Below, piece after piece: positions 1 through 64,000 of a DNA stretch of 64,000 bases; position 1 is the first letter of the stretch; every line of letters begins with the position of its first letter. The notes beneath the pieces were generated by a model, which saw only the letters and a program-made list of their open reading frames with translations, had not been told where the DNA came from and made no database searches. Source of the stretch: Hyphomicrobiales bacterium (GTDB lineage: Bacteria; Pseudomonadota; Alphaproteobacteria; Rhizobiales; JAJFHR01). The DNA is taken from the NCBI GenBank assembly GCA_021775475.1, contig JAJFHS010000041.1, forward strand, positions 62,001 to 126,000, read 5' to 3'. The position numbers and the translations under genes were made by a program.

Positions 1-2
1 TG

Positions 3-296
3 CCGATGATTAATGAAGCGATCTATACGCTGTATGAAGGTGTGGGCACGGTTGAAGCCATTGATACGGCTTTGCGGCTGGGTGCCAATCACCCGATGGG
101 TCCGTTGCAACTTGCCGATTTCATCGGGCTGGATACGTGCCTGTCAATCATGCAGGTGTTGTATGAAGGCCTTGCAGATACGAAATATCGCCCGTGTCCG
201 TTGCTGGTGAAATATGTGGAAGCTGGTTGGCTGGGGCGCAAAACCGGACGCGGCTTTTATGATTATCGCGGCGACACTCCGGTGCCGACACGTTAG
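3..296 (+). CDS. 3-hydroxyacyl-CoA / 3-hydroxybutyryl-CoA dehydrogenase, C-terminal part (5' truncated by window edge)
   Basis: Translation ...[45 protein letters not shown]...[11 protein letters not shown] is the conserved C-terminal domain of HbdA/PaaH-type dehydrogenases; frame open to the window start. Confidence 0.93.
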
Positions 297-308
297 GATC
301 TGGCGGCG

Positions 309-683
309 ATGATAGATCATGTATCCATAGAAGTTTCTGATCTGTCTGCAAGCACCCGGTTTTACGAACGCCTGCTCAAGCCCCTCAGTATGCACATTGT
401 GACCGAACAATCGGACACGGTCGGCTTTGGCAAAAAATACTCCGAATTCTGGATCAACCTGCGCAAAGATATGCCTGAGATTTCCACCACCTCAGGCGCA
501 CATGTTTGCCTGCGTGCACCCGATACAGCCGCCGTCGATGAATTTTACACTATAGCCCTGGAATTTGGCGGTGATGATGACGGCAAACCCGCCCTGCGCC
601 CGCACTATACCCACAACTACTATGCCGCCTTCATCCGCGACCCCGACGGCAACCGCATAGAGGCTGTGACGTTTGTTGAGTGA
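309..683 (+). CDS. VOC/glyoxalase-family protein
   Basis: MIDHVSIEVSDLSASTRFYERLLKPL...AAFIRDPDGNRIEAV: typical VOC-fold start and end motifs. Confidence 0.88.
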   Translation: MIDHVSIEVSDLSASTRFYERLLKPLSMHIVTEQSDTVGFGKKYSEFWINLRKDMPEISTTSGAHVCLRAPDTAAVDEFYTIALEFGGDDDGKPALRPHYTHNYYAAFIRDPDGNRIEAVTFVE

Positions 684-691
684 AGGCGGTT

Positions 692-1603
692 TTAGTCGAG
701 TTTTTCGTTTTCACTCCACTCAACGATGGCCAGTTCCACCAACCAGTCCGCGACAATTTTGCTTAAACGCTGGCCTTTTGTTCCTCGCCGGTGGCGCAGA
801 TAATAATCAGCGTGCAGGTGCAGGGGTTGATTGAACACTTCCATCAATTCACCCGAACGCAACAGGCGGTCAATGAACGGTCGCCTGCCCAGCATGATGC
901 CGTCACCGCGCTGGGTGGCTTCCATGGCAATTAATGAGCTGTCGACCGAAAATCCCGATGGAACGGTGATTGTGTCGAGCCCATGGCGGCGGAACCAGCG
1001 GTGCCAGTCATCATCATAGCCGACAGTATCTATCAGCTCGAAGGATAATAAATCAGCCGCAACCACTGGCCGTGCTCTATTGACAAAGGCTTTGGGGGAG
1101 CACACAGGAGTGATGGTTGTTGTCAGTAACCTGACAGCGTGGGGATCGGGTTCCGTCTCATTTAAAATTACAATTTCCAGCTCTGCACCGGTGGATTTTA
1201 TCTCGCCGTGGTCTTGATCAAGTGTTCGAATGCGCAGATCAATATCAGGATGTTGTTTGCGAAACTCGCCCAGATGAGGGGCCAGCCACAAGGCGGCAAT
1301 GCTGGATGTGCAGCGCAGGGTGACAACCTGATGGGGCCGGTCGGGAAACAGGTTGTCTGTGATTGCATCGAGACGGTCAAGGGCTTCATGCACACCATAG
1401 AGATAGGCCTGCCCTGAATTACTCATCGACAATCGGCGATGATGCCTGACAAATAACGGTGTGCCCAGATAAGCCTCAAGCTGGCGTATCTGCTGGCTGA
1501 CGGCGGCTTGCGAAATATTCAGTTCTTGCGCTGCCAGCGAAAAACTCAAAAACCGACCAGCGGCTTCAAAGGTCCGCAGGATATTTAAACGTGGACGTTT
1601 CAT
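692..1603 (-). CDS. LysR-family transcriptional regulator (GcvA-like)
   Basis: N-terminal HTH 'LNILRTFEAAGRFLSFSLAAQELNISQAAVSQQIRQLEAYLGTPLFVRHHRRLSMS'; divergent from the MttB-family gene. Confidence 0.93.
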   Translation of the reverse strand: MKRPRLNILRTFEAAGRFLSFSLAAQELNISQAAVSQQIRQLEAYLGTPLFVRHHRRLSMSNSGQAYLYGVHEALDRLDAITDNLFPDRPHQVVTLRCTSSIAALWLAPHLGEFRKQHPDIDLRIRTLDQDHGEIKSTGAELEIVILNETEPDPHAVRLLTTTITPVCSPKAFVNRARPVVAADLLSFELIDTVGYDDDWHRWFRRHGLDTITVPSGFSVDSSLIAMEATQRGDGIMLGRRPFIDRLLRSGELMEVFNQPLHLHADYYLRHRRGTKGQRLSKIVADWLVELAIVEWSENEKLD

Positions 1604-1615
1604 ACAATCGTTTCA

Positions 1616-1632
1616 CATAAGTATAACTTATG
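1616..1632. promoter_or_regulatory. Candidate LysR operator CATAAGT-ATA-ACTTATG (contains T-N11-A)
   Basis: Dyad with 7-bp arms and 3-nt centre, 13 bp upstream of the LysR start in the divergent intergenic region. Confidence 0.5.
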
Positions 1633-1709
1633 CAATATGGCAGATTTAATTGTTTGAGACAAGCTGTCGTGCTGTCTAGTGTTGGCGCAGTTGAAATACC
1701 TTTCAGGCG

Positions 1710-3229
1710 GTGGCACCGATGAATTTTTTCTCCTTCCTGAGCGATGATGAAATCGCTTATGTGCATGAAGCCTCACTTGAAATCCTGGCCGAGACCGGCT
1801 TGCTGGTGCGTAACGAAAAAGCGCGCAAGCGATTTACTGAACATGGTGCACACGTTGACCATGACACCGAGATGGTGCGTATTCCTGCAGCCGTCGTCGA
1901 AAAATACCGCTCCATGGTGCCGCCAACGATTACGCTGCGCGGTCGCGATCACGCCTATGATATTACTTTCCCGCGCAAACTTCCGGTCATTGCCACGGCA
2001 AGTTCGGCACCTGATATTGTTGATCCGGTAAGTGGCATTACCCGACGCTCTACCTCTGACGACATTGCGCGTATTGCTCATGTGGTCAATGAGCTTGATG
2101 GCTTTGATCTTTTTTCAATTTCAACCCTGGCTGATGATGCGCCAAAAGATCAGTTTTCCCTGACACGCTTCTACGCTGCCCTGAAAAACTGTGTCAAACC
2201 CGTTCGCACCTCGGTTTACAGTGTGCGCGAAGCCCAACAGGTCATCAGGTTGGGTGAGCTGATTGCCGGATCAAAACAGGCATTTTGGGAACGGCCGTTC
2301 ATTAATTTTGGCTATTGCGCCATTGTCTCGCCGCTGACCATGGATTTTGACAGCACCGAAACCTTAATGTATTTCGCCGAAAACGCATAACCGCCTATGG
2401 CACAGTGGCACCGATGGGGGGGTTGAGCACACCTTTATCCCTGCCCGGCATGTTGACGATCATGAATGCCGAATGGCTGGCAGCGGCCACTTTGGCGCAG
2501 ATGTCAAAAGTCGGCACAGAACAGATATATAATTTTCTGCCAGTGTTTGCCGACATGCGCGATGGTGCTTATGCGCCCGGTGCGATTGAAATTGGCATGA
2601 TGAACTCGGCTGTGTGTCAGATGGCACGATTTTATAATGTGCCCGCCGGGGGATATCTCGGCCTGACAAACTCTAAAATCGCTGACGCGCAATCAGGCTT
2701 TGAAAAAGGTATGTCACCGCTGATGGGGGCGCTATCGGGCGTTGATTTCATTGTCATGGGCGGACTTCAGGATGCTTTGATGTCATTTGATTTTGGCCAG
2801 CTGTGCATCGACAATGAAATTGCCTTGATGCTTAAACAGGTGCGTTCAGGATTTGGTTTTTCAAAGGAAAGCGTATCCTTGCAGGAAATCAAGGACACCG
2901 GACCTGCGGGCATGTTTGGCGGTAATCCGGCAACGCTTGAACGCATGCATGATGCAACCTTCATGTCGGAACTGGCGGATCGAAAGCTGCGCGAGCAATG
3001 GATGCTCGAAGGGGCATCAACCATCCACCAGCGCGGGTTGAACAAAGCATTGAAAATCCTTTCAACACCAAATTCAATCGCACTTGATCTTGATATTGAT
3101 GCGCGTATCCGGGCAGAGTTTAGTGGCATGGTGGCTGGTGATTCAGTGTTGCCTGAGGGTTGGACACATTTTGAAGACGGCACCAGCGGTGAGAAACGAA
3201 AACGCCGTGTCAACCGGCGACGCGCATAG
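1710..3229 (+). pseudogene. Trimethylamine/betaine methyltransferase (MttB-superfamily, non-Pyl) interrupted by a single-base frameshift at about 2385
   Basis: ORF 1710-2390 (N-terminal half, ends ...LMYFAENA*) and ORF 2405-3229 (VAPMGGLSTPLSLPGMLTIMNAEWLAA...) are consecutive parts of one MttB-family protein in different frames; adding one G (AACGCATAACC to AACGGCATAACC) gives AENGITAYGTVAPMGG. Confidence 0.85.
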
Positions 3230-3243
3230 AAAAAGGAATAAAA

Positions 3244-5661
3244 ATGGCAACTCCCTTCCCGACATCCGCCCGCATTGTGATTATCGGTGGTGGCGTAATC
3301 GGCACCTCAATCGCCTTTCATCTGGCGCGCGCTGGTGAAAAAGATGTGGTGTTACTGGAAAAAGCCAGCCTCACCGAAGGCTGCACCTGGCATGCAGCGG
3401 GACTTGTGGGACAATTCAGATCCCAGCAAAACCTGATGAGCCTGATGAATGACAGTGTCAGATTATATGACACATTGGAGCAAGAAACCGGACAGGACCC
3501 CGGTTGGCGCAAGGTCGGCAGCCTCAGGTTGGCCACCAACCAGGAACGCTGGAAGGAACTGCTGAAATCGCATTCGGCAGCTCAAGCCATCGGCTTTGAG
3601 ATGAATATGCTCAGTGCTGCTGAAGCCCTGGAAAAATTTCCACTGATCGAAAATGACGATGTGGTGGGTGCAGCCTTTATTCCCGATGACGGCCACATTG
3701 ACCCCAACTCGCTCACTCAGGCACTGGCCAAGGGGTTCCGGGCAAATGGCGGGCGCATTTTTGAACGGACCATGGTCACGGAGCTGGTGCGCCAAGGCAA
3801 TCGCATCACACAAGTGATTACTGATCATGGTCCGATTGACACGGAAATTGTTGTTAATGCAGCCGGGTTGTGGGCGCGTCAGGTCGGCTGGATGGCCGGG
3901 GCCGAAATCCCCGCCGGTATTGTTGAGCACCAATATCTGGTGACTGAAAAATCCGACCTTATCCCAGACAATCTGCCCGCGTTGCGCGATCCCGATGGCA
4001 ATTATTATGTCAAGCCTGAGCCCGGTGCGCTGGCTATCGGTGGCTGGGAAAGCCGGACGCTGGCGGTTGATGGACAACATGGCTTTGCCTGGGAAAATGA
4101 ACGGTTTTTGTTCGACAGTAATCTTGAGCGCCTTGAGGAGTTTTTTGCACCAGCCCTCAAACGCCTGCCGGTTCTCAGTGAGCTTGGCATCCGCACCATC
4201 ATCAATGGCCCTATTCCGATTTCGCCCGATGGCGAGCCGGTAATGGGACCGGTACCGGGTTTCAGCAATTTTTATGCAGCTTGCGCCTTTACCTCAGGCA
4301 TTGCCGCATCCGGTGGTGCGGGCAAGGCCATGGCCAACTGGATCATGCACGATGATCCCGGCTATGATCTGTGGTCCTTTGACATTCGCCGGTTTGGCGC
4401 CCTGCAGGCGGGGCATAAGTTTTTGCATGATCGCGCGGTTGAGGCTTATGGCAAATACTATCATATCCACTGGCCCGGCGAAGAAATGGAGAGCGCACGC
4501 GGTGTGCGCCGCAGCCCGCTTTATCAGACCCTGAAACAACAAGGTGCGGTGTTTGGTTCAAAATTCGGCTGGGAACGCGCCAACTGGTTTGCCCATGGTG
4601 ATATACCCCAAGTGGACGTGTTGGGCTTCGAGCGACCGCAACAGGACATCACCATTGGCCGCGAACATAAAGCTGCGCGCGAGGCCGTCGTGCTGATTGA
4701 TATGACTTCTTTCACAAAGCTTGAAATCAGCGGACCTGATGCGTGTGAATTCCTGCAATACCTCTGCGTTGCCAATGTAGACAAGGAAATTGGCGGTGGC
4801 ACCTACACTCAATTGTGCAATGAACGCGGCGGCATTGAAGCCGATGTCACTATCATTCGCCGCTCTGAAAACTGCTTCTGGCTGATCACCGGTTCGGGCT
4901 TTGGTGTTCGCGACCGACACTGGATTGAAAGCAACCTTAACCACCGCGTCGAGATACGCGATATCACCTCAGCCTATGGCGTCATAAACCTTGCCGGTCC
5001 TCTGGCGCGCAAAGTGCTTGGAAAAACCTGCGATGATGATGTTGGCCACGAAGCATTCAGTTTTATGACCGCAAAAGACATCCGCATCGGCTATGCCCCG
5101 GCACTGGCCTTTCGCGTCACTTACATCGGCGAATTGGGCTGGGAGCTTTATATCCCAACGGAGTATACGCAGTATGTTTATGAAGTCCTGCAGGAGGCGG
5201 GGGCCGAATATGACATAACAAATATCGGCTACCGAGCCATTGACAGTTTGAGAATGGAGAAAAAATTCCTCGCCTGGGGTGTCGATATCACACCGGATTA
5301 CAACCCCTACGAGGCCGGGTTGCAGTTTTCGATTGACTGGGACAAGGGCAATTTTCTCGGGCGTGAGGCTCTAGCTAAAATCCGCGACGACGGTGTGCAG
5401 CAAAAACTTGTGTGTCTGGCTCTGGAAGACCCTCTACCGGTTTTCGGTGGCGAGGCGATTTTTGTCAACGGCAAGGCCATCGCCCAATCAACCAGCGGCA
5501 ATTTTGGCTACACAATCGGCAAAAGTCTGGTGCTGGCCTATTTGCCGGTGGAATATATGGAGGCAGAAGATTTCACCATCGATGCCTTTGGCAAACGTTG
5601 TACAGCATCATTGATCAAAGGCTGCGCTTATGATCCCGGGCGGCAAAAAATACTGTGTTGA
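3244..5661 (+). CDS. FAD-dependent oxidoreductase with C-terminal GcvT-like domain (dimethylglycine/sarcosine dehydrogenase-like)
   Basis: 805 aa; Rossmann motif RIVIIGGGVIGTSIAFHLARAGEKDVVLLEK and HAAGLVGQFR followed by C-terminal aminomethyltransferase domain (GYRAIDSLRMEKKFLAWGVDITPDYNPYEAGL). Confidence 0.92.
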   Translation: MATPFPTSARIVIIGGGVIGTSIAFHLARAGEKDVVLLEKASLTEGCTWHAAGLVGQFRSQQNLMSLMNDSVRLYDTLEQETGQDPGWRKVGSLRLATNQERWKELLKSHSAAQAIGFEMNMLSAAEALEKFPLIENDDVVGAAFIPDDGHIDPNSLTQALAKGFRANGGRIFERTMVTELVRQGNRITQVITDHGPIDTEIVVNAAGLWARQVGWMAGAEIPAGIVEHQYLVTEKSDLIPDNLPALRDPDGNYYVKPEPGALAIGGWESRTLAVDGQHGFAWENERFLFDSNLERLEEFFAPALKRLPVLSELGIRTIINGPIPISPDGEPVMGPVPGFSNFYAACAFTSGIAASGGAGKAMANWIMHDDPGYDLWSFDIRRFGALQAGHKFLHDRAVEAYGKYYHIHWPGEEMESARGVRRSPLYQTLKQQGAVFGSKFGWERANWFAHGDIPQVDVLGFERPQQDITIGREHKAAREAVVLIDMTSFTKLEISGPDACEFLQYLCVANVDKEIGGGTYTQLCNERGGIEADVTIIRRSENCFWLITGSGFGVRDRHWIESNLNHRVEIRDITSAYGVINLAGPLARKVLGKTCDDDVGHEAFSFMTAKDIRIGYAPALAFRVTYIGELGWELYIPTEYTQYVYEVLQEAGAEYDITNIGYRAIDSLRMEKKFLAWGVDITPDYNPYEAGLQFSIDWDKGNFLGREALAKIRDDGVQQKLVCLALEDPLPVFGGEAIFVNGKAIAQSTSGNFGYTIGKSLVLAYLPVEYMEAEDFTIDAFGKRCTASLIKGCAYDPGRQKILC

Positions 5662-5726
5662 AATTAACTACACCGGCTAATAGCGTCTGAACTCTTAACC
5701 TTATTGCCCATACAGGATCAGCAGAA

Positions 5727-6503
5727 ATGTCAGTACAATTTTACGACCGGCAGAAGGCAGAACAGCAGGAACGTATTGCTGCAAAGCCGGATATGAAGGT
5801 GCAGCGCGATACTGTGTTGAAACTTCTCGGCCTGAAAACAGGCGACAGCGTCCTCGATGTGGGATCAGGAAGCGGTATTTTTGCCAGAGAGATGTTTGAA
5901 GTCGTGGGAGATAGCGGCCACGTATGCGGTATTGATAGCTCCAGTCCAATGATTGAGATTGTGAAAAAAAACTGTCCTGAGGGAGTATTCCTGCAAGGCG
6001 ATGCCACAGCTTTACCGCTCGAAGATGCCAGCTTTGATTTTGTCACCACCAGTCAGCTCTTGTGTTTTATTGCCGATGTGGAACAGGCTGTCTGTGAGCT
6101 TTATCGGGCCCTGAAACCGGGAGGGCGCGTGGTTATCCTCGATAGCGACTGGGCATCGCTTGTCTGGAATTGTAATGATCAGGCACTTATGGATCGTGCC
6201 ATCAAATTGCTCGCCAGTCCCTACGCTAATTCGCATGTACCACGCACACTGTCGCGCCACCTGAAGGCCGCAGGTTTCAACGTGACAGACCGCCAGACCC
6301 TCACAATTCTTAACTGGGAACCCGATCCCGAAAGCTATTCGCAACATACAACCGAATTCATCAAGACGATGATGGAAACGTCGACAGAATTTACCAGCGA
6401 TGATTGGGAAACATGGATTGCCGACCAAAATGCCATCATCTCATCAGGTGACTATATGTTTTCCCTCAACCGCTACATTTTTTGCGCAACCAAACCGCGG
6501 TGA
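5727..6503 (+). CDS. Class I SAM-dependent methyltransferase
   Basis: Motif I 'DSVLDVGSGSGIFAREM', 'LKPGGRVVILDSDW'. Confidence 0.88.
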   Translation: MSVQFYDRQKAEQQERIAAKPDMKVQRDTVLKLLGLKTGDSVLDVGSGSGIFAREMFEVVGDSGHVCGIDSSSPMIEIVKKNCPEGVFLQGDATALPLEDASFDFVTTSQLLCFIADVEQAVCELYRALKPGGRVVILDSDWASLVWNCNDQALMDRAIKLLASPYANSHVPRTLSRHLKAAGFNVTDRQTLTILNWEPDPESYSQHTTEFIKTMMETSTEFTSDDWETWIADQNAIISSGDYMFSLNRYIFCATKPR

Positions 6504-6578
6504 GCAACTGCAATCAATATCACACCTGCCCGCCCCTTATCCGGCGGCGAAGCCGTCGGATGTGGAGTTTGAAGCGAT

Positions 6579-7244
6579 CTATTGCACGCCAGCGCTCATC
6601 AGTTTGCCGCGCAAGGCTGCTGTAATCAGGGCTTTGGCCTGATTGGAATTCCATTCAGCCGGGCCGATCATGCGGCCGAGTTCTTTGCCGTCGCGATCAA
6701 TCAGGATGGTTGTCGGCATGCCGAAAACATCGGCTTCACGGGTAATTTTGGCTGTTTTATCGATGTAGAGTTTGAGATCTTTAACTTTTATTTCGTCAAG
6801 AAACGCCTGGGCAACTTCGGCACCTTTGCGATCAATGCTGACTGCAACAACTTCGAATTCATCGCCACCCATGGCCGCCTGCAACTCATCGAGATCCGGC
6901 ATTTCGCGGCGACAGGGCGCACACCAGGTGGCCCACAGGTTGAGCAACACTACTTTGCCGCGCCAATCGCTCAACGACAGGTCATTGCCGTTAGCGTCTT
7001 TAAATTTTACATCAGCAAATTCTTTGGGCTTCTTGGCAACCACGAAAGTTATCATGGTACCGGTGCTGAAGGGATTGACACCAGCCTGTTTTATCGTCGA
7101 TCCCTTGAGTTGGAAAGCGCTCGAACCATTGCCATCACCACCCTTTTTACCGTATACCCCTGCATCAAGAGAAATTGCGGCAAACATTGCCATGACGGCA
7201 GCAACAACAATGGTGGTTTTTTTAATTTTCAGCGATTTCTTCAT
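6579..7244 (-). CDS. TlpA-family disulfide reductase (thioredoxin-like)
   Basis: N-terminal signal/anchor, 'GKVVLLNLWATWCAPCRREMPDLDELQ' WCxxC motif. Confidence 0.93.
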   Translation of the reverse strand: MKKSLKIKKTTIVVAAVMAMFAAISLDAGVYGKKGGDGNGSSAFQLKGSTIKQAGVNPFSTGTMITFVVAKKPKEFADVKFKDANGNDLSLSDWRGKVVLLNLWATWCAPCRREMPDLDELQAAMGGDEFEVVAVSIDRKGAEVAQAFLDEIKVKDLKLYIDKTAKITREADVFGMPTTILIDRDGKELGRMIGPAEWNSNQAKALITAALRGKLMSAGVQ

Positions 7245-7285
7245 AAATACAACTCTAATTCAAACAGCCCATCAGGAACAGATCA

Positions 7286-8683
7286 ATGAGCAACAAGATG
7301 TGGGGCAGCCGGTTTTCAAGCGGGCCCGATGCCATTATGGAAGACATAAACGCCTCGATAGATTTCGACAAGCGTTTATATGCCCAGGATATCCTGGGCT
7401 CCAAAGTTCATTGCCAGATGCTGGTGGCAACCGGCATCATAAGTAGTGAAGATGGCGAAAAAATTACTCACGGTCTAGACACTATTTTGTCAGAAATGGA
7501 GGCTGGGAAATTTGAGTTTTCGCGCGCCCTTGAAGATATTCATATGAATGTGGAATCGCGTCTGGCCGAACTTGTTGGCGATGCTGCCGGCAGGTTGCAT
7601 ACGGCGCGCTCGCGCAATGATCAGATCGCACTCGATTTCAGATTGTATGTGCGCGATACTGCCCTTGAGTTTGAAAATGCTCTGCAAGACCTGCAACTGG
7701 CGCTGGCACAAAAAGCACTTGAATTCAATGATGCCCTGATGCCAGGCTTTACCCACCTGCAAACAGCTCAGCCAATCACTTTCGGTCATCATTGCCTGGC
7801 TTATGTGGAAATGTTTGGCCGTGACTGTAGTCGTATGCGTGATGCGCGCTTGCGCATGAACGAATGTCCATTGGGAGCAGCAGCACTGGCGGGAACTTCC
7901 TTTCCCATCGATCGTCACATGACGGCCAGGGAAATGAAATTTGACCATCCCATGGCCAATTCCATGGATGCGGTAGCCAGCCGCGATTTTGTACTGGAAC
8001 TGTTGAGTGCATCAGCCATCACGGCCATCAACCTGTCGCGACTGGCCGAGGAAATTGTTATCTGGTGCAGTGCGCCGTTCAAATTTGTGAAACTCTCTGA
8101 CAAGTTTTCCACCGGCTCTTCCATCATGCCGCAAAAGCGTAATCCTGATGCAGCCGAACTGGTGCGGGCAAAAGTCGGTCGCATTGTTGGTGCATTGACC
8201 AGCCTGCTGATTGTCATGAAGGGCCTGCCGCTGACGTATTCCAAAGACATGCAGGAAGATAAAGAACAGGCGTTTGATGCCTTTGACAGCCTGGGCCTGG
8301 GACTGGCGGCGATGGCGGGAATGATAAGGGATCTGGAGCCACAGGTTGATAATATGGAAAAATACGCGGCAAGCGATTTTTCCACCGCGACCGATCTTGC
8401 CGACTGGCTGGTGCGCGTTGCTGATTTACCTTTTCGCCAGGCCCATCATGTTACCGGGCAACTGGTGGCACTGGCCAGCGCGCGCAATATCACTCTGGAT
8501 GAAATACCGCTGGCAGATATGACAAAGGTCGAGGCGCGTATTTCACAGGAAATTTATGATGTGCTGAGTGCAAAAAATTCCATCAACTCACGCACCAGTT
8601 ACGGTGGTACAGCACCCGATAATGTCAAACAGCAGGCGTTAAGATGGCTTGACATTTTGCAGTCAAACAAAGAAGTTCCTTGA
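7286..8683 (+). CDS. argH: Argininosuccinate lyase
   Basis: '[27 protein letters not shown]', signature '[12 protein letters not shown]'. Confidence 0.98.
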
Positions 8684-8750
8684 GAACCGGCACGACAGTG
8701 TAGTATGGATTATGGGTGTTGGCCAAAATCGCATGGTGGAGTTGAACTTG

Positions 8751-8927
8751 ATGTCCAATGTTAAAATTGCAATCGTTGCCGTCATGGTATCAATGCTCTT
8801 TGTGGGTGCCTGTGGCCGCCGCGGTGATCTTCAACCCCCGCCGGTTGCCGACAATGAAGACAATCCTGAAAAAGTTGAACAAAATACCTATTCTGGAAAA
8901 ACGTTCATTCTTGACCCGTTGATTTAA
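8751..8927 (+). CDS. lptM: Small lipoprotein, LptM/YifL-like
   Basis: MSNVKIAIVAVMVSMLFVGACGRRGDLQPPP: lipobox and CG(x)RGDLxxPP; located immediately upstream of lysA. In-frame ATG at 8751 preferred to 8649. Confidence 0.8.
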   Translation: MSNVKIAIVAVMVSMLFVGACGRRGDLQPPPVADNEDNPEKVEQNTYSGKTFILDPLI

Positions 8928-8936
8928 GTCTGCCTC

Positions 8937-10202
8937 ATGCATCATTTTACCTACAAAAGCGGCATCCTGCATGCTGAAAATACACCTGTGCCGGATATCG
9001 CTGCTCAGGTTGGCACCCCGTTTTATTGTTATTCAACCGCCACTTTAGAGCGCCATTTCAAGGTTTTTGACGAAGCGTTCGGCGATATTGACCATCTGAC
9101 GTGCTATGCCATGAAGGCCAATTCAAATCAGGCGGTGATTAAAACGCTTGGCGATATCGGTGCCGGTATGGATATTGTTTCAGGTGGCGAATTAAAGCGC
9201 GCTCTGGCGGCCGGTATAGCTGCGGAGAAAATTATTTTTTCCGGTGTCGGCAAGACTGAAATTGAAATTTCGGACGCTCTGGAAGCCGGGATATTGTGCT
9301 TTAATGTTGAATCCGAATCTGAACTTCATCTGATCTCGCTGGTGGCTACGGCGACGCGAAAAACCGCCAATATCTCTTTGCGCATCAACCCCGATGTTGA
9401 TGCCAAAACACACGCCAAAATCGCTACCGGCAAGGCCGAAAACAAGTTTGGCATCCCGTGGACGCGGGCGCGCGAGGTCTATGCACTGGCCGCCAGCCTG
9501 CCGGGCATTCAGGTTTGTGGCATCGATCTGCATATCGGCAGTCAGATTGTCGATCTCGAACCTTACCAGCTGGCCTACGAGCGCATTGGCGAGTTGGTAG
9601 AAAATTTGCGCAGCGATGGCCATGATATTCAACATGTGGATCTGGGTGGGGGACTGGGAATTCCCTATCGGCAAGGCGACAATGAACCACCGCTACCGAG
9701 GGAGTACGCCGATGTCATTAAAAAAGCCGTCGGCTCGCTGGGGTGTAAAATCATTACCGAACCGGGTCGTCTTATTGCCGGCAATGCTGGTATTTTGGTG
9801 GCGCGGGTGGTGCATATGAAACATGGTGAGAACAAGCATTTCGCCGTCATTGATGCCGCCATGAATGATCTTTTGCGACCGACATTGTATGAAGCGCACC
9901 ATGAAGTTCTGAGCGTTGTGCAACCTTCAGTCAATGGCTATACGCAGATTGTTGATGTTGTCGGACCGGTGTGCGAGACCGGAGACTATATTGCCACCAA
10001 CAGAGAATTACCGCTCCTCAAACAAAACGACCTGGTCGCCATTATGACAGCGGGCGCTTATGGCGCGGTACAATCAGGAACGTACAATACACGGGCGCTC
10101 ATTCCCGAAGTTCTGGTTAGCGGCGATCAATTCGCTGTTGTTCGCCGGCGCATGGAAGTCAAAGACATTATCGAGCTTGATCAGACCGCACCGTGGCAAT
10201 AG
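8937..10202 (+). CDS. lysA: Diaminopimelate decarboxylase
   Basis: 'YAMKANSNQAVIKTLGDIGAGMDIVSGGEL', 'EPGRLIAGNAG', 'VGPVCETGD'. Confidence 0.98.
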   Translation: MHHFTYKSGILHAENTPVPDIAAQVGTPFYCYSTATLERHFKVFDEAFGDIDHLTCYAMKANSNQAVIKTLGDIGAGMDIVSGGELKRALAAGIAAEKIIFSGVGKTEIEISDALEAGILCFNVESESELHLISLVATATRKTANISLRINPDVDAKTHAKIATGKAENKFGIPWTRAREVYALAASLPGIQVCGIDLHIGSQIVDLEPYQLAYERIGELVENLRSDGHDIQHVDLGGGLGIPYRQGDNEPPLPREYADVIKKAVGSLGCKIITEPGRLIAGNAGILVARVVHMKHGENKHFAVIDAAMNDLLRPTLYEAHHEVLSVVQPSVNGYTQIVDVVGPVCETGDYIATNRELPLLKQNDLVAIMTAGAYGAVQSGTYNTRALIPEVLVSGDQFAVVRRRMEVKDIIELDQTAPWQ

Positions 10203-10326
10203 GCCACAAATCGGTCTAAAAGCCGGTTCATGATACGCTTAAACATTATAACGTATATATGAGGCGTATCTGCCCGGTAATATGGTATGCTGGGTGAAGC
10301 GTCTTGTTTTGAGCTATTGGTGATGG

Positions 10327-12783
10327 ATGAACTTACCGTTTCATTTTAAAATTGGCTTATCCAGACTGGCTCTTTATTGGGAGCGCCTGTGGCGTCAGTC
10401 CCTGCCGTTATTGCTGAGCGCATCCGGCATTATCTCTCTTGGTCTTTTCGGTGTGTTTGAATGGCTGCCGCCAGCACTTCATATCGGCCTGCTGGTGTTA
10501 TTTGGTACGATATTACTGTGGTCGCTGGTGCGGGTTTTTAAAGCGCGATGGCCGAGCGAAAAAGAAGCACTAAGATGGCTCGAAACCTCGAGCGGACACA
10601 GCCATCGCCCTGCCAGTTCACTGGCGGACACACTGAGCCTTGATGCCAGTGATCCGGCAACCAGGGCAATCTGGCAGGCGCACCGCACACGGCTGATACC
10701 CATAGTTGATGGTTTAAAACCCGGCCTGCCGAAACCTGGTCTTATGCGAAAAGACCCTTATTCTTTGCGCGCGCTGGCTTTTCTGGTGTTGTTTGTTGCG
10801 GTTTTTTCAGCCGGGCCTGACTGGCGCGAACGTATTAACAGCATAGCTTCACCAGGGCTCAAACGCATAGCGGTAACAGTGTCGATTGATGCCTGGATCA
10901 CACCGCCGCGCTATACCGGCAAAGCACCGGTTTTTCTGACCGGCGGCATCGTGAAAATTGCCGATGACACCCTACAGACCCGACGGCTTAATGTGCCTGA
11001 AAACAGTGAATTGGTGGTGCGGATTTCGGGCGTCAAAAATCCAGCCGCACTGATAAGCGATCCCTCTGACAGCGACACAGAAACAGTCACTCACGTGTTT
11101 AAGGCGATTGATGAGCAAACGCTGGAATTACGGCTCAAGCTCGCGGGCTCGCGCCTGGTTGATATTCTCGATGACGGGGTCAGCCTGTCAAGCTGGCAGA
11201 TTGCAATTATACCCGATACACCACCGGTTATTGCCGTTAGCGGTGAGATTAAAACCACCGGCGATCAAACCCTTTCCATTCCCTACACGCTCAAGGATGA
11301 TTATGGCGTTGTCAGCGCGTCTGCAATGTTTTCGCGCAAATCGATGAATGACACCATCATACCGCCCTTTGCCAAAAAGACCCCCGATTTTACCATCAAC
11401 CTGCCCGGTGCGCGGGTAAGAAGTGCCAACCAATCCGTCTTTCAGGATTTGACGGCACACCCCTGGGCCGGGCTTACGGTTATCTTGAAGCTCAAGGCAG
11501 TTGACGATGCCGGGCAGGAAACTTTCAGTGATCCGGTCAGCATTACCCTGCCGGAAAGAAAGTTCACCAAACCTCTGGCTCAGGCAATTGCCGAACAACG
11601 GGCCAAGCTTGCCCGCAGGCTCGACAATCGTCAATCCGTTGCCCTGGCCATCAATGCCCTTACTCTGTTTCCCGAAGAAATCATTAAAGATACAACCATC
11701 TATCTTGGCCTGCGCACAGCTTATTTCCGCTTGAGCCGGGGCAGTAACGACACATTGCTGACATCGGTTTACAGCCTGTTGTGGGATCTGGCGCTCAAGG
11801 TTGAAGATGGTGATCTGTCTTTGGCTGAACGAGAGCTCAGGGCTGCGCAGGAAGCGCTTCGCAAAGCACTGGCCAACAATGCCTCACCTGAGGAAATTGA
11901 GGCGTTGATGCAGGATATGAAGAAAACCCTGGGGCGGTTTTTGCAGGCGCTGAATGAGAAAAACCGCAAACTGGGCGAAAGAAACCAGCTGCCACAGGGT
12001 GAAAGAAATCAACGCGTTGAGGCTCGCGATCTCGCCAAAATTCTGGAAACCATTGAAAACCTCGCCAAAAGCGGTTCCAAAGATGCAGCCCAAAAGATGT
12101 TGTCTGAGTTGCAGAACCTGCTGGAATCATTGCAGGCTGGTGGCCCCACCACGGCTCCCAATCAAAACCAGTCGATGCTGTCCGATATGATCGAGGAACT
12201 GGGTGAAATGATTAACCAGCAACAACGCCTGCTCGACGACACCTACAAGGCGGATCAAAATAACGACCCGAGACAGGGAAGCTTGTCAAAACCCAATGCC
12301 GACATCCAGACATTGGCGGATAAACAACAGGCTTTGAGAGACCTTCTTGGTCAAATGATGGAACAGTTCGACCAAAACGGCATGGAACAGCCTTCGGCTC
12401 TCAACCGGGCAGGTAAAGCCATGCAAAATGCTGAAGGTGCGTTGCGCGAAGGTGAGCCGGGCCGGGCGGTGGGCAAACAGGGTTCGGCCATTGATCAGTT
12501 GCGCCAGGGTGCGCAATCCATGGCCCAGCAAATGGTGGATGGGCTGGCGCAGCGCCAGGGGCTAAACCAGCGCGGGCAAAACAATGGCAAGGGTGAAACC
12601 GATCCACTGGGGCGGCCATTGCCAAGTTCGGGACCGGATTATGGACTATCCACCAAAATTCCAACCCAGGCCGATATACAACGCGCCCGCGAATTGCGAA
12701 GAGTGCTGCAAAACCGCATTGGTGAGCCCAACCGTCCGCAGTTTGAACTGGATTACCTCGAAAGACTTTTACGCAGGTTTTAG
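10327..12783 (+). CDS. TIGR02302/DUF4175 family protein (large membrane protein of alphaproteobacteria)
   Basis: 818 aa, two N-terminal TM segments, Q/N-rich C-terminal half; matches remembered TIGR02302 architecture next to lysA. Confidence 0.85.
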   Translation: MNLPFHFKIGLSRLALYWERLWRQSLPLLLSASGIISLGLFGVFEWLPPALHIGLLVLFGTILLWSLVRVFKARWPSEKEALRWLETSSGHSHRPASSLADTLSLDASDPATRAIWQAHRTRLIPIVDGLKPGLPKPGLMRKDPYSLRALAFLVLFVAVFSAGPDWRERINSIASPGLKRIAVTVSIDAWITPPRYTGKAPVFLTGGIVKIADDTLQTRRLNVPENSELVVRISGVKNPAALISDPSDSDTETVTHVFKAIDEQTLELRLKLAGSRLVDILDDGVSLSSWQIAIIPDTPPVIAVSGEIKTTGDQTLSIPYTLKDDYGVVSASAMFSRKSMNDTIIPPFAKKTPDFTINLPGARVRSANQSVFQDLTAHPWAGLTVILKLKAVDDAGQETFSDPVSITLPERKFTKPLAQAIAEQRAKLARRLDNRQSVALAINALTLFPEEIIKDTTIYLGLRTAYFRLSRGSNDTLLTSVYSLLWDLALKVEDGDLSLAERELRAAQEALRKALANNASPEEIEALMQDMKKTLGRFLQALNEKNRKLGERNQLPQGERNQRVEARDLAKILETIENLAKSGSKDAAQKMLSELQNLLESLQAGGPTTAPNQNQSMLSDMIEELGEMINQQQRLLDDTYKADQNNDPRQGSLSKPNADIQTLADKQQALRDLLGQMMEQFDQNGMEQPSALNRAGKAMQNAEGALREGEPGRAVGKQGSAIDQLRQGAQSMAQQMVDGLAQRQGLNQRGQNNGKGETDPLGRPLPSSGPDYGLSTKIPTQADIQRARELRRVLQNRIGEPNRPQFELDYLERLLRRF

Positions 12784-12802
12784 GAGGTTTGAGACCGGAC
12801 AG

Positions 12803-12823
12803 GTCCCGGCTCAAGGCCGGGAC
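12803..12823. repeat. Short hairpin GTCCCGGC-TCAAG-GCCGGGAC
   Basis: Perfect 8-bp stem, 5-nt loop, downstream of the DUF4175 gene. Confidence 0.6.
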
Positions 12824-12852
12824 GGTGCGGAGAATAGGGAGTAATCTGTTCG

Positions 12853-12960
12853 ACTCTAGAGTGCTTCATGTTTTGATTGAATCAAAACTGCACTCTAACT
12901 CTTTGTTTAAGCGTGTCATTTATCCGATAACCGGTACCCACTTATCGGTGACACGCTCTA
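12853..12960. repeat. Rhizobiales-type mosaic palindromic repeat (two stem-loops bounded by TCTAGAG...CTCTAG)
   Basis: tctagagtgcttcatgttttgattgaatcaaaactgcactctaa (stem 1) followed by agcgtgtcatttatccgataaccggtacccacttatcggtgacacgct (stem 2, AGCGTGTCA/TGACACGCT and CCGATAA/TTATCGG). Confidence 0.8.
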
Positions 12961-13335
12961 GTTTGTTTGGTCCCGGCCTAACGCCTTATCTACTGCCGAG
13001 GTAATGTCTTCAAGCGTAAAGGGTTTATATAATAGTCCGGCAATAATAGCTTCAAGCCCATAAGCGCGTTCGCGTTGATCTGCATATCCGGTCATCAGCA
13101 AAATGGGCATGTCGGGCACTTTTTCTGCCGCTATCAAGGCTAAGGTAATGCCATCCATTACCGGCATTTTTATATCTGAAACCAGAAGATCAAACTTGTG
13201 GGTACCAGAAGTGATTAAATGACAGGCTTCACCGCCATCACAAACAACAGTGACCTGGTGACGACTTAATTCCAGCGCCCGACGCACAAAATCACGCACC
13301 GCACTGTCATCTTCTGCCAATAACACCTGAGCCAT
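12958..13335 (-). CDS. cpdR: Single-domain response regulator, CpdR-like
   Basis: MAQVLLAEDDSAVRDFVRRALELSRHQVT...FDLLVSDIKMPVMDGITLALIAAEKVPDMPILLMTGYADQRERA: CpdR hallmark sequence. Confidence 0.9.
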   Translation of the reverse strand: MAQVLLAEDDSAVRDFVRRALELSRHQVTVVCDGGEACHLITSGTHKFDLLVSDIKMPVMDGITLALIAAEKVPDMPILLMTGYADQRERAYGLEAIIAGLLYKPFTLEDITSAVDKALGRDQTN

Positions 13336-13363
13336 ATCGATTGCTCAATCCTGAATAGTAATT

Positions 13364-14125
13364 TTAGCGATATGCGCCATACCCCGAAGTTGCCTTTGCA
13401 AATCTCACAATCAACCCTTGCGCCGTAGTCGGTGGTGAAGCCAGACGGGTAACAAACTTAACCCGTGCATTGGGGCCGATAGGTTTTTTGTCGACTTTTA
13501 CGGTCCAGTAGTAAAGTTCCTGGTCAGTTGCGTCCAGCAGGCCAAAGCGCACGCGCGGTAAAGTTTTTTTTTCGTCGGTAAGATTTACAACTTCGCCTTT
13601 GACGGCCAGTATTGGCAAGCCGTTTTCAAAATCTCGCGTATAGATCACATTGGCAAAGGACATGCCACGCACATTGACCGGCATGCCCAGTTGTGCGTAC
13701 AGCCGAGCCGTACCAGGCAGGGTTTTAACGATACTGTTTCGATAGGAAACAGACAGACCTGCAACCACCGCAATAGTTGCTGCCAGAGCTCCCCATCCGG
13801 CAAGCGCAGACGTCATCTGTTTTTTGTACTGCTGGCGCCCGGTTTTAATTTCACGGGCAGCTGAAACCAATCGCTGAGCCTCGGACCTTATATCTTCTTC
13901 AGTGTCTTCGGCACGAGGGTCGTCAACATTTTCTTCACGGCCGGTATCATCGCCTGAGGCGCTGTCAATCTGACTGTTTTCAAGACCCTCGACATCTTCT
14001 GGCGGCATATATTCCTGAAACCATACGGTACTGCAATTTGAGCACTTGACCTTTCTGCCATCGGGTTCAAAATAGGCTGGGTCAACCTCGAAACTTGTTT
14101 CGCACTGAGAACAGCTAATTATCAT
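13364..14125 (-). CDS. MJ0042-type zinc-ribbon / DUF3426-like membrane protein
   Basis: MIISCSQCETSFEVDPAYFEPDGRKVKCSNCSTVWFQ: two CxxC pairs, central TM segment. Confidence 0.9.
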   Translation of the reverse strand: MIISCSQCETSFEVDPAYFEPDGRKVKCSNCSTVWFQEYMPPEDVEGLENSQIDSASGDDTGREENVDDPRAEDTEEDIRSEAQRLVSAAREIKTGRQQYKKQMTSALAGWGALAATIAVVAGLSVSYRNSIVKTLPGTARLYAQLGMPVNVRGMSFANVIYTRDFENGLPILAVKGEVVNLTDEKKTLPRVRFGLLDATDQELYYWTVKVDKKPIGPNARVKFVTRLASPPTTAQGLIVRFAKATSGYGAYR

Positions 14126-14219
14126 TCAACACCATGATCGCGTGCTATAATTCAAAAAATGATTGAGAGAATCACTGCGCGATTTTGCTAATCCAGCCAT
14201 CAGATAACCCCAATGCTGG

Positions 14220-14234
14220 TTAAAGTGTGGTTAA
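14220..14234. promoter_or_regulatory. Candidate CtrA box TTAA-N7-TTAA upstream of ftsE
   Basis: TTAA AGTGTGG TTAA in the intergenic region between the zinc-ribbon gene and ftsE; GANTC site (GAATC) at 14169-14173. Confidence 0.45.
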
Positions 14235-14253
14235 ACACGATCAAAGCGACCGT

Positions 14254-14299
14254 ACCCTAGGGTCAGGACCGCTTAATTAAGGGGCCCTGAGCCTAAGGT
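14254..14299. repeat. Imperfect palindrome ACCCTAGGGTCAGGACCgcTTAATTAAggGGCCCTGAGCCTAAGGT upstream of ftsE
   Basis: Direct inspection; arms related by inverted symmetry with a few mismatches, centred on TTAATTAA. Confidence 0.5.
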
Positions 14300-14316
14300 A
14301 AAAGGTAACAGATTAA

Positions 14317-14976
14317 GTGATACAATTTGAGAATGTCGGGTTACGTTATGGTATGGGGCCGGAAGTCCTGCGAAATGTGAGTTTTCAGTTGGCACCGGGA
14401 TCCTTTCACTTCCTCACCGGGTCATCGGGTGCTGGTAAAACATCCCTCCTGCAGCTGTTGTTTTTGGCGCAAAGACCAACGCGTGGCCTGATTTCGATTT
14501 TTGGCCAGGATGTAGCAACCCTGCCGCGACGGGAATTACCTGCTATTCGACGACGTATTGGTGTGGTGTTTCAGGAGTTTCGCCTGCTCAACCATTTAAC
14601 CACTTATGAAAATGTCGCCCTGCCTTTGCGCATCCGTGGCGTCCATACCGATGAATATGAAAACAATGTAATCGAACTGCTGCGCTGGGTGGGCCTGGGC
14701 GAGCGTTTGAATGCCACACCTGAAATTCTCTCCGGTGGTGAAAAACAACGTGCCGCCATTGCCCGCGCCGTTGTCGGACGACCGGCTCTTCTGCTGGCCG
14801 ATGAGCCTACCGGTAATGTTGACCCGGAACTGGCCCAGCGTCTGCTGCGATTGTTTGTTGAGCTCAACCGGCTGGGAACAACCATTTTAATTGCAACCCA
14901 TGATCGATTGTTGATGAATGATTTTGGAGCACCCCGGTTGGTTCTTGATAATGGCGAGTTGGAAGTTGTGTCATGA
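14317..14976 (+). CDS. ftsE: Cell division ATP-binding protein FtsE
   Basis: Walker A 'GSSGAGKTS', 'LSGGEKQRAAIARAVVGRPALLLADEPTGNVD', followed by ftsX. Confidence 0.96.
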   Translation: MIQFENVGLRYGMGPEVLRNVSFQLAPGSFHFLTGSSGAGKTSLLQLLFLAQRPTRGLISIFGQDVATLPRRELPAIRRRIGVVFQEFRLLNHLTTYENVALPLRIRGVHTDEYENNVIELLRWVGLGERLNATPEILSGGEKQRAAIARAVVGRPALLLADEPTGNVDPELAQRLLRLFVELNRLGTTILIATHDRLLMNDFGAPRLVLDNGELEVVS

Positions 14977-15983
14977 GCGAGGGATTTTCGCAAACCGGCG
15001 ACAGCAACGAAAATGCAACTGAAACCCGTTTTCAAAGCTTGTTGAGCTTTCTTAACCTGAAAAATCTGCCAGGGTTGATTACCGGTTCTTACATTAGCAT
15101 TTTACCGGCCCAGACAAAAAGCGGGCGATCGCTTACCATTGTTGTAACCGCCATGTGTTACCTTGCCGTTCTCGCCGTCATTGCAAATATTCTCATTAAC
15201 GGATCGGTCCAGGCCTGGACTGCCGATGTCGCCAAACAGGTTACCGTGCAAATCAAGCCCGTCGATGGCGAGAATATGAATGTGCAAATTGAAATCGCTA
15301 CGGCCATACTCAATAGCACCCGCGGCATCGTATCGACCACCACATTGAGTAACGAGGAAAGCCTGAGACTGCTTGAGCCGTGGCTTGGCGAAGGATCACT
15401 GCTTGCTGATCTGCCGGTTCCACGCCTCATTTCGGTTGTTATTGACGAAAAAAACCCACCTGCTTTTGATGAGCTGAAACAACGGCTCAAACGAAAAGTA
15501 AAAGGCGCCAGCCTCGATACTCACAAACGCTGGCAGGGACAAATTTTACGCAGTGCCAATGCCCTGAAAATGATCTCTCTGGGTATTCTCACTCTTATCT
15601 CGATTACAACGATTGCCATAATTATCTTTGCCACGCGTGCTGCCATGGCCAGCAATGAGGAAGTTATTTCGGTGCTTCATCTTGTCGGCGCCCAGGACAA
15701 TTTTATTGCCGAGGAAGTGCAATCGCGATTCTTCATTATCGGTCTGAAAGCCGGGCTAATCAGTGTTGTCTGCGGCATATTGACCTATATTTTTCTGGGA
15801 CTATTTTTAACCAGCTATTTTGGCACCGATGCAGATCAAACAGGATTTCAGTTTCTTACCGGCCAGACATCTTTAGGGTTTATGGGGTTTCTTGTGCTTT
15901 TCACCGTCCCCCTGGCCACCGTTATCATTTGCCTGACCACATCACGCATTGTGGTGCTGCGAATACTCGCAGGTGTTTTATAG
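14973..15983 (+). CDS. ftsX: Cell division protein FtsX (ABC transporter permease-like)
   Basis: Overlaps ftsE stop; four TM permease topology, 'EEVISVLHLVGAQDNFIAEEVQSRFFIIGLKAG'. Confidence 0.94.
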   Translation: MSEGFSQTGDSNENATETRFQSLLSFLNLKNLPGLITGSYISILPAQTKSGRSLTIVVTAMCYLAVLAVIANILINGSVQAWTADVAKQVTVQIKPVDGENMNVQIEIATAILNSTRGIVSTTTLSNEESLRLLEPWLGEGSLLADLPVPRLISVVIDEKNPPAFDELKQRLKRKVKGASLDTHKRWQGQILRSANALKMISLGILTLISITTIAIIIFATRAAMASNEEVISVLHLVGAQDNFIAEEVQSRFFIIGLKAGLISVVCGILTYIFLGLFLTSYFGTDADQTGFQFLTGQTSLGFMGFLVLFTVPLATVIICLTTSRIVVLRILAGVL

Positions 15984-16065
15984 CTCAATCGTTGAAACTA
16001 TCCTGTTCGAAACCCTTCTCCATGTGGTAGAAATACCAGAATCAGGACCGTTAGACAGGGTCACA

Positions 16066-16680
16066 ATGGTTATGAAATTGTTGGCAAATTTAAAGACAAA
16101 CACAAAAATCGCCATCAGTGGTGTGGTCCTGGTTGTTTTGGGTTTTTTTGTCGGCTTTTATCAGTTCACCCAGTTCATACCCCAACAACAACCCGTCAAT
16201 ATTGCCAAAGCTGATGCTATTGTTGTCCTCACCGGCGGCAAATCTCGTCTTACTGGAGCGGTTAAACTGCTGAGTGCCGGCAAGGGTGGCCGATTGCTCA
16301 TTTCAGGTGTTCACGAAACAACTTCGAGCGACGCTCTGGCCCGATTGGTACCGGCACAAAGCAGTTTGTTTAAATGCTGCGTTGATTTGGACAAAGCGGC
16401 ACGCAATACTGTTGGCAATGCGGCCGAAACCGCCAGATGGGTTGCCAAGAACAAGTTTAAATCTCTCATTGTTGTCACCAGCAATTATCATATGCCGCGC
16501 AGTCTGGTAGAGCTGCGAAATGTTCTGCCGCAGATAAATCTCATCGCTTATCCGGTGGTGGTAGATTCAATTCCGGCATCGCAGTGGTGGACAAATCGCG
16601 ATACCGCGCAGTTGGTAATGTCTGAGTATGTCAAATACCTTGCTGCGCGAATACGATTGGCGTCAGGATTGATCAATTGA
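16066..16680 (+). CDS. YdcF/DUF218 family protein
   Basis: 'ADAIVVLTGGKSRLTGAVKLLSAGKGGRLLISGVHE...NAAETARWVAKNKFKSLIVVTSNYHMPRSLVEL'; start at ATG 16066 preferred to 15949 (overlaps ftsX). Confidence 0.9.
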   Translation: MVMKLLANLKTNTKIAISGVVLVVLGFFVGFYQFTQFIPQQQPVNIAKADAIVVLTGGKSRLTGAVKLLSAGKGGRLLISGVHETTSSDALARLVPAQSSLFKCCVDLDKAARNTVGNAAETARWVAKNKFKSLIVVTSNYHMPRSLVELRNVLPQINLIAYPVVVDSIPASQWWTNRDTAQLVMSEYVKYLAARIRLASGLIN

Positions 16681-16684
16681 CAAT

Positions 16685-17428
16685 TTGCAGATGGTGTCCG
16701 TGCTTTTAATTCGATCTTTTGGCTTTAATATTGCCTTTTATCTGGTGCTGGCGATTTTTTTAATCGGCGGGTTGCCGGTATTCTTATTTCCTCATAAATG
16801 GGCCATTCGGGTCTTGCAGCTATGGGCCAAAACGAGTTTGTTATTGATGCGGCTGGTGGCCGGAATTTCAATTGAAATTCGCGGTCGTGAACACATTGTT
16901 ACGGGAACCTTGCTGGTGGCCAGTAAACATCAATCCTTATGGGAAACCTTTGCCCTGCTCACCCTGTTTGATGATCCCGCTGTTGTCCTGAAGAAAGAGC
17001 TTACCTTTATTCCCCTTTTTGGCTGGTTTGCCCTCAAATTCAAAATGGTGACGGTGGACAGAAACGCCAGATCTTCAGCCCTTAAACGCATGTTACAACA
17101 GGCAAAACGCGCAAGAGACAGACACCGGCAGATTATCATTTTCCCAGAAGGCACCCGAAAAGCACCGGACGCGCAAGCTGATTACAAATCCGGTGTGGCA
17201 GCTTTATATAAATCTCTCGACATCGCCTGTTTGCCGATTGCCCTTAACTCCGGGCTCTACTGGCCCCGGCGCAGCTTTTTGCGCCATCCTGGAACAATTA
17301 TCATCGAAATTTTACCGCCAATTGCGGCGGGCAGTGCGCGCGGGGCTTTCATGGCTGAACTTGAAACAACAATCGAAGATGCCACTACCAGACTGGTGGC
17401 GGAAGGCCGGGCGCGGGATTTTGATTGA
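16685..17428 (+). CDS. plsC: 1-acyl-sn-glycerol-3-phosphate acyltransferase
   Basis: 'ASKHQSLWETFAL', 'IIFPEGTRKAPDAQADYKSGVAALYKSLDIACLPIALNSG'. Confidence 0.95.
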   Translation: MQMVSVLLIRSFGFNIAFYLVLAIFLIGGLPVFLFPHKWAIRVLQLWAKTSLLLMRLVAGISIEIRGREHIVTGTLLVASKHQSLWETFALLTLFDDPAVVLKKELTFIPLFGWFALKFKMVTVDRNARSSALKRMLQQAKRARDRHRQIIIFPEGTRKAPDAQADYKSGVAALYKSLDIACLPIALNSGLYWPRRSFLRHPGTIIIEILPPIAAGSARGAFMAELETTIEDATTRLVAEGRARDFD

Positions 17429-17450
17429 GAAAATACCGGTTGGTAACCTG

Positions 17451-17466
17451 TTAACAATTGATTAAC
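17451..17466. promoter_or_regulatory. Candidate CtrA box TTAA-N7-TTAAC upstream of nrdJ
   Basis: TTAA CAATTGA TTAAC; GANTC site GACTC at 17493-17497 between box and ATG 17554. Confidence 0.5.
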
Positions 17467-17553
17467 CATTAGTACATAACGTGAACAAAATTGACTCACG
17501 GTGTCGTTTTCCTTTAGTATATTTTTAGAAAATTCACCTGCAGAGTTCCACCA

Positions 17554-19893
17554 ATGATCCAAGATACCTCCTCAATCGACAGTTCCATTTCTCAGATGAT
17601 CTGGGATATGAAATACCGTTTCAAGCAGCGCGATGGCACCGCCATTGACCAGACGATTGAAGATACCTGGATGCGGGTAGCGTCTGCTCTTGCTGAAGCC
17701 GAAAAAGAGCCAGACCAGGCAATGTGGAGGCAACGGTTTTTTGAGGCGTTGAGTGATTACCGGTTTTTGCCAGCCGGACGTATCCTGTCGGGCGCGGGGA
17801 CACAGCGGCGCGTCACCTTGTTCAACTGTTTTGTCATGGGTACAATTTCCGATGATATGGCGGCGATATTTGAACACCTCAAACAAGCTGCTCTGACCAT
17901 GCAGCAAGGTGGCGGTATCGGTTATGATTTTTCAACATTGCGCCCTCAAGGAGCGTTGGTAAAAGGCGTGGGGGCAGATGCCTCTGGTCCGTTGAGCTTC
18001 ATGGATGTGTGGGATGCCATGTGCCGCACCATAATGTCGGCGGGCTCAAGGCGCGGGGCAATGATGGCGACCATGGCTTGTGATCATCCTGACATTGAAG
18101 CGTTTATAGCCGCTAAACACGATGCCAGACGCCTGCGCATGTTTAACCTGTCGGTGCTGGTTACAGATGCCTTCATGGCGGCGGTAAAGGCCGGCGAAGA
18201 CTGGGATTTAACCTTTGACGGCAAGGTCTACAAAACGCTTGGTGCGCGCGATTTGTGGGAAAGCATCATGAAGGCGACATTTGACTATGCCGAGCCTGGG
18301 GTTATTTTTATTGACCGCATCAATGAGCGTAACAACCTGTCATATTGTGAGCAAATCAACGCCACCAATCCTTGTGGCGAACAGCCTTTGCCACCTTACG
18401 GGGCGTGTCTTTTAGGCTCGATAAATCTGGCGCGACTGGTTGAAAATCCCTTTGAAGCCGGTGCTTGCATCGACGCAGGCGAACTTGATCAACTGGTAAA
18501 AGTTGCCGTGCGCATGATGGATAATGTCATTGAGCTGTCAAACTTCCCGCTTGAGCAGCAAAAGGCCGAAGCCCTGGCCAAACGCCGCATTGGTCTCGGT
18601 GTCACCGGGCTGGCTGATGCCCTGATATTTTGCGGCCACACCTATGGCAGCGAGCAGGCGGCTGCCTTATCGAAAAGCTGGATGGCTGAAATCAAGCGCA
18701 GTGCGTATAAAGCCAGCATCGAGCTTGCCCGGGAAAAAGACAGTTTTCCCCTTTTTGATGTGGATGCTTATCTTAATTCGGGAATGGTGCGCACCCTCGG
18801 TGATGAGATCAGGAATGACATTAAAGCCCACGGTATCCGCAATGCCCTGCTGACATCAATTGCCCCCACCGGCACAATTTCTCTGCTGGCGCAAAATGTT
18901 TCCAGCGGCATCGAGCCGGTATTCAGCTTTTCTTACAAGCGCGCGGTTCTGCTACCCGATGGCAGCAAAAGCGAGGCCAGCGTTATGGATTATGCCTATG
19001 GCAGGTTTCGCGAAAAATTTGGCGATGAAGCCCCCCTGCCCGATTGCTTTGTCACCGCGCAGACCTTGTCGCCGCAAGACCATCTGGTGATGCAGGCAGC
19101 GGTGCAGGAGCATGTGGACAGCTCGATTTCAAAAACCATCAATTGCCCCAAAACAATCAGCTTTGATGCCTTCAAAGACATCTACCAGCTGGCCTATGAT
19201 CTCGACTTGAAAGGCTGCACCACCTATCGACCCAATGATGTTACCGGGGCGGTACTGACGGTGGATGAAACCGCTAAAATCGCTGGCAGCGATGACCATG
19301 GTCAGACCAGTCTGGCGCTGGATGCACCGGCACCGCCATTGAACACAGATGATAATGGTATTGTTTACATGAAGCAGCCGCTGGAGCGCGACAACGTTCT
19401 GCCGGGCTATACCTACAAGGTGCGCTGGCCTGAAAGCGATCATGCAATTTACATAACTCTCAACGACATTATTCAAAATGATCGCCGCCGACCTTTTGAG
19501 ATTTTTATCAACTCCAAGAACATGGAGCATTATGCCTGGACCGTGGCGCTGACCCGCATGATCAGTGCCGTTTTTCGCCGTGGCGGCGATGTATCTTTCG
19601 TGGTTGAAGAATTAAAAGCGGTGTTTGATCCGCGCGGCGGCCAATGGATGAACGGCAAATACGTGCCCTCACTGCTGGCAGCTATCGGTGGAGTTATCGA
19701 GCGCCACATGATTGATACTGGATTTATCATGGCCAGAGATGAAGGTGCCGATCCGACGTTTTCTGAAGAAAACCCATCTGAAATCAATCGTTTAAACGAA
19801 ATGAAATTTTGCCCCAAATGCGATATGCCCTCGCTGGTTTTTCAGGAAGGATGCCACTCGTGTCTCAGTTGCGGCTATTCAAAATGTGGCTGA
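17554..19893 (+). CDS. nrdJ: Adenosylcobalamin-dependent (class II) ribonucleoside-diphosphate reductase
   Basis: 'NATNPCGEQPLPPYGACLLGSINLARLV', 'TNCPKTIS'-like 'TINCPKTISFDAFKDIYQLAYDLDLKGCTTYRPN', C-terminal CLSCGYSKCG. Confidence 0.96.
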   Translation: MIQDTSSIDSSISQMIWDMKYRFKQRDGTAIDQTIEDTWMRVASALAEAEKEPDQAMWRQRFFEALSDYRFLPAGRILSGAGTQRRVTLFNCFVMGTISDDMAAIFEHLKQAALTMQQGGGIGYDFSTLRPQGALVKGVGADASGPLSFMDVWDAMCRTIMSAGSRRGAMMATMACDHPDIEAFIAAKHDARRLRMFNLSVLVTDAFMAAVKAGEDWDLTFDGKVYKTLGARDLWESIMKATFDYAEPGVIFIDRINERNNLSYCEQINATNPCGEQPLPPYGACLLGSINLARLVENPFEAGACIDAGELDQLVKVAVRMMDNVIELSNFPLEQQKAEALAKRRIGLGVTGLADALIFCGHTYGSEQAAALSKSWMAEIKRSAYKASIELAREKDSFPLFDVDAYLNSGMVRTLGDEIRNDIKAHGIRNALLTSIAPTGTISLLAQNVSSGIEPVFSFSYKRAVLLPDGSKSEASVMDYAYGRFREKFGDEAPLPDCFVTAQTLSPQDHLVMQAAVQEHVDSSISKTINCPKTISFDAFKDIYQLAYDLDLKGCTTYRPNDVTGAVLTVDETAKIAGSDDHGQTSLALDAPAPPLNTDDNGIVYMKQPLERDNVLPGYTYKVRWPESDHAIYITLNDIIQNDRRRPFEIFINSKNMEHYAWTVALTRMISAVFRRGGDVSFVVEELKAVFDPRGGQWMNGKYVPSLLAAIGGVIERHMIDTGFIMARDEGADPTFSEENPSEINRLNEMKFCPKCDMPSLVFQEGCHSCLSCGYSKCG

Positions 19894-19918
19894 TGTTGCA
19901 CTGACTCACTGATTTCAG

Positions 19919-19951
19919 TTGACACCCTCAATTAATGTTCTATATTTGTTC
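19919..19951 (+). promoter_or_regulatory. Sigma-70 type promoter TTGACA-16-TATATT with overlapping LexA-type box GTTC-N7-GTTC (19937-19951)
   Basis: TTGACA 19919-19924, TATATT 19941-19946, GTTCTATATTTGTTC 19937-19951, ATG at 19954. Confidence 0.6.
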
Positions 19952-19953
19952 TT

Positions 19954-20388
19954 ATGACACAAATAGAGAACATAGCAGGATATGCTCCTGCCCGCAGCGT
20001 TAAAGAAGCCCGTTTTGGCAAGCGTTTTTACTATTGGCTTGGCGCCTCGGGCGAGCGTTATCTGCACACGGTTTTTCCTATGGATGCGGATTTTCATTGT
20101 CCCGGTGCCAATCTTATGGTTGTGCGTCATGAACCTAATGGGGAGCGGTTTGTCCTGTTTGTTGGTCATGTCGGGCAATTGTCGCCGCGTCAAATCGATC
20201 ATTTGCGAATCTATCAAGGGGCAAATGAACAACATTTTCATCTTATGGCTACGGGTGATACAGCTGTTGAGAAAATCGCCACTGATTTGTCCAGACGGCA
20301 TTTGCCCGATGAAGACGCTGATCGTCAACCTCGCCATTCGCCGCGAAAATCCCTACCCGCAGTCTTTTTCACCAATATCAGTTTTTGA
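19954..20388 (+). CDS. Conserved hypothetical protein (144 aa), candidate SOS gene
   Basis: Continuous ORF, sensible composition 'MTQIENIAGYAPARSVKEARFGKRFYYWLGASGERYLHTVFPMDADFHCPGANLMVVRHEPNGERFVLFVGHVGQL'. Confidence 0.75.
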   Translation: MTQIENIAGYAPARSVKEARFGKRFYYWLGASGERYLHTVFPMDADFHCPGANLMVVRHEPNGERFVLFVGHVGQLSPRQIDHLRIYQGANEQHFHLMATGDTAVEKIATDLSRRHLPDEDADRQPRHSPRKSLPAVFFTNISF

Positions 20389-20907
20389 TTTTACCAACGA
20401 GTTGAGTTTTTCTAGCGGTCGATCCCGCACACCCATTTCCTTCAGATGCTCTACACTGCTGTGTACATATTCCGGATTTTTTCCCGATATTCCTATACCT
20501 TGCCTGACAAAGTCAACCTGGGCCTCCGGGCTTAAGCGGCCAGCATATTGCGCATGATTGCGGTCAACAATATAGATTAATGCCGGGACCACGCGGTCGA
20601 TTTTGTCATGTATTCGAATTGGCCGGGTGACTTCGTGATAGACTTTTGTCACCTGTTCACGCGCACGTAAATATGAGATGGTTTCCTCTATATTCTCTAA
20701 AGCCACCTGATAGGCAATGCCGCGACACGAGCCACCACGATCAAGGCCGAGTACCAACCCCGGTTTTTGTGGCGTGCCACGGTGAACGGTTGAATATATG
20801 CATAAGGAGCGATGCATCCCGTAAAGGTGGGCACTGAGACGTTTCACATAGGGAAAACCCGGCCGCCACATCAGCGATCCATAGCCAAACACCCAAAAAT
20901 CCTGCAT
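20353..20907 (-). CDS. Gamma-glutamylcyclotransferase (ChaC-like)
   Basis: 'DFWVFGYGSLMWRPGFPYVKRLSAHLYGMHRSLCIYSTVHRGTPQKPGLVLGLDRGGSCRGIAYQV'. Confidence 0.95.
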   Translation of the reverse strand: MQDFWVFGYGSLMWRPGFPYVKRLSAHLYGMHRSLCIYSTVHRGTPQKPGLVLGLDRGGSCRGIAYQVALENIEETISYLRAREQVTKVYHEVTRPIRIHDKIDRVVPALIYIVDRNHAQYAGRLSPEAQVDFVRQGIGISGKNPEYVHSSVEHLKEMGVRDRPLEKLNSLVKSKTDIGEKDCG

Positions 20908-20985
20908 GATAATCCAGATTGTATCAGTTCACCTTTTCAGGTTAACTGATAGCAACTGTTGTAGCAAAAAAACAGCCCCGTTTAT

Positions 20986-22101
20986 ATGACCTCATTAATT
21001 TCCCGTATACGGCCCCGGAAAAAACCGGCATGGCAAATTGTAGCACCGCTCATACTGGTCTTGTTTCTGGCCGTTGGCTGGTCGGTTTACTGGCTGACAG
21101 CCTCCACCAAAGCCATGGCCGTTGTCGATCAGGTGCTGGCGCGCGAAAAGGCAAGGGGGCTGGAAATAACCTGCACTGATCGCAGTATTGGCGGTTACCC
21201 TTTCAAATTCCTTCTCGATTGCACCCGTTTGAAGATTACCCGGCAGACACCTTTCGGCGAGATCAATCTGACGGCTTCGCGTCTGGTGGCCGTTGTCAGG
21301 GCGTATGATTTTAATCACATAATTGCTGAGCTTTATGGGCCTTTTGAACTTACCAGCGGCCGTAAGCGCAATTCAGATGGCAAAGTTGTCGAGGTTAGAA
21401 AACTCTTTTTCGGTAATGCCGGGACTGTCACATCAAGCCTGATCCTGCAAGACCAGGCATTAAAAGAAACAACCGTGGTTATTCGCGATTTGACCGGAAC
21501 GCTGGTTGATTACTCCAGCCAATATGCGCCACAGGACATTGCAACTGATCTAAAAGAGGCCGTCATCAGTATCCGTACAACTTCAGACACATCAAAACCG
21601 ATTGGCGATTATGAAGCAGCTGGTGTTGTCAAAAATCTTGTCCTGGTTGGTGGATCGGCAAATTTTCAATCTGACAAAGGCGCCCGGCTCGACGACGTTG
21701 CGATGCGTATCAAGCTTTCGGATGCCCCCTATAAGTTCAGCGGCAAACCACTGGACTGGCTCAGGGCCTGGAAAGCCAACAATGGCGAAGCACAGATTAC
21801 GGAATTTAACGCTACCAGCGGCGCGTTAAAATTAAAGGGTAAAGGCCAGTTCAATCTGGATTATCGAGGCCGGGTGCAAGGCGTTTTAAAGACCAGAATG
21901 ATTGGTCTCGACAGCGTCATCAAAAGGCTGGTTGCCAGCGGTAAAATTCGTGAAAAAGATGCAGAACTGGGGATGATTGCAATCAATCTGCTCGGTAATC
22001 CCGGCACCGACGGCGTCAAAATCGCCTTACGGGCAAAAAAGGGGAAGGTCTATTTCGGCCCGTTTAAAATTGCCAGGTTAAAGCCTTTGTTTGATCAATA
22101 G
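20986..22101 (+). CDS. DUF2125 domain-containing protein
   Basis: N-terminal TM then 'REKARGLEITCTDRSIGGYPFKFLLDCTRLKI', characteristic of DUF2125. Confidence 0.88.
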   Translation: MTSLISRIRPRKKPAWQIVAPLILVLFLAVGWSVYWLTASTKAMAVVDQVLAREKARGLEITCTDRSIGGYPFKFLLDCTRLKITRQTPFGEINLTASRLVAVVRAYDFNHIIAELYGPFELTSGRKRNSDGKVVEVRKLFFGNAGTVTSSLILQDQALKETTVVIRDLTGTLVDYSSQYAPQDIATDLKEAVISIRTTSDTSKPIGDYEAAGVVKNLVLVGGSANFQSDKGARLDDVAMRIKLSDAPYKFSGKPLDWLRAWKANNGEAQITEFNATSGALKLKGKGQFNLDYRGRVQGVLKTRMIGLDSVIKRLVASGKIREKDAELGMIAINLLGNPGTDGVKIALRAKKGKVYFGPFKIARLKPLFDQ

Positions 22102-22106
22102 CCCCC

Positions 22107-23042
22107 TCAATCTTTTGCGCTATCATCAGATGCGTGACGACCAAAATCAGCTTCCGGCGTATCCTGACCAGCTTCGACAATTTTGCGGCGCATGTCGCGG
22201 GTGCTGGTGAATAGTTCCTGCAGCTTGTCAGCATCACCACGCCGAATTGAGCGTTGCAAGCTGGTGAGATCTTCAGTAAACCGGCCAAGCATTTCCAAAA
22301 TGGCATCACGGTTGGCAATACAAATGTCGCGCCACATTATTGGATCAGACGCTGCCAGACGGGTGAAGTCGCGAAAACCTGAGGCCGAAAATTTGGTGAC
22401 TTCCGATTGGGTATCTTCTTCAAGCTCGGTAACTGTTCCGACAATATTGTACGCAATAAGCTGGGGCAGGTGGCTGGTAATTGCCAGCACCTGATCGTGA
22501 TGATCGGGTGCCATTGTATCAACCATACTGCCGCAAGCCTGCCAGAAACCGGTTAATTTCTGCAAGGCCTGTTCATCCGTGCCCGCCACAGGTGTCAAAA
22601 TGCACCATCTGCCATCAAACAGAGTAGCAAACCCTGATTGCGGCCCGGAATGTTCGGTACCGGCAATGGGGTGGCCGGGAATAAAATGAACACCTTGGGG
22701 AACGTGCGGCGACATCGCCGTAATCACCGCCTGCTTGACCGAGCCCACATCGGTTATGATTGATCCTGGTTTTAAGGAGGGGCTGAGTTCCTGTGTCACC
22801 TGCCCGCAAATACCTACCGGCACGCAAACAAGCGTTAAGTCAGCCCCTTCCACGGCTTCGGCGGCTGTATCATGAACACTGTCAACAAACCCTATTTCCA
22901 GTGCCGTTTTGCGGGTGTCTTCAGTGCGGGCGTAACCTGCAATATGACCTGCGAGTTGGCCGCGTTTAATGGCGTGACCAATGGAAGATCCAATAAGCCC
23001 CAGGCCAATAATGGCGATACGATCAAAAGTTACCGAACTCAT
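22107..23042 (-). CDS. tyrC: Prephenate/arogenate dehydrogenase
   Basis: 'FDRIAIIGLGLIGSSIGHAIKRGQLAGHIAGYART', 'FIPGHPIAGTEHSGP'; adjacent to hisC. Confidence 0.94.
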   Translation of the reverse strand: MSSVTFDRIAIIGLGLIGSSIGHAIKRGQLAGHIAGYARTEDTRKTALEIGFVDSVHDTAAEAVEGADLTLVCVPVGICGQVTQELSPSLKPGSIITDVGSVKQAVITAMSPHVPQGVHFIPGHPIAGTEHSGPQSGFATLFDGRWCILTPVAGTDEQALQKLTGFWQACGSMVDTMAPDHHDQVLAITSHLPQLIAYNIVGTVTELEEDTQSEVTKFSASGFRDFTRLAASDPIMWRDICIANRDAILEMLGRFTEDLTSLQRSIRRGDADKLQELFTSTRDMRRKIVEAGQDTPEADFGRHASDDSAKD

Positions 23043-23045
23043 GGT

Positions 23046-24176
23046 CTAGGCTCCGCCTTGCATGAAACCAGACAAAGCGGTTATGACACGCTCATTTGCT
23101 TCTTGCGTACCGACAGAAAGACGCAAGGCATTGGGAAGGTTGTATTCATCCATCTGACGCAACATTAGACCCTGTTGGGCAAGGAACTCGTGGGCATCCT
23201 TCGCCCGTTTTCCATCTTCATCAGGGAAATGCAGCAGGAGAAAATTGCATAAGCTCGGCGTGACTTGCAACCCGGCGGCAATCAAGGCATCGCGCAGCCG
23301 GGGCAGCCAGGTGTCATTGTGAACGCGCACTTTTTCTGTGTAATCAACGTCTTCGAATGCAGCCACGGCGGCGGCCAGTGATGGCCCGGTGACATTAAAG
23401 GGATCACGCACACGGCTTATGGCATCGATGATATTTTCGCTTGCATAAGCCCAGCCAAGACGAATGGCCGCAAGTCCGTAAATTTTCGAAAATGTTCGTG
23501 TCATGATGGTATTTTGCGTGGTTGATACCAGTTCAATGCCAGCTTCATAATCATTGCGCCGGACGAATTCAGCGTACGCACCATCTAAAACCAGAACACA
23601 GCCTTTGGGCAGGCCCTCGCTGAGACGACGCACTTCCGATTGCGGCACATGGGTTCCCGTCGGATTGTTGGGGTTGGCGAGAAAGACTACTTTCGTGCGT
23701 TCGGTTACCCGACGCAAAATCGCGTCCACATCCACGGTGAAATCACGATCCGGTGCAACTACAGGCGTGGCGCCGTTGGCCTGGATGCAGATTGGATAAA
23801 CGGTGAAGCCATATTGCGTGTAAAGACCTTCATCGCCCGGACCAAGGTAGATGCGGGCAATCAGATTGAGCAATTCATCAGAACCGTTGCCGCAGACCAG
23901 GTGTTCAGGATTGAGGCCATATCTTCTGGCAATGGCCGCGCGCAGAACGCGAGCGGCAGGATCAGGGTAGGAGAACAGGTCAGAGGACGCAAGATGAAAG
24001 GCGTCGAGCGCTTTGGGGCTGGGGCCAAGCGGGGATTCATTAGCGGACAGTTTGAAGGTTTTGCCTAAAGAAGGATCAGGCACCTTGCCGGGCGCATAAG
24101 GAACCAGACTTGAAATTCCCTTTTTTGGCACCGGTTGACTGGTTTTATTGTTCATCTTGCGCTCATCTCGTTTCAC
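23046..24176 (-). CDS. hisC: Histidinol-phosphate aminotransferase
   Basis: 'KLSANESPLGPSPKAL', 'NPNNPTGTHVP', 'TRTFSKIYGLAAIRLGWAYA'. Confidence 0.95.
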   Translation of the reverse strand: MKRDERKMNNKTSQPVPKKGISSLVPYAPGKVPDPSLGKTFKLSANESPLGPSPKALDAFHLASSDLFSYPDPAARVLRAAIARRYGLNPEHLVCGNGSDELLNLIARIYLGPGDEGLYTQYGFTVYPICIQANGATPVVAPDRDFTVDVDAILRRVTERTKVVFLANPNNPTGTHVPQSEVRRLSEGLPKGCVLVLDGAYAEFVRRNDYEAGIELVSTTQNTIMTRTFSKIYGLAAIRLGWAYASENIIDAISRVRDPFNVTGPSLAAAVAAFEDVDYTEKVRVHNDTWLPRLRDALIAAGLQVTPSLCNFLLLHFPDEDGKRAKDAHEFLAQQGLMLRQMDEYNLPNALRLSVGTQEANERVITALSGFMQGGA

Positions 24177-24344
24177 AGGTCAGGCTCTAACACGCGCATT
24201 CTTATGTCTGCTGCGCCATAAAATCAAAGAAAAGATTGGCGTATGGCTAAAAGAAGCGATTTTTGCTGTTGTTGAACCATTTGGACGGGAGTGATAAGAC
24301 CAACCCTCTATATTTGTTTGATTATACGAATTCGAGTGCCGCAG

Positions 24345-25529
24345 ATGGTGAAAACAATAAAAAACAAGGAAAAACCCGGCCAATCCCGGGCTGACACCAG
24401 TGTCGCCAGCAACAGCGCGGTGATGGAGTTTGCCGCCGATGAGCCGCTCAAACTTGATTGCGGCAAGGAAATATCTCCGCTCAAAATTGCCTATCAGACC
24501 TATGGCACCTTAAATGAGGCCCGCAGCAACGCCATTCTAGTCTGCCATGCGCTCACCGGGGACCAGCATGTAGCCAGTGAGCATCCCGAAACCGGACGGC
24601 CGGGATGGTGGACGGCGATGATCGGGCCCGGCAAATCTGTCGATACGGATCGCTACTTTGTTATCTGTTCAAATGTGATTGGCGGCTGCATGGGCTCAAC
24701 CGGCCCCAGCACCATCAATTCTGACACAGGCACACCCTATGGCCTGCAATTACCCGTGATTACCATCGCTGATATGGTGCGGGCGCAGGCGATGTTGCTG
24801 GGCAAGCTGGAAATCCCCGATCTTTTCTGTGTCATCGGCGGCTCGATGGGTGGCATGCAGGTGTTGCAATGGGCGGTGGATTATCCAGATCGCGTCTTCG
24901 CCGCTGTTCCCATTGCCACAGCGGCGCGGCACACCTCACAAAACATCGCCTTTCATGAAGTCGGTCGCCAGGCCATCATGGCGGATAATGACTGGCTCGG
25001 CGGTGATTATCTCAAACATGAAACCAATCCGCGCAAAGGCCTGGCCGTTGCGCGCATGACGGCTCATATCACCTATCTTTCCGGCGAGGCCCTGCACCAG
25101 AAATTTGGTCGCAACCTGCAAAATCGAGCGGCATTAACCTATGGGTTTGATGCTGATTTTCAGGTCGAAAGCTATCTCAGGTATCAGGGCTCGACGTTTG
25201 TTGACCGCTTTGATGCCAATTCCTATCTCTACATGACGCGGGCGATGGATTATTTTGACCTCGCCGGGGACCATGGCGGGATTTTAGCTAATGCTTTCAA
25301 GGGTACTTTCGCACGATTTTGTATCGTATCGTTCACCAGCGACTGGCTGTTTCCAACCCAGGGCAACCGGGAAATCGTCCACGCCTTAAACGCTGTTGGC
25401 GCCAATGTCAGCTTTGTTGAGGTTGAAACCGACAAGGGCCATGATTCGTTTTTGCTCGATACACCGGAAATGTTTGCCACAATTTCAGGCTTCATGTCAG
25501 CGGCTGCGCGCAAACGCGGTCTGGATTAA
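24345..25529 (+). CDS. metX: Homoserine O-acetyltransferase
   Basis: '[12 protein letters not shown]', '[18 protein letters not shown]', '[11 protein letters not shown]'; followed by metW. Confidence 0.96.
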
Positions 25530-25537
25530 GAAAACCT

Positions 25538-26179
25538 ATGATTCAAACTCCGATTTCCAGAACACCCGAATTACGCAAAGACCTGGCGCTCATCGCCGAC
25601 ATGATCGAGCCGGGCGCACGCGTGCTTGATATCGGCTGTGGTGAGGGTGAACTTTTGTCCTACCTATTTGAAGCCAAGGGTATTGATGCGCGTGGCATTG
25701 AACTCAGTCAGGCCGGTGTCAACCTGTGTGTGTCGCAAGGTCTGTCGGTGGTGCAGGGTGATGCCGATACCGATTTGATCAATTATCCCGAAAAAGGTTT
25801 CGACGTGGTGATTTTGAGCCAAACCATTCAGGCGACGCAAAAACCCCATATCGTGCTTGAGCAGATGCTGAGAATTGGCCACAAGATTATCATTTCAATC
25901 CCTAATTTCGGCTATTGGCGGGTTCGGCTTCAGCTTTTGTTCAATGGCACCATGCCGATGACAAAAAGCCTGCCGGAAAGCTGGTACGAGACCCCGAATA
26001 TCCATTTCTGCACCATCCGGGATTTTGAAAATCTGTGCAGCAACCTTGACGTGACGGTCGAAAAACAGCTGGCGGTAGATTCGCGCGGCTATTCAAAGTT
26101 GATATCTTCTTCGCGCCTGTTGATGAATTTTTTCGGTGAAAAAGCGGTGTTTGTGCTGACCCGGGATGCGGGTGGTTGA
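25538..26179 (+). CDS. metW: Methionine biosynthesis protein MetW
   Basis: 'ARVLDIGCGEGELLSYLFEAKGIDARGIELSQAGVNLCVSQGLSVVQGDADTDL'. Confidence 0.95.
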   Translation: MIQTPISRTPELRKDLALIADMIEPGARVLDIGCGEGELLSYLFEAKGIDARGIELSQAGVNLCVSQGLSVVQGDADTDLINYPEKGFDVVILSQTIQATQKPHIVLEQMLRIGHKIIISIPNFGYWRVRLQLLFNGTMPMTKSLPESWYETPNIHFCTIRDFENLCSNLDVTVEKQLAVDSRGYSKLISSSRLLMNFFGEKAVFVLTRDAGG

Positions 26180-26198
26180 AGGTAAAAATATCGCGGCG

Positions 26199-26951
26199 CT
26201 ATTTTAAAGAAATTCCTCTGCGCGTGTTTACCGGTATCGGTTTCATACCCGGCTGGAAGATGATTTTTCTTTTTTGCGCTGCCTGCGTAGCGCCTGCCGC
26301 GTAGACCTGTTTGGTTGCCTCGACTAAAACCACACCGCCAAAACCGGGCCAGAGCCAGCTGCCGATGCGCTCCCAGGCAACAGCGGAGCGCAACAGGAAA
26401 GAGCGGCTGAAGGGTGGCATGTACAGGGCATATTTCCATAATTCCGGGGCAAGATAGGCATCGCGCAAAAGCTGGATTAATTGCCCGCGGCTGAACGGGC
26501 GGCCATGGCCAAAAGGGGTGCGGTCAAATCGTGCCCACATGCCGCGGCGATTGGGAACAACCATCAACAAATGCCCCCCCGGCGCAAGCACCCGCCAGGC
26601 TTCATTGAGCATAGCGGGTAGATTTTCAGCCATCTCAATACCATGTACCATCAACACTCTATCGATACTGCCATCGCGCAACGGCAAGTCCTCGGGCTCG
26701 ATAAGCGCTGTCAGGCTGGAACCTTGTGCCGGCCAGCGTGACACCCCCTGACGAGCGGGCATAAAGGCTGCACACAACAACGCTTCGTCCTTGAACATGC
26801 CTAAGTACGGGGTGGCATAGCCAACACCGGCCAGACGCATGTCTTTGATATTGGGCCAGATCGCCCGGATACGCTGAGCCACCAGCCGCCGGGCTATTCC
26901 ACCCAGCGCACTGGCATAAAACGCCCGAATATCGATAACATCAAGAAACAT
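26199..26951 (-). CDS. SAM-dependent methyltransferase (type 11-like)
   Basis: 'LPLRDGSIDRVLMVHGIEMAENLPAMLNEAWRVLAPGGHLLMVVPNRRGMWARFDRTPFGHGRPFSRGQL'; precedes gloB divergently. Confidence 0.9.
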   Translation of the reverse strand: MFLDVIDIRAFYASALGGIARRLVAQRIRAIWPNIKDMRLAGVGYATPYLGMFKDEALLCAAFMPARQGVSRWPAQGSSLTALIEPEDLPLRDGSIDRVLMVHGIEMAENLPAMLNEAWRVLAPGGHLLMVVPNRRGMWARFDRTPFGHGRPFSRGQLIQLLRDAYLAPELWKYALYMPPFSRSFLLRSAVAWERIGSWLWPGFGGVVLVEATKQVYAAGATQAAQKRKIIFQPGMKPIPVNTRRGISLK

Positions 26952-27075
26952 GACACCTGCATAAAATTGCGATTTATTGAGCACACGTAATTTAGAGACT
27001 GCACAATCAGATAATACTCATAGTATAGTATTGTGATTAATTGGCCATAAAGACAAAATAATGGTGGAGCGCCAC

Positions 27076-27846
27076 ATGACACATTTAGAAATTTACCAGT
27101 TTGCCTGCCTCAGCGACAATTATGGCGTTTTACTGCATGACCCGAAAACCGGTGAAACAGCCTCAATTGATGCGCCCGATGCTTCGGCAATCAGCGCTGC
27201 ACTTGATGAGAAAGGCTGGAAACTGAGCCACATTCTTACCACTCATCATCACCATGACCATACCGGCGGCAATCTCGAGCTTAAAAAGGCAACCAGTTGT
27301 ACAATTGTCGGGCCAAAGGCTGAAGCCGGAAAAATACCCGGTATTGATGTGCAACTGACTGAGGGTGATGTTTACGATTTTGGTGCCAGGTCTGCACAGG
27401 TATTTGAAACGCCGGGTCACACGCTGGGGCAGATAAATTACTGGTTTGAAGACGATAACCTGCTGTTTTCAGGCGACACATTGTTCAGCCTGGGCTGTGG
27501 CCGGGTTTTTGAAGGAACGATGGATCAAATGTGGTCATCTTTGCAAAAGCTCATGGCCCTGCCCGGTGGAACGGTAATATATTCCGGCCATGAATATACG
27601 TTAGCCAATGCAGCTTTCGCCTTGAGTATCGAGCCCGGCAATGCCGCCTTGCGCGCCCGGGCCGAGCTGATAAAAGAAATGCGTGCTCACAATGAGCCAA
27701 CGGTACCGACAACCTTGCAGCTGGAACTTGAAACCAATCCGTTTTTGCGCCCCGACAGCGCTGAGATACAGGAAACACTGGGGATGGTAGGAGCTGATTT
27801 GGCGCAAGTGTTTGCCGAGATTAGAAAATGTAAGGACAGATTTTGA
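27076..27846 (+). CDS. gloB: Hydroxyacylglutathione hydrolase (glyoxalase II)
   Basis: 'LTTHHHHDHTGGN', 'ETPGHTLGQINYWF', 'FSGDTLFSLGCGRVFEGT'. Confidence 0.96.
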   Translation: MTHLEIYQFACLSDNYGVLLHDPKTGETASIDAPDASAISAALDEKGWKLSHILTTHHHHDHTGGNLELKKATSCTIVGPKAEAGKIPGIDVQLTEGDVYDFGARSAQVFETPGHTLGQINYWFEDDNLLFSGDTLFSLGCGRVFEGTMDQMWSSLQKLMALPGGTVIYSGHEYTLANAAFALSIEPGNAALRARAELIKEMRAHNEPTVPTTLQLELETNPFLRPDSAEIQETLGMVGADLAQVFAEIRKCKDRF

Positions 27847-28697
27847 GTAACGAGATGGACTGGCTGTATTGGCAAAAGGGTGCGTGGACCACCGAAGAAA
27901 CGCCACTTATCAGCCTCAAGGACAATACGTTCTGGATGGGAAATGCCGTGTTTGATGGTGCCAGAGCCTTTGACAATTGCGCCCCTGATCTTGATCTGCA
28001 TTGCCAGCGCGCCCTGACTTCCGCAACACGTATGCTGCTTAAACCGGATATTGCGCTGGAAAGACTGATTGAGCTTTGCCGCGAAGGGGTTGGCATGTTC
28101 CCCAAAGGAGCAGAGCTGTATATCCGTCCGATGTTTTTTCCGCGCGACGGCTTTTTTCTACCCGAGCCCGAGACCACCGAATGTGCCATCGCCATTCACC
28201 GTTTGCCGCTTCCAGACGCACAAGGCTTTAGCGCGTGCCTGTCGCCATTTCGTCGCCCATTTGCCGACATGGCACCAACAGATGCCAAGGCTGCATGTCT
28301 TTATCCCAATCTTCAACGCGCCATCGCTTATGCCAATGGGCGCGGGTTTGACAATGCGGTGGTCTACAAGACCGATGGATCAATTGCCGAACTGGCAACG
28401 GCGAACCTCATGATTGTCAAAAATGGGAAGATCTCTACAGCTTCTGCTGATGGCACTTTCCTTGCTGGTATAACCCGAAGTCGTGTGATGCAATTGTGCC
28501 AAGCCGAGGGCAACCCGGTTGCTGAGAGAAGTATTTCAGAAGAAGAACTCATGGATGCCGATGAAGTTTTCAGCACCGGCAACTACGGCAAGATTGTCGC
28601 GGTTAACAAGATTGAAGACAAGGAATTTGGCGTCGGTCCTGTCAGCCAACACATTCGGGAACTTTATTGGGGTTTTGCCAAGACCTGTCCGCTGTAA
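27843..28697 (+). CDS. Aminotransferase class IV (branched-chain aminotransferase-like)
   Basis: 'DNTFWMGNAVFDGARAF', 'GSIAELATANLMIVKNGKISTASADGTFLAGITRSRVMQL'. Confidence 0.93.
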   Translation: MSNEMDWLYWQKGAWTTEETPLISLKDNTFWMGNAVFDGARAFDNCAPDLDLHCQRALTSATRMLLKPDIALERLIELCREGVGMFPKGAELYIRPMFFPRDGFFLPEPETTECAIAIHRLPLPDAQGFSACLSPFRRPFADMAPTDAKAACLYPNLQRAIAYANGRGFDNAVVYKTDGSIAELATANLMIVKNGKISTASADGTFLAGITRSRVMQLCQAEGNPVAERSISEEELMDADEVFSTGNYGKIVAVNKIEDKEFGVGPVSQHIRELYWGFAKTCPL

Positions 28698-28703
28698 ATT
28701 GGC

Positions 28704-29426
28704 TTAAACCAGATACTGCCCGCCGTTTGCACTGATTGTCGAGCCGGTGATGAAGCCTGCTTTTTCATCGGCGAGAAAGAGAACGCAATGGGCTATTTCT
28801 TCAGCCCGGCCAAGGCGGTTTACCGGTATTGCCGCAATAATGCTTTCCAGCACTTTTTCCGGCACAGCGGCAACCATATCAGTGTTGATATATCCTGGGG
28901 CAATACAGTTTACAGTGATACCCTTGCGGGCGGTTTCAAGAGCCAGAGCCTTGGTAAATCCGATGATACCGGCTTTTGCTGCGGAGTAATTGGCTTGTCC
29001 CATCTGGCCTTTTTGGCCATTGATGGACGAAATGTTGATAATGCGGCCATGCCCACGCATCCGCATGCCATCAATCACCGGTCTGGTCATATTGAACATG
29101 GAAGACAGATCGACCCGAATCACTTCATTCCACGCTTCAGGCGTCATTTTATGTAACATGCCATCGCGGGTGATACCGGCATTATTGACGACAACATCGA
29201 TGGGTCCGAGATCATTTTCAACCTTTGACAGGCCTTCGCTACAGGCGTCAAAATTGCCTACGTCCCATTTGTAAACCGCTATACCGGTTTCACTTTTGAA
29301 TTTTTCTGCCGCTTCATCATTGCCGGCGTAGTTTGCCGCTACCGTATATCCAGCTGATTTCAAAGCAGCTGAAATGCTGGCGCCTATTCCTCGGGTGCCC
29401 CCGGTTACAACTGCTACTCGTGTCAT
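28704..29426 (-). CDS. phbB: Acetoacetyl-CoA reductase
   Basis: SDR 'VTGGTRGIGASISAALKSAGY', 'INISSINGQKGQMGQANYSAAKAG'; adjacent to phbA and phaR. Confidence 0.94.
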   Translation of the reverse strand: MTRVAVVTGGTRGIGASISAALKSAGYTVAANYAGNDEAAEKFKSETGIAVYKWDVGNFDACSEGLSKVENDLGPIDVVVNNAGITRDGMLHKMTPEAWNEVIRVDLSSMFNMTRPVIDGMRMRGHGRIINISSINGQKGQMGQANYSAAKAGIIGFTKALALETARKGITVNCIAPGYINTDMVAAVPEKVLESIIAAIPVNRLGRAEEIAHCVLFLADEKAGFITGSTISANGGQYLV

Positions 29427-29493
29427 AATCTCATCTTTCAAAAATTCAGCTGGAAGTACTCAACCCTGATTTAATGGCACGCACCATTATCTT

Positions 29494-30684
29494 TTAGTCG
29501 CGCTCGACACACATGGCGATACCCATACCACCGCCAATACAAAGTGTGGCCAGGCCTTTTTTGGCATCTCGGCGCACCATTTCATGCAACAAGGTCACCA
29601 GCACGCGCGCACCTGATGCGCCTATTGGATGTCCGATCGCAATGGCACCGCCATTTACATTGACCTTAGCCGTATCCCAGCCAAGCTCCTTGTTAACGGC
29701 GCAAGCCTGAGCGGCAAAAGCCTCATTGGCTTCAACCAGGTCGAGATCATCTGCTGACCAACCGGCTTTTTCCAAAGCTTTGCGCGAGGCCGGAATGGGG
29801 CCTGAGCCCATGATTGCGGGATCGACCCCGGCCTGAGCCCAAGAGACAATGCGCGCCATTGGCTTTTTGTCTTCAGCGGCTGCGCGCTCGGCTGTCATCA
29901 AAACAACGGCTGCTGCACCATCATTAATGCCGCTGGCATTTCCTGCTGTCACCGAGCCGCCGTCGCGCTTGAACGCCGGGCGCAAGCCGCCAAGGCTTTC
30001 AGCCGTTACGCCCTGTTTGATATATTCGTCTTCGGCAACCACGGTTTCGCCTTTGCGTGTTTTGATGGTCACGGCTACGATTTCGTCTTTAAATTTTCCG
30101 TCTTTTTGGGCAGCTTCCGCCTTGTTTTGCGAAGCTGCGGCAAAGGCGTCCTGTTGCTCGCGGGTAATCTGCCACTTTTCGGCAACGTTTTCAGCCGTTT
30201 GCCCCATGTGGTAGCCATTGAAAGCATCCCACAGGCCATCACTGATCATGGTATCAATGAAGGATACGTCCCCCATCTTGGTACCGTTGCGCAGGTTCGA
30301 CACGTGCGGTGCCCGGCTCATGCTTTCCTGGCCACCGGCGACCACAACTTCACTGTCGCCATTAAGAATTGCCTGATACCCCAAAGCAACAGAGCGCAAT
30401 CCCGATCCGCACAGCTGATTAACTCCCCAGGCCGGTGCTTCCACCGGTATACCGGCATTTACAGACGCCTGACGCGCCGGGTTTTGACCTTCACCGGCAG
30501 CTAGAATTTGCCCCATGATGACTTCAGAAACATCTTCCGGACTGACGCCTGAGCGTTTCAGTGCTGCTTTTATGGCAACTTCGCCCAGGTCATGGGCCGG
30601 CAAGGAAGACAGGCCGCCGCCAAAGGAGCCAACCGGTGTCCGGGCCGCACCGACGATGACGACGTGTGTGGTGTTCTGTGTCAT
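29494..30684 (-). CDS. phbA: Acetyl-CoA acetyltransferase (beta-ketothiolase)
   Basis: '[39 protein letters not shown]', '[28 protein letters not shown]', '[11 protein letters not shown]'. Confidence 0.97.
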
Positions 30685-30736
30685 TGAAATCTCTCCTATG
30701 CTGAATTTCACCGATCATATCGCCAATGAACTTATG

Positions 30737-30747
30737 TTGCAACGCAA
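30737..30747. promoter_or_regulatory. Candidate PhaR site TTGC-AAC-GCAA
   Basis: TGC-type dyad in the divergent phbA/phaR intergenic region, resembling the CTGC-N3-GCAG type site described for PhaR. Confidence 0.35.
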
Positions 30748-30941
30748 AGGTTAATTATTTTGCGCTGCACCATTTCGTATTCTTACATTTACAAAATGTA
30801 TCGCCGGGCAAGGTTTTATTGCAGTGCGAAAAGGTTGTTGGTATAGTGGAGAGCCTGCACACCAAACGATATGATTGGTTGCGGGCAGACCTGATCGTCA
30901 AATCCATATTTTATCAGGCATTCGATTGAGGAAAAATAATC

Positions 30942-31544
30942 GTGACAAAAAATCCGGATCAATCAGACCAACCGATTGTTATAAAAAAATATGCCAACCG
31001 CCGACTCTATAATACTGCAACAAGCACTTATGTAACGCTGGACGATCTGGCCGAGATGGTTAAATCGGGCGCTGACTTTACCGTTCAGGACGCCAAGACC
31101 AATGAAGATATAACGCACTCGGTGTTAACGCAGATAATTTTCGAACAGGAAGCCAAGGGCGAAAACATGCTGCCGGTAAATTTTCTGCGGCAGATTATCC
31201 GGTTTTATGGCGACAACATGCAGCACGTCGTTCCCAGTTTTTTGAATGTGTCGGCTGACATGCTGGCCAAAGAGCAAGACGAATTGCGCAGTGCCATGGG
31301 CACATCGTTTAACAAAGCACCATTTGATGCCATGGAAAATCAGGTACGTCAGAATATGGATATGTTCAAACAGGCGGTGTCCATGTTCTCGCCTTTCGTT
31401 GACCCAACCGGCACCACAGCGAAGACGGAACAAGAAGCGGAAGAAGACACCACGAGCTCCAAGTCAGACGAAATGGAAACCTTGCGCGAGCAACTGGCGC
31501 AAATGCAGTCTCAACTTAATCGCCTCGATAAAGACAAATCATAA
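30942..31544 (+). CDS. phaR: Polyhydroxyalkanoate synthesis repressor PhaR
   Basis: 'IVIKKYANRRLYNTATSTYVTLDDLAEMVKSGADFTVQDAKTNEDITHSVLTQIIFEQE'. Confidence 0.96.
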   Translation: MTKNPDQSDQPIVIKKYANRRLYNTATSTYVTLDDLAEMVKSGADFTVQDAKTNEDITHSVLTQIIFEQEAKGENMLPVNFLRQIIRFYGDNMQHVVPSFLNVSADMLAKEQDELRSAMGTSFNKAPFDAMENQVRQNMDMFKQAVSMFSPFVDPTGTTAKTEQEAEEDTTSSKSDEMETLREQLAQMQSQLNRLDKDKS

Positions 31545-31572
31545 ATCCAACAGAATTTTGTCAGTCTATGAC

Positions 31573-33471
31573 CTAACTATTGGCCACATGCCGGACAATG
31601 AGCCTTTTTTGCGGCTTGGCTGTTTCCTCGTACGTTTTGACTGTTTCTTCGGGGACCGAGGGTAGTTCCATTTGTGCAGCGCCAAACAGGAATCCTTGCA
31701 TATAATCGATCCCCCAGTCGCGCAGCAAATTCACATCGCGCTCATTTTCAACCCATTCTGCAACGGTTTGCAGCTTAAAGTTTTTAGCCAGGTCAATGAG
31801 GGTGCGGACAAAAAACTGATTGTCCGGGCTTTTATGAAGATTTTCAACAAATGATCCGTCAATCTTGACCATGTCGACGTTCATCAGCTTCAAATTCTGG
31901 AACGATGTATAACCGGCACCAAAATCATCGATGGCAATACGGCAACCAAGATCGCGCAGGGAGGAAACAAATTTGGTTGATTCCTCAATATCATTGATGG
32001 CCACGGTTTCGGTAATTTCAACCGTCAATCGATCGGCAATCTGATGGTTGCTTTGTATCAGGGCTTTAAGATTGGCGAGCCACGAGGGATCGGTGGCTGT
32101 AAGGCCGGAAACATTGAATGTCAGATTGACGTGGGGAGCTGAAAGCAGTGCCTCTATGGTCAGCTCCAAAACACGGTGATCAATTAGCCTTACCAGTCCC
32201 AATTGCTCGGCAACCGGTATGAAATGGCCCGCAGAAACAATCTCGTTATTGGGTTTAACCAGTCGAAGCAGGCACTCATAATGCGCCGGCTGACCGGTTT
32301 GCGCATCGACAATCGGCTGGAATCCCAACCGCAGGCGACGATCATTAAGGGCGGAAATTATCTCATCGGCAAACATGACATTTCGTTTTCTCAACGATTC
32401 TCTTTTGCTCGAATATTCATAAGGAACAAAGTGGTCCATGTGGCGTTGCTTGGCCAGGCCTAAGGCTTCTTCTGCCCGCACCATTCCTTCCTGGGCGGAA
32501 TGCGCATGACGCGGCATGACAACACCGCCAAGAGAAATTGCCGCAGAAACCGGCCCGACATCGGTTTCAATCACAGCACCACGAATTACTTCGTCAAGCC
32601 GACCAGCGGCAATGCGCATATCCTCATCATTGCAATTTGTCAAAAGGATGCCGAATTTATTACCGGCATAGCGGCCCATCGTGTCGCCACCGCGCAATTT
32701 TCCCTTGATCCGGTTGGCCACAGCTGCAATCACCTGATCGGCGACATCAAACCCATAGGCGTCATTGACCATGGCAAGATTATTTATGGCGGCCAATAAA
32801 AACGCACATGGCTGGCGCGTTTTCTCCGACGTTTTTAAAGCCTCTTCCAGGGTTTCACTCAAACGCAATCTGTTCATATGTCCGGTTAACGGATCATAGG
32901 AACTTAAGTAAGCCAGTTCCTGTTCGCGCTGATGGCGCTCGTCGAACAATCGGATAATACCCTGAGCCTTGATCGGTTTTCCATTTTCATCACCAAACCA
33001 TTTCCCGGCATCTTCAATCCAGCAGGACTTGTGACCGTTGCGTCCGTGAGGGAAAACCCGGTATTGAATTTCATAAGGGACACCTTCACCTTCATCGCTT
33101 TGGCCACTGTTCATCACCGCTTCATAGCGGTTGGTCAGATTGTCCGAATCGAGAAATGACGCAAATCCGCGACCGGTATTCAAAAGACTTAAATCCGGCA
33201 CCGGGAGAAGGTCACCAACATTGTCACCCCAATGCAAGACATCTTCGGCGATATTCCATTCGTAAACGGCGTGTTCGACAGATTTCAAAACCTGACGAAT
33301 TCTGCCTAAAGTTACGGTGTCATCGTCAACATTGTCTTCAGTGCGCACATCCAGGCGCCTGCGGCTGGAATTCTCGGTCAATTCACCGTCCTGCCCGATA
33401 CCACCTTCATCAGGGGCTACCGGGTTTTCCTCACCAAACTCAAAGGTGGTCACATCTGCCTCCTCGCCCAT
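31573..33471 (-). CDS. PAS-like/GGDEF/EAL protein with degenerate GGDEF (AGNKF)
   Basis: 'MGRYAGNKFGILLTNC' in GGDEF position; EAL domain 'HYECLLRLVKP', 'FNVSG', 'VEITET', 'IDDFGAGYTSF', 'VKIDGSFV', 'VAEWVEN'. Confidence 0.92.
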   Translation of the reverse strand: MGEEADVTTFEFGEENPVAPDEGGIGQDGELTENSSRRRLDVRTEDNVDDDTVTLGRIRQVLKSVEHAVYEWNIAEDVLHWGDNVGDLLPVPDLSLLNTGRGFASFLDSDNLTNRYEAVMNSGQSDEGEGVPYEIQYRVFPHGRNGHKSCWIEDAGKWFGDENGKPIKAQGIIRLFDERHQREQELAYLSSYDPLTGHMNRLRLSETLEEALKTSEKTRQPCAFLLAAINNLAMVNDAYGFDVADQVIAAVANRIKGKLRGGDTMGRYAGNKFGILLTNCNDEDMRIAAGRLDEVIRGAVIETDVGPVSAAISLGGVVMPRHAHSAQEGMVRAEEALGLAKQRHMDHFVPYEYSSKRESLRKRNVMFADEIISALNDRRLRLGFQPIVDAQTGQPAHYECLLRLVKPNNEIVSAGHFIPVAEQLGLVRLIDHRVLELTIEALLSAPHVNLTFNVSGLTATDPSWLANLKALIQSNHQIADRLTVEITETVAINDIEESTKFVSSLRDLGCRIAIDDFGAGYTSFQNLKLMNVDMVKIDGSFVENLHKSPDNQFFVRTLIDLAKNFKLQTVAEWVENERDVNLLRDWGIDYMQGFLFGAAQMELPSVPEETVKTYEETAKPQKRLIVRHVANS

Positions 33472-33647
33472 AAAGGCGCATAGATTTCTCAGCCATCCGG
33501 TATGTTTCCCGCAACGAACAGCATCATTTTTTTAAAACCTAATTGAGAAACCTTAAAAAAGCCGAAAAATCTCGCAGGCGATGCCGGTTTAAAATCCACA
33601 AACCCGGGGAAATTCCATACAATTACTTCCGCTTCATCGATACATGG

Positions 33648-33663
33648 TTAATAATTCATTAAC
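33648..33663. promoter_or_regulatory. Candidate CtrA box TTAA-N7-TTAAC
   Basis: TTAA TAATTCA TTAAC between the GGDEF/EAL gene (minus) and the 125-aa ORF (plus). Confidence 0.45.
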
Positions 33664-33729
33664 GTCAGGTTGGCCGGGTTATTGCGTGTAACAGCAACAA
33701 GTGACCTAAAATGAAACAAACGGTGATGC

Positions 33730-34107
33730 ATGCGCATTGAGCCCACAACTCAAATCTTTCGACGCCAATCTTCAATGCGCCGGCAACCAGGCAGCGTGTT
33801 GAACCCGGCTGGGCCTAAGAGCAAAGGGTCGTTTAGCGATACCGGATCGGCGCAAAACAATGATGCTGTGAGCACAAAGCCGGCAGGCAAGGACATCGTT
33901 TCCCTGCACCCGCGCACGCACAACCAATCCCACTTGAGCGCAAAGCGCTGGCGGGCGTTTGTACCTTTTATTGCTCAATATATTGGCCAGGAGACAGCAA
34001 CTGAAACACCGGCACGCGCTGTCCGGCGCCATGCCAATTTTGCCCGGGAAACGTACAAGAAACAAATTTCTTTAACACCCAGTCCACGTATAGTGTCCAG
34101 CATCTGA
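33730..34107 (+). CDS. Hypothetical protein, 125 aa
   Basis: Only sizeable ORF in the gap; '...WRAFVPFIAQYIGQETATETPARAVRRH...' looks protein-like but is not recognised with certainty. Confidence 0.5.
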   Translation: MRIEPTTQIFRRQSSMRRQPGSVLNPAGPKSKGSFSDTGSAQNNDAVSTKPAGKDIVSLHPRTHNQSHLSAKRWRAFVPFIAQYIGQETATETPARAVRRHANFARETYKKQISLTPSPRIVSSI

Positions 34108-34335
34108 GATAAACCGGTCGCTGGCCGGGGTTTTAGCTGGTGTTATTGGCTGGAAACTGCAGGCTTTGCGACTTTTCCCCTATTTAGACCAGTCCTGTAA
34201 AACACAACTTTTACACAGTTGAAGCTCGGCAGAAAAACCTCCATTTTTATAATGTAAGAACTACCACTTCAGGGTAGTTTGCAATATGTTGTTGCTAATT
34301 CCATTAAAAATAATAAAAACAAGGAGTTGACAAGA

Positions 34336-34761
34336 ATGAGTACAATCAAGCTAAGCAAGGCAAATTCGATCATCCGTAGCGTGTTCAAAAAAGGCTCTAG
34401 TCTGGGGCTTGGCCCTTTGGCTGTGGTGGTGCTGGATGACGGCGGCCATATCAAGGCCCAGCAGTCTCAGGACGGCGTCGGGTTCCTCAAATCCCAAATC
34501 GCCGAAGCCAAAGCCTATGGCTCTTTGGGCATGGGTAAAAACTCCCGAAAACTGGGGAAAAGTGCCGATGAACGGCCACATCATGCCCAAGCTTTGAATG
34601 CTATAACAGGCGGTCGTTACATGCCGGTTGCCGGTGGTGTTATTATCAAAAACAAAGCCGGTCAGATTGTCGGGGCTGTTGGTGTTTCGGGAGCGCATTC
34701 AAAAAGCGATGAGCAGTGTGCGATTTGGGCCATCGAACATTGCGGTTTTGTGGCTGGATGA
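34336..34761 (+). CDS. GlcG/HbpS family heme-binding protein
   Basis: 'LGPLAVVVLDDGGHIKAQQSQDGVGFLKSQIAEAKAYGSLGMGKNSR...GGVIIKNKAGQIVGAVGVSGAHSKSDEQCA'; ATG 34336 preferred. Confidence 0.9.
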   Translation: MSTIKLSKANSIIRSVFKKGSSLGLGPLAVVVLDDGGHIKAQQSQDGVGFLKSQIAEAKAYGSLGMGKNSRKLGKSADERPHHAQALNAITGGRYMPVAGGVIIKNKAGQIVGAVGVSGAHSKSDEQCAIWAIEHCGFVAG

Positions 34762-34778
34762 ATTTTTTTTAAAAAAAT

Positions 34779-35186
34779 CTAAAACAGCCCGCTGCCGGGA
34801 CCAACACCAAAATCGCGCCGGGCTGATTGTATGGTGACCGAATATCCGGCAATGACATCAATCAGCGATATCAGCGTTAGAAGAAAAAACGTTGATGTCG
34901 CTGCCTGCTCTATGACAATAAATTCAACCAGAAATCCGATGAAAAGCAATGTTGACAACATGTGATCAATAATCGAGACGGTGCCTGAGCGTGTTGCCTT
35001 GAGCAATTCTATAAAGAGCAGGAACAAAGCAGCCGCCACCAGCAAATCACCCAGATTAAACACCCATTGGACACCGGAAATCATGGTTACTGAAAATATC
35101 GCGGTTTCAAACGTGCTCGTGGTGAAAAACACGACGGAATTGTAACCTGCAAATACCAGTATCAATAAGGGGAAATTTAACAACAT
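34779..35186 (-). CDS. Hypothetical integral membrane protein
   Basis: 135 aa with several hydrophobic segments; plausible start and spacing to rpmF. Confidence 0.65.
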   Translation of the reverse strand: MLLNFPLLILVFAGYNSVVFFTTSTFETAIFSVTMISGVQWVFNLGDLLVAAALFLLFIELLKATRSGTVSIIDHMLSTLLFIGFLVEFIVIEQAATSTFFLLTLISLIDVIAGYSVTIQSARRDFGVGPGSGLF

Positions 35187-35243
35187 AGCATCCCGTGTCC
35201 CTGCACAATAATCTCATTTTTCATGCAACGGGTGTTGCAATAC

Positions 35244-35270
35244 AAAAAGGCCCGCCAATGGCAGACCTTT
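35244..35270 (-). terminator. Rho-independent terminator downstream of rpmF
   Basis: Minus strand AAAGGTCTGCC-ATT-GGCGGGCCTTTTTGTATT: 11-bp stem (with G-U), 3-nt loop, T tract. Confidence 0.75.
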
Positions 35271-35302
35271 TATAGATCACATTTGAACGAATTCAAATGG
35301 TT

Positions 35303-35488
35303 CTAGTACGTTTCTTTAGGCTCAAGAACCTGACGGCCATTATAGATCCCGCTTTTGAGATCAATATGGTGCGGGCGATGCAATTCGCCGGTTTCCTTGT
35401 TTTCCACATATGATGGCTGTTTCAGCGCATCTGTTGAACGTCGGTGGCCACGTTTCATACGTGTCACTTTTTTCATAGGGACTGCCAT
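35303..35488 (-). CDS. rpmF: 50S ribosomal protein L32
   Basis: [59 protein letters not shown]. Confidence 0.97.
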
Positions 35489-35657
35489 AGTGCACTCCAT
35501 TCCTTAATCTGGTCTATGAGAATAATTCTCTTAAATCCGAAGCACCTATCAGGTGATTCAGAGCTGATTTCGGTGGCTTATACGCGCAATGACGTAAAGA
35601 TGCCAGTAAAACCATCACCAAAATAGAGATAAGATTAAAAAAAACCGGTGTCCCGGC

Positions 35658-36386
35658 TTAATTGGAGAAAATACAGGTGGCCCGGCCCCTGATTGCCCTG
35701 AGGCGTTTTTGCACCGAATTTGCCAGGCGCACCAGTTTTCGCGATGGTCTGGCCGGGTTTCGGGCGATAGGATTGGGCAAGGCAGCTGCCAGCAAGGCTG
35801 CCTGAGCCGGGTTAAGATTTGCAGCATTGCGGCCGAAATAATGGCGCGCCGCTGCTTCTGCACCATAGATTCCCGACCCCCACTCGACGATGTTGAGATA
35901 GATCTCAATCATGCGCCGCTTCGTCCATACCATATCAAGCCAATAGGCAATCGGCACTTCCAGCGCCTTGCGCAGATAATTTCGCGACGGCCACAAAAAC
36001 AGATTGCGCGCTACCTGCATGGCAATGGTGCTGGCACCGCGCGGGCGATTATTGCCTGATTTTTGCAAATCCTGCCACACGGTTTCAACGGCCAGCCAGT
36101 CGACACCATTGTGCCGGCAAAAGCGTGCGTCTTCAGATGCAATAACCGCATACGCCAGATTATCGGAAATCCGGTCGAGCGGCCGCCAGCGGTAATCGGT
36201 CTCAACACCGCTGGCCATACGCCATAACATCAGGGCCGAATAGGATGGCGGGACGAAGCGATAAAGCACGGAAAGCCCGATAATGATCAGGCTGACAATA
36301 ACAATTGCACTCATGAAAAACCGCAAGGCCCGCGGTAAAAACCTCCGCTTTGGTTTGGACTGAGATACCTGCTGCAGTTTAGTCAT
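35658..36386 (-). CDS. mtgA: Monofunctional biosynthetic peptidoglycan transglycosylase
   Basis: 'AVIASEDARFCRHNGVDW', 'RGASTIAMQVARNLFLWPSRNYLRKALEVPIAYWLDMVWTKRRMIEIYLNIVEWGSGIYGAEAAARHYFG'. Confidence 0.96.
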   Translation of the reverse strand: MTKLQQVSQSKPKRRFLPRALRFFMSAIVIVSLIIIGLSVLYRFVPPSYSALMLWRMASGVETDYRWRPLDRISDNLAYAVIASEDARFCRHNGVDWLAVETVWQDLQKSGNNRPRGASTIAMQVARNLFLWPSRNYLRKALEVPIAYWLDMVWTKRRMIEIYLNIVEWGSGIYGAEAAARHYFGRNAANLNPAQAALLAAALPNPIARNPARPSRKLVRLANSVQKRLRAIRGRATCIFSN

Positions 36387-36454
36387 ATCTTTTTACTGCG
36401 TCCTGCTCATATAATTGTTCCTCACACTATTATGGCATACGTGAGGTAACTAAA

Positions 36455-36823
36455 ATGGGCTTTGTTGAATTCATAACCGCCTTCGGCTTAGGTGCCATTG
36501 TTACAACGATGATTCAAATTTGGTATTCAAATAAATCAGAGATTGCAAAGCGCGATTTTCAGGAAAAAAAAGAGGCTTACGTTGGGTATCTGGATTCCAT
36601 CGTCAAAAATGAAACCGAAGGAACAGAAGAATCGGCTAGATATTCAGGGCATTGGATCAATAGAATTGAACTTGTGGGCAACGAACAAGTGATACAAAGC
36701 TGTATGCGGATGATGGAAACGAATCCGATCAATGGCGAAGTGCACCCGGACCGGCCACAGGTACTACAAAGTTTAAAACGGAAGATGCGTGAAGATTTAG
36801 GCGTGGGGCGTAGATATTATTGA
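36455..36823 (+). CDS. Hypothetical protein, 122 aa, N-terminal TM
   Basis: ORF with one hydrophobic N-terminal segment and a charged soluble domain; lower-GC feel than neighbours. Confidence 0.6.
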   Translation: MGFVEFITAFGLGAIVTTMIQIWYSNKSEIAKRDFQEKKEAYVGYLDSIVKNETEGTEESARYSGHWINRIELVGNEQVIQSCMRMMETNPINGEVHPDRPQVLQSLKRKMREDLGVGRRYY

Positions 36824-36849
36824 AAATAACAGGTTAAAACTATCCACAT

Positions 36850-36928
36850 CGTCATTCCCGCGCAGGCGGGAAGCTTCTTTCAGATTGGAAGATGTCGATA
36901 GAGGATTCCCGCCTGCGCGGGAATGACG
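36850..36928. repeat. Inverted repeat CGTCATTCCCGCGCAGGCGGGAA ... TTCCCGCCTGCGCGGGAATGACG
   Basis: Perfect 23-bp arms (36850-36872 / 36906-36928), 33-bp spacer. Confidence 0.9.
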
Positions 36929-36962
36929 GTATTGAGAAATTGAATACGAATGACAGAATTAA

Positions 36963-37847
36963 ATGACCTTTGAGCAACGATTAGCGCAAAATGCCACGGC
37001 TGTGGATGGCTGGCTGGACATCCGCCTGAGTGATGCTGAGGTATCGGCGCCACACCTGTGGCGGGCGATGCGCTATGCCAGCCTGGGGGCGGGCAAACGC
37101 TTGCGGCCGTTTTTGCTGATTGAAACAGCTACTATGTTCGGTGTTGCGCATGTCGCAGCATTGCCAGCGGCTGGTGCGCTGGAATGTATTCATTGTTATT
37201 CACTGGTGCATGATGATTTACCGGCGATGGATGATGATGATTTGCGCCGCGGCAAGCCCACGGTTCATAAAGCTTATGATGAGGCAACGGCGATACTTGC
37301 AGGCGACGCTCTGCTGACACTTGCTTTTGAGATTTTGAGTGCTGAAGAAGTCCATGAAGATACAGCCATCCGCCTTGAACTGGTGCAGGCGCTGGCTAAA
37401 GCCTGCGGCGCTGACGGCATGGCCGGGGGGCAGATGTTAGATCTTGCCGCTGAGACAATACCAGCCAGTCTTGATGACATCCGATTGATACAATCGTTAA
37501 AAACCGGGTGCCTGATCAAGCATGCTTGTCATGCAGGTGCTATTTTAGGCCGGGCATCGGATGAGCAAACAGCGTGTCTTTTGGCTTATGCGGAAAAGCT
37601 CGGACTGGCTTTTCAGATTGCCGATGATCTTCTCGATCATGAAAGTTCGCCTGATGCGATTGGCAAGGCGACGCAAAAAGATGCCAATGCGGGCAAAGCC
37701 ACATTTGTGTCACTGCTGGGTGCGGATGAGGCGCGGACCTTGGCGCAGCTACAAGTGGAACAGGCGATTGATGCTTTATCGGATTTTGGTGCGGAGGCTG
37801 ATATGCTGAGGGCGGCGGCTGAATTTGCGATTATGCGGGAGAAATAG
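36963..37847 (+). CDS. ispA: Farnesyl diphosphate / polyprenyl synthase
   Basis: 'SLVHDDLPAMDDDDLRRGKPTVHKAYDEATAILAGDALL', 'LAFQIADDLLDHE'. Confidence 0.95.
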   Translation: MTFEQRLAQNATAVDGWLDIRLSDAEVSAPHLWRAMRYASLGAGKRLRPFLLIETATMFGVAHVAALPAAGALECIHCYSLVHDDLPAMDDDDLRRGKPTVHKAYDEATAILAGDALLTLAFEILSAEEVHEDTAIRLELVQALAKACGADGMAGGQMLDLAAETIPASLDDIRLIQSLKTGCLIKHACHAGAILGRASDEQTACLLAYAEKLGLAFQIADDLLDHESSPDAIGKATQKDANAGKATFVSLLGADEARTLAQLQVEQAIDALSDFGAEADMLRAAAEFAIMREK

Positions 37848-37882
37848 AGCTTTGCTTCCGGGGATAGTATTGGGATCTTAGA

Positions 37883-38233
37883 GGTGCTCAAGCGGCGCGC
37901 AGCCTGCACTCGCTTTGCTCGTTAGTCCAACGCTGCGCTTGTCCGCGTGCCATACGGATAACCTGTCATTGTGACACTCGAACAAGCATGAGTGTTGGAT
38001 TAATGCGTATCGCATTAAAGAAAACTCATTTTTCATCGTCATCCTCGGGCTTGACCCGAGGATCCATTCCGTTGAGCTTTCGAAAATAAAGATAGTGCGT
38101 TTTGACCGAGAATATTGAGGTATGGATCCCCGGGCCAAGCCCGAGGATGACGATGTGGGGTGGTGTGAATCCAAACGAAGACGAACCGCTACAAGACTTA
38201 AAGAGTCCGCAAGCTGCGCGCCGCTTGAGCACC
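37883..38233. repeat. Composite nested inverted repeat (351 bp) between ispA and ispG
   Basis: Outer perfect 21-bp arms GGTGCTCAAGCGGCGCGCAGC (37883-37903) / GCTGCGCGCCGCTTGAGCACC (38213-38233) enclosing an inner pair CATCGTCATCCTCGGGCTTGACCCGAGGATCCAT / ATGGATCCCCGGGCCAAGCCCGAGGATGACGATG. Confidence 0.85.
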
Positions 38234-38249
38234 CCCAATAACCCAATCC

Positions 38250-39476
38250 CTATTTCATCTTATAATTTTCGGCAATGTAGCTGTCCACAAGGGCGGTGAA
38301 TTCTTCTGCTATTTTTGGCCCGCGCAGGGTTTTGAATTTTTTGCCGTCGACAAAAACCGGGGCGACGGGTTCTTCGCCGGTGCCGGGGAGTGAAATGCCG
38401 ATATCAGCGTGTTTGCTTTCGCCCGGACCATTGACAATGCAGCCCATGACGGCGAGTTTTAGGGTTTCAAAGCCGTGGTATTTATCGCGCCACTTAGGCA
38501 GATTAGTCTGCACATGGACTGTGATCTGCTGGGCCAGCTCTTGGAACACAGTGCTGGTGGTGCGGCCACAGCCGGGACAGGCGACGACCGAGGGCATGAA
38601 AGAGCGCAAGCCCATGGTTTGCAGAATTTCCTGCGCCACAAGCACTTCGCGGACGCGATCGCCACCGGGTTCAGGCGTTAGGGAAATGCGGATGGTATCG
38701 CCAATTCCTTCCTGCAACAAAACACTCAAGGCAGCGGTTGACGCAACGATGCCGCGTGAGCCCATGCCTGCTTCAGTGAGTCCCAGATGAAGTGCATAGG
38801 AACTGCGGGCAGCCAGCATACGATAGACCGCGATCAAGTCCTGTACCTGGCTCACTTTGGCCGAAAGAATTATCCTGTCCGCACCCAGACCGATTTCTTC
38901 AGCCCTTGTCGCACTGATCAAAGCCGATTGCACCAGGGCTTCCCACATCACCTGTTGGGCGTCTACCGGGGTGGCACTTACGGCATTTTCATTCATCAAC
39001 CGGGTCAGAAGTTCCTGATCAAGACTGCCCCAGTTAACACCAATGCGGATGGGTTTGTTGTATTCTAACGCGATCTCGACCATGGCGGAAAACTGTCTGT
39101 CGCGTTTTTCGCGAAAACCGACATTGCCGGGGTTGATGCGGTATTTGGCCAGGGCTTCGGCGCAGGCCGGGTGGTCGGACAGGAGCTTGTGGCCGATATA
39201 GTGAAAATCTCCCACAATTGGAACGTCGCATCCGCGTTTGGCTAATGCATCGCGGATGTGGGGGACGGCAATAGCTGCTTCTGCCCTGTCAACGGTGACG
39301 CGAACAATTTCCGACCCGGCTTTTGCCAGGGCTTCAATCTGATCGACGGTGCCAGCAACATCGGCCGTGTCTGTATTGGTCATGGATTGCACCACAATGG
39401 GTGCAAGACCACCGACGCAAATCCCATCTATGTTTACCGGCATCGAACGCCGACGCATTAAGGGTCCGTTTTCCAC
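38250..39476 (-). CDS. ispG: (E)-4-hydroxy-3-methylbut-2-enyl-diphosphate synthase
   Basis: '[15 protein letters not shown]', 'INPGNVG', '[11 protein letters not shown]', '[21 protein letters not shown]'. Confidence 0.97.
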
Positions 39477-39509
39477 GACTCGCCATCCTCAGGTTACAGA
39501 TACATTGTC

Positions 39510-40313
39510 TTATACTGATCCTGGCCTGCGCACAGCAGAAAAAATCATACTAAAGCCAAACAAAATAGCGGCGGCCACCACAATTGAAGGGCCTGAGGGG
39601 GTATCGAGTTGTAAAGAGACCAAAAGCCCCATCATCACGGCAAGAGCACCAATCAATGCGGCAATCACCGCCATTCTTTCTGGTGATCGGGCAAAGGGCC
39701 GCGCAGCAGCAGCGGGAATAATCAGCAAAGATGTAATCAGCAGGATGCCAACGATTTTCATGGCAGCGGCAATCAGGCCTGCAATCAACAACATAAAAAC
39801 AATATGCAGGGTTTTTGTGGGGATACCTTCAGCGGCTGCCAGATGGGCATGAACCGTCAGGGCCAACAACTGGTTCCAGATAAAACCCAGACACAGCAAG
39901 GAGAGCGCGGCGACACTATAAATCAGGAAAATATCCATCATGGAAACCGCCAGAATGTCACCAAACAGATAGCCCATCAGGTCCACGCGCACCGAGGGCA
40001 TAAAACTTATGACCACGAGGCCTAAAGACAAAGCCGAATGCGCCAATATTCCCAACAGCGTGTCGGTGGCAAGCCCGCGGGCGCGTTGCAGGAACACCAG
40101 AAGAAAGGCTACCGCCATACAGGCGACAAACACACCCAGCACTAAATTGACACTGAAAAACAAACCGATGGCGACGCCGAGCAGGCCGCTGTGAGCCATG
40201 GTGTCACCAAAGTACGCCATGCGCCGCCAGACGACAAAGCATCCGAGTGGACCGGCCACTGCGGCAATTCCAAGCCCGGCTACAATCGCGCGTATGAGGA
40301 AATCGTCAATCAT
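39510..40313 (-). CDS. znuB: Zinc ABC transporter permease
   Basis: 'MIDDFLIRAIVAGLGIAAVAGPLGCFVVWRRMAYFGDTMAHSGLLGVAIG'; ABC-3 family; start at ATG 40313 preferred to the long ORF start. Confidence 0.94.
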   Translation of the reverse strand: MIDDFLIRAIVAGLGIAAVAGPLGCFVVWRRMAYFGDTMAHSGLLGVAIGLFFSVNLVLGVFVACMAVAFLLVFLQRARGLATDTLLGILAHSALSLGLVVISFMPSVRVDLMGYLFGDILAVSMMDIFLIYSVAALSLLCLGFIWNQLLALTVHAHLAAAEGIPTKTLHIVFMLLIAGLIAAAMKIVGILLITSLLIIPAAAARPFARSPERMAVIAALIGALAVMMGLLVSLQLDTPSGPSIVVAAAILFGFSMIFSAVRRPGSV

Positions 40314-41040
40314 GATTGTGATCATGGTGGTGGGCATAAAGCCCGAGGGTTTGTGCGGCCTTATTGCCAAACATTTTGATATACTCCGGGTTGTTTCCCA
40401 CCTCTTGCGGGTGGCCCTCACAGCACACATGGGCGTTAAGACAGATGACCCGGTCACTTTGTGCCATGACGATGTGGAGGTCGTGAGAGATCATCAATAT
40501 GGCACAGCCGCGCTGTTGCCTGATGTCACTGATGAGCTGGTAAAGGGCTACCTGACCGGAAAAATCCACACCCTGCACCGGCTCATCAAGGATCAGCAAA
40601 TCAGGTTCGCGCAATAATGCCCGCGCCAGTAAAACCCGTTGTTGTTCGCCACCTGAAAGCGAAGAGACAGATTGGTCAATGAGGTGAGAAACTCCTGTGG
40701 TCGCCAGAGCCTGTTGCACCGCTGCACGGGTGGCCTTGACGGTGAGCGTCATCAGGCGGTTGACATTCAGCGGGATAAGCGGGTCGATGGTAAATTGTTG
40801 CGGGACATAGCCGATGCGCAAGCCTGATTTGCGTTTCACAACCCCATGGCCTGGCGTCAGCAATCCCAGAATAACTTTAACAAGCGTGGTTTTTCCCGCA
40901 CCGTTGGGCCCGATCAATGTGACGATTTCGCCTGTGTTGATGTCAAGGTGGGCACCATCAAGAATTTTCTTTGATCCGATGTCCACATCAATGTCGTGCG
41001 CTGATATCAGCGGTTGTGATATCTCTTTGTGGCTCACCAT
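40306..41040 (-). CDS. znuC: Zinc ABC transporter ATP-binding protein
   Basis: 'GPNGAGKTTLVKVILGLLTPGHG', 'LSGGEQQRVLLARALLREPDLLILDEPVQGVD'; His-rich C-terminus YAHHHDHNHD. Confidence 0.95.
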   Translation of the reverse strand: MVSHKEISQPLISAHDIDVDIGSKKILDGAHLDINTGEIVTLIGPNGAGKTTLVKVILGLLTPGHGVVKRKSGLRIGYVPQQFTIDPLIPLNVNRLMTLTVKATRAAVQQALATTGVSHLIDQSVSSLSGGEQQRVLLARALLREPDLLILDEPVQGVDFSGQVALYQLISDIRQQRGCAILMISHDLHIVMAQSDRVICLNAHVCCEGHPQEVGNNPEYIKMFGNKAAQTLGLYAHHHDHNHD

Positions 41041-41043
41041 GAT

Positions 41044-41523
41044 CTAGGCCGCACAACAATGGGCGCAGACGCCGGTCACTTCAACCACCGGCTCATCAAC
41101 GCTGAACCCGGCCTTGCCCGCAGCTTCTTTCAAGGCGCGCGTTACCGCTGGCAATTCCAATTCGCCGACGCCACCACAGGCCTTGCAGATCAACAATTGC
41201 ACTGGATTTGACCCGTGGCTATGATGGCAGGCGATGAAAGCATTGAGGCTGGAAATTCTGTGGACCAGGCCCACGGAGATGAGAAAATCGAGCGCTCGAT
41301 AGACGGTTACCGGGGCTGCGCGCTGACCCTGCTTTGCCATCACTTCCAACACATCATAAGCACCGGTGGCCTTATGGCTGCTGCCGATAATTTTTAAAAT
41401 AGCGAGACGTTGCACCGTCAATCTCACGCCCGCCTTGATGCACAGTTGTTCAGCATGGCGCACAAGTCTGGCGACACACCTTTGGTGATCATGTTCAGGT
41501 TTGGGAAAAGAACCGGATGTCAT
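41044..41523 (-). CDS. zur: Fur-family zinc uptake regulator Zur
   Basis: 'GVRLTVQRLAILKIIGSSHKATGAYDVLEVM', CxxC pairs 'LLICKACGG' and 'GVCAHC'; operonic with znuCB. Confidence 0.92.
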   Translation of the reverse strand: MTSGSFPKPEHDHQRCVARLVRHAEQLCIKAGVRLTVQRLAILKIIGSSHKATGAYDVLEVMAKQGQRAAPVTVYRALDFLISVGLVHRISSLNAFIACHHSHGSNPVQLLICKACGGVGELELPAVTRALKEAAGKAGFSVDEPVVEVTGVCAHCCAA

Positions 41524-41549
41524 GGCACGGTCACCTTCGTGTAAATTAT

Positions 41550-41580
41550 CAAAACATGTTTTGTAATGTTATACTATTGC
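41550..41580. promoter_or_regulatory. Candidate Zur operator region: CAAAACATGTTTTG palindrome and GTAATGTTATACTATTGC
   Basis: Perfect 14-bp palindrome (41550-41563) abutting an imperfect Zur-like dyad (41563-41580), upstream of zur. Confidence 0.45.
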
Positions 41581-41666
41581 ATTTGTTATTTAAATTCAAA
41601 CCTTGATTTTCATCGTTGCGGCTGTGAATGTGGTTTGCTTAAAAAAAAGAATAAACAAGGCCACAC

Positions 41667-42419
41667 ATGAAAGAGCTTTACAATCTCGCTTTTGAAACTG
41701 ATGCCGGAATTGCCAGCCGCGCCGCTATTGGCGTGATTGTGCTGGCCAGTGACGGTACACTGGAATTTGAGTTCAGGCAGATTTGTGACCTGCCCGGCGT
41801 TGGTCTTTTTCACAGCCGGATTTACAATGACAACACGATTACACCGGAAACCCTGAAGGCGATGGAGGCTGGCATAACGCAGGCGTGTGAGGTTATTTTA
41901 CCGGGATGCCCTCTTGATGTGGTTGCCTACGGTTGCACTTCGGCTTCTATTGTCATGGGCGAGGATCAGGTTTTCGAACTGATACACAAAAGCCGCCCCG
42001 AAGCTCAGTGCACCACGCCGGTAACGGCGGCATTCGCTGCTTTTAAGGCACTGGGTGTTAAGAATATCGGCATTCTCACACCCTATCGCGCTGACGTTAA
42101 CGTAAAGGTCAAAGCCTATTTTGAAAAGGCTGGCTTCGCTGTGCCGGTGTTTGCTTCATTCAATGAGGAAAATGACCCGACGGTTGCCCGCATCAGCCCC
42201 AGTTCAATCAAGGCTGCAGTTTTGGAAGTGGGTGGGCACGCGCAAGTTGAAGCGGTATTTGTCTCGTGCACCGCTTTGCGGCTGGTAAATAGTGTTGCAG
42301 AAATTGAAGCCGAGTTGGGCAAACCGGTAACCTCTTCAAACCATGCTTTGGCCTGGCATTGTCTGCGTCTGGCCAATGTGCCCGACGCGCTGCCATATGG
42401 GCGTTTATTTTCTCTATAG
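41667..42419 (+). CDS. Asp/Glu racemase superfamily (maleate cis-trans isomerase / arylmalonate decarboxylase-like)
   Basis: 'VVAYGCTSASIVMGED', 'AAFKALGVKNIGILTPYRADVN', 'AVFVSCTALRLVNSVAEIEAELGKPVTSSNHALAWHCLRLA'. Confidence 0.92.
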   Translation: MKELYNLAFETDAGIASRAAIGVIVLASDGTLEFEFRQICDLPGVGLFHSRIYNDNTITPETLKAMEAGITQACEVILPGCPLDVVAYGCTSASIVMGEDQVFELIHKSRPEAQCTTPVTAAFAAFKALGVKNIGILTPYRADVNVKVKAYFEKAGFAVPVFASFNEENDPTVARISPSSIKAAVLEVGGHAQVEAVFVSCTALRLVNSVAEIEAELGKPVTSSNHALAWHCLRLANVPDALPYGRLFSL

Positions 42420-42439
42420 GATAAGGTTAAATCTGAACT

Positions 42440-44026
42440 ATGACACCTCCCCGGATAAAAGAAAATTTCAGCACCTCGCAAGTGATCCGCAAAACCGTTT
42501 GCCAGTCGTCGGGCGGAATTGTTGCAGCCCAGCATCGCGTTGCTGCCGAAGTCGGCGCACGGGTGTTGAGCCAAGGCGGCAATGCTGTTGATGCCGCCAT
42601 TGCCACTTCCTTTGCCATTGGCGTGGTGGAGCCGTGGATGAGCGGTCTTGCCGGTGGTGGTGCCATGGTTATTTATGACGCCAAGCAGAACAAAACCCAC
42701 GCCATTGATTATGGCATGCGCTCACCCAAAGCCCTTAACATAAAAGACTATCCCTTAAGCACCGGCACGGCCAATGATCTGTTTGAATGGCCGCAAGTTG
42801 AAGGCGAGCGCAATTTGCATGGTCCCGGCTCGATAGCAGTTCCCGGACTGGTTGATGGTGTGCGCATTGCCCATGAAAAATTTGCCACCAGGCCGTGGGC
42901 CGAACTGGTGCAACCGGCTGTCGATCTGGCTATAGAAGGCCCGATACTCGACTGGTATTCGTCTTTGCTGATTATGTGTGCGGCGCGACAGATCAATCTT
43001 TATGATACTTCGCGCGAGATATATTTCCGCGATGGTTTTCCGATTATTTCCCAGTGGACGGCAGCGTTTGAAGATCATCTGGATTTCTCACAGCTGGCAC
43101 AGAGCCTGAAACAGGTAGCGGAAAAAGGGCCACGTGAGCTTTATGATGGTGATCTTGCCCGCGCTATTGTCTCTGACGTGCAAAAGCTTGGCGGCTGCCT
43201 TGGTGAAGATGATCTGAGCTCATACCGGGCAACGCTTGTTGAGCCGTTAAACATCAAGTACCGCGATGCGATCATTTCCGTGGTGCCGGGCCTCACCGCC
43301 GGGCCGACAATGGCGCATACATTGGCGCAACTTGAGCAAGCTATCCCAAATCCCGGCAACGCTCCCGATGCAGCGATGTTTGCAGCTTACGCAAATTCCC
43401 TGCAAAAAGCCTATGCGGATCGCCTTGCCACCATGGGTGACGTTGAAGGCGGGCGTGGCGAAACCTGCACCACTCATTTCAACGTTGTCGATGCAGATGG
43501 CAATATGGTGTCGATGACCCAGACACTTTTGTCGTTGTTTGGCTCCAAGGTCACCTTGCCGTCCAGCGGCATCTTGATGAACAATGGCGTCATGTGGTTT
43601 GATCCTGCACCGGGCAATCCTAATTCGCTTGGGCCGGATAAAAAATGCCTGATGAATGTGTGTCCGGCAATTGGTCACAACCGCGATATGTCATTTGCCG
43701 TTGGTGCATCGGGCGGGCGCAAAATCATGCCTGCTGTTATGCAACTGAGTTCGTTTTTATGCGATTTTGACATGGGATTAGAACAGGCTTTTCACCACCC
43801 GCGTATTGATATGAGTGGCGGCGGTGACGTGGTGGCGGACTTGGCCCTTGGTAAGGAGGTTCACCAATTGATTGGCCGGGACCACCCGCTTCAACCAGCG
43901 CGACGGCTAAGCTACCCCTATCACTTTGCCTGCCCCAGTGCGGTTTCTCGCAAATCAGGGGGGAATTTCGGCATATCGGAAATCATGTCACCGTGGGGTG
44001 ATGCCATCGCTGAGAATGGGTTTTAA
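42440..44026 (+). CDS. ggt: Gamma-glutamyltransferase family protein
   Basis: 'SSGGIVAAQHRVAAEVGARVLSQGGNAVDAAIATSFAIGVVEPWMSGLAGGGAMVIYD', catalytic Thr region 'ETCTTHFNVVDADGNMVSMTQTL'. Confidence 0.94.
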   Translation: MTPPRIKENFSTSQVIRKTVCQSSGGIVAAQHRVAAEVGARVLSQGGNAVDAAIATSFAIGVVEPWMSGLAGGGAMVIYDAKQNKTHAIDYGMRSPKALNIKDYPLSTGTANDLFEWPQVEGERNLHGPGSIAVPGLVDGVRIAHEKFATRPWAELVQPAVDLAIEGPILDWYSSLLIMCAARQINLYDTSREIYFRDGFPIISQWTAAFEDHLDFSQLAQSLKQVAEKGPRELYDGDLARAIVSDVQKLGGCLGEDDLSSYRATLVEPLNIKYRDAIISVVPGLTAGPTMAHTLAQLEQAIPNPGNAPDAAMFAAYANSLQKAYADRLATMGDVEGGRGETCTTHFNVVDADGNMVSMTQTLLSLFGSKVTLPSSGILMNNGVMWFDPAPGNPNSLGPDKKCLMNVCPAIGHNRDMSFAVGASGGRKIMPAVMQLSSFLCDFDMGLEQAFHHPRIDMSGGGDVVADLALGKEVHQLIGRDHPLQPARRLSYPYHFACPSAVSRKSGGNFGISEIMSPWGDAIAENGF

Positions 44027-44065
44027 ATTATGTTGCATTTATAATGGAGACATTTCACTCCAATT

Positions 44066-44181
44066 CGTCATCCCCGGGCTTGACCCGGGGATCCATACCG
44101 TATTCCTAAACCAGAACATCAAATTATCTTTATGTTGAAAATCCAGAGGAATGGATCCCCGGGTCAAGCCCGGGGATGACG
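44066..44181. repeat. Inverted repeat CGTCATCCCCGGGCTTGACCCGGGGATCCAT ... ATGGATCCCCGGGTCAAGCCCGGGGATGACG
   Basis: Perfect 31-bp arms (44066-44096 / 44151-44181), 54-bp spacer. Confidence 0.93.
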
Positions 44182-44230
44182 GATTAGAGGAGTTTGGTTG
44201 AGCAAGAAACGCTATAGGGAGATTTGAGTT

Positions 44231-45625
44231 TTGACACAGGAAAAACTTTTACAAAAAGCCGCACGCTTCTTCGATGATGGCTCTTATGTGGCTGAACTGG
44301 ACCGGTGGGTGGGCTATCATACCGAAAGCCAGCGCGATGATCGCGGCTCCGAACTCTACCGTTTTTTGGAAGAGGAAATTCTGCCTAAAGCTGAAGCAAT
44401 GGGATACGAGTGTCAGGTTTTCGATAACCCACTTGAAGGCGGCACACCGTTTTTCGTTGGCAGGCGCATTGAAGATAACACGCTGCCCACAGTTTTGACC
44501 TACGGCCATGGCGACGTCATTCTGGGTCAGGACGATTTGTGGCGCGAAGGCCTGAGCCCGTGGAAAATTGTCACTGAAGGCAGCAAAATCTACGGGCGTG
44601 GCACCGCTGACAACAAGGGGCAGTTGTGCATCAACATGAATGCTCTTGCTATGGTTTTAGAGGCGCGCGGGAGTTTAGGGTTTAACTCGATATTGCTGGT
44701 GGAAACCGGCGAAGAAGCGGGATCGCGCGGCCTGCCGGAGTTTGCCGAACAAAACAGGGAACTGCTTAAATCCGATGTGCTTATTGCGTCTGATGGCCCG
44801 CGCCTGCAGGTGGAACGTCCTACTATTTCACTGGGCACGCGAGGTGCCATCAACTTCAACCTCACCGTCGAATACCGCGAGGGCGCGCATCATTCGGGCA
44901 ACTGGGGCGGATTGTTAAAAGACCCCGGTATTGTTCTCGCCCACGCGCTGGCCTGCATCACCGACCGGCGTGGCCAGATTAAAGTAACTGAATGGCGACC
45001 CCAGACATTGACTGATGATGTGCGTGAAGCGCTGGAAGACTGCCCGGTAGTCAGTCCCGACAACGGGCCGCATGTGGATGTTGACTGGGGGGAGAAAAAT
45101 CTCACCCCGGCAGAACGTGTCTATGGCTGGAACAGTTTTGCCGTGCTCGCGTTTAAAACCGGCATTCCCGAAGCGCCGGTCAATGCTATTGCCGGAATTG
45201 CAACAGCGCACTGCCAGTTGCGTTATGTGATTGGCACTGACCCGGAGGATATAATCCCGGCGCTGCGCCGTCATCTTGACGACCATGGTTTTGAAATGGT
45301 TGATTTGGAACAGGCAGACAAGGGCTTTTTTGCCGCAACCCGCCTCGCGCCCAAAGACCCGTGGGTGATCTGGTTAAAAGCGGCGATAGAAAATTCTTGC
45401 GGCAAGAAACCGGCGGTTTTGCCTAATTCGGGTGGCTCTTTGCCCAATGATGTGTTTGCCGATATTTTAGGCCTGCCGACCTTGTGGATCCCGCATTCTT
45501 ACCCGGCGTGTTCCCAGCATGCGCCCGATGAACATATACTGGCACCGCTTACCCGCGAAGCATTGGGGATTATGACAGGCGTATTCTGGCAGCTGGGTGA
45601 AAGCGGCGGTCCTGACCTTAAGTAA
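44231..45625 (+). CDS. M20 family metallopeptidase (ArgE/DapE/peptidase)
   Basis: 'VLTYGHGDVILGQ', 'GRGTADNKGQLCINMNAL', 'LVETGEEAGSRGL'; TTG start. Confidence 0.92.
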   Translation: MTQEKLLQKAARFFDDGSYVAELDRWVGYHTESQRDDRGSELYRFLEEEILPKAEAMGYECQVFDNPLEGGTPFFVGRRIEDNTLPTVLTYGHGDVILGQDDLWREGLSPWKIVTEGSKIYGRGTADNKGQLCINMNALAMVLEARGSLGFNSILLVETGEEAGSRGLPEFAEQNRELLKSDVLIASDGPRLQVERPTISLGTRGAINFNLTVEYREGAHHSGNWGGLLKDPGIVLAHALACITDRRGQIKVTEWRPQTLTDDVREALEDCPVVSPDNGPHVDVDWGEKNLTPAERVYGWNSFAVLAFKTGIPEAPVNAIAGIATAHCQLRYVIGTDPEDIIPALRRHLDDHGFEMVDLEQADKGFFAATRLAPKDPWVIWLKAAIENSCGKKPAVLPNSGGSLPNDVFADILGLPTLWIPHSYPACSQHAPDEHILAPLTREALGIMTGVFWQLGESGGPDLK

Positions 45626-45636
45626 TTTTCACACAA

Positions 45637-45650
45637 TTGACACGGATCAA
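45637..45650. promoter_or_regulatory. FNR/FnrL-type box TTGAC-ACGG-ATCAA upstream of hemN
   Basis: Matches TTGA(T/C)-N4-ATCAA; 36 bp upstream of the likely hemN ATG (45686). Confidence 0.7.
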
Positions 45651-45685
45651 AGTAGCTTTGGTGGGTGAATGCCACAACTGGAGCC

Positions 45686-47035
45686 ATGGACGATAATTTG
45701 CTTGAATATGCCCGTATGGCGGTACCGCGATATACGAGCTACCCAACCGCGGTGCAATTTCACGATGGTGTCGGGCCAGACGATTATCTTGGCTGGCTCG
45801 GAGAAATTACGTCTGAAAAGCCGATCTCCCTTTATGTGCATATTCCTTTCTGTCAATCGCTGTGCTGGTATTGCGGCTGCAATACCACTGTGCCCAATGG
45901 TTACGACCGGGTCGCAAGGTATCTGCTGGCGCTGAAGACCGAGATTGACTTGGTTGCAGAAAAAATCAGCCCGCAAGTGACGGTAAGCCATCTGCATTTT
46001 GGCGGTGGCACGCCTTCATATCTTGAGCCGGAACATTTCGAGCAGCTTTGCGCCCTGCTGAAGAACAGTTTTAATTTTAGTGCCGATGCGGAACTTGCCG
46101 TTGAAGCTGATCCGCGGACCTTGTCACCAGAGATTATTGCAGCTTTTTCAAACAGCGGCATCTCGCGGGTGAGCCTTGGCGTTCAGGACTTCAATCCCAA
46201 AGTTCAGGCGCTGATCAATCGCATTCAATCACAAGACATGGTGGCGCGTTGTGTCACACAGCTCAGGGTTAAAAATATCACCGGCATTAACTTTGATCTT
46301 ATGTACGGGCTGCCGGGGCAAAGCGTCGAGACGGTTAAACAAACAGCTGTAACGGCCGCCGGAATGAAGCCGGATCGTATTGCGGTATTTGGTTATGCGC
46401 ATGTGCCATGGTTCAAAAAACATCAACGCGTTATTCGCACCGAATTATTGCCAGACATTGAGCAGCGGATGGAACAGGCCGATGTCATTGCCCAAACGTT
46501 GCAGGAAAACGGCTATATTCGCATTGGTTTTGATCATTTCGCCCTGCCGGAAGACCCGTTGTCGATTGCCCAGACACAAGGGCATTTACGCCGGAATTTT
46601 CAGGGCTACACCACTGATATTGCCGAAACACTTGTCGGCTTTGGAGCATCTTCGATCAGCACCATGCCCCAGGGGTATTGTCAAAATTCCCCGGATCTTG
46701 GGCAATATACCGCGCGGCTTGAAAACGGAGAACTCGCTATTGCGCGCGGTCTAGCCTTAGGTGACGACGACATATTGAGGCGCGATGTTATCAACACACT
46801 CATGTGTCATTTTAACGTCGACGTGGAACAGGTTTGCTTAAGCCATAACAAAGCGCCTGACGCGCTCGATGATTGTTTTCCAGCCCTAAAAACACTTGAA
46901 CGCGATGGTTTGATAGAGCTAGACAGACGCCAGATCACGGCAACACCCAAGGGCCGACGCTTTATCCGCAATATATCGGCGTGTTTTGACCAATACCTGC
47001 AACAGGACACTGAAAAGCACTCTCTGGCCGTTTGA
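45686..47035 (+). CDS. hemN: Oxygen-independent coproporphyrinogen III oxidase
   Basis: 'PRYTSYPTAVQFHDGV', radical-SAM 'YVHIPFCQSLCWYCGCNT', 'HLHFGGGTPSYL'. ATG 45686 preferred over GTG 45665. Confidence 0.95.
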   Translation: MDDNLLEYARMAVPRYTSYPTAVQFHDGVGPDDYLGWLGEITSEKPISLYVHIPFCQSLCWYCGCNTTVPNGYDRVARYLLALKTEIDLVAEKISPQVTVSHLHFGGGTPSYLEPEHFEQLCALLKNSFNFSADAELAVEADPRTLSPEIIAAFSNSGISRVSLGVQDFNPKVQALINRIQSQDMVARCVTQLRVKNITGINFDLMYGLPGQSVETVKQTAVTAAGMKPDRIAVFGYAHVPWFKKHQRVIRTELLPDIEQRMEQADVIAQTLQENGYIRIGFDHFALPEDPLSIAQTQGHLRRNFQGYTTDIAETLVGFGASSISTMPQGYCQNSPDLGQYTARLENGELAIARGLALGDDDILRRDVINTLMCHFNVDVEQVCLSHNKAPDALDDCFPALKTLERDGLIELDRRQITATPKGRRFIRNISACFDQYLQQDTEKHSLAV

Positions 47036-47103
47036 TTGTATCCTCACCGTTTCTTTGTGATTATGATCCATGTGGGTTTGGCGCAATCGTATGAAGGACC
47101 GTC

Positions 47104-48177
47104 ATGGCTAAGAAAATTGTTGTTATCGGTGCCGGAATAATCGGAGCGTCAATTGCCTATCATCTCAGCGCCAACGGTGCTGATGTAACGGTGATTGAAA
47201 AATCAGCGCCAGCAAGTGGTGCTACAGCCACGTCGTTTGCCTGGATCAATGCTAATTTTGCTGAAACGCCAGAGTTTTTCGCCCTTAGAACGGCAAGCAT
47301 CGCCGCCTGGCAGATCCTCGAAAAAGAAATAGATCATGCTGACTTCAAGGTTCGCTGGGGCGGAAGCCTGAGCTGGGGAGACGGTAACGCGGAACAGGCG
47401 GGCCATGCCAAAGCTTTAACAGAGCTTGGGTATGTCATTAAAATTATCGATCCGACGGAGTTTTCAGCACTTGAACCCACCATCAGGCCACCTGAAGGTG
47501 ATTGCCTTCACGCGCTGGACGAAGGAGCCATTGACCCCGTCAGCGCCACCAGAGTTTTGCTGCAGGCGGCAGCCGGGCACGGTGCCAGAATGGTCTATGG
47601 CTGCGGCATCGATCAGCTTTTGATGCAGAATAGCCGCGTTACCGGTGTTGCCACACCATTTGGCGAGATTGCCGCTGATGAGGTTGTGGTTGCTGCCGGA
47701 GTTTGGAGCCACGACCTTGCAGCACAGGCCGGGGTTGGTCTGCCCATGGATAATTCTCACAGTATTATTGTTCGCACCACGCAGGCCAAGCCGCTGATAT
47801 CGCGCGTCATTCTTTCGCCTGATGTGCATTTTCGTCAGGATCTGGATGGGTCGGTTATTTTCGCGGAAAGTTTCAGTGGTGGTGAAATTTGCGGTGATCC
47901 CTCAAACAGTGCCGCCAAAATCCTCAAACTTCTCCGGCACAGGGTGCCTGATCTGGGGCGCATTGAAATAGAGAATATCTATGTGGGCAATCGCCCTATT
48001 CCAGCAGACGGTTTTCCGGTAATCGGGCGAGCGTCCGGCGCGCAAGGGCTTTATCTCGCGACCATGCACAGTGGCATTACGTTGGCACCAATTGTTGGCA
48101 AACTAGCCACAAATGAAATTTTGAATGGAGCGGACGACGAAATGCTTGCACCTTACCGCCTGTCACGGTTTCAATAA
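47104..48177 (+). CDS. FAD-dependent oxidoreductase (DadA/DAO family)
   Basis: 'KIVVIGAGIIGASIAYHLSANGADVTVIEKSAPASGATATSFAWINANF'. Confidence 0.93.
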   Translation: MAKKIVVIGAGIIGASIAYHLSANGADVTVIEKSAPASGATATSFAWINANFAETPEFFALRTASIAAWQILEKEIDHADFKVRWGGSLSWGDGNAEQAGHAKALTELGYVIKIIDPTEFSALEPTIRPPEGDCLHALDEGAIDPVSATRVLLQAAAGHGARMVYGCGIDQLLMQNSRVTGVATPFGEIAADEVVVAAGVWSHDLAAQAGVGLPMDNSHSIIVRTTQAKPLISRVILSPDVHFRQDLDGSVIFAESFSGGEICGDPSNSAAKILKLLRHRVPDLGRIEIENIYVGNRPIPADGFPVIGRASGAQGLYLATMHSGITLAPIVGKLATNEILNGADDEMLAPYRLSRFQ

Positions 48178-48672
48178 TTACATTACCAGACGCGGTAAAT
48201 CTGTGACCCCGACATCGTATCCGGCCTGATTGAGCAAGGTACTCAACTGGCCGCGATGATGGGTTTGATGGTTAAAAATCTGCGAGACCAGCAGCCAATG
48301 CGGCTGAGTGCGTTGTGTACCATCAATAGTTGTGGTCCAGGTCAAATCAGTCAACAGCCATTCGTCGGTCATGTCTGCCGTCCATTGGCAAATATCTGTA
48401 TCAAGGTCAATGCGGGCTTTAGCCATTTCATCAAAATCAGCAAACAGTTCACAGCCAATTTTCACCAACGGATACTCTTTAGCCGCCAGCCGGTTCATCC
48501 ACGCCCTGTCACCAAGGAGAATGTGATCAAGTGTGCCGTGGATTGATTTGAAATAGGCACCGCGATCCTGTTTTCTGTCATCATCAGAAATTTCGGCGCA
48601 GATTTCAAAAATGCGCTGGTTCATAGTCTGATTGTATTGGGCAAAAGCCTGATATTGATCCAGCAAGGTCAT
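48178..48672 (-). CDS. DinB family protein
   Basis: 'YNQTMNQRIFEICAEISDDDRKQDRGAYFKSIHGTLDHILLGDRAWMNRL...QIFNHQTHHRGQLSTLLNQAGYDVGVTDL'; ATG 48672 preferred. Confidence 0.94.
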   Translation of the reverse strand: MTLLDQYQAFAQYNQTMNQRIFEICAEISDDDRKQDRGAYFKSIHGTLDHILLGDRAWMNRLAAKEYPLVKIGCELFADFDEMAKARIDLDTDICQWTADMTDEWLLTDLTWTTTIDGTQRTQPHWLLVSQIFNHQTHHRGQLSTLLNQAGYDVGVTDLPRLVM

Positions 48673-48676
48673 CGCC

Positions 48677-49390
48677 CTAAATCGCCAGATATTCGTTGCG
48701 GAGTTCTTCGCTGTCCAGCATTTCCTGAGCAGTGCCGCGAAAGACAATCTCCCCGGTATCCAGAATGATGGCCTTGTCAGCCAACTTGAGGGCGGCGACA
48801 GCATTTTGCTCCACCAGTATCGTGGTAATCCCCAGTTCCTTGATGTTTTGCAGGATGCGTTCTATTTCCTGAACAATAATCGGGGCAAGGCCTTCATAAG
48901 GTTCATCCAGCAACAGCAGTTTAATGTCGCGGGCAAGAGCGCGGGCAACAGCCAGCATTTGCTGCTCACCACCGGAAAGGGTGGTGCCTTCCTGCTGACG
49001 ACGTTCGGCGAGGCGGGGAAAATGATCATAGATCTTTTCCAGCGACCAGCCAATGGGTTCGGCAATCTGTGCCAGCTTGAGGTTTTCTTCAACACTCAAA
49101 CCACCAATGATGCAGCGATCTTCCTGCACCAGAGCCACACCCAGCCGGGCGGCTTCAAACGAGGGCATGTCATGCAGGGCATGACCATCCATCCAAATTT
49201 CGCCACGATGCAGAGAGGGATCCGCCATGCGCGCAATCGTGCGTAAGGTTGAGGTTTTACCCGCCCCATTGCGGCCCAGCAGTGCCAGGATTTCGCCTTC
49301 TTCCAAATCAAAGCTCACCCCTTGCACAATATAGCTCTCGCCATAGTAGGAATGGATATCATTAACGGAGAAAAATGGTTTTTTACTCAT
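48677..49390 (-). CDS. livF: Branched-chain amino acid ABC transporter ATP-binding protein LivF-like
   Basis: 'LLGRNGAGKTSTLRTIARM', 'LSGGEQQMLAVARALARDIKLLLLDEPYEGLAPIIV'. Confidence 0.93.
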   Translation of the reverse strand: MSKKPFFSVNDIHSYYGESYIVQGVSFDLEEGEILALLGRNGAGKTSTLRTIARMADPSLHRGEIWMDGHALHDMPSFEAARLGVALVQEDRCIIGGLSVEENLKLAQIAEPIGWSLEKIYDHFPRLAERRQQEGTTLSGGEQQMLAVARALARDIKLLLLDEPYEGLAPIIVQEIERILQNIKELGITTILVEQNAVAALKLADKAIILDTGEIVFRGTAQEMLDSEELRNEYLAI

Positions 49391-50142
49391 ATTTCAGCAC
49401 TGCCCAGATAAGCTTCCTTGACCCTGGAATCGTTTTTGATGTCAGCAGGATTACCACTGGCAATAATTGTACCACGCGCTAAAACAGAAATTGTGGTGGC
49501 CAGCGAAAAAACGACATTCATATCATGTTCAATAATAATCTTGGTAATACCGCGTTCGCCGATTTTCTTGAGTAAATCAATGGTGTTGTTGGTATCATAC
49601 CGTGACATGCCAGCCGTTGGCTCATCGAGCAACAGCAATTTGGGATGCTGAATTAGGCACATTGCCATTTCCAGCCGACGCTTGTCGCCACGTGACAGGC
49701 TTGAACAAATTGTGCTTTTTTGATCCGCCAGACCAACATCTTCAAGTATGCTTTCTGCTTCATCGCGCACTTCAGACCGGTTTCTGACCGCCTGCCACAA
49801 GTTGAGCTTGAAGGCTCCATCAGCTTTGGCCAGTGCCGGAATCACAACGTTGTCAAGCAAACTCAGATCATCAAAAATTTCCGGGGTCTGAAACACGCGT
49901 GCGACACCGGCCTGATTAATTTGGTGAGGTTTAAGCCCCAACAGAGATTTACCGTTAAACATGACTGTGCCGGAATCCGGTGTCAGGCGCCCGACAAAAC
50001 AGTTGAGCAAGGTGGATTTACCCGCACCATTTGGTCCAATGATGGCGTGCACCGAGCCTTCCTCAACATCCAGATTGAGTGAATGCAAAGCGCGCAGGCC
50101 ACCGAAGTTTTTATTGACGTCTTTAACTTCCAGAATAGCCAT
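49387..50142 (-). CDS. livG: Branched-chain amino acid ABC transporter ATP-binding protein LivG-like
   Basis: 'IIGPNGAGKSTLLNCFVGRLTPDSGTV', 'LSRGDKRRLEMAMCLIQHPKLLLLDEPTAGMS'. Confidence 0.93.
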   Translation of the reverse strand: MAILEVKDVNKNFGGLRALHSLNLDVEEGSVHAIIGPNGAGKSTLLNCFVGRLTPDSGTVMFNGKSLLGLKPHQINQAGVARVFQTPEIFDDLSLLDNVVIPALAKADGAFKLNLWQAVRNRSEVRDEAESILEDVGLADQKSTICSSLSRGDKRRLEMAMCLIQHPKLLLLDEPTAGMSRYDTNNTIDLLKKIGERGITKIIIEHDMNVVFSLATTISVLARGTIIASGNPADIKNDSRVKEAYLGSAEI

Positions 50143-50145
50143 TGC

Positions 50146-51342
50146 TTATGGGCCCCCATCTTGGGCCTGGGGTTTTTCCGATTGGGACTGAGGCTTTTTT
50201 TCCCGCCTGAAAAGGCCACCAATTTTTGAAAATCCCTGCATCAGACCGCCGGGCAGGAAGATAACGATAAGCATAAACAAAAGGCCCATGGTCAAGGGCC
50301 AACCGGGGCCAACAAACAGACTGGTTACGGTGACAAACAATTCTTGCAGGGGTTCAGGTAAAAACGAAAACGTTGTCTGCAGTATATTTTCATTGATGGA
50401 AGAAAAAATATTCTCAAAATATTTGATTAGTGCAGCACCAAGGAAGGGGCCCAGCATCGTTCCAGCGCCACCGAGAATAGTCATTAACACGATTTCTCCC
50501 GACGCTGTCCACTGCATGCGTTCAGCACCGGCAAGCGGATCGGTGACAGCCATGAGAGAGCCTGCCAGTCCAGCGTACATGCCGGAAATCACAAAAGCTG
50601 CCAAAAGATAGGGCCGGGTGTTGATACCGGTATAGTTCAAGCGGTTTTGATTGGATTTAATCGCCCGCAACATCATGCCGAAATTCGATCTTGAGATTCG
50701 TAAAGCGATGAAAAAAGCGATTATCAGCAACACAGCACTGAAATAAAACCCCGGATACCCACTCATTTTCATACCAAACAGATTGGTAATCGGTATGCCA
50801 TCTTCGACAATGCCCAAGGCCTGATCAACCCAGCGCAAGTCTTCATTCACCAGCTTTAGAACATAATCGGGACCCCGGTCGACCGGGGCCAGGTGGCGCA
50901 CCTGCAAGCCGGTTTCACCATTGGTGAGCGGGGTTAAAACAGAATAGGCCAGATTGTATGACATCTGGGCAAACGCCAGCGTGATGATGGAAAAATATAT
51001 ACCAGAGCGGCGTAAGGAGACATAGCCGATCACAAGAGCGAATACTCCCGCGACAATAAGAGAGAACAAAACAGCGGGTATTACGTTCATTGTAAATAGC
51101 TTGAATACCCACACTGATGCGTAAGAACCAACGCCGAGAAAGGCTGCATGGCCGAAGGACAAATATCCGGTGAGACCAAACAGAATATTAAAGCCGATGG
51201 CGAAAATTCCAAAGATAGCAAATTTCTGCAACAAATCAGGATAGCCGGCACCAATGGGCGCCAGGGTGATTGGAGCGGTAAGAACGACAATTGAAAATAT
51301 GATCAGCAGCAACCAGTCACTGCGGGCGGATTTACCTAGCAT
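50146..51342 (-). CDS. livM: Branched-chain amino acid ABC transporter permease LivM-like
   Basis: '[33 protein letters not shown]', '[21 protein letters not shown]'. Confidence 0.93.
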
Positions 51343-51346
51343 CGCA

Positions 51347-52373
51347 TCAATCCTCCATCACGCCCTTGCGGCCCAGCAGACCACGGGGCAACGTCAGCAG
51401 AATAATGACAGCGACGAGATAAATGATAATCTGGTCAATGCCGGGGAAGATGCTCTTGATTTCATTCATTGAGGCAAAAGACTGCAAAATTCCAAGTAGA
51501 AATCCAGCTGTCACAGCACCTCCAAGCGAGCCCATACCACCGACCACAACGACGACGAAAGAAAGCACCAGGAACTGCATGCCAATGGCATAATCCGGTG
51601 GATAAATGGGCGTATACATGGCACCGGCCATACCGGCAACGACGGCTGCCAGGCCGAAAATTACTGTGAAGCGTTTTTGAATGTTGATGCCCAACAAGCC
51701 AACTGTATGGCGATCAAACATGCCGGCACGCACGACCATGCCATAGGTGGTGAATTGCAAAAAAGCAAAAACCGCAAAAATTACAACGGCGGAAAATGCG
51801 AAATAAACCAAACGCCACCAGGGATATACGATGGCCTCGCCCATGCCGAGCCAAAGGCCGATATTGGCGCTGCCCGAAACAATGTCTGGTGCCGATTGCG
51901 GGATCGGATTGGCACCAAAAAAGTGCTTGATGATCTCCTCGAGCACGATGGCCAGCCCGAAAGTAACCAGAATTTGATCCGCATGAGGGCGGTTGTAGAA
52001 GTGCCTGATCAGGCCACGTTCCATGACAATGCCGATAATCAACATTATCGGGATCGTTACAAGAATGGAAAACGGCACGGAATAATTAATCAGAAACGTA
52101 CCAAAATCACCAAACCATGCTTCCACATAAGGTGTTTTGATTTCAAGCGGGGTTCCCCAAGCTGTCGTCTTGGTCGGGTCGAGCACGATTTGCTGGAGAG
52201 AGACCAGTTTGTTGAATGCGACTGCGCAAAATGCGCCCAGCATGAACAAGGCTCCATGGGCAAAATTGACCACACCTAAAGTGCCAAAAGCCAAGGTTAA
52301 CCCCAGGGCGATCAAAGCGTAGGCTCCGCCCTTATCGAGCCCGTTTAAAATTTGTAGAAATATGGCATCCATG
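51347..52373 (-). CDS. livH: Branched-chain amino acid ABC transporter permease LivH-like
   Basis: '[48 protein letters not shown]'; ATG 52373 preferred. Confidence 0.93.
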
Positions 52374-52418
52374 AGAACAAGCGACCCGGCCCCAAAATTT
52401 TTCGCACATGACAAACCA

Positions 52419-52461
52419 ATTACCGGTCACCCCAGAGCATAAGTCAAGAGCAACCGGTAAT
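52419..52461 (-). repeat. Stem-loop at binding-protein/livH junction: ATTACCGGT ... ACCGGTAAT
   Basis: Perfect 9-bp arms (52419-52427 / 52453-52461), 25-nt loop, 14 nt downstream of the binding-protein stop codon. Confidence 0.65.
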
Positions 52462-52475
52462 CTTATTGTTTAAAC

Positions 52476-53825
52476 TTAACAGGCTTTAGAATTAACCGGT
52501 CCAAGGTTGCCACCGAAAATCTTCCAATCGTATTCAACTTGTGAACGTGGAGTAATTTCGACAACTTCCAAAAGGTCAAACTGTGAAGTCGGGTTCTGGT
52601 TACCGCGCACCACAAGAACGTCCTTGAAGCACTGATGGTCTTCAGCGCGGTATTCGGTTGCACCATTGCCCAAGCCATCAAATTTGAAGCCTTCCAGGGA
52701 TTTGGCAACGCCCTCTGGTGAAAATGTACCAGCTGTTTCGCAAGCGTTTGCATATAGCAAGGCCTGACAATAACAGGTATGAGCAGCCATTGAAGGCGGT
52801 GTGCCATACTCAGCACCAAAACTTTTCACAAAAGCCTGGGACGCATCATCTTTCAAAGACCAGTTCCAGTTGGTGGAACCAAGAATACCTTTAATCGATT
52901 CGCCCGCACCTTGAGCCATCAAACGTGAGAACAGGGGCACAACGATTTCAAAGTTTTTACCGTTTACCTGTTTATCGCGCAGGCCAAACTGAACAGCCTG
53001 TGTCAAGGAATTGATCATGTCCTTGCCATAATGGTTGAGGATCAAAACGTCAGCACCGGAATTCAAAACCGGAGTGATGTACTGAGAGAAATCGCCGGCA
53101 CCCACAGGGGTTTTGACGGTTTTGGTGGTTTTCCAGCCAAGTGCTTCAGTCGTGTTTTTCATCGACTCTTCCTGGGTCCAGCCCCAGGTGTAATCGGCTG
53201 TCAGATGATAGGCCTGGCGCTCTTTGCCATATTCCTTTTCAAGCACAGGACCAAGGGCTGCACCGGACATGTAGGCATTAAAGAAATGCCGGAACCCGTT
53301 GGCGCGTTTGTCCTTGCCAGTGGTGTCATTTGAATGAGTGAGACCAGCCATGAAGATGATGCCAGCTTCCTGACACAGACCCTGTACAGCAATGGCCACA
53401 CCGGAGGATGAACCACCGGTAATCATCACAGCACCATCTTTTTCGATCATGCGCTTGGCGGATGCACGTGCAGCATCTGATTTGGTCTGTGTGTCACCTG
53501 TAACGAAGGCAACTTTTTTGCCTAAAATACCGTTACCCTTCAGGACTGAAGGCTTAAAGGTATTCATCATACCGCCATCACCTTCACCATTGAGATGCTT
53601 TACAGCCAGCTTATAGGCCCGAAGCTCATCAGCACCCTCATCGGCATACGCACCGGTCTGTGGCACATTGAACCCTAATGTGACAGTAGAGCCAGTTGGT
53701 GAGTTGCAATATTCGGCGGCATTGGCACCGGATATAAAAAACATTGGTGTTGAAGCAACAAACGCTGATGCAGCGCCCGCTTTCAAGATGCTCCGGCGTG
53801 AAAAATCATTAAATTTATCAGACAT
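52476..53825 (-). CDS. ABC transporter substrate-binding protein (branched-chain amino acid / urea-amide type)
   Basis: Tat-like N-terminus 'SRRSILKAGAASAFVAST', 'VTLGFNVPQTGAYADEGADELRAYKLAVKHLNG'; upstream of livHMGF. Confidence 0.92.
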   Translation of the reverse strand: MSDKFNDFSRRSILKAGAASAFVASTPMFFISGANAAEYCNSPTGSTVTLGFNVPQTGAYADEGADELRAYKLAVKHLNGEGDGGMMNTFKPSVLKGNGILGKKVAFVTGDTQTKSDAARASAKRMIEKDGAVMITGGSSSGVAIAVQGLCQEAGIIFMAGLTHSNDTTGKDKRANGFRHFFNAYMSGAALGPVLEKEYGKERQAYHLTADYTWGWTQEESMKNTTEALGWKTTKTVKTPVGAGDFSQYITPVLNSGADVLILNHYGKDMINSLTQAVQFGLRDKQVNGKNFEIVVPLFSRLMAQGAGESIKGILGSTNWNWSLKDDASQAFVKSFGAEYGTPPSMAAHTCYCQALLYANACETAGTFSPEGVAKSLEGFKFDGLGNGATEYRAEDHQCFKDVLVVRGNQNPTSQFDLLEVVEITPRSQVEYDWKIFGGNLGPVNSKAC

Positions 53826-54072
53826 ATTCTTTTATTTCCTCCCGTCTCCCAACCCTGCTAACAAAAGGATTGTGAGTACATATCATAATCCATGTCTGGA
53901 ACGTATAAACCGCACCAAACAACAATCAGCCTGTACCCGCCGGACGCAGCACTTTCGTACCGGACCCACACGGATATCCAAGGGGACTTTAATATCGGAA
54001 GGGATTTTAGACCATTGGACAATGGGTGATTAGACTAAAGTATATGTTAGCTATTCCTGAACCCAAGAACGA

Positions 54073-54107
54073 CCGCATCATCCCGGCTCAAGCCCGGGAT
54101 GATGCGG
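54073..54107. repeat. Palindrome CCGCATCATCCCGG-CTCAAGC-CCGGGATGATGCGG
   Basis: Perfect 14-bp stem, 7-nt loop, between the Liv binding-protein gene and typA. Confidence 0.9.
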
Positions 54108-54151
54108 AGAAGAAGGCCGGTCTATTCAATCTCAACTAATCTTATCGCGCA

Positions 54152-55978
54152 TCAGGCCACACGTGACTGTTTTTTGCGCTCGTGTTCTTTAAGGAACTTC
54201 TTACGTATTCTGATTGTCTTGGGCGTGACTTCCACCAGTTCATCATCGTTGATGAACTCCAGGGCATATTCCAGTGTCAGGGGAATGGGCGTTACCAAAA
54301 CCACGGCTTCGTCGGTGCCAGCAGCACGGATATTGGTCAATTGCTTACCTTTGAGGGGATTTACCATCAGGTCATTATTGCGGGCATTGATACCGATAAT
54401 CATGCCTTCATAGACGGCGGCATTATGGCCGATGAACATGCGCCCGCGCTCCTGCAGATTAAACAGGGCGAAAGCCACAGCTTTACCGGTGGCCATAGAG
54501 ACCAGAGTGCCGTTTGAGCGGTTGCCCAAAGTTCCGGTAATCCGATCACCATAGTGATCAAAGGCGTGATAAATCAGACCTGAACCCGATGTTGCTGTTA
54601 AAAATTCGGAGCGAAGACCAATAAGCCCGCGGGTTGGAATAAGATAATCGAGCCGGACGCGCCCCTTGCCATCAGACACCATGTCACGCAGATTACCTTT
54701 GCGGCTCCCGAGTTTTTCCATGATGGTACCCTGGTGTTCCTCCTCCACATCGACGGTCAGAGTTTCCCACGGCTCTTTCACGACACCATCAATCTCCTTG
54801 AGAATGACCTGAGGCCGCGAGATTGCCAGCTCATAGCCTTCACGGCGCATGGTCTCAATGAGAATGGACAGATGAAGTTCACCACGGCCCGACACTTTAA
54901 ACTTATCAGGATGTTCCGTCGACTCGACTTTAAGGGCAACGTTATGAATAAGTTCCTGGGCAAGGCGGTCGCGCAGATTACGGCTGGTGACATACTTGCC
55001 TTCCTGGCCGCCTAAAGGACTGTCATTGACCTGAAAGGTCATGGAAATCGTCGGCTCATCAATGGTCAGTTGTTCGAGCAGCTCCACATGTTCAGGATGG
55101 CAGACAGTTTGCGAAATTTTCAACCCGTCAATGCCGGTGAAACAGATAATATCACCAGCGGACGCCTGTTCACGCTCCACACGATCGAGGCCATGAAAGC
55201 CGAAAATCTGAAGTATTTTGCCGCGTTTATCTTTTACATCGTTACCTGCAACAACAACCTGCATGTTGCGTTTTATGACGCCGCGCTTAATACGGCCAAT
55301 GCCGATAACGCCGGTGTAACTGGAATAATCAAGTGAAGAAATCTGCAATTGCAAGGGCCCATTGAGATCAACATCAGGAGCGGGCACGTGTTCGACTATT
55401 GTTTCAAACAACGCCTCCATATTATCTGTCGGTTTTTCCAGATCCGTTGTTGCCCACCCCTGCAGGGCGGAGGCGTAAAGCACAGGAAAATCCAGTTGTT
55501 CTTCGGTTGCACCCAACCGGTCGAACAAATCAAACGTCTGATCTACAGCCCAGTCAGGCCGGGCGGCAGGACGGTCAACCTTGTTGACAACGACAATCAA
55601 CTTGAGGCCACGGGCAAGTGCTTTTTTAGTAACAAACGTGGTCTGGGGCATCGGGCCTTCAACCGCATCAACCAGCAAAAACACCGCATCAACCATGGAC
55701 AGGACGCGCTCAACCTCGCCACCAAAATCCGCATGACCCGGGGTATCAACAATATTGATATTCCAGTCTTTCCATTTAACAGCGGTGTTTTTGGACAGGA
55801 TGGTGATGCCGCGCTCTTTTTCCAGATCATTGCTGTCCATCACGCGTTCAACCGCCTGGCCTCTGGTGGCAATCGTGCCTGACTGCTTGAGCAATTCATC
55901 CACCAAAGTGGTCTTGCCATGATCCACATGAGCAACAATGGCAACGTTTCTCAGCATTTTAGTCGTATCGGTCATCAA
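54152..55978 (-). CDS. typA: Translational GTPase TypA/BipA
   Basis: '[24 protein letters not shown]', '[20 protein letters not shown]', '[16 protein letters not shown]'. Confidence 0.97.
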
Positions 55979-56142
55979 TAATCCTCAAGCGTTCCTGACC
56001 CTCCCCTATAGAGCGTCAGGCGCTAATATCTCTTAAACAAATATGGGTTGCGGTAGCGGTTGGCCAAATTGGCAATTTTTCCGCCTATATCCAGTGACAT
56101 ATCACAAAAATATAATGCTGCTTATCCTGAATTACTCATATA

Positions 56143-56949
56143 GTGAAGAAGAAAATTGAAACAAGCGTTTTAAATCAAGGTTTGAGTATGCTGCGTGTTG
56201 TCTGGATAGCTTTGTCTTTTTGCCTGATGCAGGTTGTGAACGCCGAGGCCAAAAGCCCGCTGATAGCCGCTGCCTCCAGTTTGCGCTTTGCCATGCCCGA
56301 GCTGGAACAGGCGTTTATTGCCACAGGCGGCACAAACTTACGGGTTAGTTTTGGCTCATCAGGCAATCTCAGCCGTCAGATAATGCAGGGTGCACCGCAC
56401 GAGCTGTTTCTGTCGGCAGATACAGCTTATGTGACAGCCTTGATAGACAAAGGCCTGACAAAAGATAGGGGTGCCATTTACGCCTATGGCCGTCTTGCGC
56501 TGATCACGGCCAAAAACTCCGGTCTTGAAGTCAAACCCGATTTTGCAGGCATCCGGACAGCACTTGCTTCAGGTCGCCTCAAGCGCTTCGCCATCGCCAA
56601 CCCTGAACATGCCCCTTACGGTCGCGCCGCCAAAGAGGTTTTGGAGAAAATCGGCCTCTGGAAGAAAATCCGGCCTTTTTTGATTTTAGGTGAAAATATC
56701 TCGCAAACAGCCCAGTTTGCCATTTCATCGTCGGCCCAGGGCGGGTTGGTATCTTACTCGCTGGCTCTGGCACCGGTTGTTGCGGCAAAGACCAAACAGG
56801 TTCAAATACCCATGTCCTGGCATCAACCGTTAAAACACCACATGGTATTGCTCAAAGGGGCGGCCAAAGAAACTGTGGCTTTTTATCAGTTTATGCGCTC
56901 ACCTAAGGCGCAGGAAATTCTGTCACGTAACGGATTTTCAAAATTTTAA
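56143..56949 (+). CDS. modA: Molybdate ABC transporter substrate-binding protein
   Basis: 'LIAAASSLRFAMPELEQAFIATGGTNLRVSFGSSGNLSRQIMQGAPHELFLSADTAYVTAL'. Confidence 0.93.
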   Translation: MKKKIETSVLNQGLSMLRVVWIALSFCLMQVVNAEAKSPLIAAASSLRFAMPELEQAFIATGGTNLRVSFGSSGNLSRQIMQGAPHELFLSADTAYVTALIDKGLTKDRGAIYAYGRLALITAKNSGLEVKPDFAGIRTALASGRLKRFAIANPEHAPYGRAAKEVLEKIGLWKKIRPFLILGENISQTAQFAISSSAQGGLVSYSLALAPVVAAKTKQVQIPMSWHQPLKHHMVLLKGAAKETVAFYQFMRSPKAQEILSRNGFSKF

Positions 56950-56959
56950 AAAGGTTTTC

Positions 56960-56990
56960 TTGACACCGTACTATAGTACAGACATTAGGT
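56960..56990 (+). promoter_or_regulatory. MerR-family (mer-type) promoter/operator
   Basis: TTGACA-CCGTACTATAGTACAGACA-TTAGGT: 19-bp spacer containing CCGTAC-N4-GTACaG dyad in the same register as PmerT. Confidence 0.8.
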
Positions 56991-57037
56991 TGATAGTCGA
57001 AAAGATCGTCAAAACTGCCAGCAATGAGTTCGTACAA

Positions 57038-57874
57038 ATGAGAAATTTTTTTCTAGCGGCAGCCCTTACCGTCACCATGGCGATTGGCATCAACACGCCG
57101 CTCCTGGCCCACGGGCCTTTGTTCAGCCCGGCGCCGGAAACTATCTTTAAAGACGGGACACAGTTAACGTTTGGCTTCGATACCGAGAAAGCCTCAGGCG
57201 CTGGCGTAAAGCAAAGAGATTATAAAACCACCATTGAGGCCAACTATGGCCTGACTGCGGATTGGGAAATCGGAATTGAGGCTCCTTATTCATGGAAGCA
57301 GCAGAACGGTGCCAAGGCCAACGGTTTCGGTGACATTTCTCTCGACACAAAATATCAGTTCTGGGGGCGCAATCTGCCTTCAGCGCAATATAAGGCAAGT
57401 GCGTTGCTCAAGGTCAAACTTCCGACCGGTAAAGATAGTACCACACCGCGGCTGGGCAGCGGATCGACAGATGTAACTGCCGGGTTGGTAACAGGATATG
57501 AATCACGGCGCTGGTACTGGTTTGCCAGCGGCGTTTACAAAGCGAATGGCGAAGGTGCGGGCAACCTTACCAAGGGTGATCAGCAGTCTCTTAATCTGGT
57601 TGGCGGTGTACGTCCGGTTCTTACCAATTACAAAGAACCTGACACAGTATTGATGCTCGAATTGAATTGGGAAAATTCGAGGCGTGATGACCTGGCAGGC
57701 GTGTCACTTGCCAACACCGGAGGCTGGGAATTGTTTGTCTCTCCGGTGATCTGGTGGACCTATCGGCAAATTGCCGTTCGCGGCGGTGTTCAAATTGCAA
57801 TTGCCAACGACCTTAATGGCAACCAGCCGACAACCGATTATCGCGGGCGCACTGAACTGGTTTACCATTTTTGA
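57038..57874 (+). CDS. Signal-peptide-bearing beta-barrel 'transporter' (MetA-pathway/phenol-degradation-like outer-membrane family)
   Basis: MRNFFLAAALTVTMAIGINTPLLAHGPLFSPAPETIF..., alternating amphipathic strands, C-terminal aromatic ...ELVYHF; ATG 57038 preferred. Confidence 0.8.
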   Translation: MRNFFLAAALTVTMAIGINTPLLAHGPLFSPAPETIFKDGTQLTFGFDTEKASGAGVKQRDYKTTIEANYGLTADWEIGIEAPYSWKQQNGAKANGFGDISLDTKYQFWGRNLPSAQYKASALLKVKLPTGKDSTTPRLGSGSTDVTAGLVTGYESRRWYWFASGVYKANGEGAGNLTKGDQQSLNLVGGVRPVLTNYKEPDTVLMLELNWENSRRDDLAGVSLANTGGWELFVSPVIWWTYRQIAVRGGVQIAIANDLNGNQPTTDYRGRTELVYHF

Positions 57875-57950
57875 ACGTAAATACCATGGTTGAATAATTT
57901 TCTAATTGGGCAGAGGACTTATATTCAAGTCAGAAAAACGAGGAACTCTT

Positions 57951-58250
57951 ATGATTAAAATCCTTCGAATAGCAGCTTTTGCAACTGTCCTTGTGCTGCC
58001 TGTGACAGCTTCTGCGGCGAAGAAGCAGTATCAACTTCTCGTCGATGGACTGGCATGTCCGTTCTGCGCCTATGGTATCGAGAAAAAACTCACCCAGACC
58101 AAAGGCCTTGAAAACATTGATATCGACATCAACGCCGGGACGGTGACGGTTACCATGGCCAAGGGTGTTTCCATGTCGAAGGCGCAAGCCAGTCGGATCG
58201 TCAAAGATTCAGGATTTACCCTGCGCGCTTTCACCAAATTAGCGAAGTAG
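57951..58250 (+). CDS. Periplasmic heavy-metal-associated (HMA) domain protein, CPFC motif
   Basis: Signal peptide then 'QLLVDGLACPFCAYGIEKKLTQTKGLENIDIDINAGTVTVTMAKG'; ATG 57951. Confidence 0.88.
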   Translation: MIKILRIAAFATVLVLPVTASAAKKQYQLLVDGLACPFCAYGIEKKLTQTKGLENIDIDINAGTVTVTMAKGVSMSKAQASRIVKDSGFTLRAFTKLAK

Positions 58251-58263
58251 GCGGGCTTAACGA

Positions 58264-59391
58264 TTAAGTCTTTTTTGCCGCCATGATGTGAATGTCCTGG
58301 GCCAGCAATGAAACGGTGATGATCTCACCGACTTGTATGTCATTGCGCCGTGCTGCATGTGTATCGAGTGAAATTACCAGCGGGCAATCATCCATATCTT
58401 CAATCAACATGGTAATGCGGCTGATTTCATTGAAAGTGAGAACTTCCGACACCCGGCCGGTTACCGGGTTTTCGCGTTCTCCCTTTGATGGCTTTCGGCG
58501 CCGGTGCAGGACAACAAAGGAGGGTGGGATAATCCAGGAAACAGTGTCGCCGATTTCTGCGGTGGTATTATCCGCTATTTCCAAACTGAGGTTATTCCAC
58601 CGCATAAGCGCTGGCCCTGTGTCGCTGGCATGACGTTCGACCACACCTTGAAAAATGTTGGGAAGATCAATCAGACGGGCAACAAGAGGGGAGACCGGCT
58701 GGGTCATAATCCGGTCAGGCAGGCCAAAATCAAGGGTTTCGCCGTGGTGTAACACGCAAATCCTGTCAGCCAGCAGCGTTGCCTCCTCCAGATCGTGCGT
58801 CACCAGAACAACCGGGATATCGATGTGTTGGCGCAAAGCTGCAAGTTCGCTTTGAAGTTTACGTCGCGTCACTCTGTCAACGGCTGAAAAAGGTTCATCG
58901 AGAAGCAGAACCTCCGGCTCACGCGCCAATGCACGGGCGAGGGCTACGCGCTGCTGTTGCCCGCCTGACAGGGTTGCGGGCCGACGGGTTTCAAGCCCGC
59001 CGAGATTAACGCGTTCAAGCCAGTCATGGGCGCGGGCGTGGCGCAGCTTTCGTGGCACATGATCCAGGGCAATGGTAACATTGTCGAGGACACACATGTG
59101 AGGAAACAGGGATGGCTCCTGAAACATCATGCCGATGCGCCGCTGCTGCGGTGAGCGGCATAGGTTTGTGTCGGTGTCGAGCCAGACCTCACCGGCGCAG
59201 GAAATCTGGCCCGATTGCGGCGAATGGAGCCCGGCAACGGCTCTCAAAATGGTCGTCTTGCCGCTGCCTGAAGGCCCCACCAGGGCTACCAATTCACCAC
59301 GCTGGCAGGAAAACTCCGCCTGCAGGGGAATGGGGGTTCGCTGGCGCAAAAGCAAAGACAGGCCGGATTTATCTTGTTGACCTGATGTCAT
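58264..59391 (-). CDS. modC: Molybdate ABC transporter ATP-binding protein
   Basis: 'LVGPSGSGKTTILRAVAGLHSPQSG', 'LSGGQQQRVALARALAREPEVLLLDEPFSAVD', C-terminal TOBE-like region. Confidence 0.94.
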   Translation of the reverse strand: MTSGQQDKSGLSLLLRQRTPIPLQAEFSCQRGELVALVGPSGSGKTTILRAVAGLHSPQSGQISCAGEVWLDTDTNLCRSPQQRRIGMMFQEPSLFPHMCVLDNVTIALDHVPRKLRHARAHDWLERVNLGGLETRRPATLSGGQQQRVALARALAREPEVLLLDEPFSAVDRVTRRKLQSELAALRQHIDIPVVLVTHDLEEATLLADRICVLHHGETLDFGLPDRIMTQPVSPLVARLIDLPNIFQGVVERHASDTGPALMRWNNLSLEIADNTTAEIGDTVSWIIPPSFVVLHRRRKPSKGERENPVTGRVSEVLTFNEISRITMLIEDMDDCPLVISLDTHAARRNDIQVGEIITVSLLAQDIHIMAAKKT

Positions 59392-60053
59392 GAGCGCCCG
59401 CTCCATCTGGGCATTGCCATATAGACAATGCCTAAGGTTAGAAACGAAATACTCAGTAAAATTAGAGACATGACACCAGCGGCGACATTGTCGAAGGCCT
59501 GGACGCGGTCGTATATGGCAATGGCGATGGTGCGGGTCTCATCGGGAATATTACCGCCGACCATCAGCACCACGCCAAATTCACCCATCGTGTGGGCAAA
59601 GGTTAAGGTGAGAGCCGAGATAACCCCGGGCAAAGCCAGGGGCAATTCTATGCGATAAAAGGTTTTAAAGCTGGACATGCCGCTGCACCAGGCGGCTTCG
59701 CGCAGGTTTATCGGGATCGCTTCAAAGGCGCGCTGAATGGGCTGGACGGCGAATGGCAGGTTAAAAATGAGCGAGGCAAATAACAGGCCTTCAAAGGTGA
59801 AAACCAGGCCACGGCCAAACACCGCCTGAAACACCTGCCCGAGATAGGTATCATCACCGAGAGCGACCAGAAGGTAGAAGCCCAGAACCGTTGGCGGCAG
59901 CACCAGTGGCAGGGCAATCAGCGCTTCAATCAATCCTCTATATCGCAATTTGGTCCAGGCCAGCGGGCGGGCAATCAAAAGGCTGAGTGGAATCAATATT
60001 ACACAGGTCCACAAAGCCAGTTTCAATGACAGCATCAGCGCAGAAAAATCCAT
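59388..60053 (-). CDS. modB: Molybdate ABC transporter permease
   Basis: 'IEALIALPLVLPPTVLGFYLLVAL', 'RIELPLALPGVISALTLTFAHTMGEFGVVLMVGGNIP'. Confidence 0.95.
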   Translation of the reverse strand: MDFSALMLSLKLALWTCVILIPLSLLIARPLAWTKLRYRGLIEALIALPLVLPPTVLGFYLLVALGDDTYLGQVFQAVFGRGLVFTFEGLLFASLIFNLPFAVQPIQRAFEAIPINLREAAWCSGMSSFKTFYRIELPLALPGVISALTLTFAHTMGEFGVVLMVGGNIPDETRTIAIAIYDRVQAFDNVAAGVMSLILLSISFLTLGIVYMAMPRWSGRS

Positions 60054-60111
60054 GCATTCAATCTAGAGTATTTTTCGACACCGAGCCAGCCCCGGAGCTT
60101 TCAGATAAGCT

Positions 60112-60756
60112 TTAAGCGGTCAGAGGCACAATCTTGATTTCCACGCGCCTGTTTTGCGCCTTTCCTCTTGCAGTCCGGTTGGTGGCGATTGGTTCACGCT
60201 CACCAATTCCAAACACTTTCAGCCGTCGTCGATCGACCTGCTGCGAGGTGAGGTAATCTGCAACGGAACTTGCGCGCCTGGTCGCCAAATCAATGTTGGA
60301 CTGGTCTGATCCATCACTGTCGGTGTGACCTTCAATGTCAATGAGGGATCGATTGTATTCATTGAGCACGAGAGAAACAGAATTGAGCACTTCATAAAAT
60401 TCCGGCTTTAAATCTGTGCTGTTTGAGCTGAAAGTCACGTTTCCTGGCATGTTGAGAATAATATCATCGCCGACACGCGTTACACTGACACCGCTGTCGC
60501 GCAATCTTTCCCTCAGATCAGCTTCCTGCTTGTCCATGTATGAGCCAATGCCACCACCGACAAGGGCACCCACACCGGCACCAATCAATACGGCGTTGCG
60601 ACCGCCAACAATGGCACCGCCAATGCCGCCGACCAGGGCACCAAGGCCCGCACCAATTCCTGTTTTGCTGGCTTGTGTTTCACCGGTGTAGGGGTTGGTT
60701 GAACAGGCAGCTACAAAGAAAGCTCCTGCAACCACTATGGCGACCTGCTTTTTCAT
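60112..60756 (-). CDS. OmpA-family lipoprotein with glycine-zipper region (YiaD-like)
   Basis: Lipobox 'VVAGAFFVAACSTNP', Gly-zipper, 'DIEGHTDSDGSDQSNIDLATRRASSVADYLTSQQVDRRRLKVFGIGEREPIATNRTARGKAQNRRVEIKI'. Confidence 0.95.
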   Translation of the reverse strand: MKKQVAIVVAGAFFVAACSTNPYTGETQASKTGIGAGLGALVGGIGGAIVGGRNAVLIGAGVGALVGGGIGSYMDKQEADLRERLRDSGVSVTRVGDDIILNMPGNVTFSSNSTDLKPEFYEVLNSVSLVLNEYNRSLIDIEGHTDSDGSDQSNIDLATRRASSVADYLTSQQVDRRRLKVFGIGEREPIATNRTARGKAQNRRVEIKIVPLTA

Positions 60757-60899
60757 GATCATCTCCAATAAAATTTTGAATGGGTACTATAAGGCACAAA
60801 TGTTGTGATCGGTAGTTTCAATTGGCCAGATCACCGTAAATCTATTTACGGGCAGGAGAAATAATAAGGCATTGTGGTCAGATTTAGACCTCCAAAGTT

Positions 60900-61592
60900 T
60901 TAAAGATCATAAAACCGGGAAAATCCGCTGACGGGTTCGCGCTCGGTTTCGAGCGTGTTTTCAACCGCGGTGTCGTCGATCACTCCCAGTGACATGCCGC
61001 AAACCACAATATGATCATCTGAAACGTTCAAATGGCTTCGGATGATCCTGTGATATTTGGCAAAGGCGGCCTGCGGGCAGGTATCAAGGTTACGGGCTCG
61101 CGCAGCAATCATGATATTTTGCAAAAACATACCATAATCAAGCCAGCTGCCGATTTTCAAGGTGCGATCAATGGTAAAAATTAGGCCGACGGGAGCGTCA
61201 AAGAAGACGTAATTGCGACCATGCTGAGCCTGCATTTTATCGACCGCACCTTTTTCGATGTCGAGCAGGCCATAAAGATCGAGCCCGACTTTTTTGCGCC
61301 GGGATTTAAAGGGCTCGACAAATGTATCGGGGTAATACTCATATTCGCTGGCGTGATCATCCTGGCGATTATAGTGAGCATCCAGAATGTCGCAGCTGAG
61401 ATTTTTCATGGTCTTGCCTGCGACCACATGCACATGCCAGGGCTGCATATTTGTGCCGCTTGGCGCGCGTGCTGAGACTTCGAGTATTTGTTCAATGACC
61501 TCACGCTCGACAGGCTGGTCAAGAAATTTGCGTATTGACCGGCGGCCAACTATCGCCGCATCAACAATGCTCGCATCTTTCGACATAAACAA
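60900..61592 (-). CDS. Nitroreductase family protein
   Basis: 'RRSIRKFLDQPVEREVIEQILEVSARAPSGTNMQPWHVHVVAG'. Confidence 0.94.
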   Translation of the reverse strand: MFMSKDASIVDAAIVGRRSIRKFLDQPVEREVIEQILEVSARAPSGTNMQPWHVHVVAGKTMKNLSCDILDAHYNRQDDHASEYEYYPDTFVEPFKSRRKKVGLDLYGLLDIEKGAVDKMQAQHGRNYVFFDAPVGLIFTIDRTLKIGSWLDYGMFLQNIMIAARARNLDTCPQAAFAKYHRIIRSHLNVSDDHIVVCGMSLGVIDDTAVENTLETEREPVSGFSRFYDL

Positions 61593-61595
61593 AGC

Positions 61596-62498
61596 CTATT
61601 GCGAGCGCAATCGCGGATCGAGCATATCGCGGATAGCATCACCAAACAGATTAAATCCGAACACAGCCAGTGAAATAGCAATGCCGGGCCAGATGGCCAC
61701 CCATGGCGCGCTTTCAACGTACTCTTCAGCGCCCCCCTGCAACATCAAACCCCAGGCCGGCGTTGGTTCCTGCACGCCCAACCCCAGGTAAGACAGGGAG
61801 GCTTCAAGCAGGATTGCCTGACCAACGAAAGCCGTCAACATGATTAAAAACGGTGCCATGACGTTGGGTGCCATATGACGCAAGATGATGCGAATGTGAC
61901 TGTAGCCAAGCGCACGTGCGGCATCAATATAGGGAATTTCACGTATGGAAAGTGCGGTTGAACGCACGACGCGAGCACATTGAGGAATAAACGGAATGGT
62001 GATGGCGATGATAACATTTTCAATACCAGGGCCAAGCACAGCGACGACGGCCAAGGCCATGATAATCAGCGGGAAGGCCATAAAAACATCCATGATGCGC
62101 TGGAAAATTATATCAATTTTACCGCCGAAATAAGCGCTGCCAACGCCTAACACCAACCCGGTGAAAGCACCAATAAAGGCGGCCGTAAAGCCAACAAACA
62201 AAGCGGTCCTTGCCCCATATATCAGCCGCGACAGCATATCGCGACCAAACTGATCTGTTCCCAGAAAAAACTGCCAGTCCGGGGGGACTAGCATGAATTC
62301 AAAAGCGTTTAACTCAGGGTCATAGGGTGCTAGAAAAGGGGCGAAAATAGCCATGGCGATCATAAGCAAAACAATGACACCACCGATGGCACCAAGAGGT
62401 TGCTGACGCCAGAAGGTTTTCAAGTGAAAAAATACGGATTTCTTTTCAAGAAGTTCTTCCGTCTCAGCTTCCACCTGTATTTCTGATGTCGTGACCAT
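61596..62498 (-). CDS. Dipeptide/oligopeptide ABC transporter permease (DppC-like)
   Basis: 'FLGTDQFGRDMLSRLIYGARTALFVGF', 'RALGYSHIRIILRHMAPNVMAPFLI'. Confidence 0.94.
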   Translation of the reverse strand: MVTTSEIQVEAETEELLEKKSVFFHLKTFWRQQPLGAIGGVIVLLMIAMAIFAPFLAPYDPELNAFEFMLVPPDWQFFLGTDQFGRDMLSRLIYGARTALFVGFTAAFIGAFTGLVLGVGSAYFGGKIDIIFQRIMDVFMAFPLIIMALAVVAVLGPGIENVIIAITIPFIPQCARVVRSTALSIREIPYIDAARALGYSHIRIILRHMAPNVMAPFLIMLTAFVGQAILLEASLSYLGLGVQEPTPAWGLMLQGGAEEYVESAPWVAIWPGIAISLAVFGFNLFGDAIRDMLDPRLRSQ

Positions 62499-62509
62499 TT
62501 AACTATCCT

Positions 62510-63481
62510 TCAGGCGTAACGTATGCGTGGATCAAGCCAGGCATAACAAATATCGATAAGAAAATTGGTGAAAATAAATATCGTCACCACCACCATAACC
62601 AGCGCCTGGGTCAAGGTGAAATCCTGGTTGAGGACAGATTCGACAAACAATTTACCCAGCCCGTTAAGGTTGAACACCTGCTCGGTCACCACCAGCCCGC
62701 CCATGAGAAAAGCAAACTCGATGCCGACAACCGTAATCACCGGCAGCATTGAGTTTTTCAGCGCATGGCGATTGATAATTATTTTTTCAATCATGCCCTT
62801 GGCCCGCGCGGTACGGATGTAATCCTCGCGCAGAACTTCAAGCAGAGCAGAGCGCGTCATACGCGTGGCCACGGCCGAATAACGATAACCGGTGGCAACA
62901 GCGGGCCAAATTAATTGCGACATGTTGCCCCAGAAATCTTCAAACGGGGAGACATAGGTGATTGGCGGCATCCACGGCTCACCAAACAATGCCTGGGTTG
63001 TAATCAGAAGCCCCAGAATAATCATGATGCCAAGCCAGAAGGATGGCAGGGCAATGCCGGCAATTGAAAATGCCCGCACACCATAATCAATCCAGGTGTT
63101 CTGCTTGACGGCTGAAATAGTGCCTAAAGGAATAGCGATCAGCAAGGAAACAACCGTTGCCATGATGGCAACCTGCAAGGACAGTTGAAACCGCAGGCCG
63201 ATCTCATAAGAGACCGGTTGTCCGGTCCACATGGATTCGCCTAAATCAAGAGTAGCAAATCCAAAAATGAAATCCCAGAACTGAACCATAATAGGGTCAT
63301 TGAGGCCAAGGTTATCGCGACACAGCTTAATCTGTTCGGGATCGGCATAAAGTCCGCTGCCGGCAAGGCGTATTTCACAGACGTCGCCGGGAATTAGACG
63401 TAATATAAAAAATATCAAAACAGCTGCCCCGATAAGCGTCGGGATCATCAGCAAAAGGCGTTTGAAAATATACTGGATCAT
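62510..63481 (-). CDS. Dipeptide/oligopeptide ABC transporter permease (DppB-like)
   Basis: 'IFKRLLLMIPTLIGAAVLIFFILRLIPGD', 'VLREDYIRTARAKGM', 'GGLVVTEQVFNLNGLGKLFVESV'. Confidence 0.94.
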   Translation of the reverse strand: MIQYIFKRLLLMIPTLIGAAVLIFFILRLIPGDVCEIRLAGSGLYADPEQIKLCRDNLGLNDPIMVQFWDFIFGFATLDLGESMWTGQPVSYEIGLRFQLSLQVAIMATVVSLLIAIPLGTISAVKQNTWIDYGVRAFSIAGIALPSFWLGIMIILGLLITTQALFGEPWMPPITYVSPFEDFWGNMSQLIWPAVATGYRYSAVATRMTRSALLEVLREDYIRTARAKGMIEKIIINRHALKNSMLPVITVVGIEFAFLMGGLVVTEQVFNLNGLGKLFVESVLNQDFTLTQALVMVVVTIFIFTNFLIDICYAWLDPRIRYA

Positions 63482-63498
63482 AATGTTCTCGTGTAAGC

Positions 63499-63534
63499 CC
63501 CGCCCACCAACACAACCAAGTGCTGATGGACGGG
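63499..63534 (-). repeat. RNA hairpin at binding-protein/permease junction of the peptide ABC operon
   Basis: Minus strand CCCGTCCATCAGCAC-TTGGTT-GTGTTGGTGGGCGGG: 15 contiguous pairs including three G-U, which become A.C mismatches on the plus strand. Confidence 0.75.
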
Positions 63535-63559
63535 TATCATCTAACGATTTCGCTCGATA

Positions 63560-64000
63560 TTATTTATCAAGCCATATGTTGTCCAAAGACTGGTTCAAGT
63601 AGTGACTTGGAGCAATCTTCCAGCCCTTGACGTAAGAGCGGTAGGCATTGATCTTGTACCACCACAGAGTAACACCAATCAGAGCCTGGTCGTTAAGTGC
63701 GCGGGTTTCAAATTCGCGCATAAGCTTGCGTTGCTCTTCTTGGGTTTCAGCCCGTTCCAGTTTGGCATAGATAGCTTCAAGCACGGGATCGTCATAGTTA
63801 CCGTAGTTGTTGCCGGCAGAGCCGAGGAACTTGGTTACATCCGCAATCGGGTTGATGACGCTCTGGCAGTTGAAGTCGATGGAAACATCGAAATTCTTCT
63901 TTTTGCGCAGAATATCATAAAACACCGGGCTGGGATTAACCTGCTGGGTAACATTCATGCCAACCTTCTTCCACTGGTCAATCAACCATGTGCCCACAAC
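63560..64000 (-). CDS. Peptide ABC transporter substrate-binding protein (SBP family 5), C-terminal part (5' truncated by window edge)
   Basis: '...LIDQWKKVGMNVTQQVNPSPVFYDILRKKKNFDVSIDFNCQSVINPIADVTKFL...ALIGVTLWWYKINAYRSYVKGWKIAPSHYLNQSLDNIWL'. Confidence 0.92.
   Translation of the reverse strand, partial: VVGTWLIDQWKKVGMNVTQQVNPSPVFYDILRKKKNFDVSIDFNCQSVINPIADVTKFLGSAGNNYGNYDDPVLEAIYAKLERAETQEEQRKLMREFETRALNDQALIGVTLWWYKINAYRSYVKGWKIAPSHYLNQSLDNIWLDK

Follow-up and report, generated by a model that had tools for sequence, protein, structure and literature searches.

The window analyzed here, a 64,000-nucleotide stretch of a Hyphomicrobiales genome, carries a two-gene unit between modA and a convergent pair of transporter genes. 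The locus comprises the following features.

56188-56949, plus strand: modA (above the cut-off of TIGR01256), upstream of the promoter
56960-56965, plus strand: -35 hexamer TTGACA, kept as TTGAC[AT] in orthologous loci
56966-56981, plus strand: MerR-type operator dyad CCGTAC-TATA-GTACAG, adjoining the -35 hexamer within the 19-bp spacer
56985-56990, plus strand: -10 hexamer TTAGGT, separated by 19 bp from TTGACA, a spacing shared by orthologous loci
57038-57874, plus strand: barrel-1, a 278-residue protein with a signal peptide and a PF13557-like outer-membrane beta-barrel
57951-58250, plus strand: a secreted HMA protein of 99 residues with a CPFC motif (PF00403, 30.8 bits, above the cut-off)
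minus strand, convergent with the unit: genes for an ABC ATPase and a permease, taken to be modC and modB on account of their position

The promoter and its two genes

An earlier note on this DNA had described a signal-peptide barrel (57038-57874) and a periplasmic HMA protein with CPFC (57951-58250) between modA and modC, preceded by TTGACA-19 bp-TTAGGT with CCGTAC-TATA-GTACAG in the spacer; both the genes and the promoter were borne out. The spacer between TTGACA and TTAGGT reads CCGTACTATAGTACAGACA, and its 19 bp fall within the 19 to 20 bp that separate the -35 and -10 hexamers of MerR-activated promoters. By hand count, 23 of 31 positions agree with the mer promoter quoted in that note. 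The published signal of proteobacterial MerR proteins is the palindrome TCCGTAC-(4)-GTACGGA in a 19-bp spacer (PMC1526738; PMC11049809), and ACCGTAC-TATA-GTACAGA of the window has its 6-4-6 core with one half-site change. The dyad pattern CCGTACNNNNGTACNG had a single exact site within the 64-kb window. In 300 rounds of dinucleotide shuffling of the 300 bp upstream, the dyad score of 16/17 was never reached; this generic score covers a single geometry and does not pick up the CadR/PbrR-like promoters at three loci considered below (L036, L038, and L039). An ordinary sigma-70 scan, with spacers of 16 to 18 bp, detected no promoter upstream of barrel-1, as expected because the window promoter is stretched to 19 bp. 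It is very improbable that the palindrome arose by chance and that the pair is transcribed by readthrough from modA or from another promoter. The modA gene does end 11 bp before the -35 hexamer, with no terminator-like site seen in between, but the shuffles, the lack of an ordinary sigma-70 promoter before the barrel gene, and the retention of the dyad in genomes where the neighboring genes differ all argue against this possibility.

Analyses of the barrel family revealed matches to PF13557 (Phenol_MetA_deg) in eight of nine aligned barrel-1 orthologues (E <= 0.01) and a score of 33.1 over a cut-off of 22 for L030; barrel-1 of the window itself had no match. Its structure model, of modest confidence (pLDDT 59), has 12 to 13 strands, and a fold search with it yielded weak matches to 12-stranded barrels or channels (TM-scores about 0.3). 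A profile search of solved structures with the barrel returned nothing meaningful, and the model supports no more than the designation of a predicted outer-membrane barrel. Thus far, the protein resembles the PF13557/COG4313-type channels through the family matches of its orthologues and its weak fold matches, but unlike them it appears to be under MerR-type control, and no phenol genes were seen beside it. We also noted a His-Gly-Pro sequence just past the likely signal-peptide cleavage site (AxA-H), whose histidine, His25 (57110-57112), is invariant in nine of nine aligned barrel-1 proteins. As the mature N-terminal residue, it could be a metal ligand.

The HMA protein is similar to MerP in having a signal peptide and one HMA domain with a CxxC motif. 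It differs from MerP by its CPFC sequence, its pairing with a barrel, and its score with the MerP model TIGR02052 (27.8, for a cut-off of 92.55), which sets it outside that family, and a separate merP is present on contig C76. In relatives, orthologues of the HMA gene likewise adjoin barrel-1. The unit does not have the merA and merT genes that together would make it a mer operon, as the promoter is followed only by the barrel and HMA genes. No merR, merT, or merA had been noted in the window, and indeed the MerR matches, merA, and merT of this genome are all on other contigs.

A candidate regulator on contig C33

The genome assembly (3.86 Mb, 94% complete) yielded eight matches in a MerR_1 profile search, none of them on the contig of the window. 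A search for the whole-promoter pattern with at most three mismatches gave three matches over the 3.86 Mb, for one with the reversed-pattern control. Both non-self matches belong to one merR locus on contig C33 and lie within approximately 3 kb of the merR gene.

L009:6504-6920, minus strand: C33 merR, flanked by the genome's only other sites of the window-operator type

C33 merR has its own dyad, CTGTAC-TTAA-GTACGG. One of the two neighboring promoters, with CCGTAC-TATG-GTACGG, precedes the genes for a 133-residue membrane protein and a P1B-ATPase. The other, with GCGTAG-TATA-GTACGG, precedes those for a second CPFC HMA protein (HMA-2), a second barrel (barrel-2), and an NHL propeller. In the shuffle test, the row for HMA-2 started inside its promoter since a GTG start had been chosen; it is not counter-evidence, and the site was seen otherwise. 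Barrel-2 is 26% identical to barrel-1 over 305 residues. With the merR dyad, the two C33 promoters, and the window site, what appears to be a single regulon thus has four operators, of which the window promoter is one.

The earlier note had proposed that a MerR protein encoded elsewhere acts on the window promoter in trans and had suggested searching the genome for such a regulator and for further operator copies. Both searches were fruitful: a fitting MerR is encoded on C33, and the genome has just two further sites comparable to that of the window, both beside the gene for this MerR, which supports the proposal. Only the description of the window cassette as an orphan was wrong, as C33 carries a paralogous HMA-barrel unit behind a promoter of the same type. 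Considering all the sequence comparisons, it is highly likely that the window promoter is MerR activated and controlled in trans by the C33 MerR.

In regulons of the CueR or GolS type, one MerR-family regulator controls scattered targets that include a P1B-ATPase and envelope proteins. The apparent C33 regulon similarly has targets in several places, among them a P1B-ATPase and envelope proteins, but here the operator and regulator belong to the Hg MerR branch, with PF13557 barrels and CPFC HMA proteins as the targets. The CueR regulon is treated in PMC1526738. In P1B-ATPases adjoining C33-type MerRs, the sequence GYPCALG replaces the usual CPC motif (L009:3682-5946, minus strand; L055:7689-10181; L061:4483-6882). 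This sequence of the C33 P1B-ATPase is shared by the Leisingera and Manganitrophus neighbors of the same MerR clade; a literature search on such a P1B-ATPase motif (YPC) retrieved no relevant paper.

The genome also harbors a classic mer operon, merR-merT-merP-merA, on contig C76 (MerA, 549 bits, above the cut-off). Control of the window pair by the C76 MerR would make the pair a part of that classic system, and this regulator is indeed present, with true mercury genes as neighbors. However, the merTPA operator, CTGTAGGGAGTACAG, is a 6-3-6 dyad unlike CCGTAC-N4-GTACAG, and the C33 and C76 MerRs fall in different branches of a phylogenetic tree. In a relative, G017, the two types even occur side by side, a C33-type merR with CCGTACCATGATACGG beside a C76-type merR-merTPA with CTGTAGTCGCTACAG, i.e., two regulators, each with its own operator type. 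The window promoter belongs with the C33-type operators rather than the C76 kind, making control by the C76 MerR improbable. The unit is thus distinct from the classic mer operon, as had been stated, with merTPA on C76 having a different MerR and a different operator.

Conservation and gene order in relatives

Orthologues of barrel-1 were found at nine loci in the named-genome collection. A CCGTAC-type promoter with a 19-bp spacer is present at seven of the nine (L046, L047, L048, L051, L052, L053, and L054), either before the barrel-HMA pair or before a merR gene that opens its operon, and in each of the seven its score was reached by 0 of 300 shuffles. L046, which its length and sequence suggest to be the same contig as in the same-genus genome G002, is the sole orthologous locus with mod neighbors, and the mod setting is therefore incidental. 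Conservation had been suggested as a check of the promoter, and the dyad and 19-bp spacer proved to be kept before orthologous pairs even where mod genes are absent. A function tied to molybdate was considered and rejected, as orthologues outside the genus sit away from mod genes.

The gene order is merR-barrel1-HMA-barrel2-NHL in L048 and merR-thioredoxin-like-barrel1-HMA-barrel2-NHL in L047, so that in both cases merR opens the operon of the barrel. L049 (L049/L081) is cut short by the contig end shortly before barrel-1, and a terminal piece of a C33-type MerR (36 residues, 53%) is found there. A C33-type merR with 51 to 63% identity occurs in seven of the nine genomes with barrel-1. Two details of these loci were also recorded. 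A small gene for a thioredoxin-like protein (GCxxC, VPAVVIDG, CC) follows merR in several of them (L047:4641-4910, L068:1172-1438, and L070:1196-1465), and the barrel-1 frame of L048 has an in-frame stop (2735-2745) before EEPDTVLMLELNWE, representing an assembly error or a broken gene.

In one of the nine genomes, G105 (L050), we found no MerR more than 39% identical to the C33 type and no CCGTAC-type promoter. Instead, it has TTGACC-TGGAGCCGGGTCCAGCCTG-TACAAA, with TTGACC-TGGAGCCGGCTCCAGCGGC-TAATCT on the opposite strand; this is a different MerR-type dyad, and the spacing is 19 bp here too. In L050 (4700-5050) and L116 (411-441), a CTGGAG-N4-CTCCAG dyad with a 19-bp spacer precedes the same gene set, apparently as the result of an exchange of the switch. 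At L036, L038, and L039, related barrel-2 units adjoin other MerR-family genes, with TTGACC-type promoters bearing AGTAACTACAAGG (read by eye), which we take to be CadR/PbrR-like. Related HMA-barrel units under other MerR types are a counterpoint to the reading developed here.

Close homologues of barrel-2 (at least 45% identity) are few among 289 genomes of the class (L086 to L090). They stand with HMA genes and mostly with NHL genes, three of them with a C33-type merR. Distant PF13557 proteins in the same 289 genomes were found without such HMA, NHL, or merR company, and a plasmid search with the barrel gave distant Legionella matches only.

The promoter architecture, a fitting regulator, shared operators, their conservation, and cis linkage in relatives are thus established at the level of sequence. 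Very probably, the barrel-HMA pair has become detached from a metal defense set that is under MerR control.

The metal and a model for the envelope unit

A maximum-likelihood tree placed the C33-type MerRs with the mercury MerRs of Tn501 and ANA-3 (support 100/99), apart from CueR, ZntR, and CadR/PbrR. The merR promoters of plasmid-borne clade members bear the same dyad as the window, in favor of its control by the C33 MerR. Cys81, Cys116, and Cys125 of the C33 MerR have the same spacing as the mercury ligands of Tn501 MerR, residues 82, 117, and 126, and thus form the three-cysteine signature of Hg(II)-responsive MerRs. The first of these positions is a serine in the copper sensor CueR. The C33 MerR scored 136.2 with TIGR02051, below the curated cut-off of 150.85. 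This cut-off is strict, as the C76 MerR, encoded with merTPA, also falls short (135.3), and we do not file the C33 MerR as a member. In comparison with the Tn501/Tn21-type mer systems, the window has the same 19-bp spacer and CCGTAC-N4-GTAC dyad beside the -35 hexamer, and its regulator belongs to the same branch with the same cysteine spacing. Unlike those systems, its promoter drives barrel and HMA genes rather than merTPA, merR is on another contig, one half-site ends in CAG, and the TIGR02051 score of the regulator does not reach the cut-off.

The link with mercury is closer than the earlier note thought, because a relative has the HMA-barrel-NHL genes inside a merF-merA operon. In that genome (G313; L115:3327-7797, minus strand), merF-merA-HMA-barrel2-NHL form one run, with merF and merA above curated cut-offs, and in G017 the module abuts merTPA. 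Taken together, the sequence data lean toward Hg(II) as the main inducer of the window promoter. Control by the C33 MerR in response to Cu, Cd, Pb, or Zn, the mercury links being incidental, is a less probable but substantial alternative. Plasmid-borne members of the C33-type clade are accompanied by genes for P1B-ATPases, CcdA, MFS, DUF411, and multicopper oxidases, copper-type genes among them, and sister units are under other MerR types; against this stand the position of the C33 MerR among mercury MerRs, the spacing of its cysteine triad, and the merF-merA and merTPA neighbors in relatives.

MerR-family regulators bound to their dyad repress the promoter, and with metal they untwist the spacer so that RNA polymerase can open it. 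Without metal, the C33 MerR would occupy the CCGTAC-N4-GTACAG dyad and hold RNA polymerase at the spacer, which at 19 bp is longer than usual. The inducer, a divalent metal with affinity for thiols and most likely Hg(II), would bind Cys81, Cys116, and Cys125, and the metal-bound MerR would twist the spacer, leading to production of barrel-1 and the HMA protein. The window pair would be the moved half of a merR-barrel1-HMA-barrel2-NHL set, with the other half (HMA-2, barrel-2, and the NHL propeller), the P1B-ATPase unit, and merR remaining on C33, where they have operators of the same kind. The P1B-ATPase may export metal from the cytosol into the periplasm, where the CPFC HMA proteins may hold it, and the barrel may be the outer-membrane pore of this relay, passing metal across the outer membrane. 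Whether the role is envelope efflux or sequestration, we give this proposal even chances.

Alternatively, the C33 MerR might control an uptake route, with the HMA protein in the place of MerP and the barrel admitting mercury to the periplasm for MerT or MerF and reduction by MerA. We consider this unlikely: although merA is present in the genome of the window, and no separate MerP was seen between merF and the HMA gene in the G313 run, the regulon in the window's genome includes a P1B-ATPase and not MerA, and merP is already there with merT and merA. The reading as a whole, i.e., a moved operon half under the C33 MerR, probably responding to Hg(II) and handling metal in the envelope, appears likely.

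MerR regulons as such are already known; what is new is a split envelope unit under trans control. A literature search for the HMA-barrel-NHL gene set and CCGTAC found nothing relevant, and "undescribed" is used here in the sense of not found in the literature searched. With somewhat less than even confidence, we propose that the CPFC HMA protein, the PF13557 barrel, and the NHL propeller together constitute an undescribed arm, in the outer envelope, of resistance to mercury or another soft metal, which is switched by MerR-family proteins with several types of operator and is located inside mer operons or in scattered units controlled in trans. To our knowledge, mercury resistance centers on MerT/MerP uptake and MerA reduction, and an outer-membrane part is not standard. 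If our reading is true, the Hg-type switch would in some Alphaproteobacteria also govern an outer-membrane barrel and metal-binding proteins of the periplasm. It would then also be possible for such an operon to be split and its parts nevertheless to share one regulator by means of operator copies.
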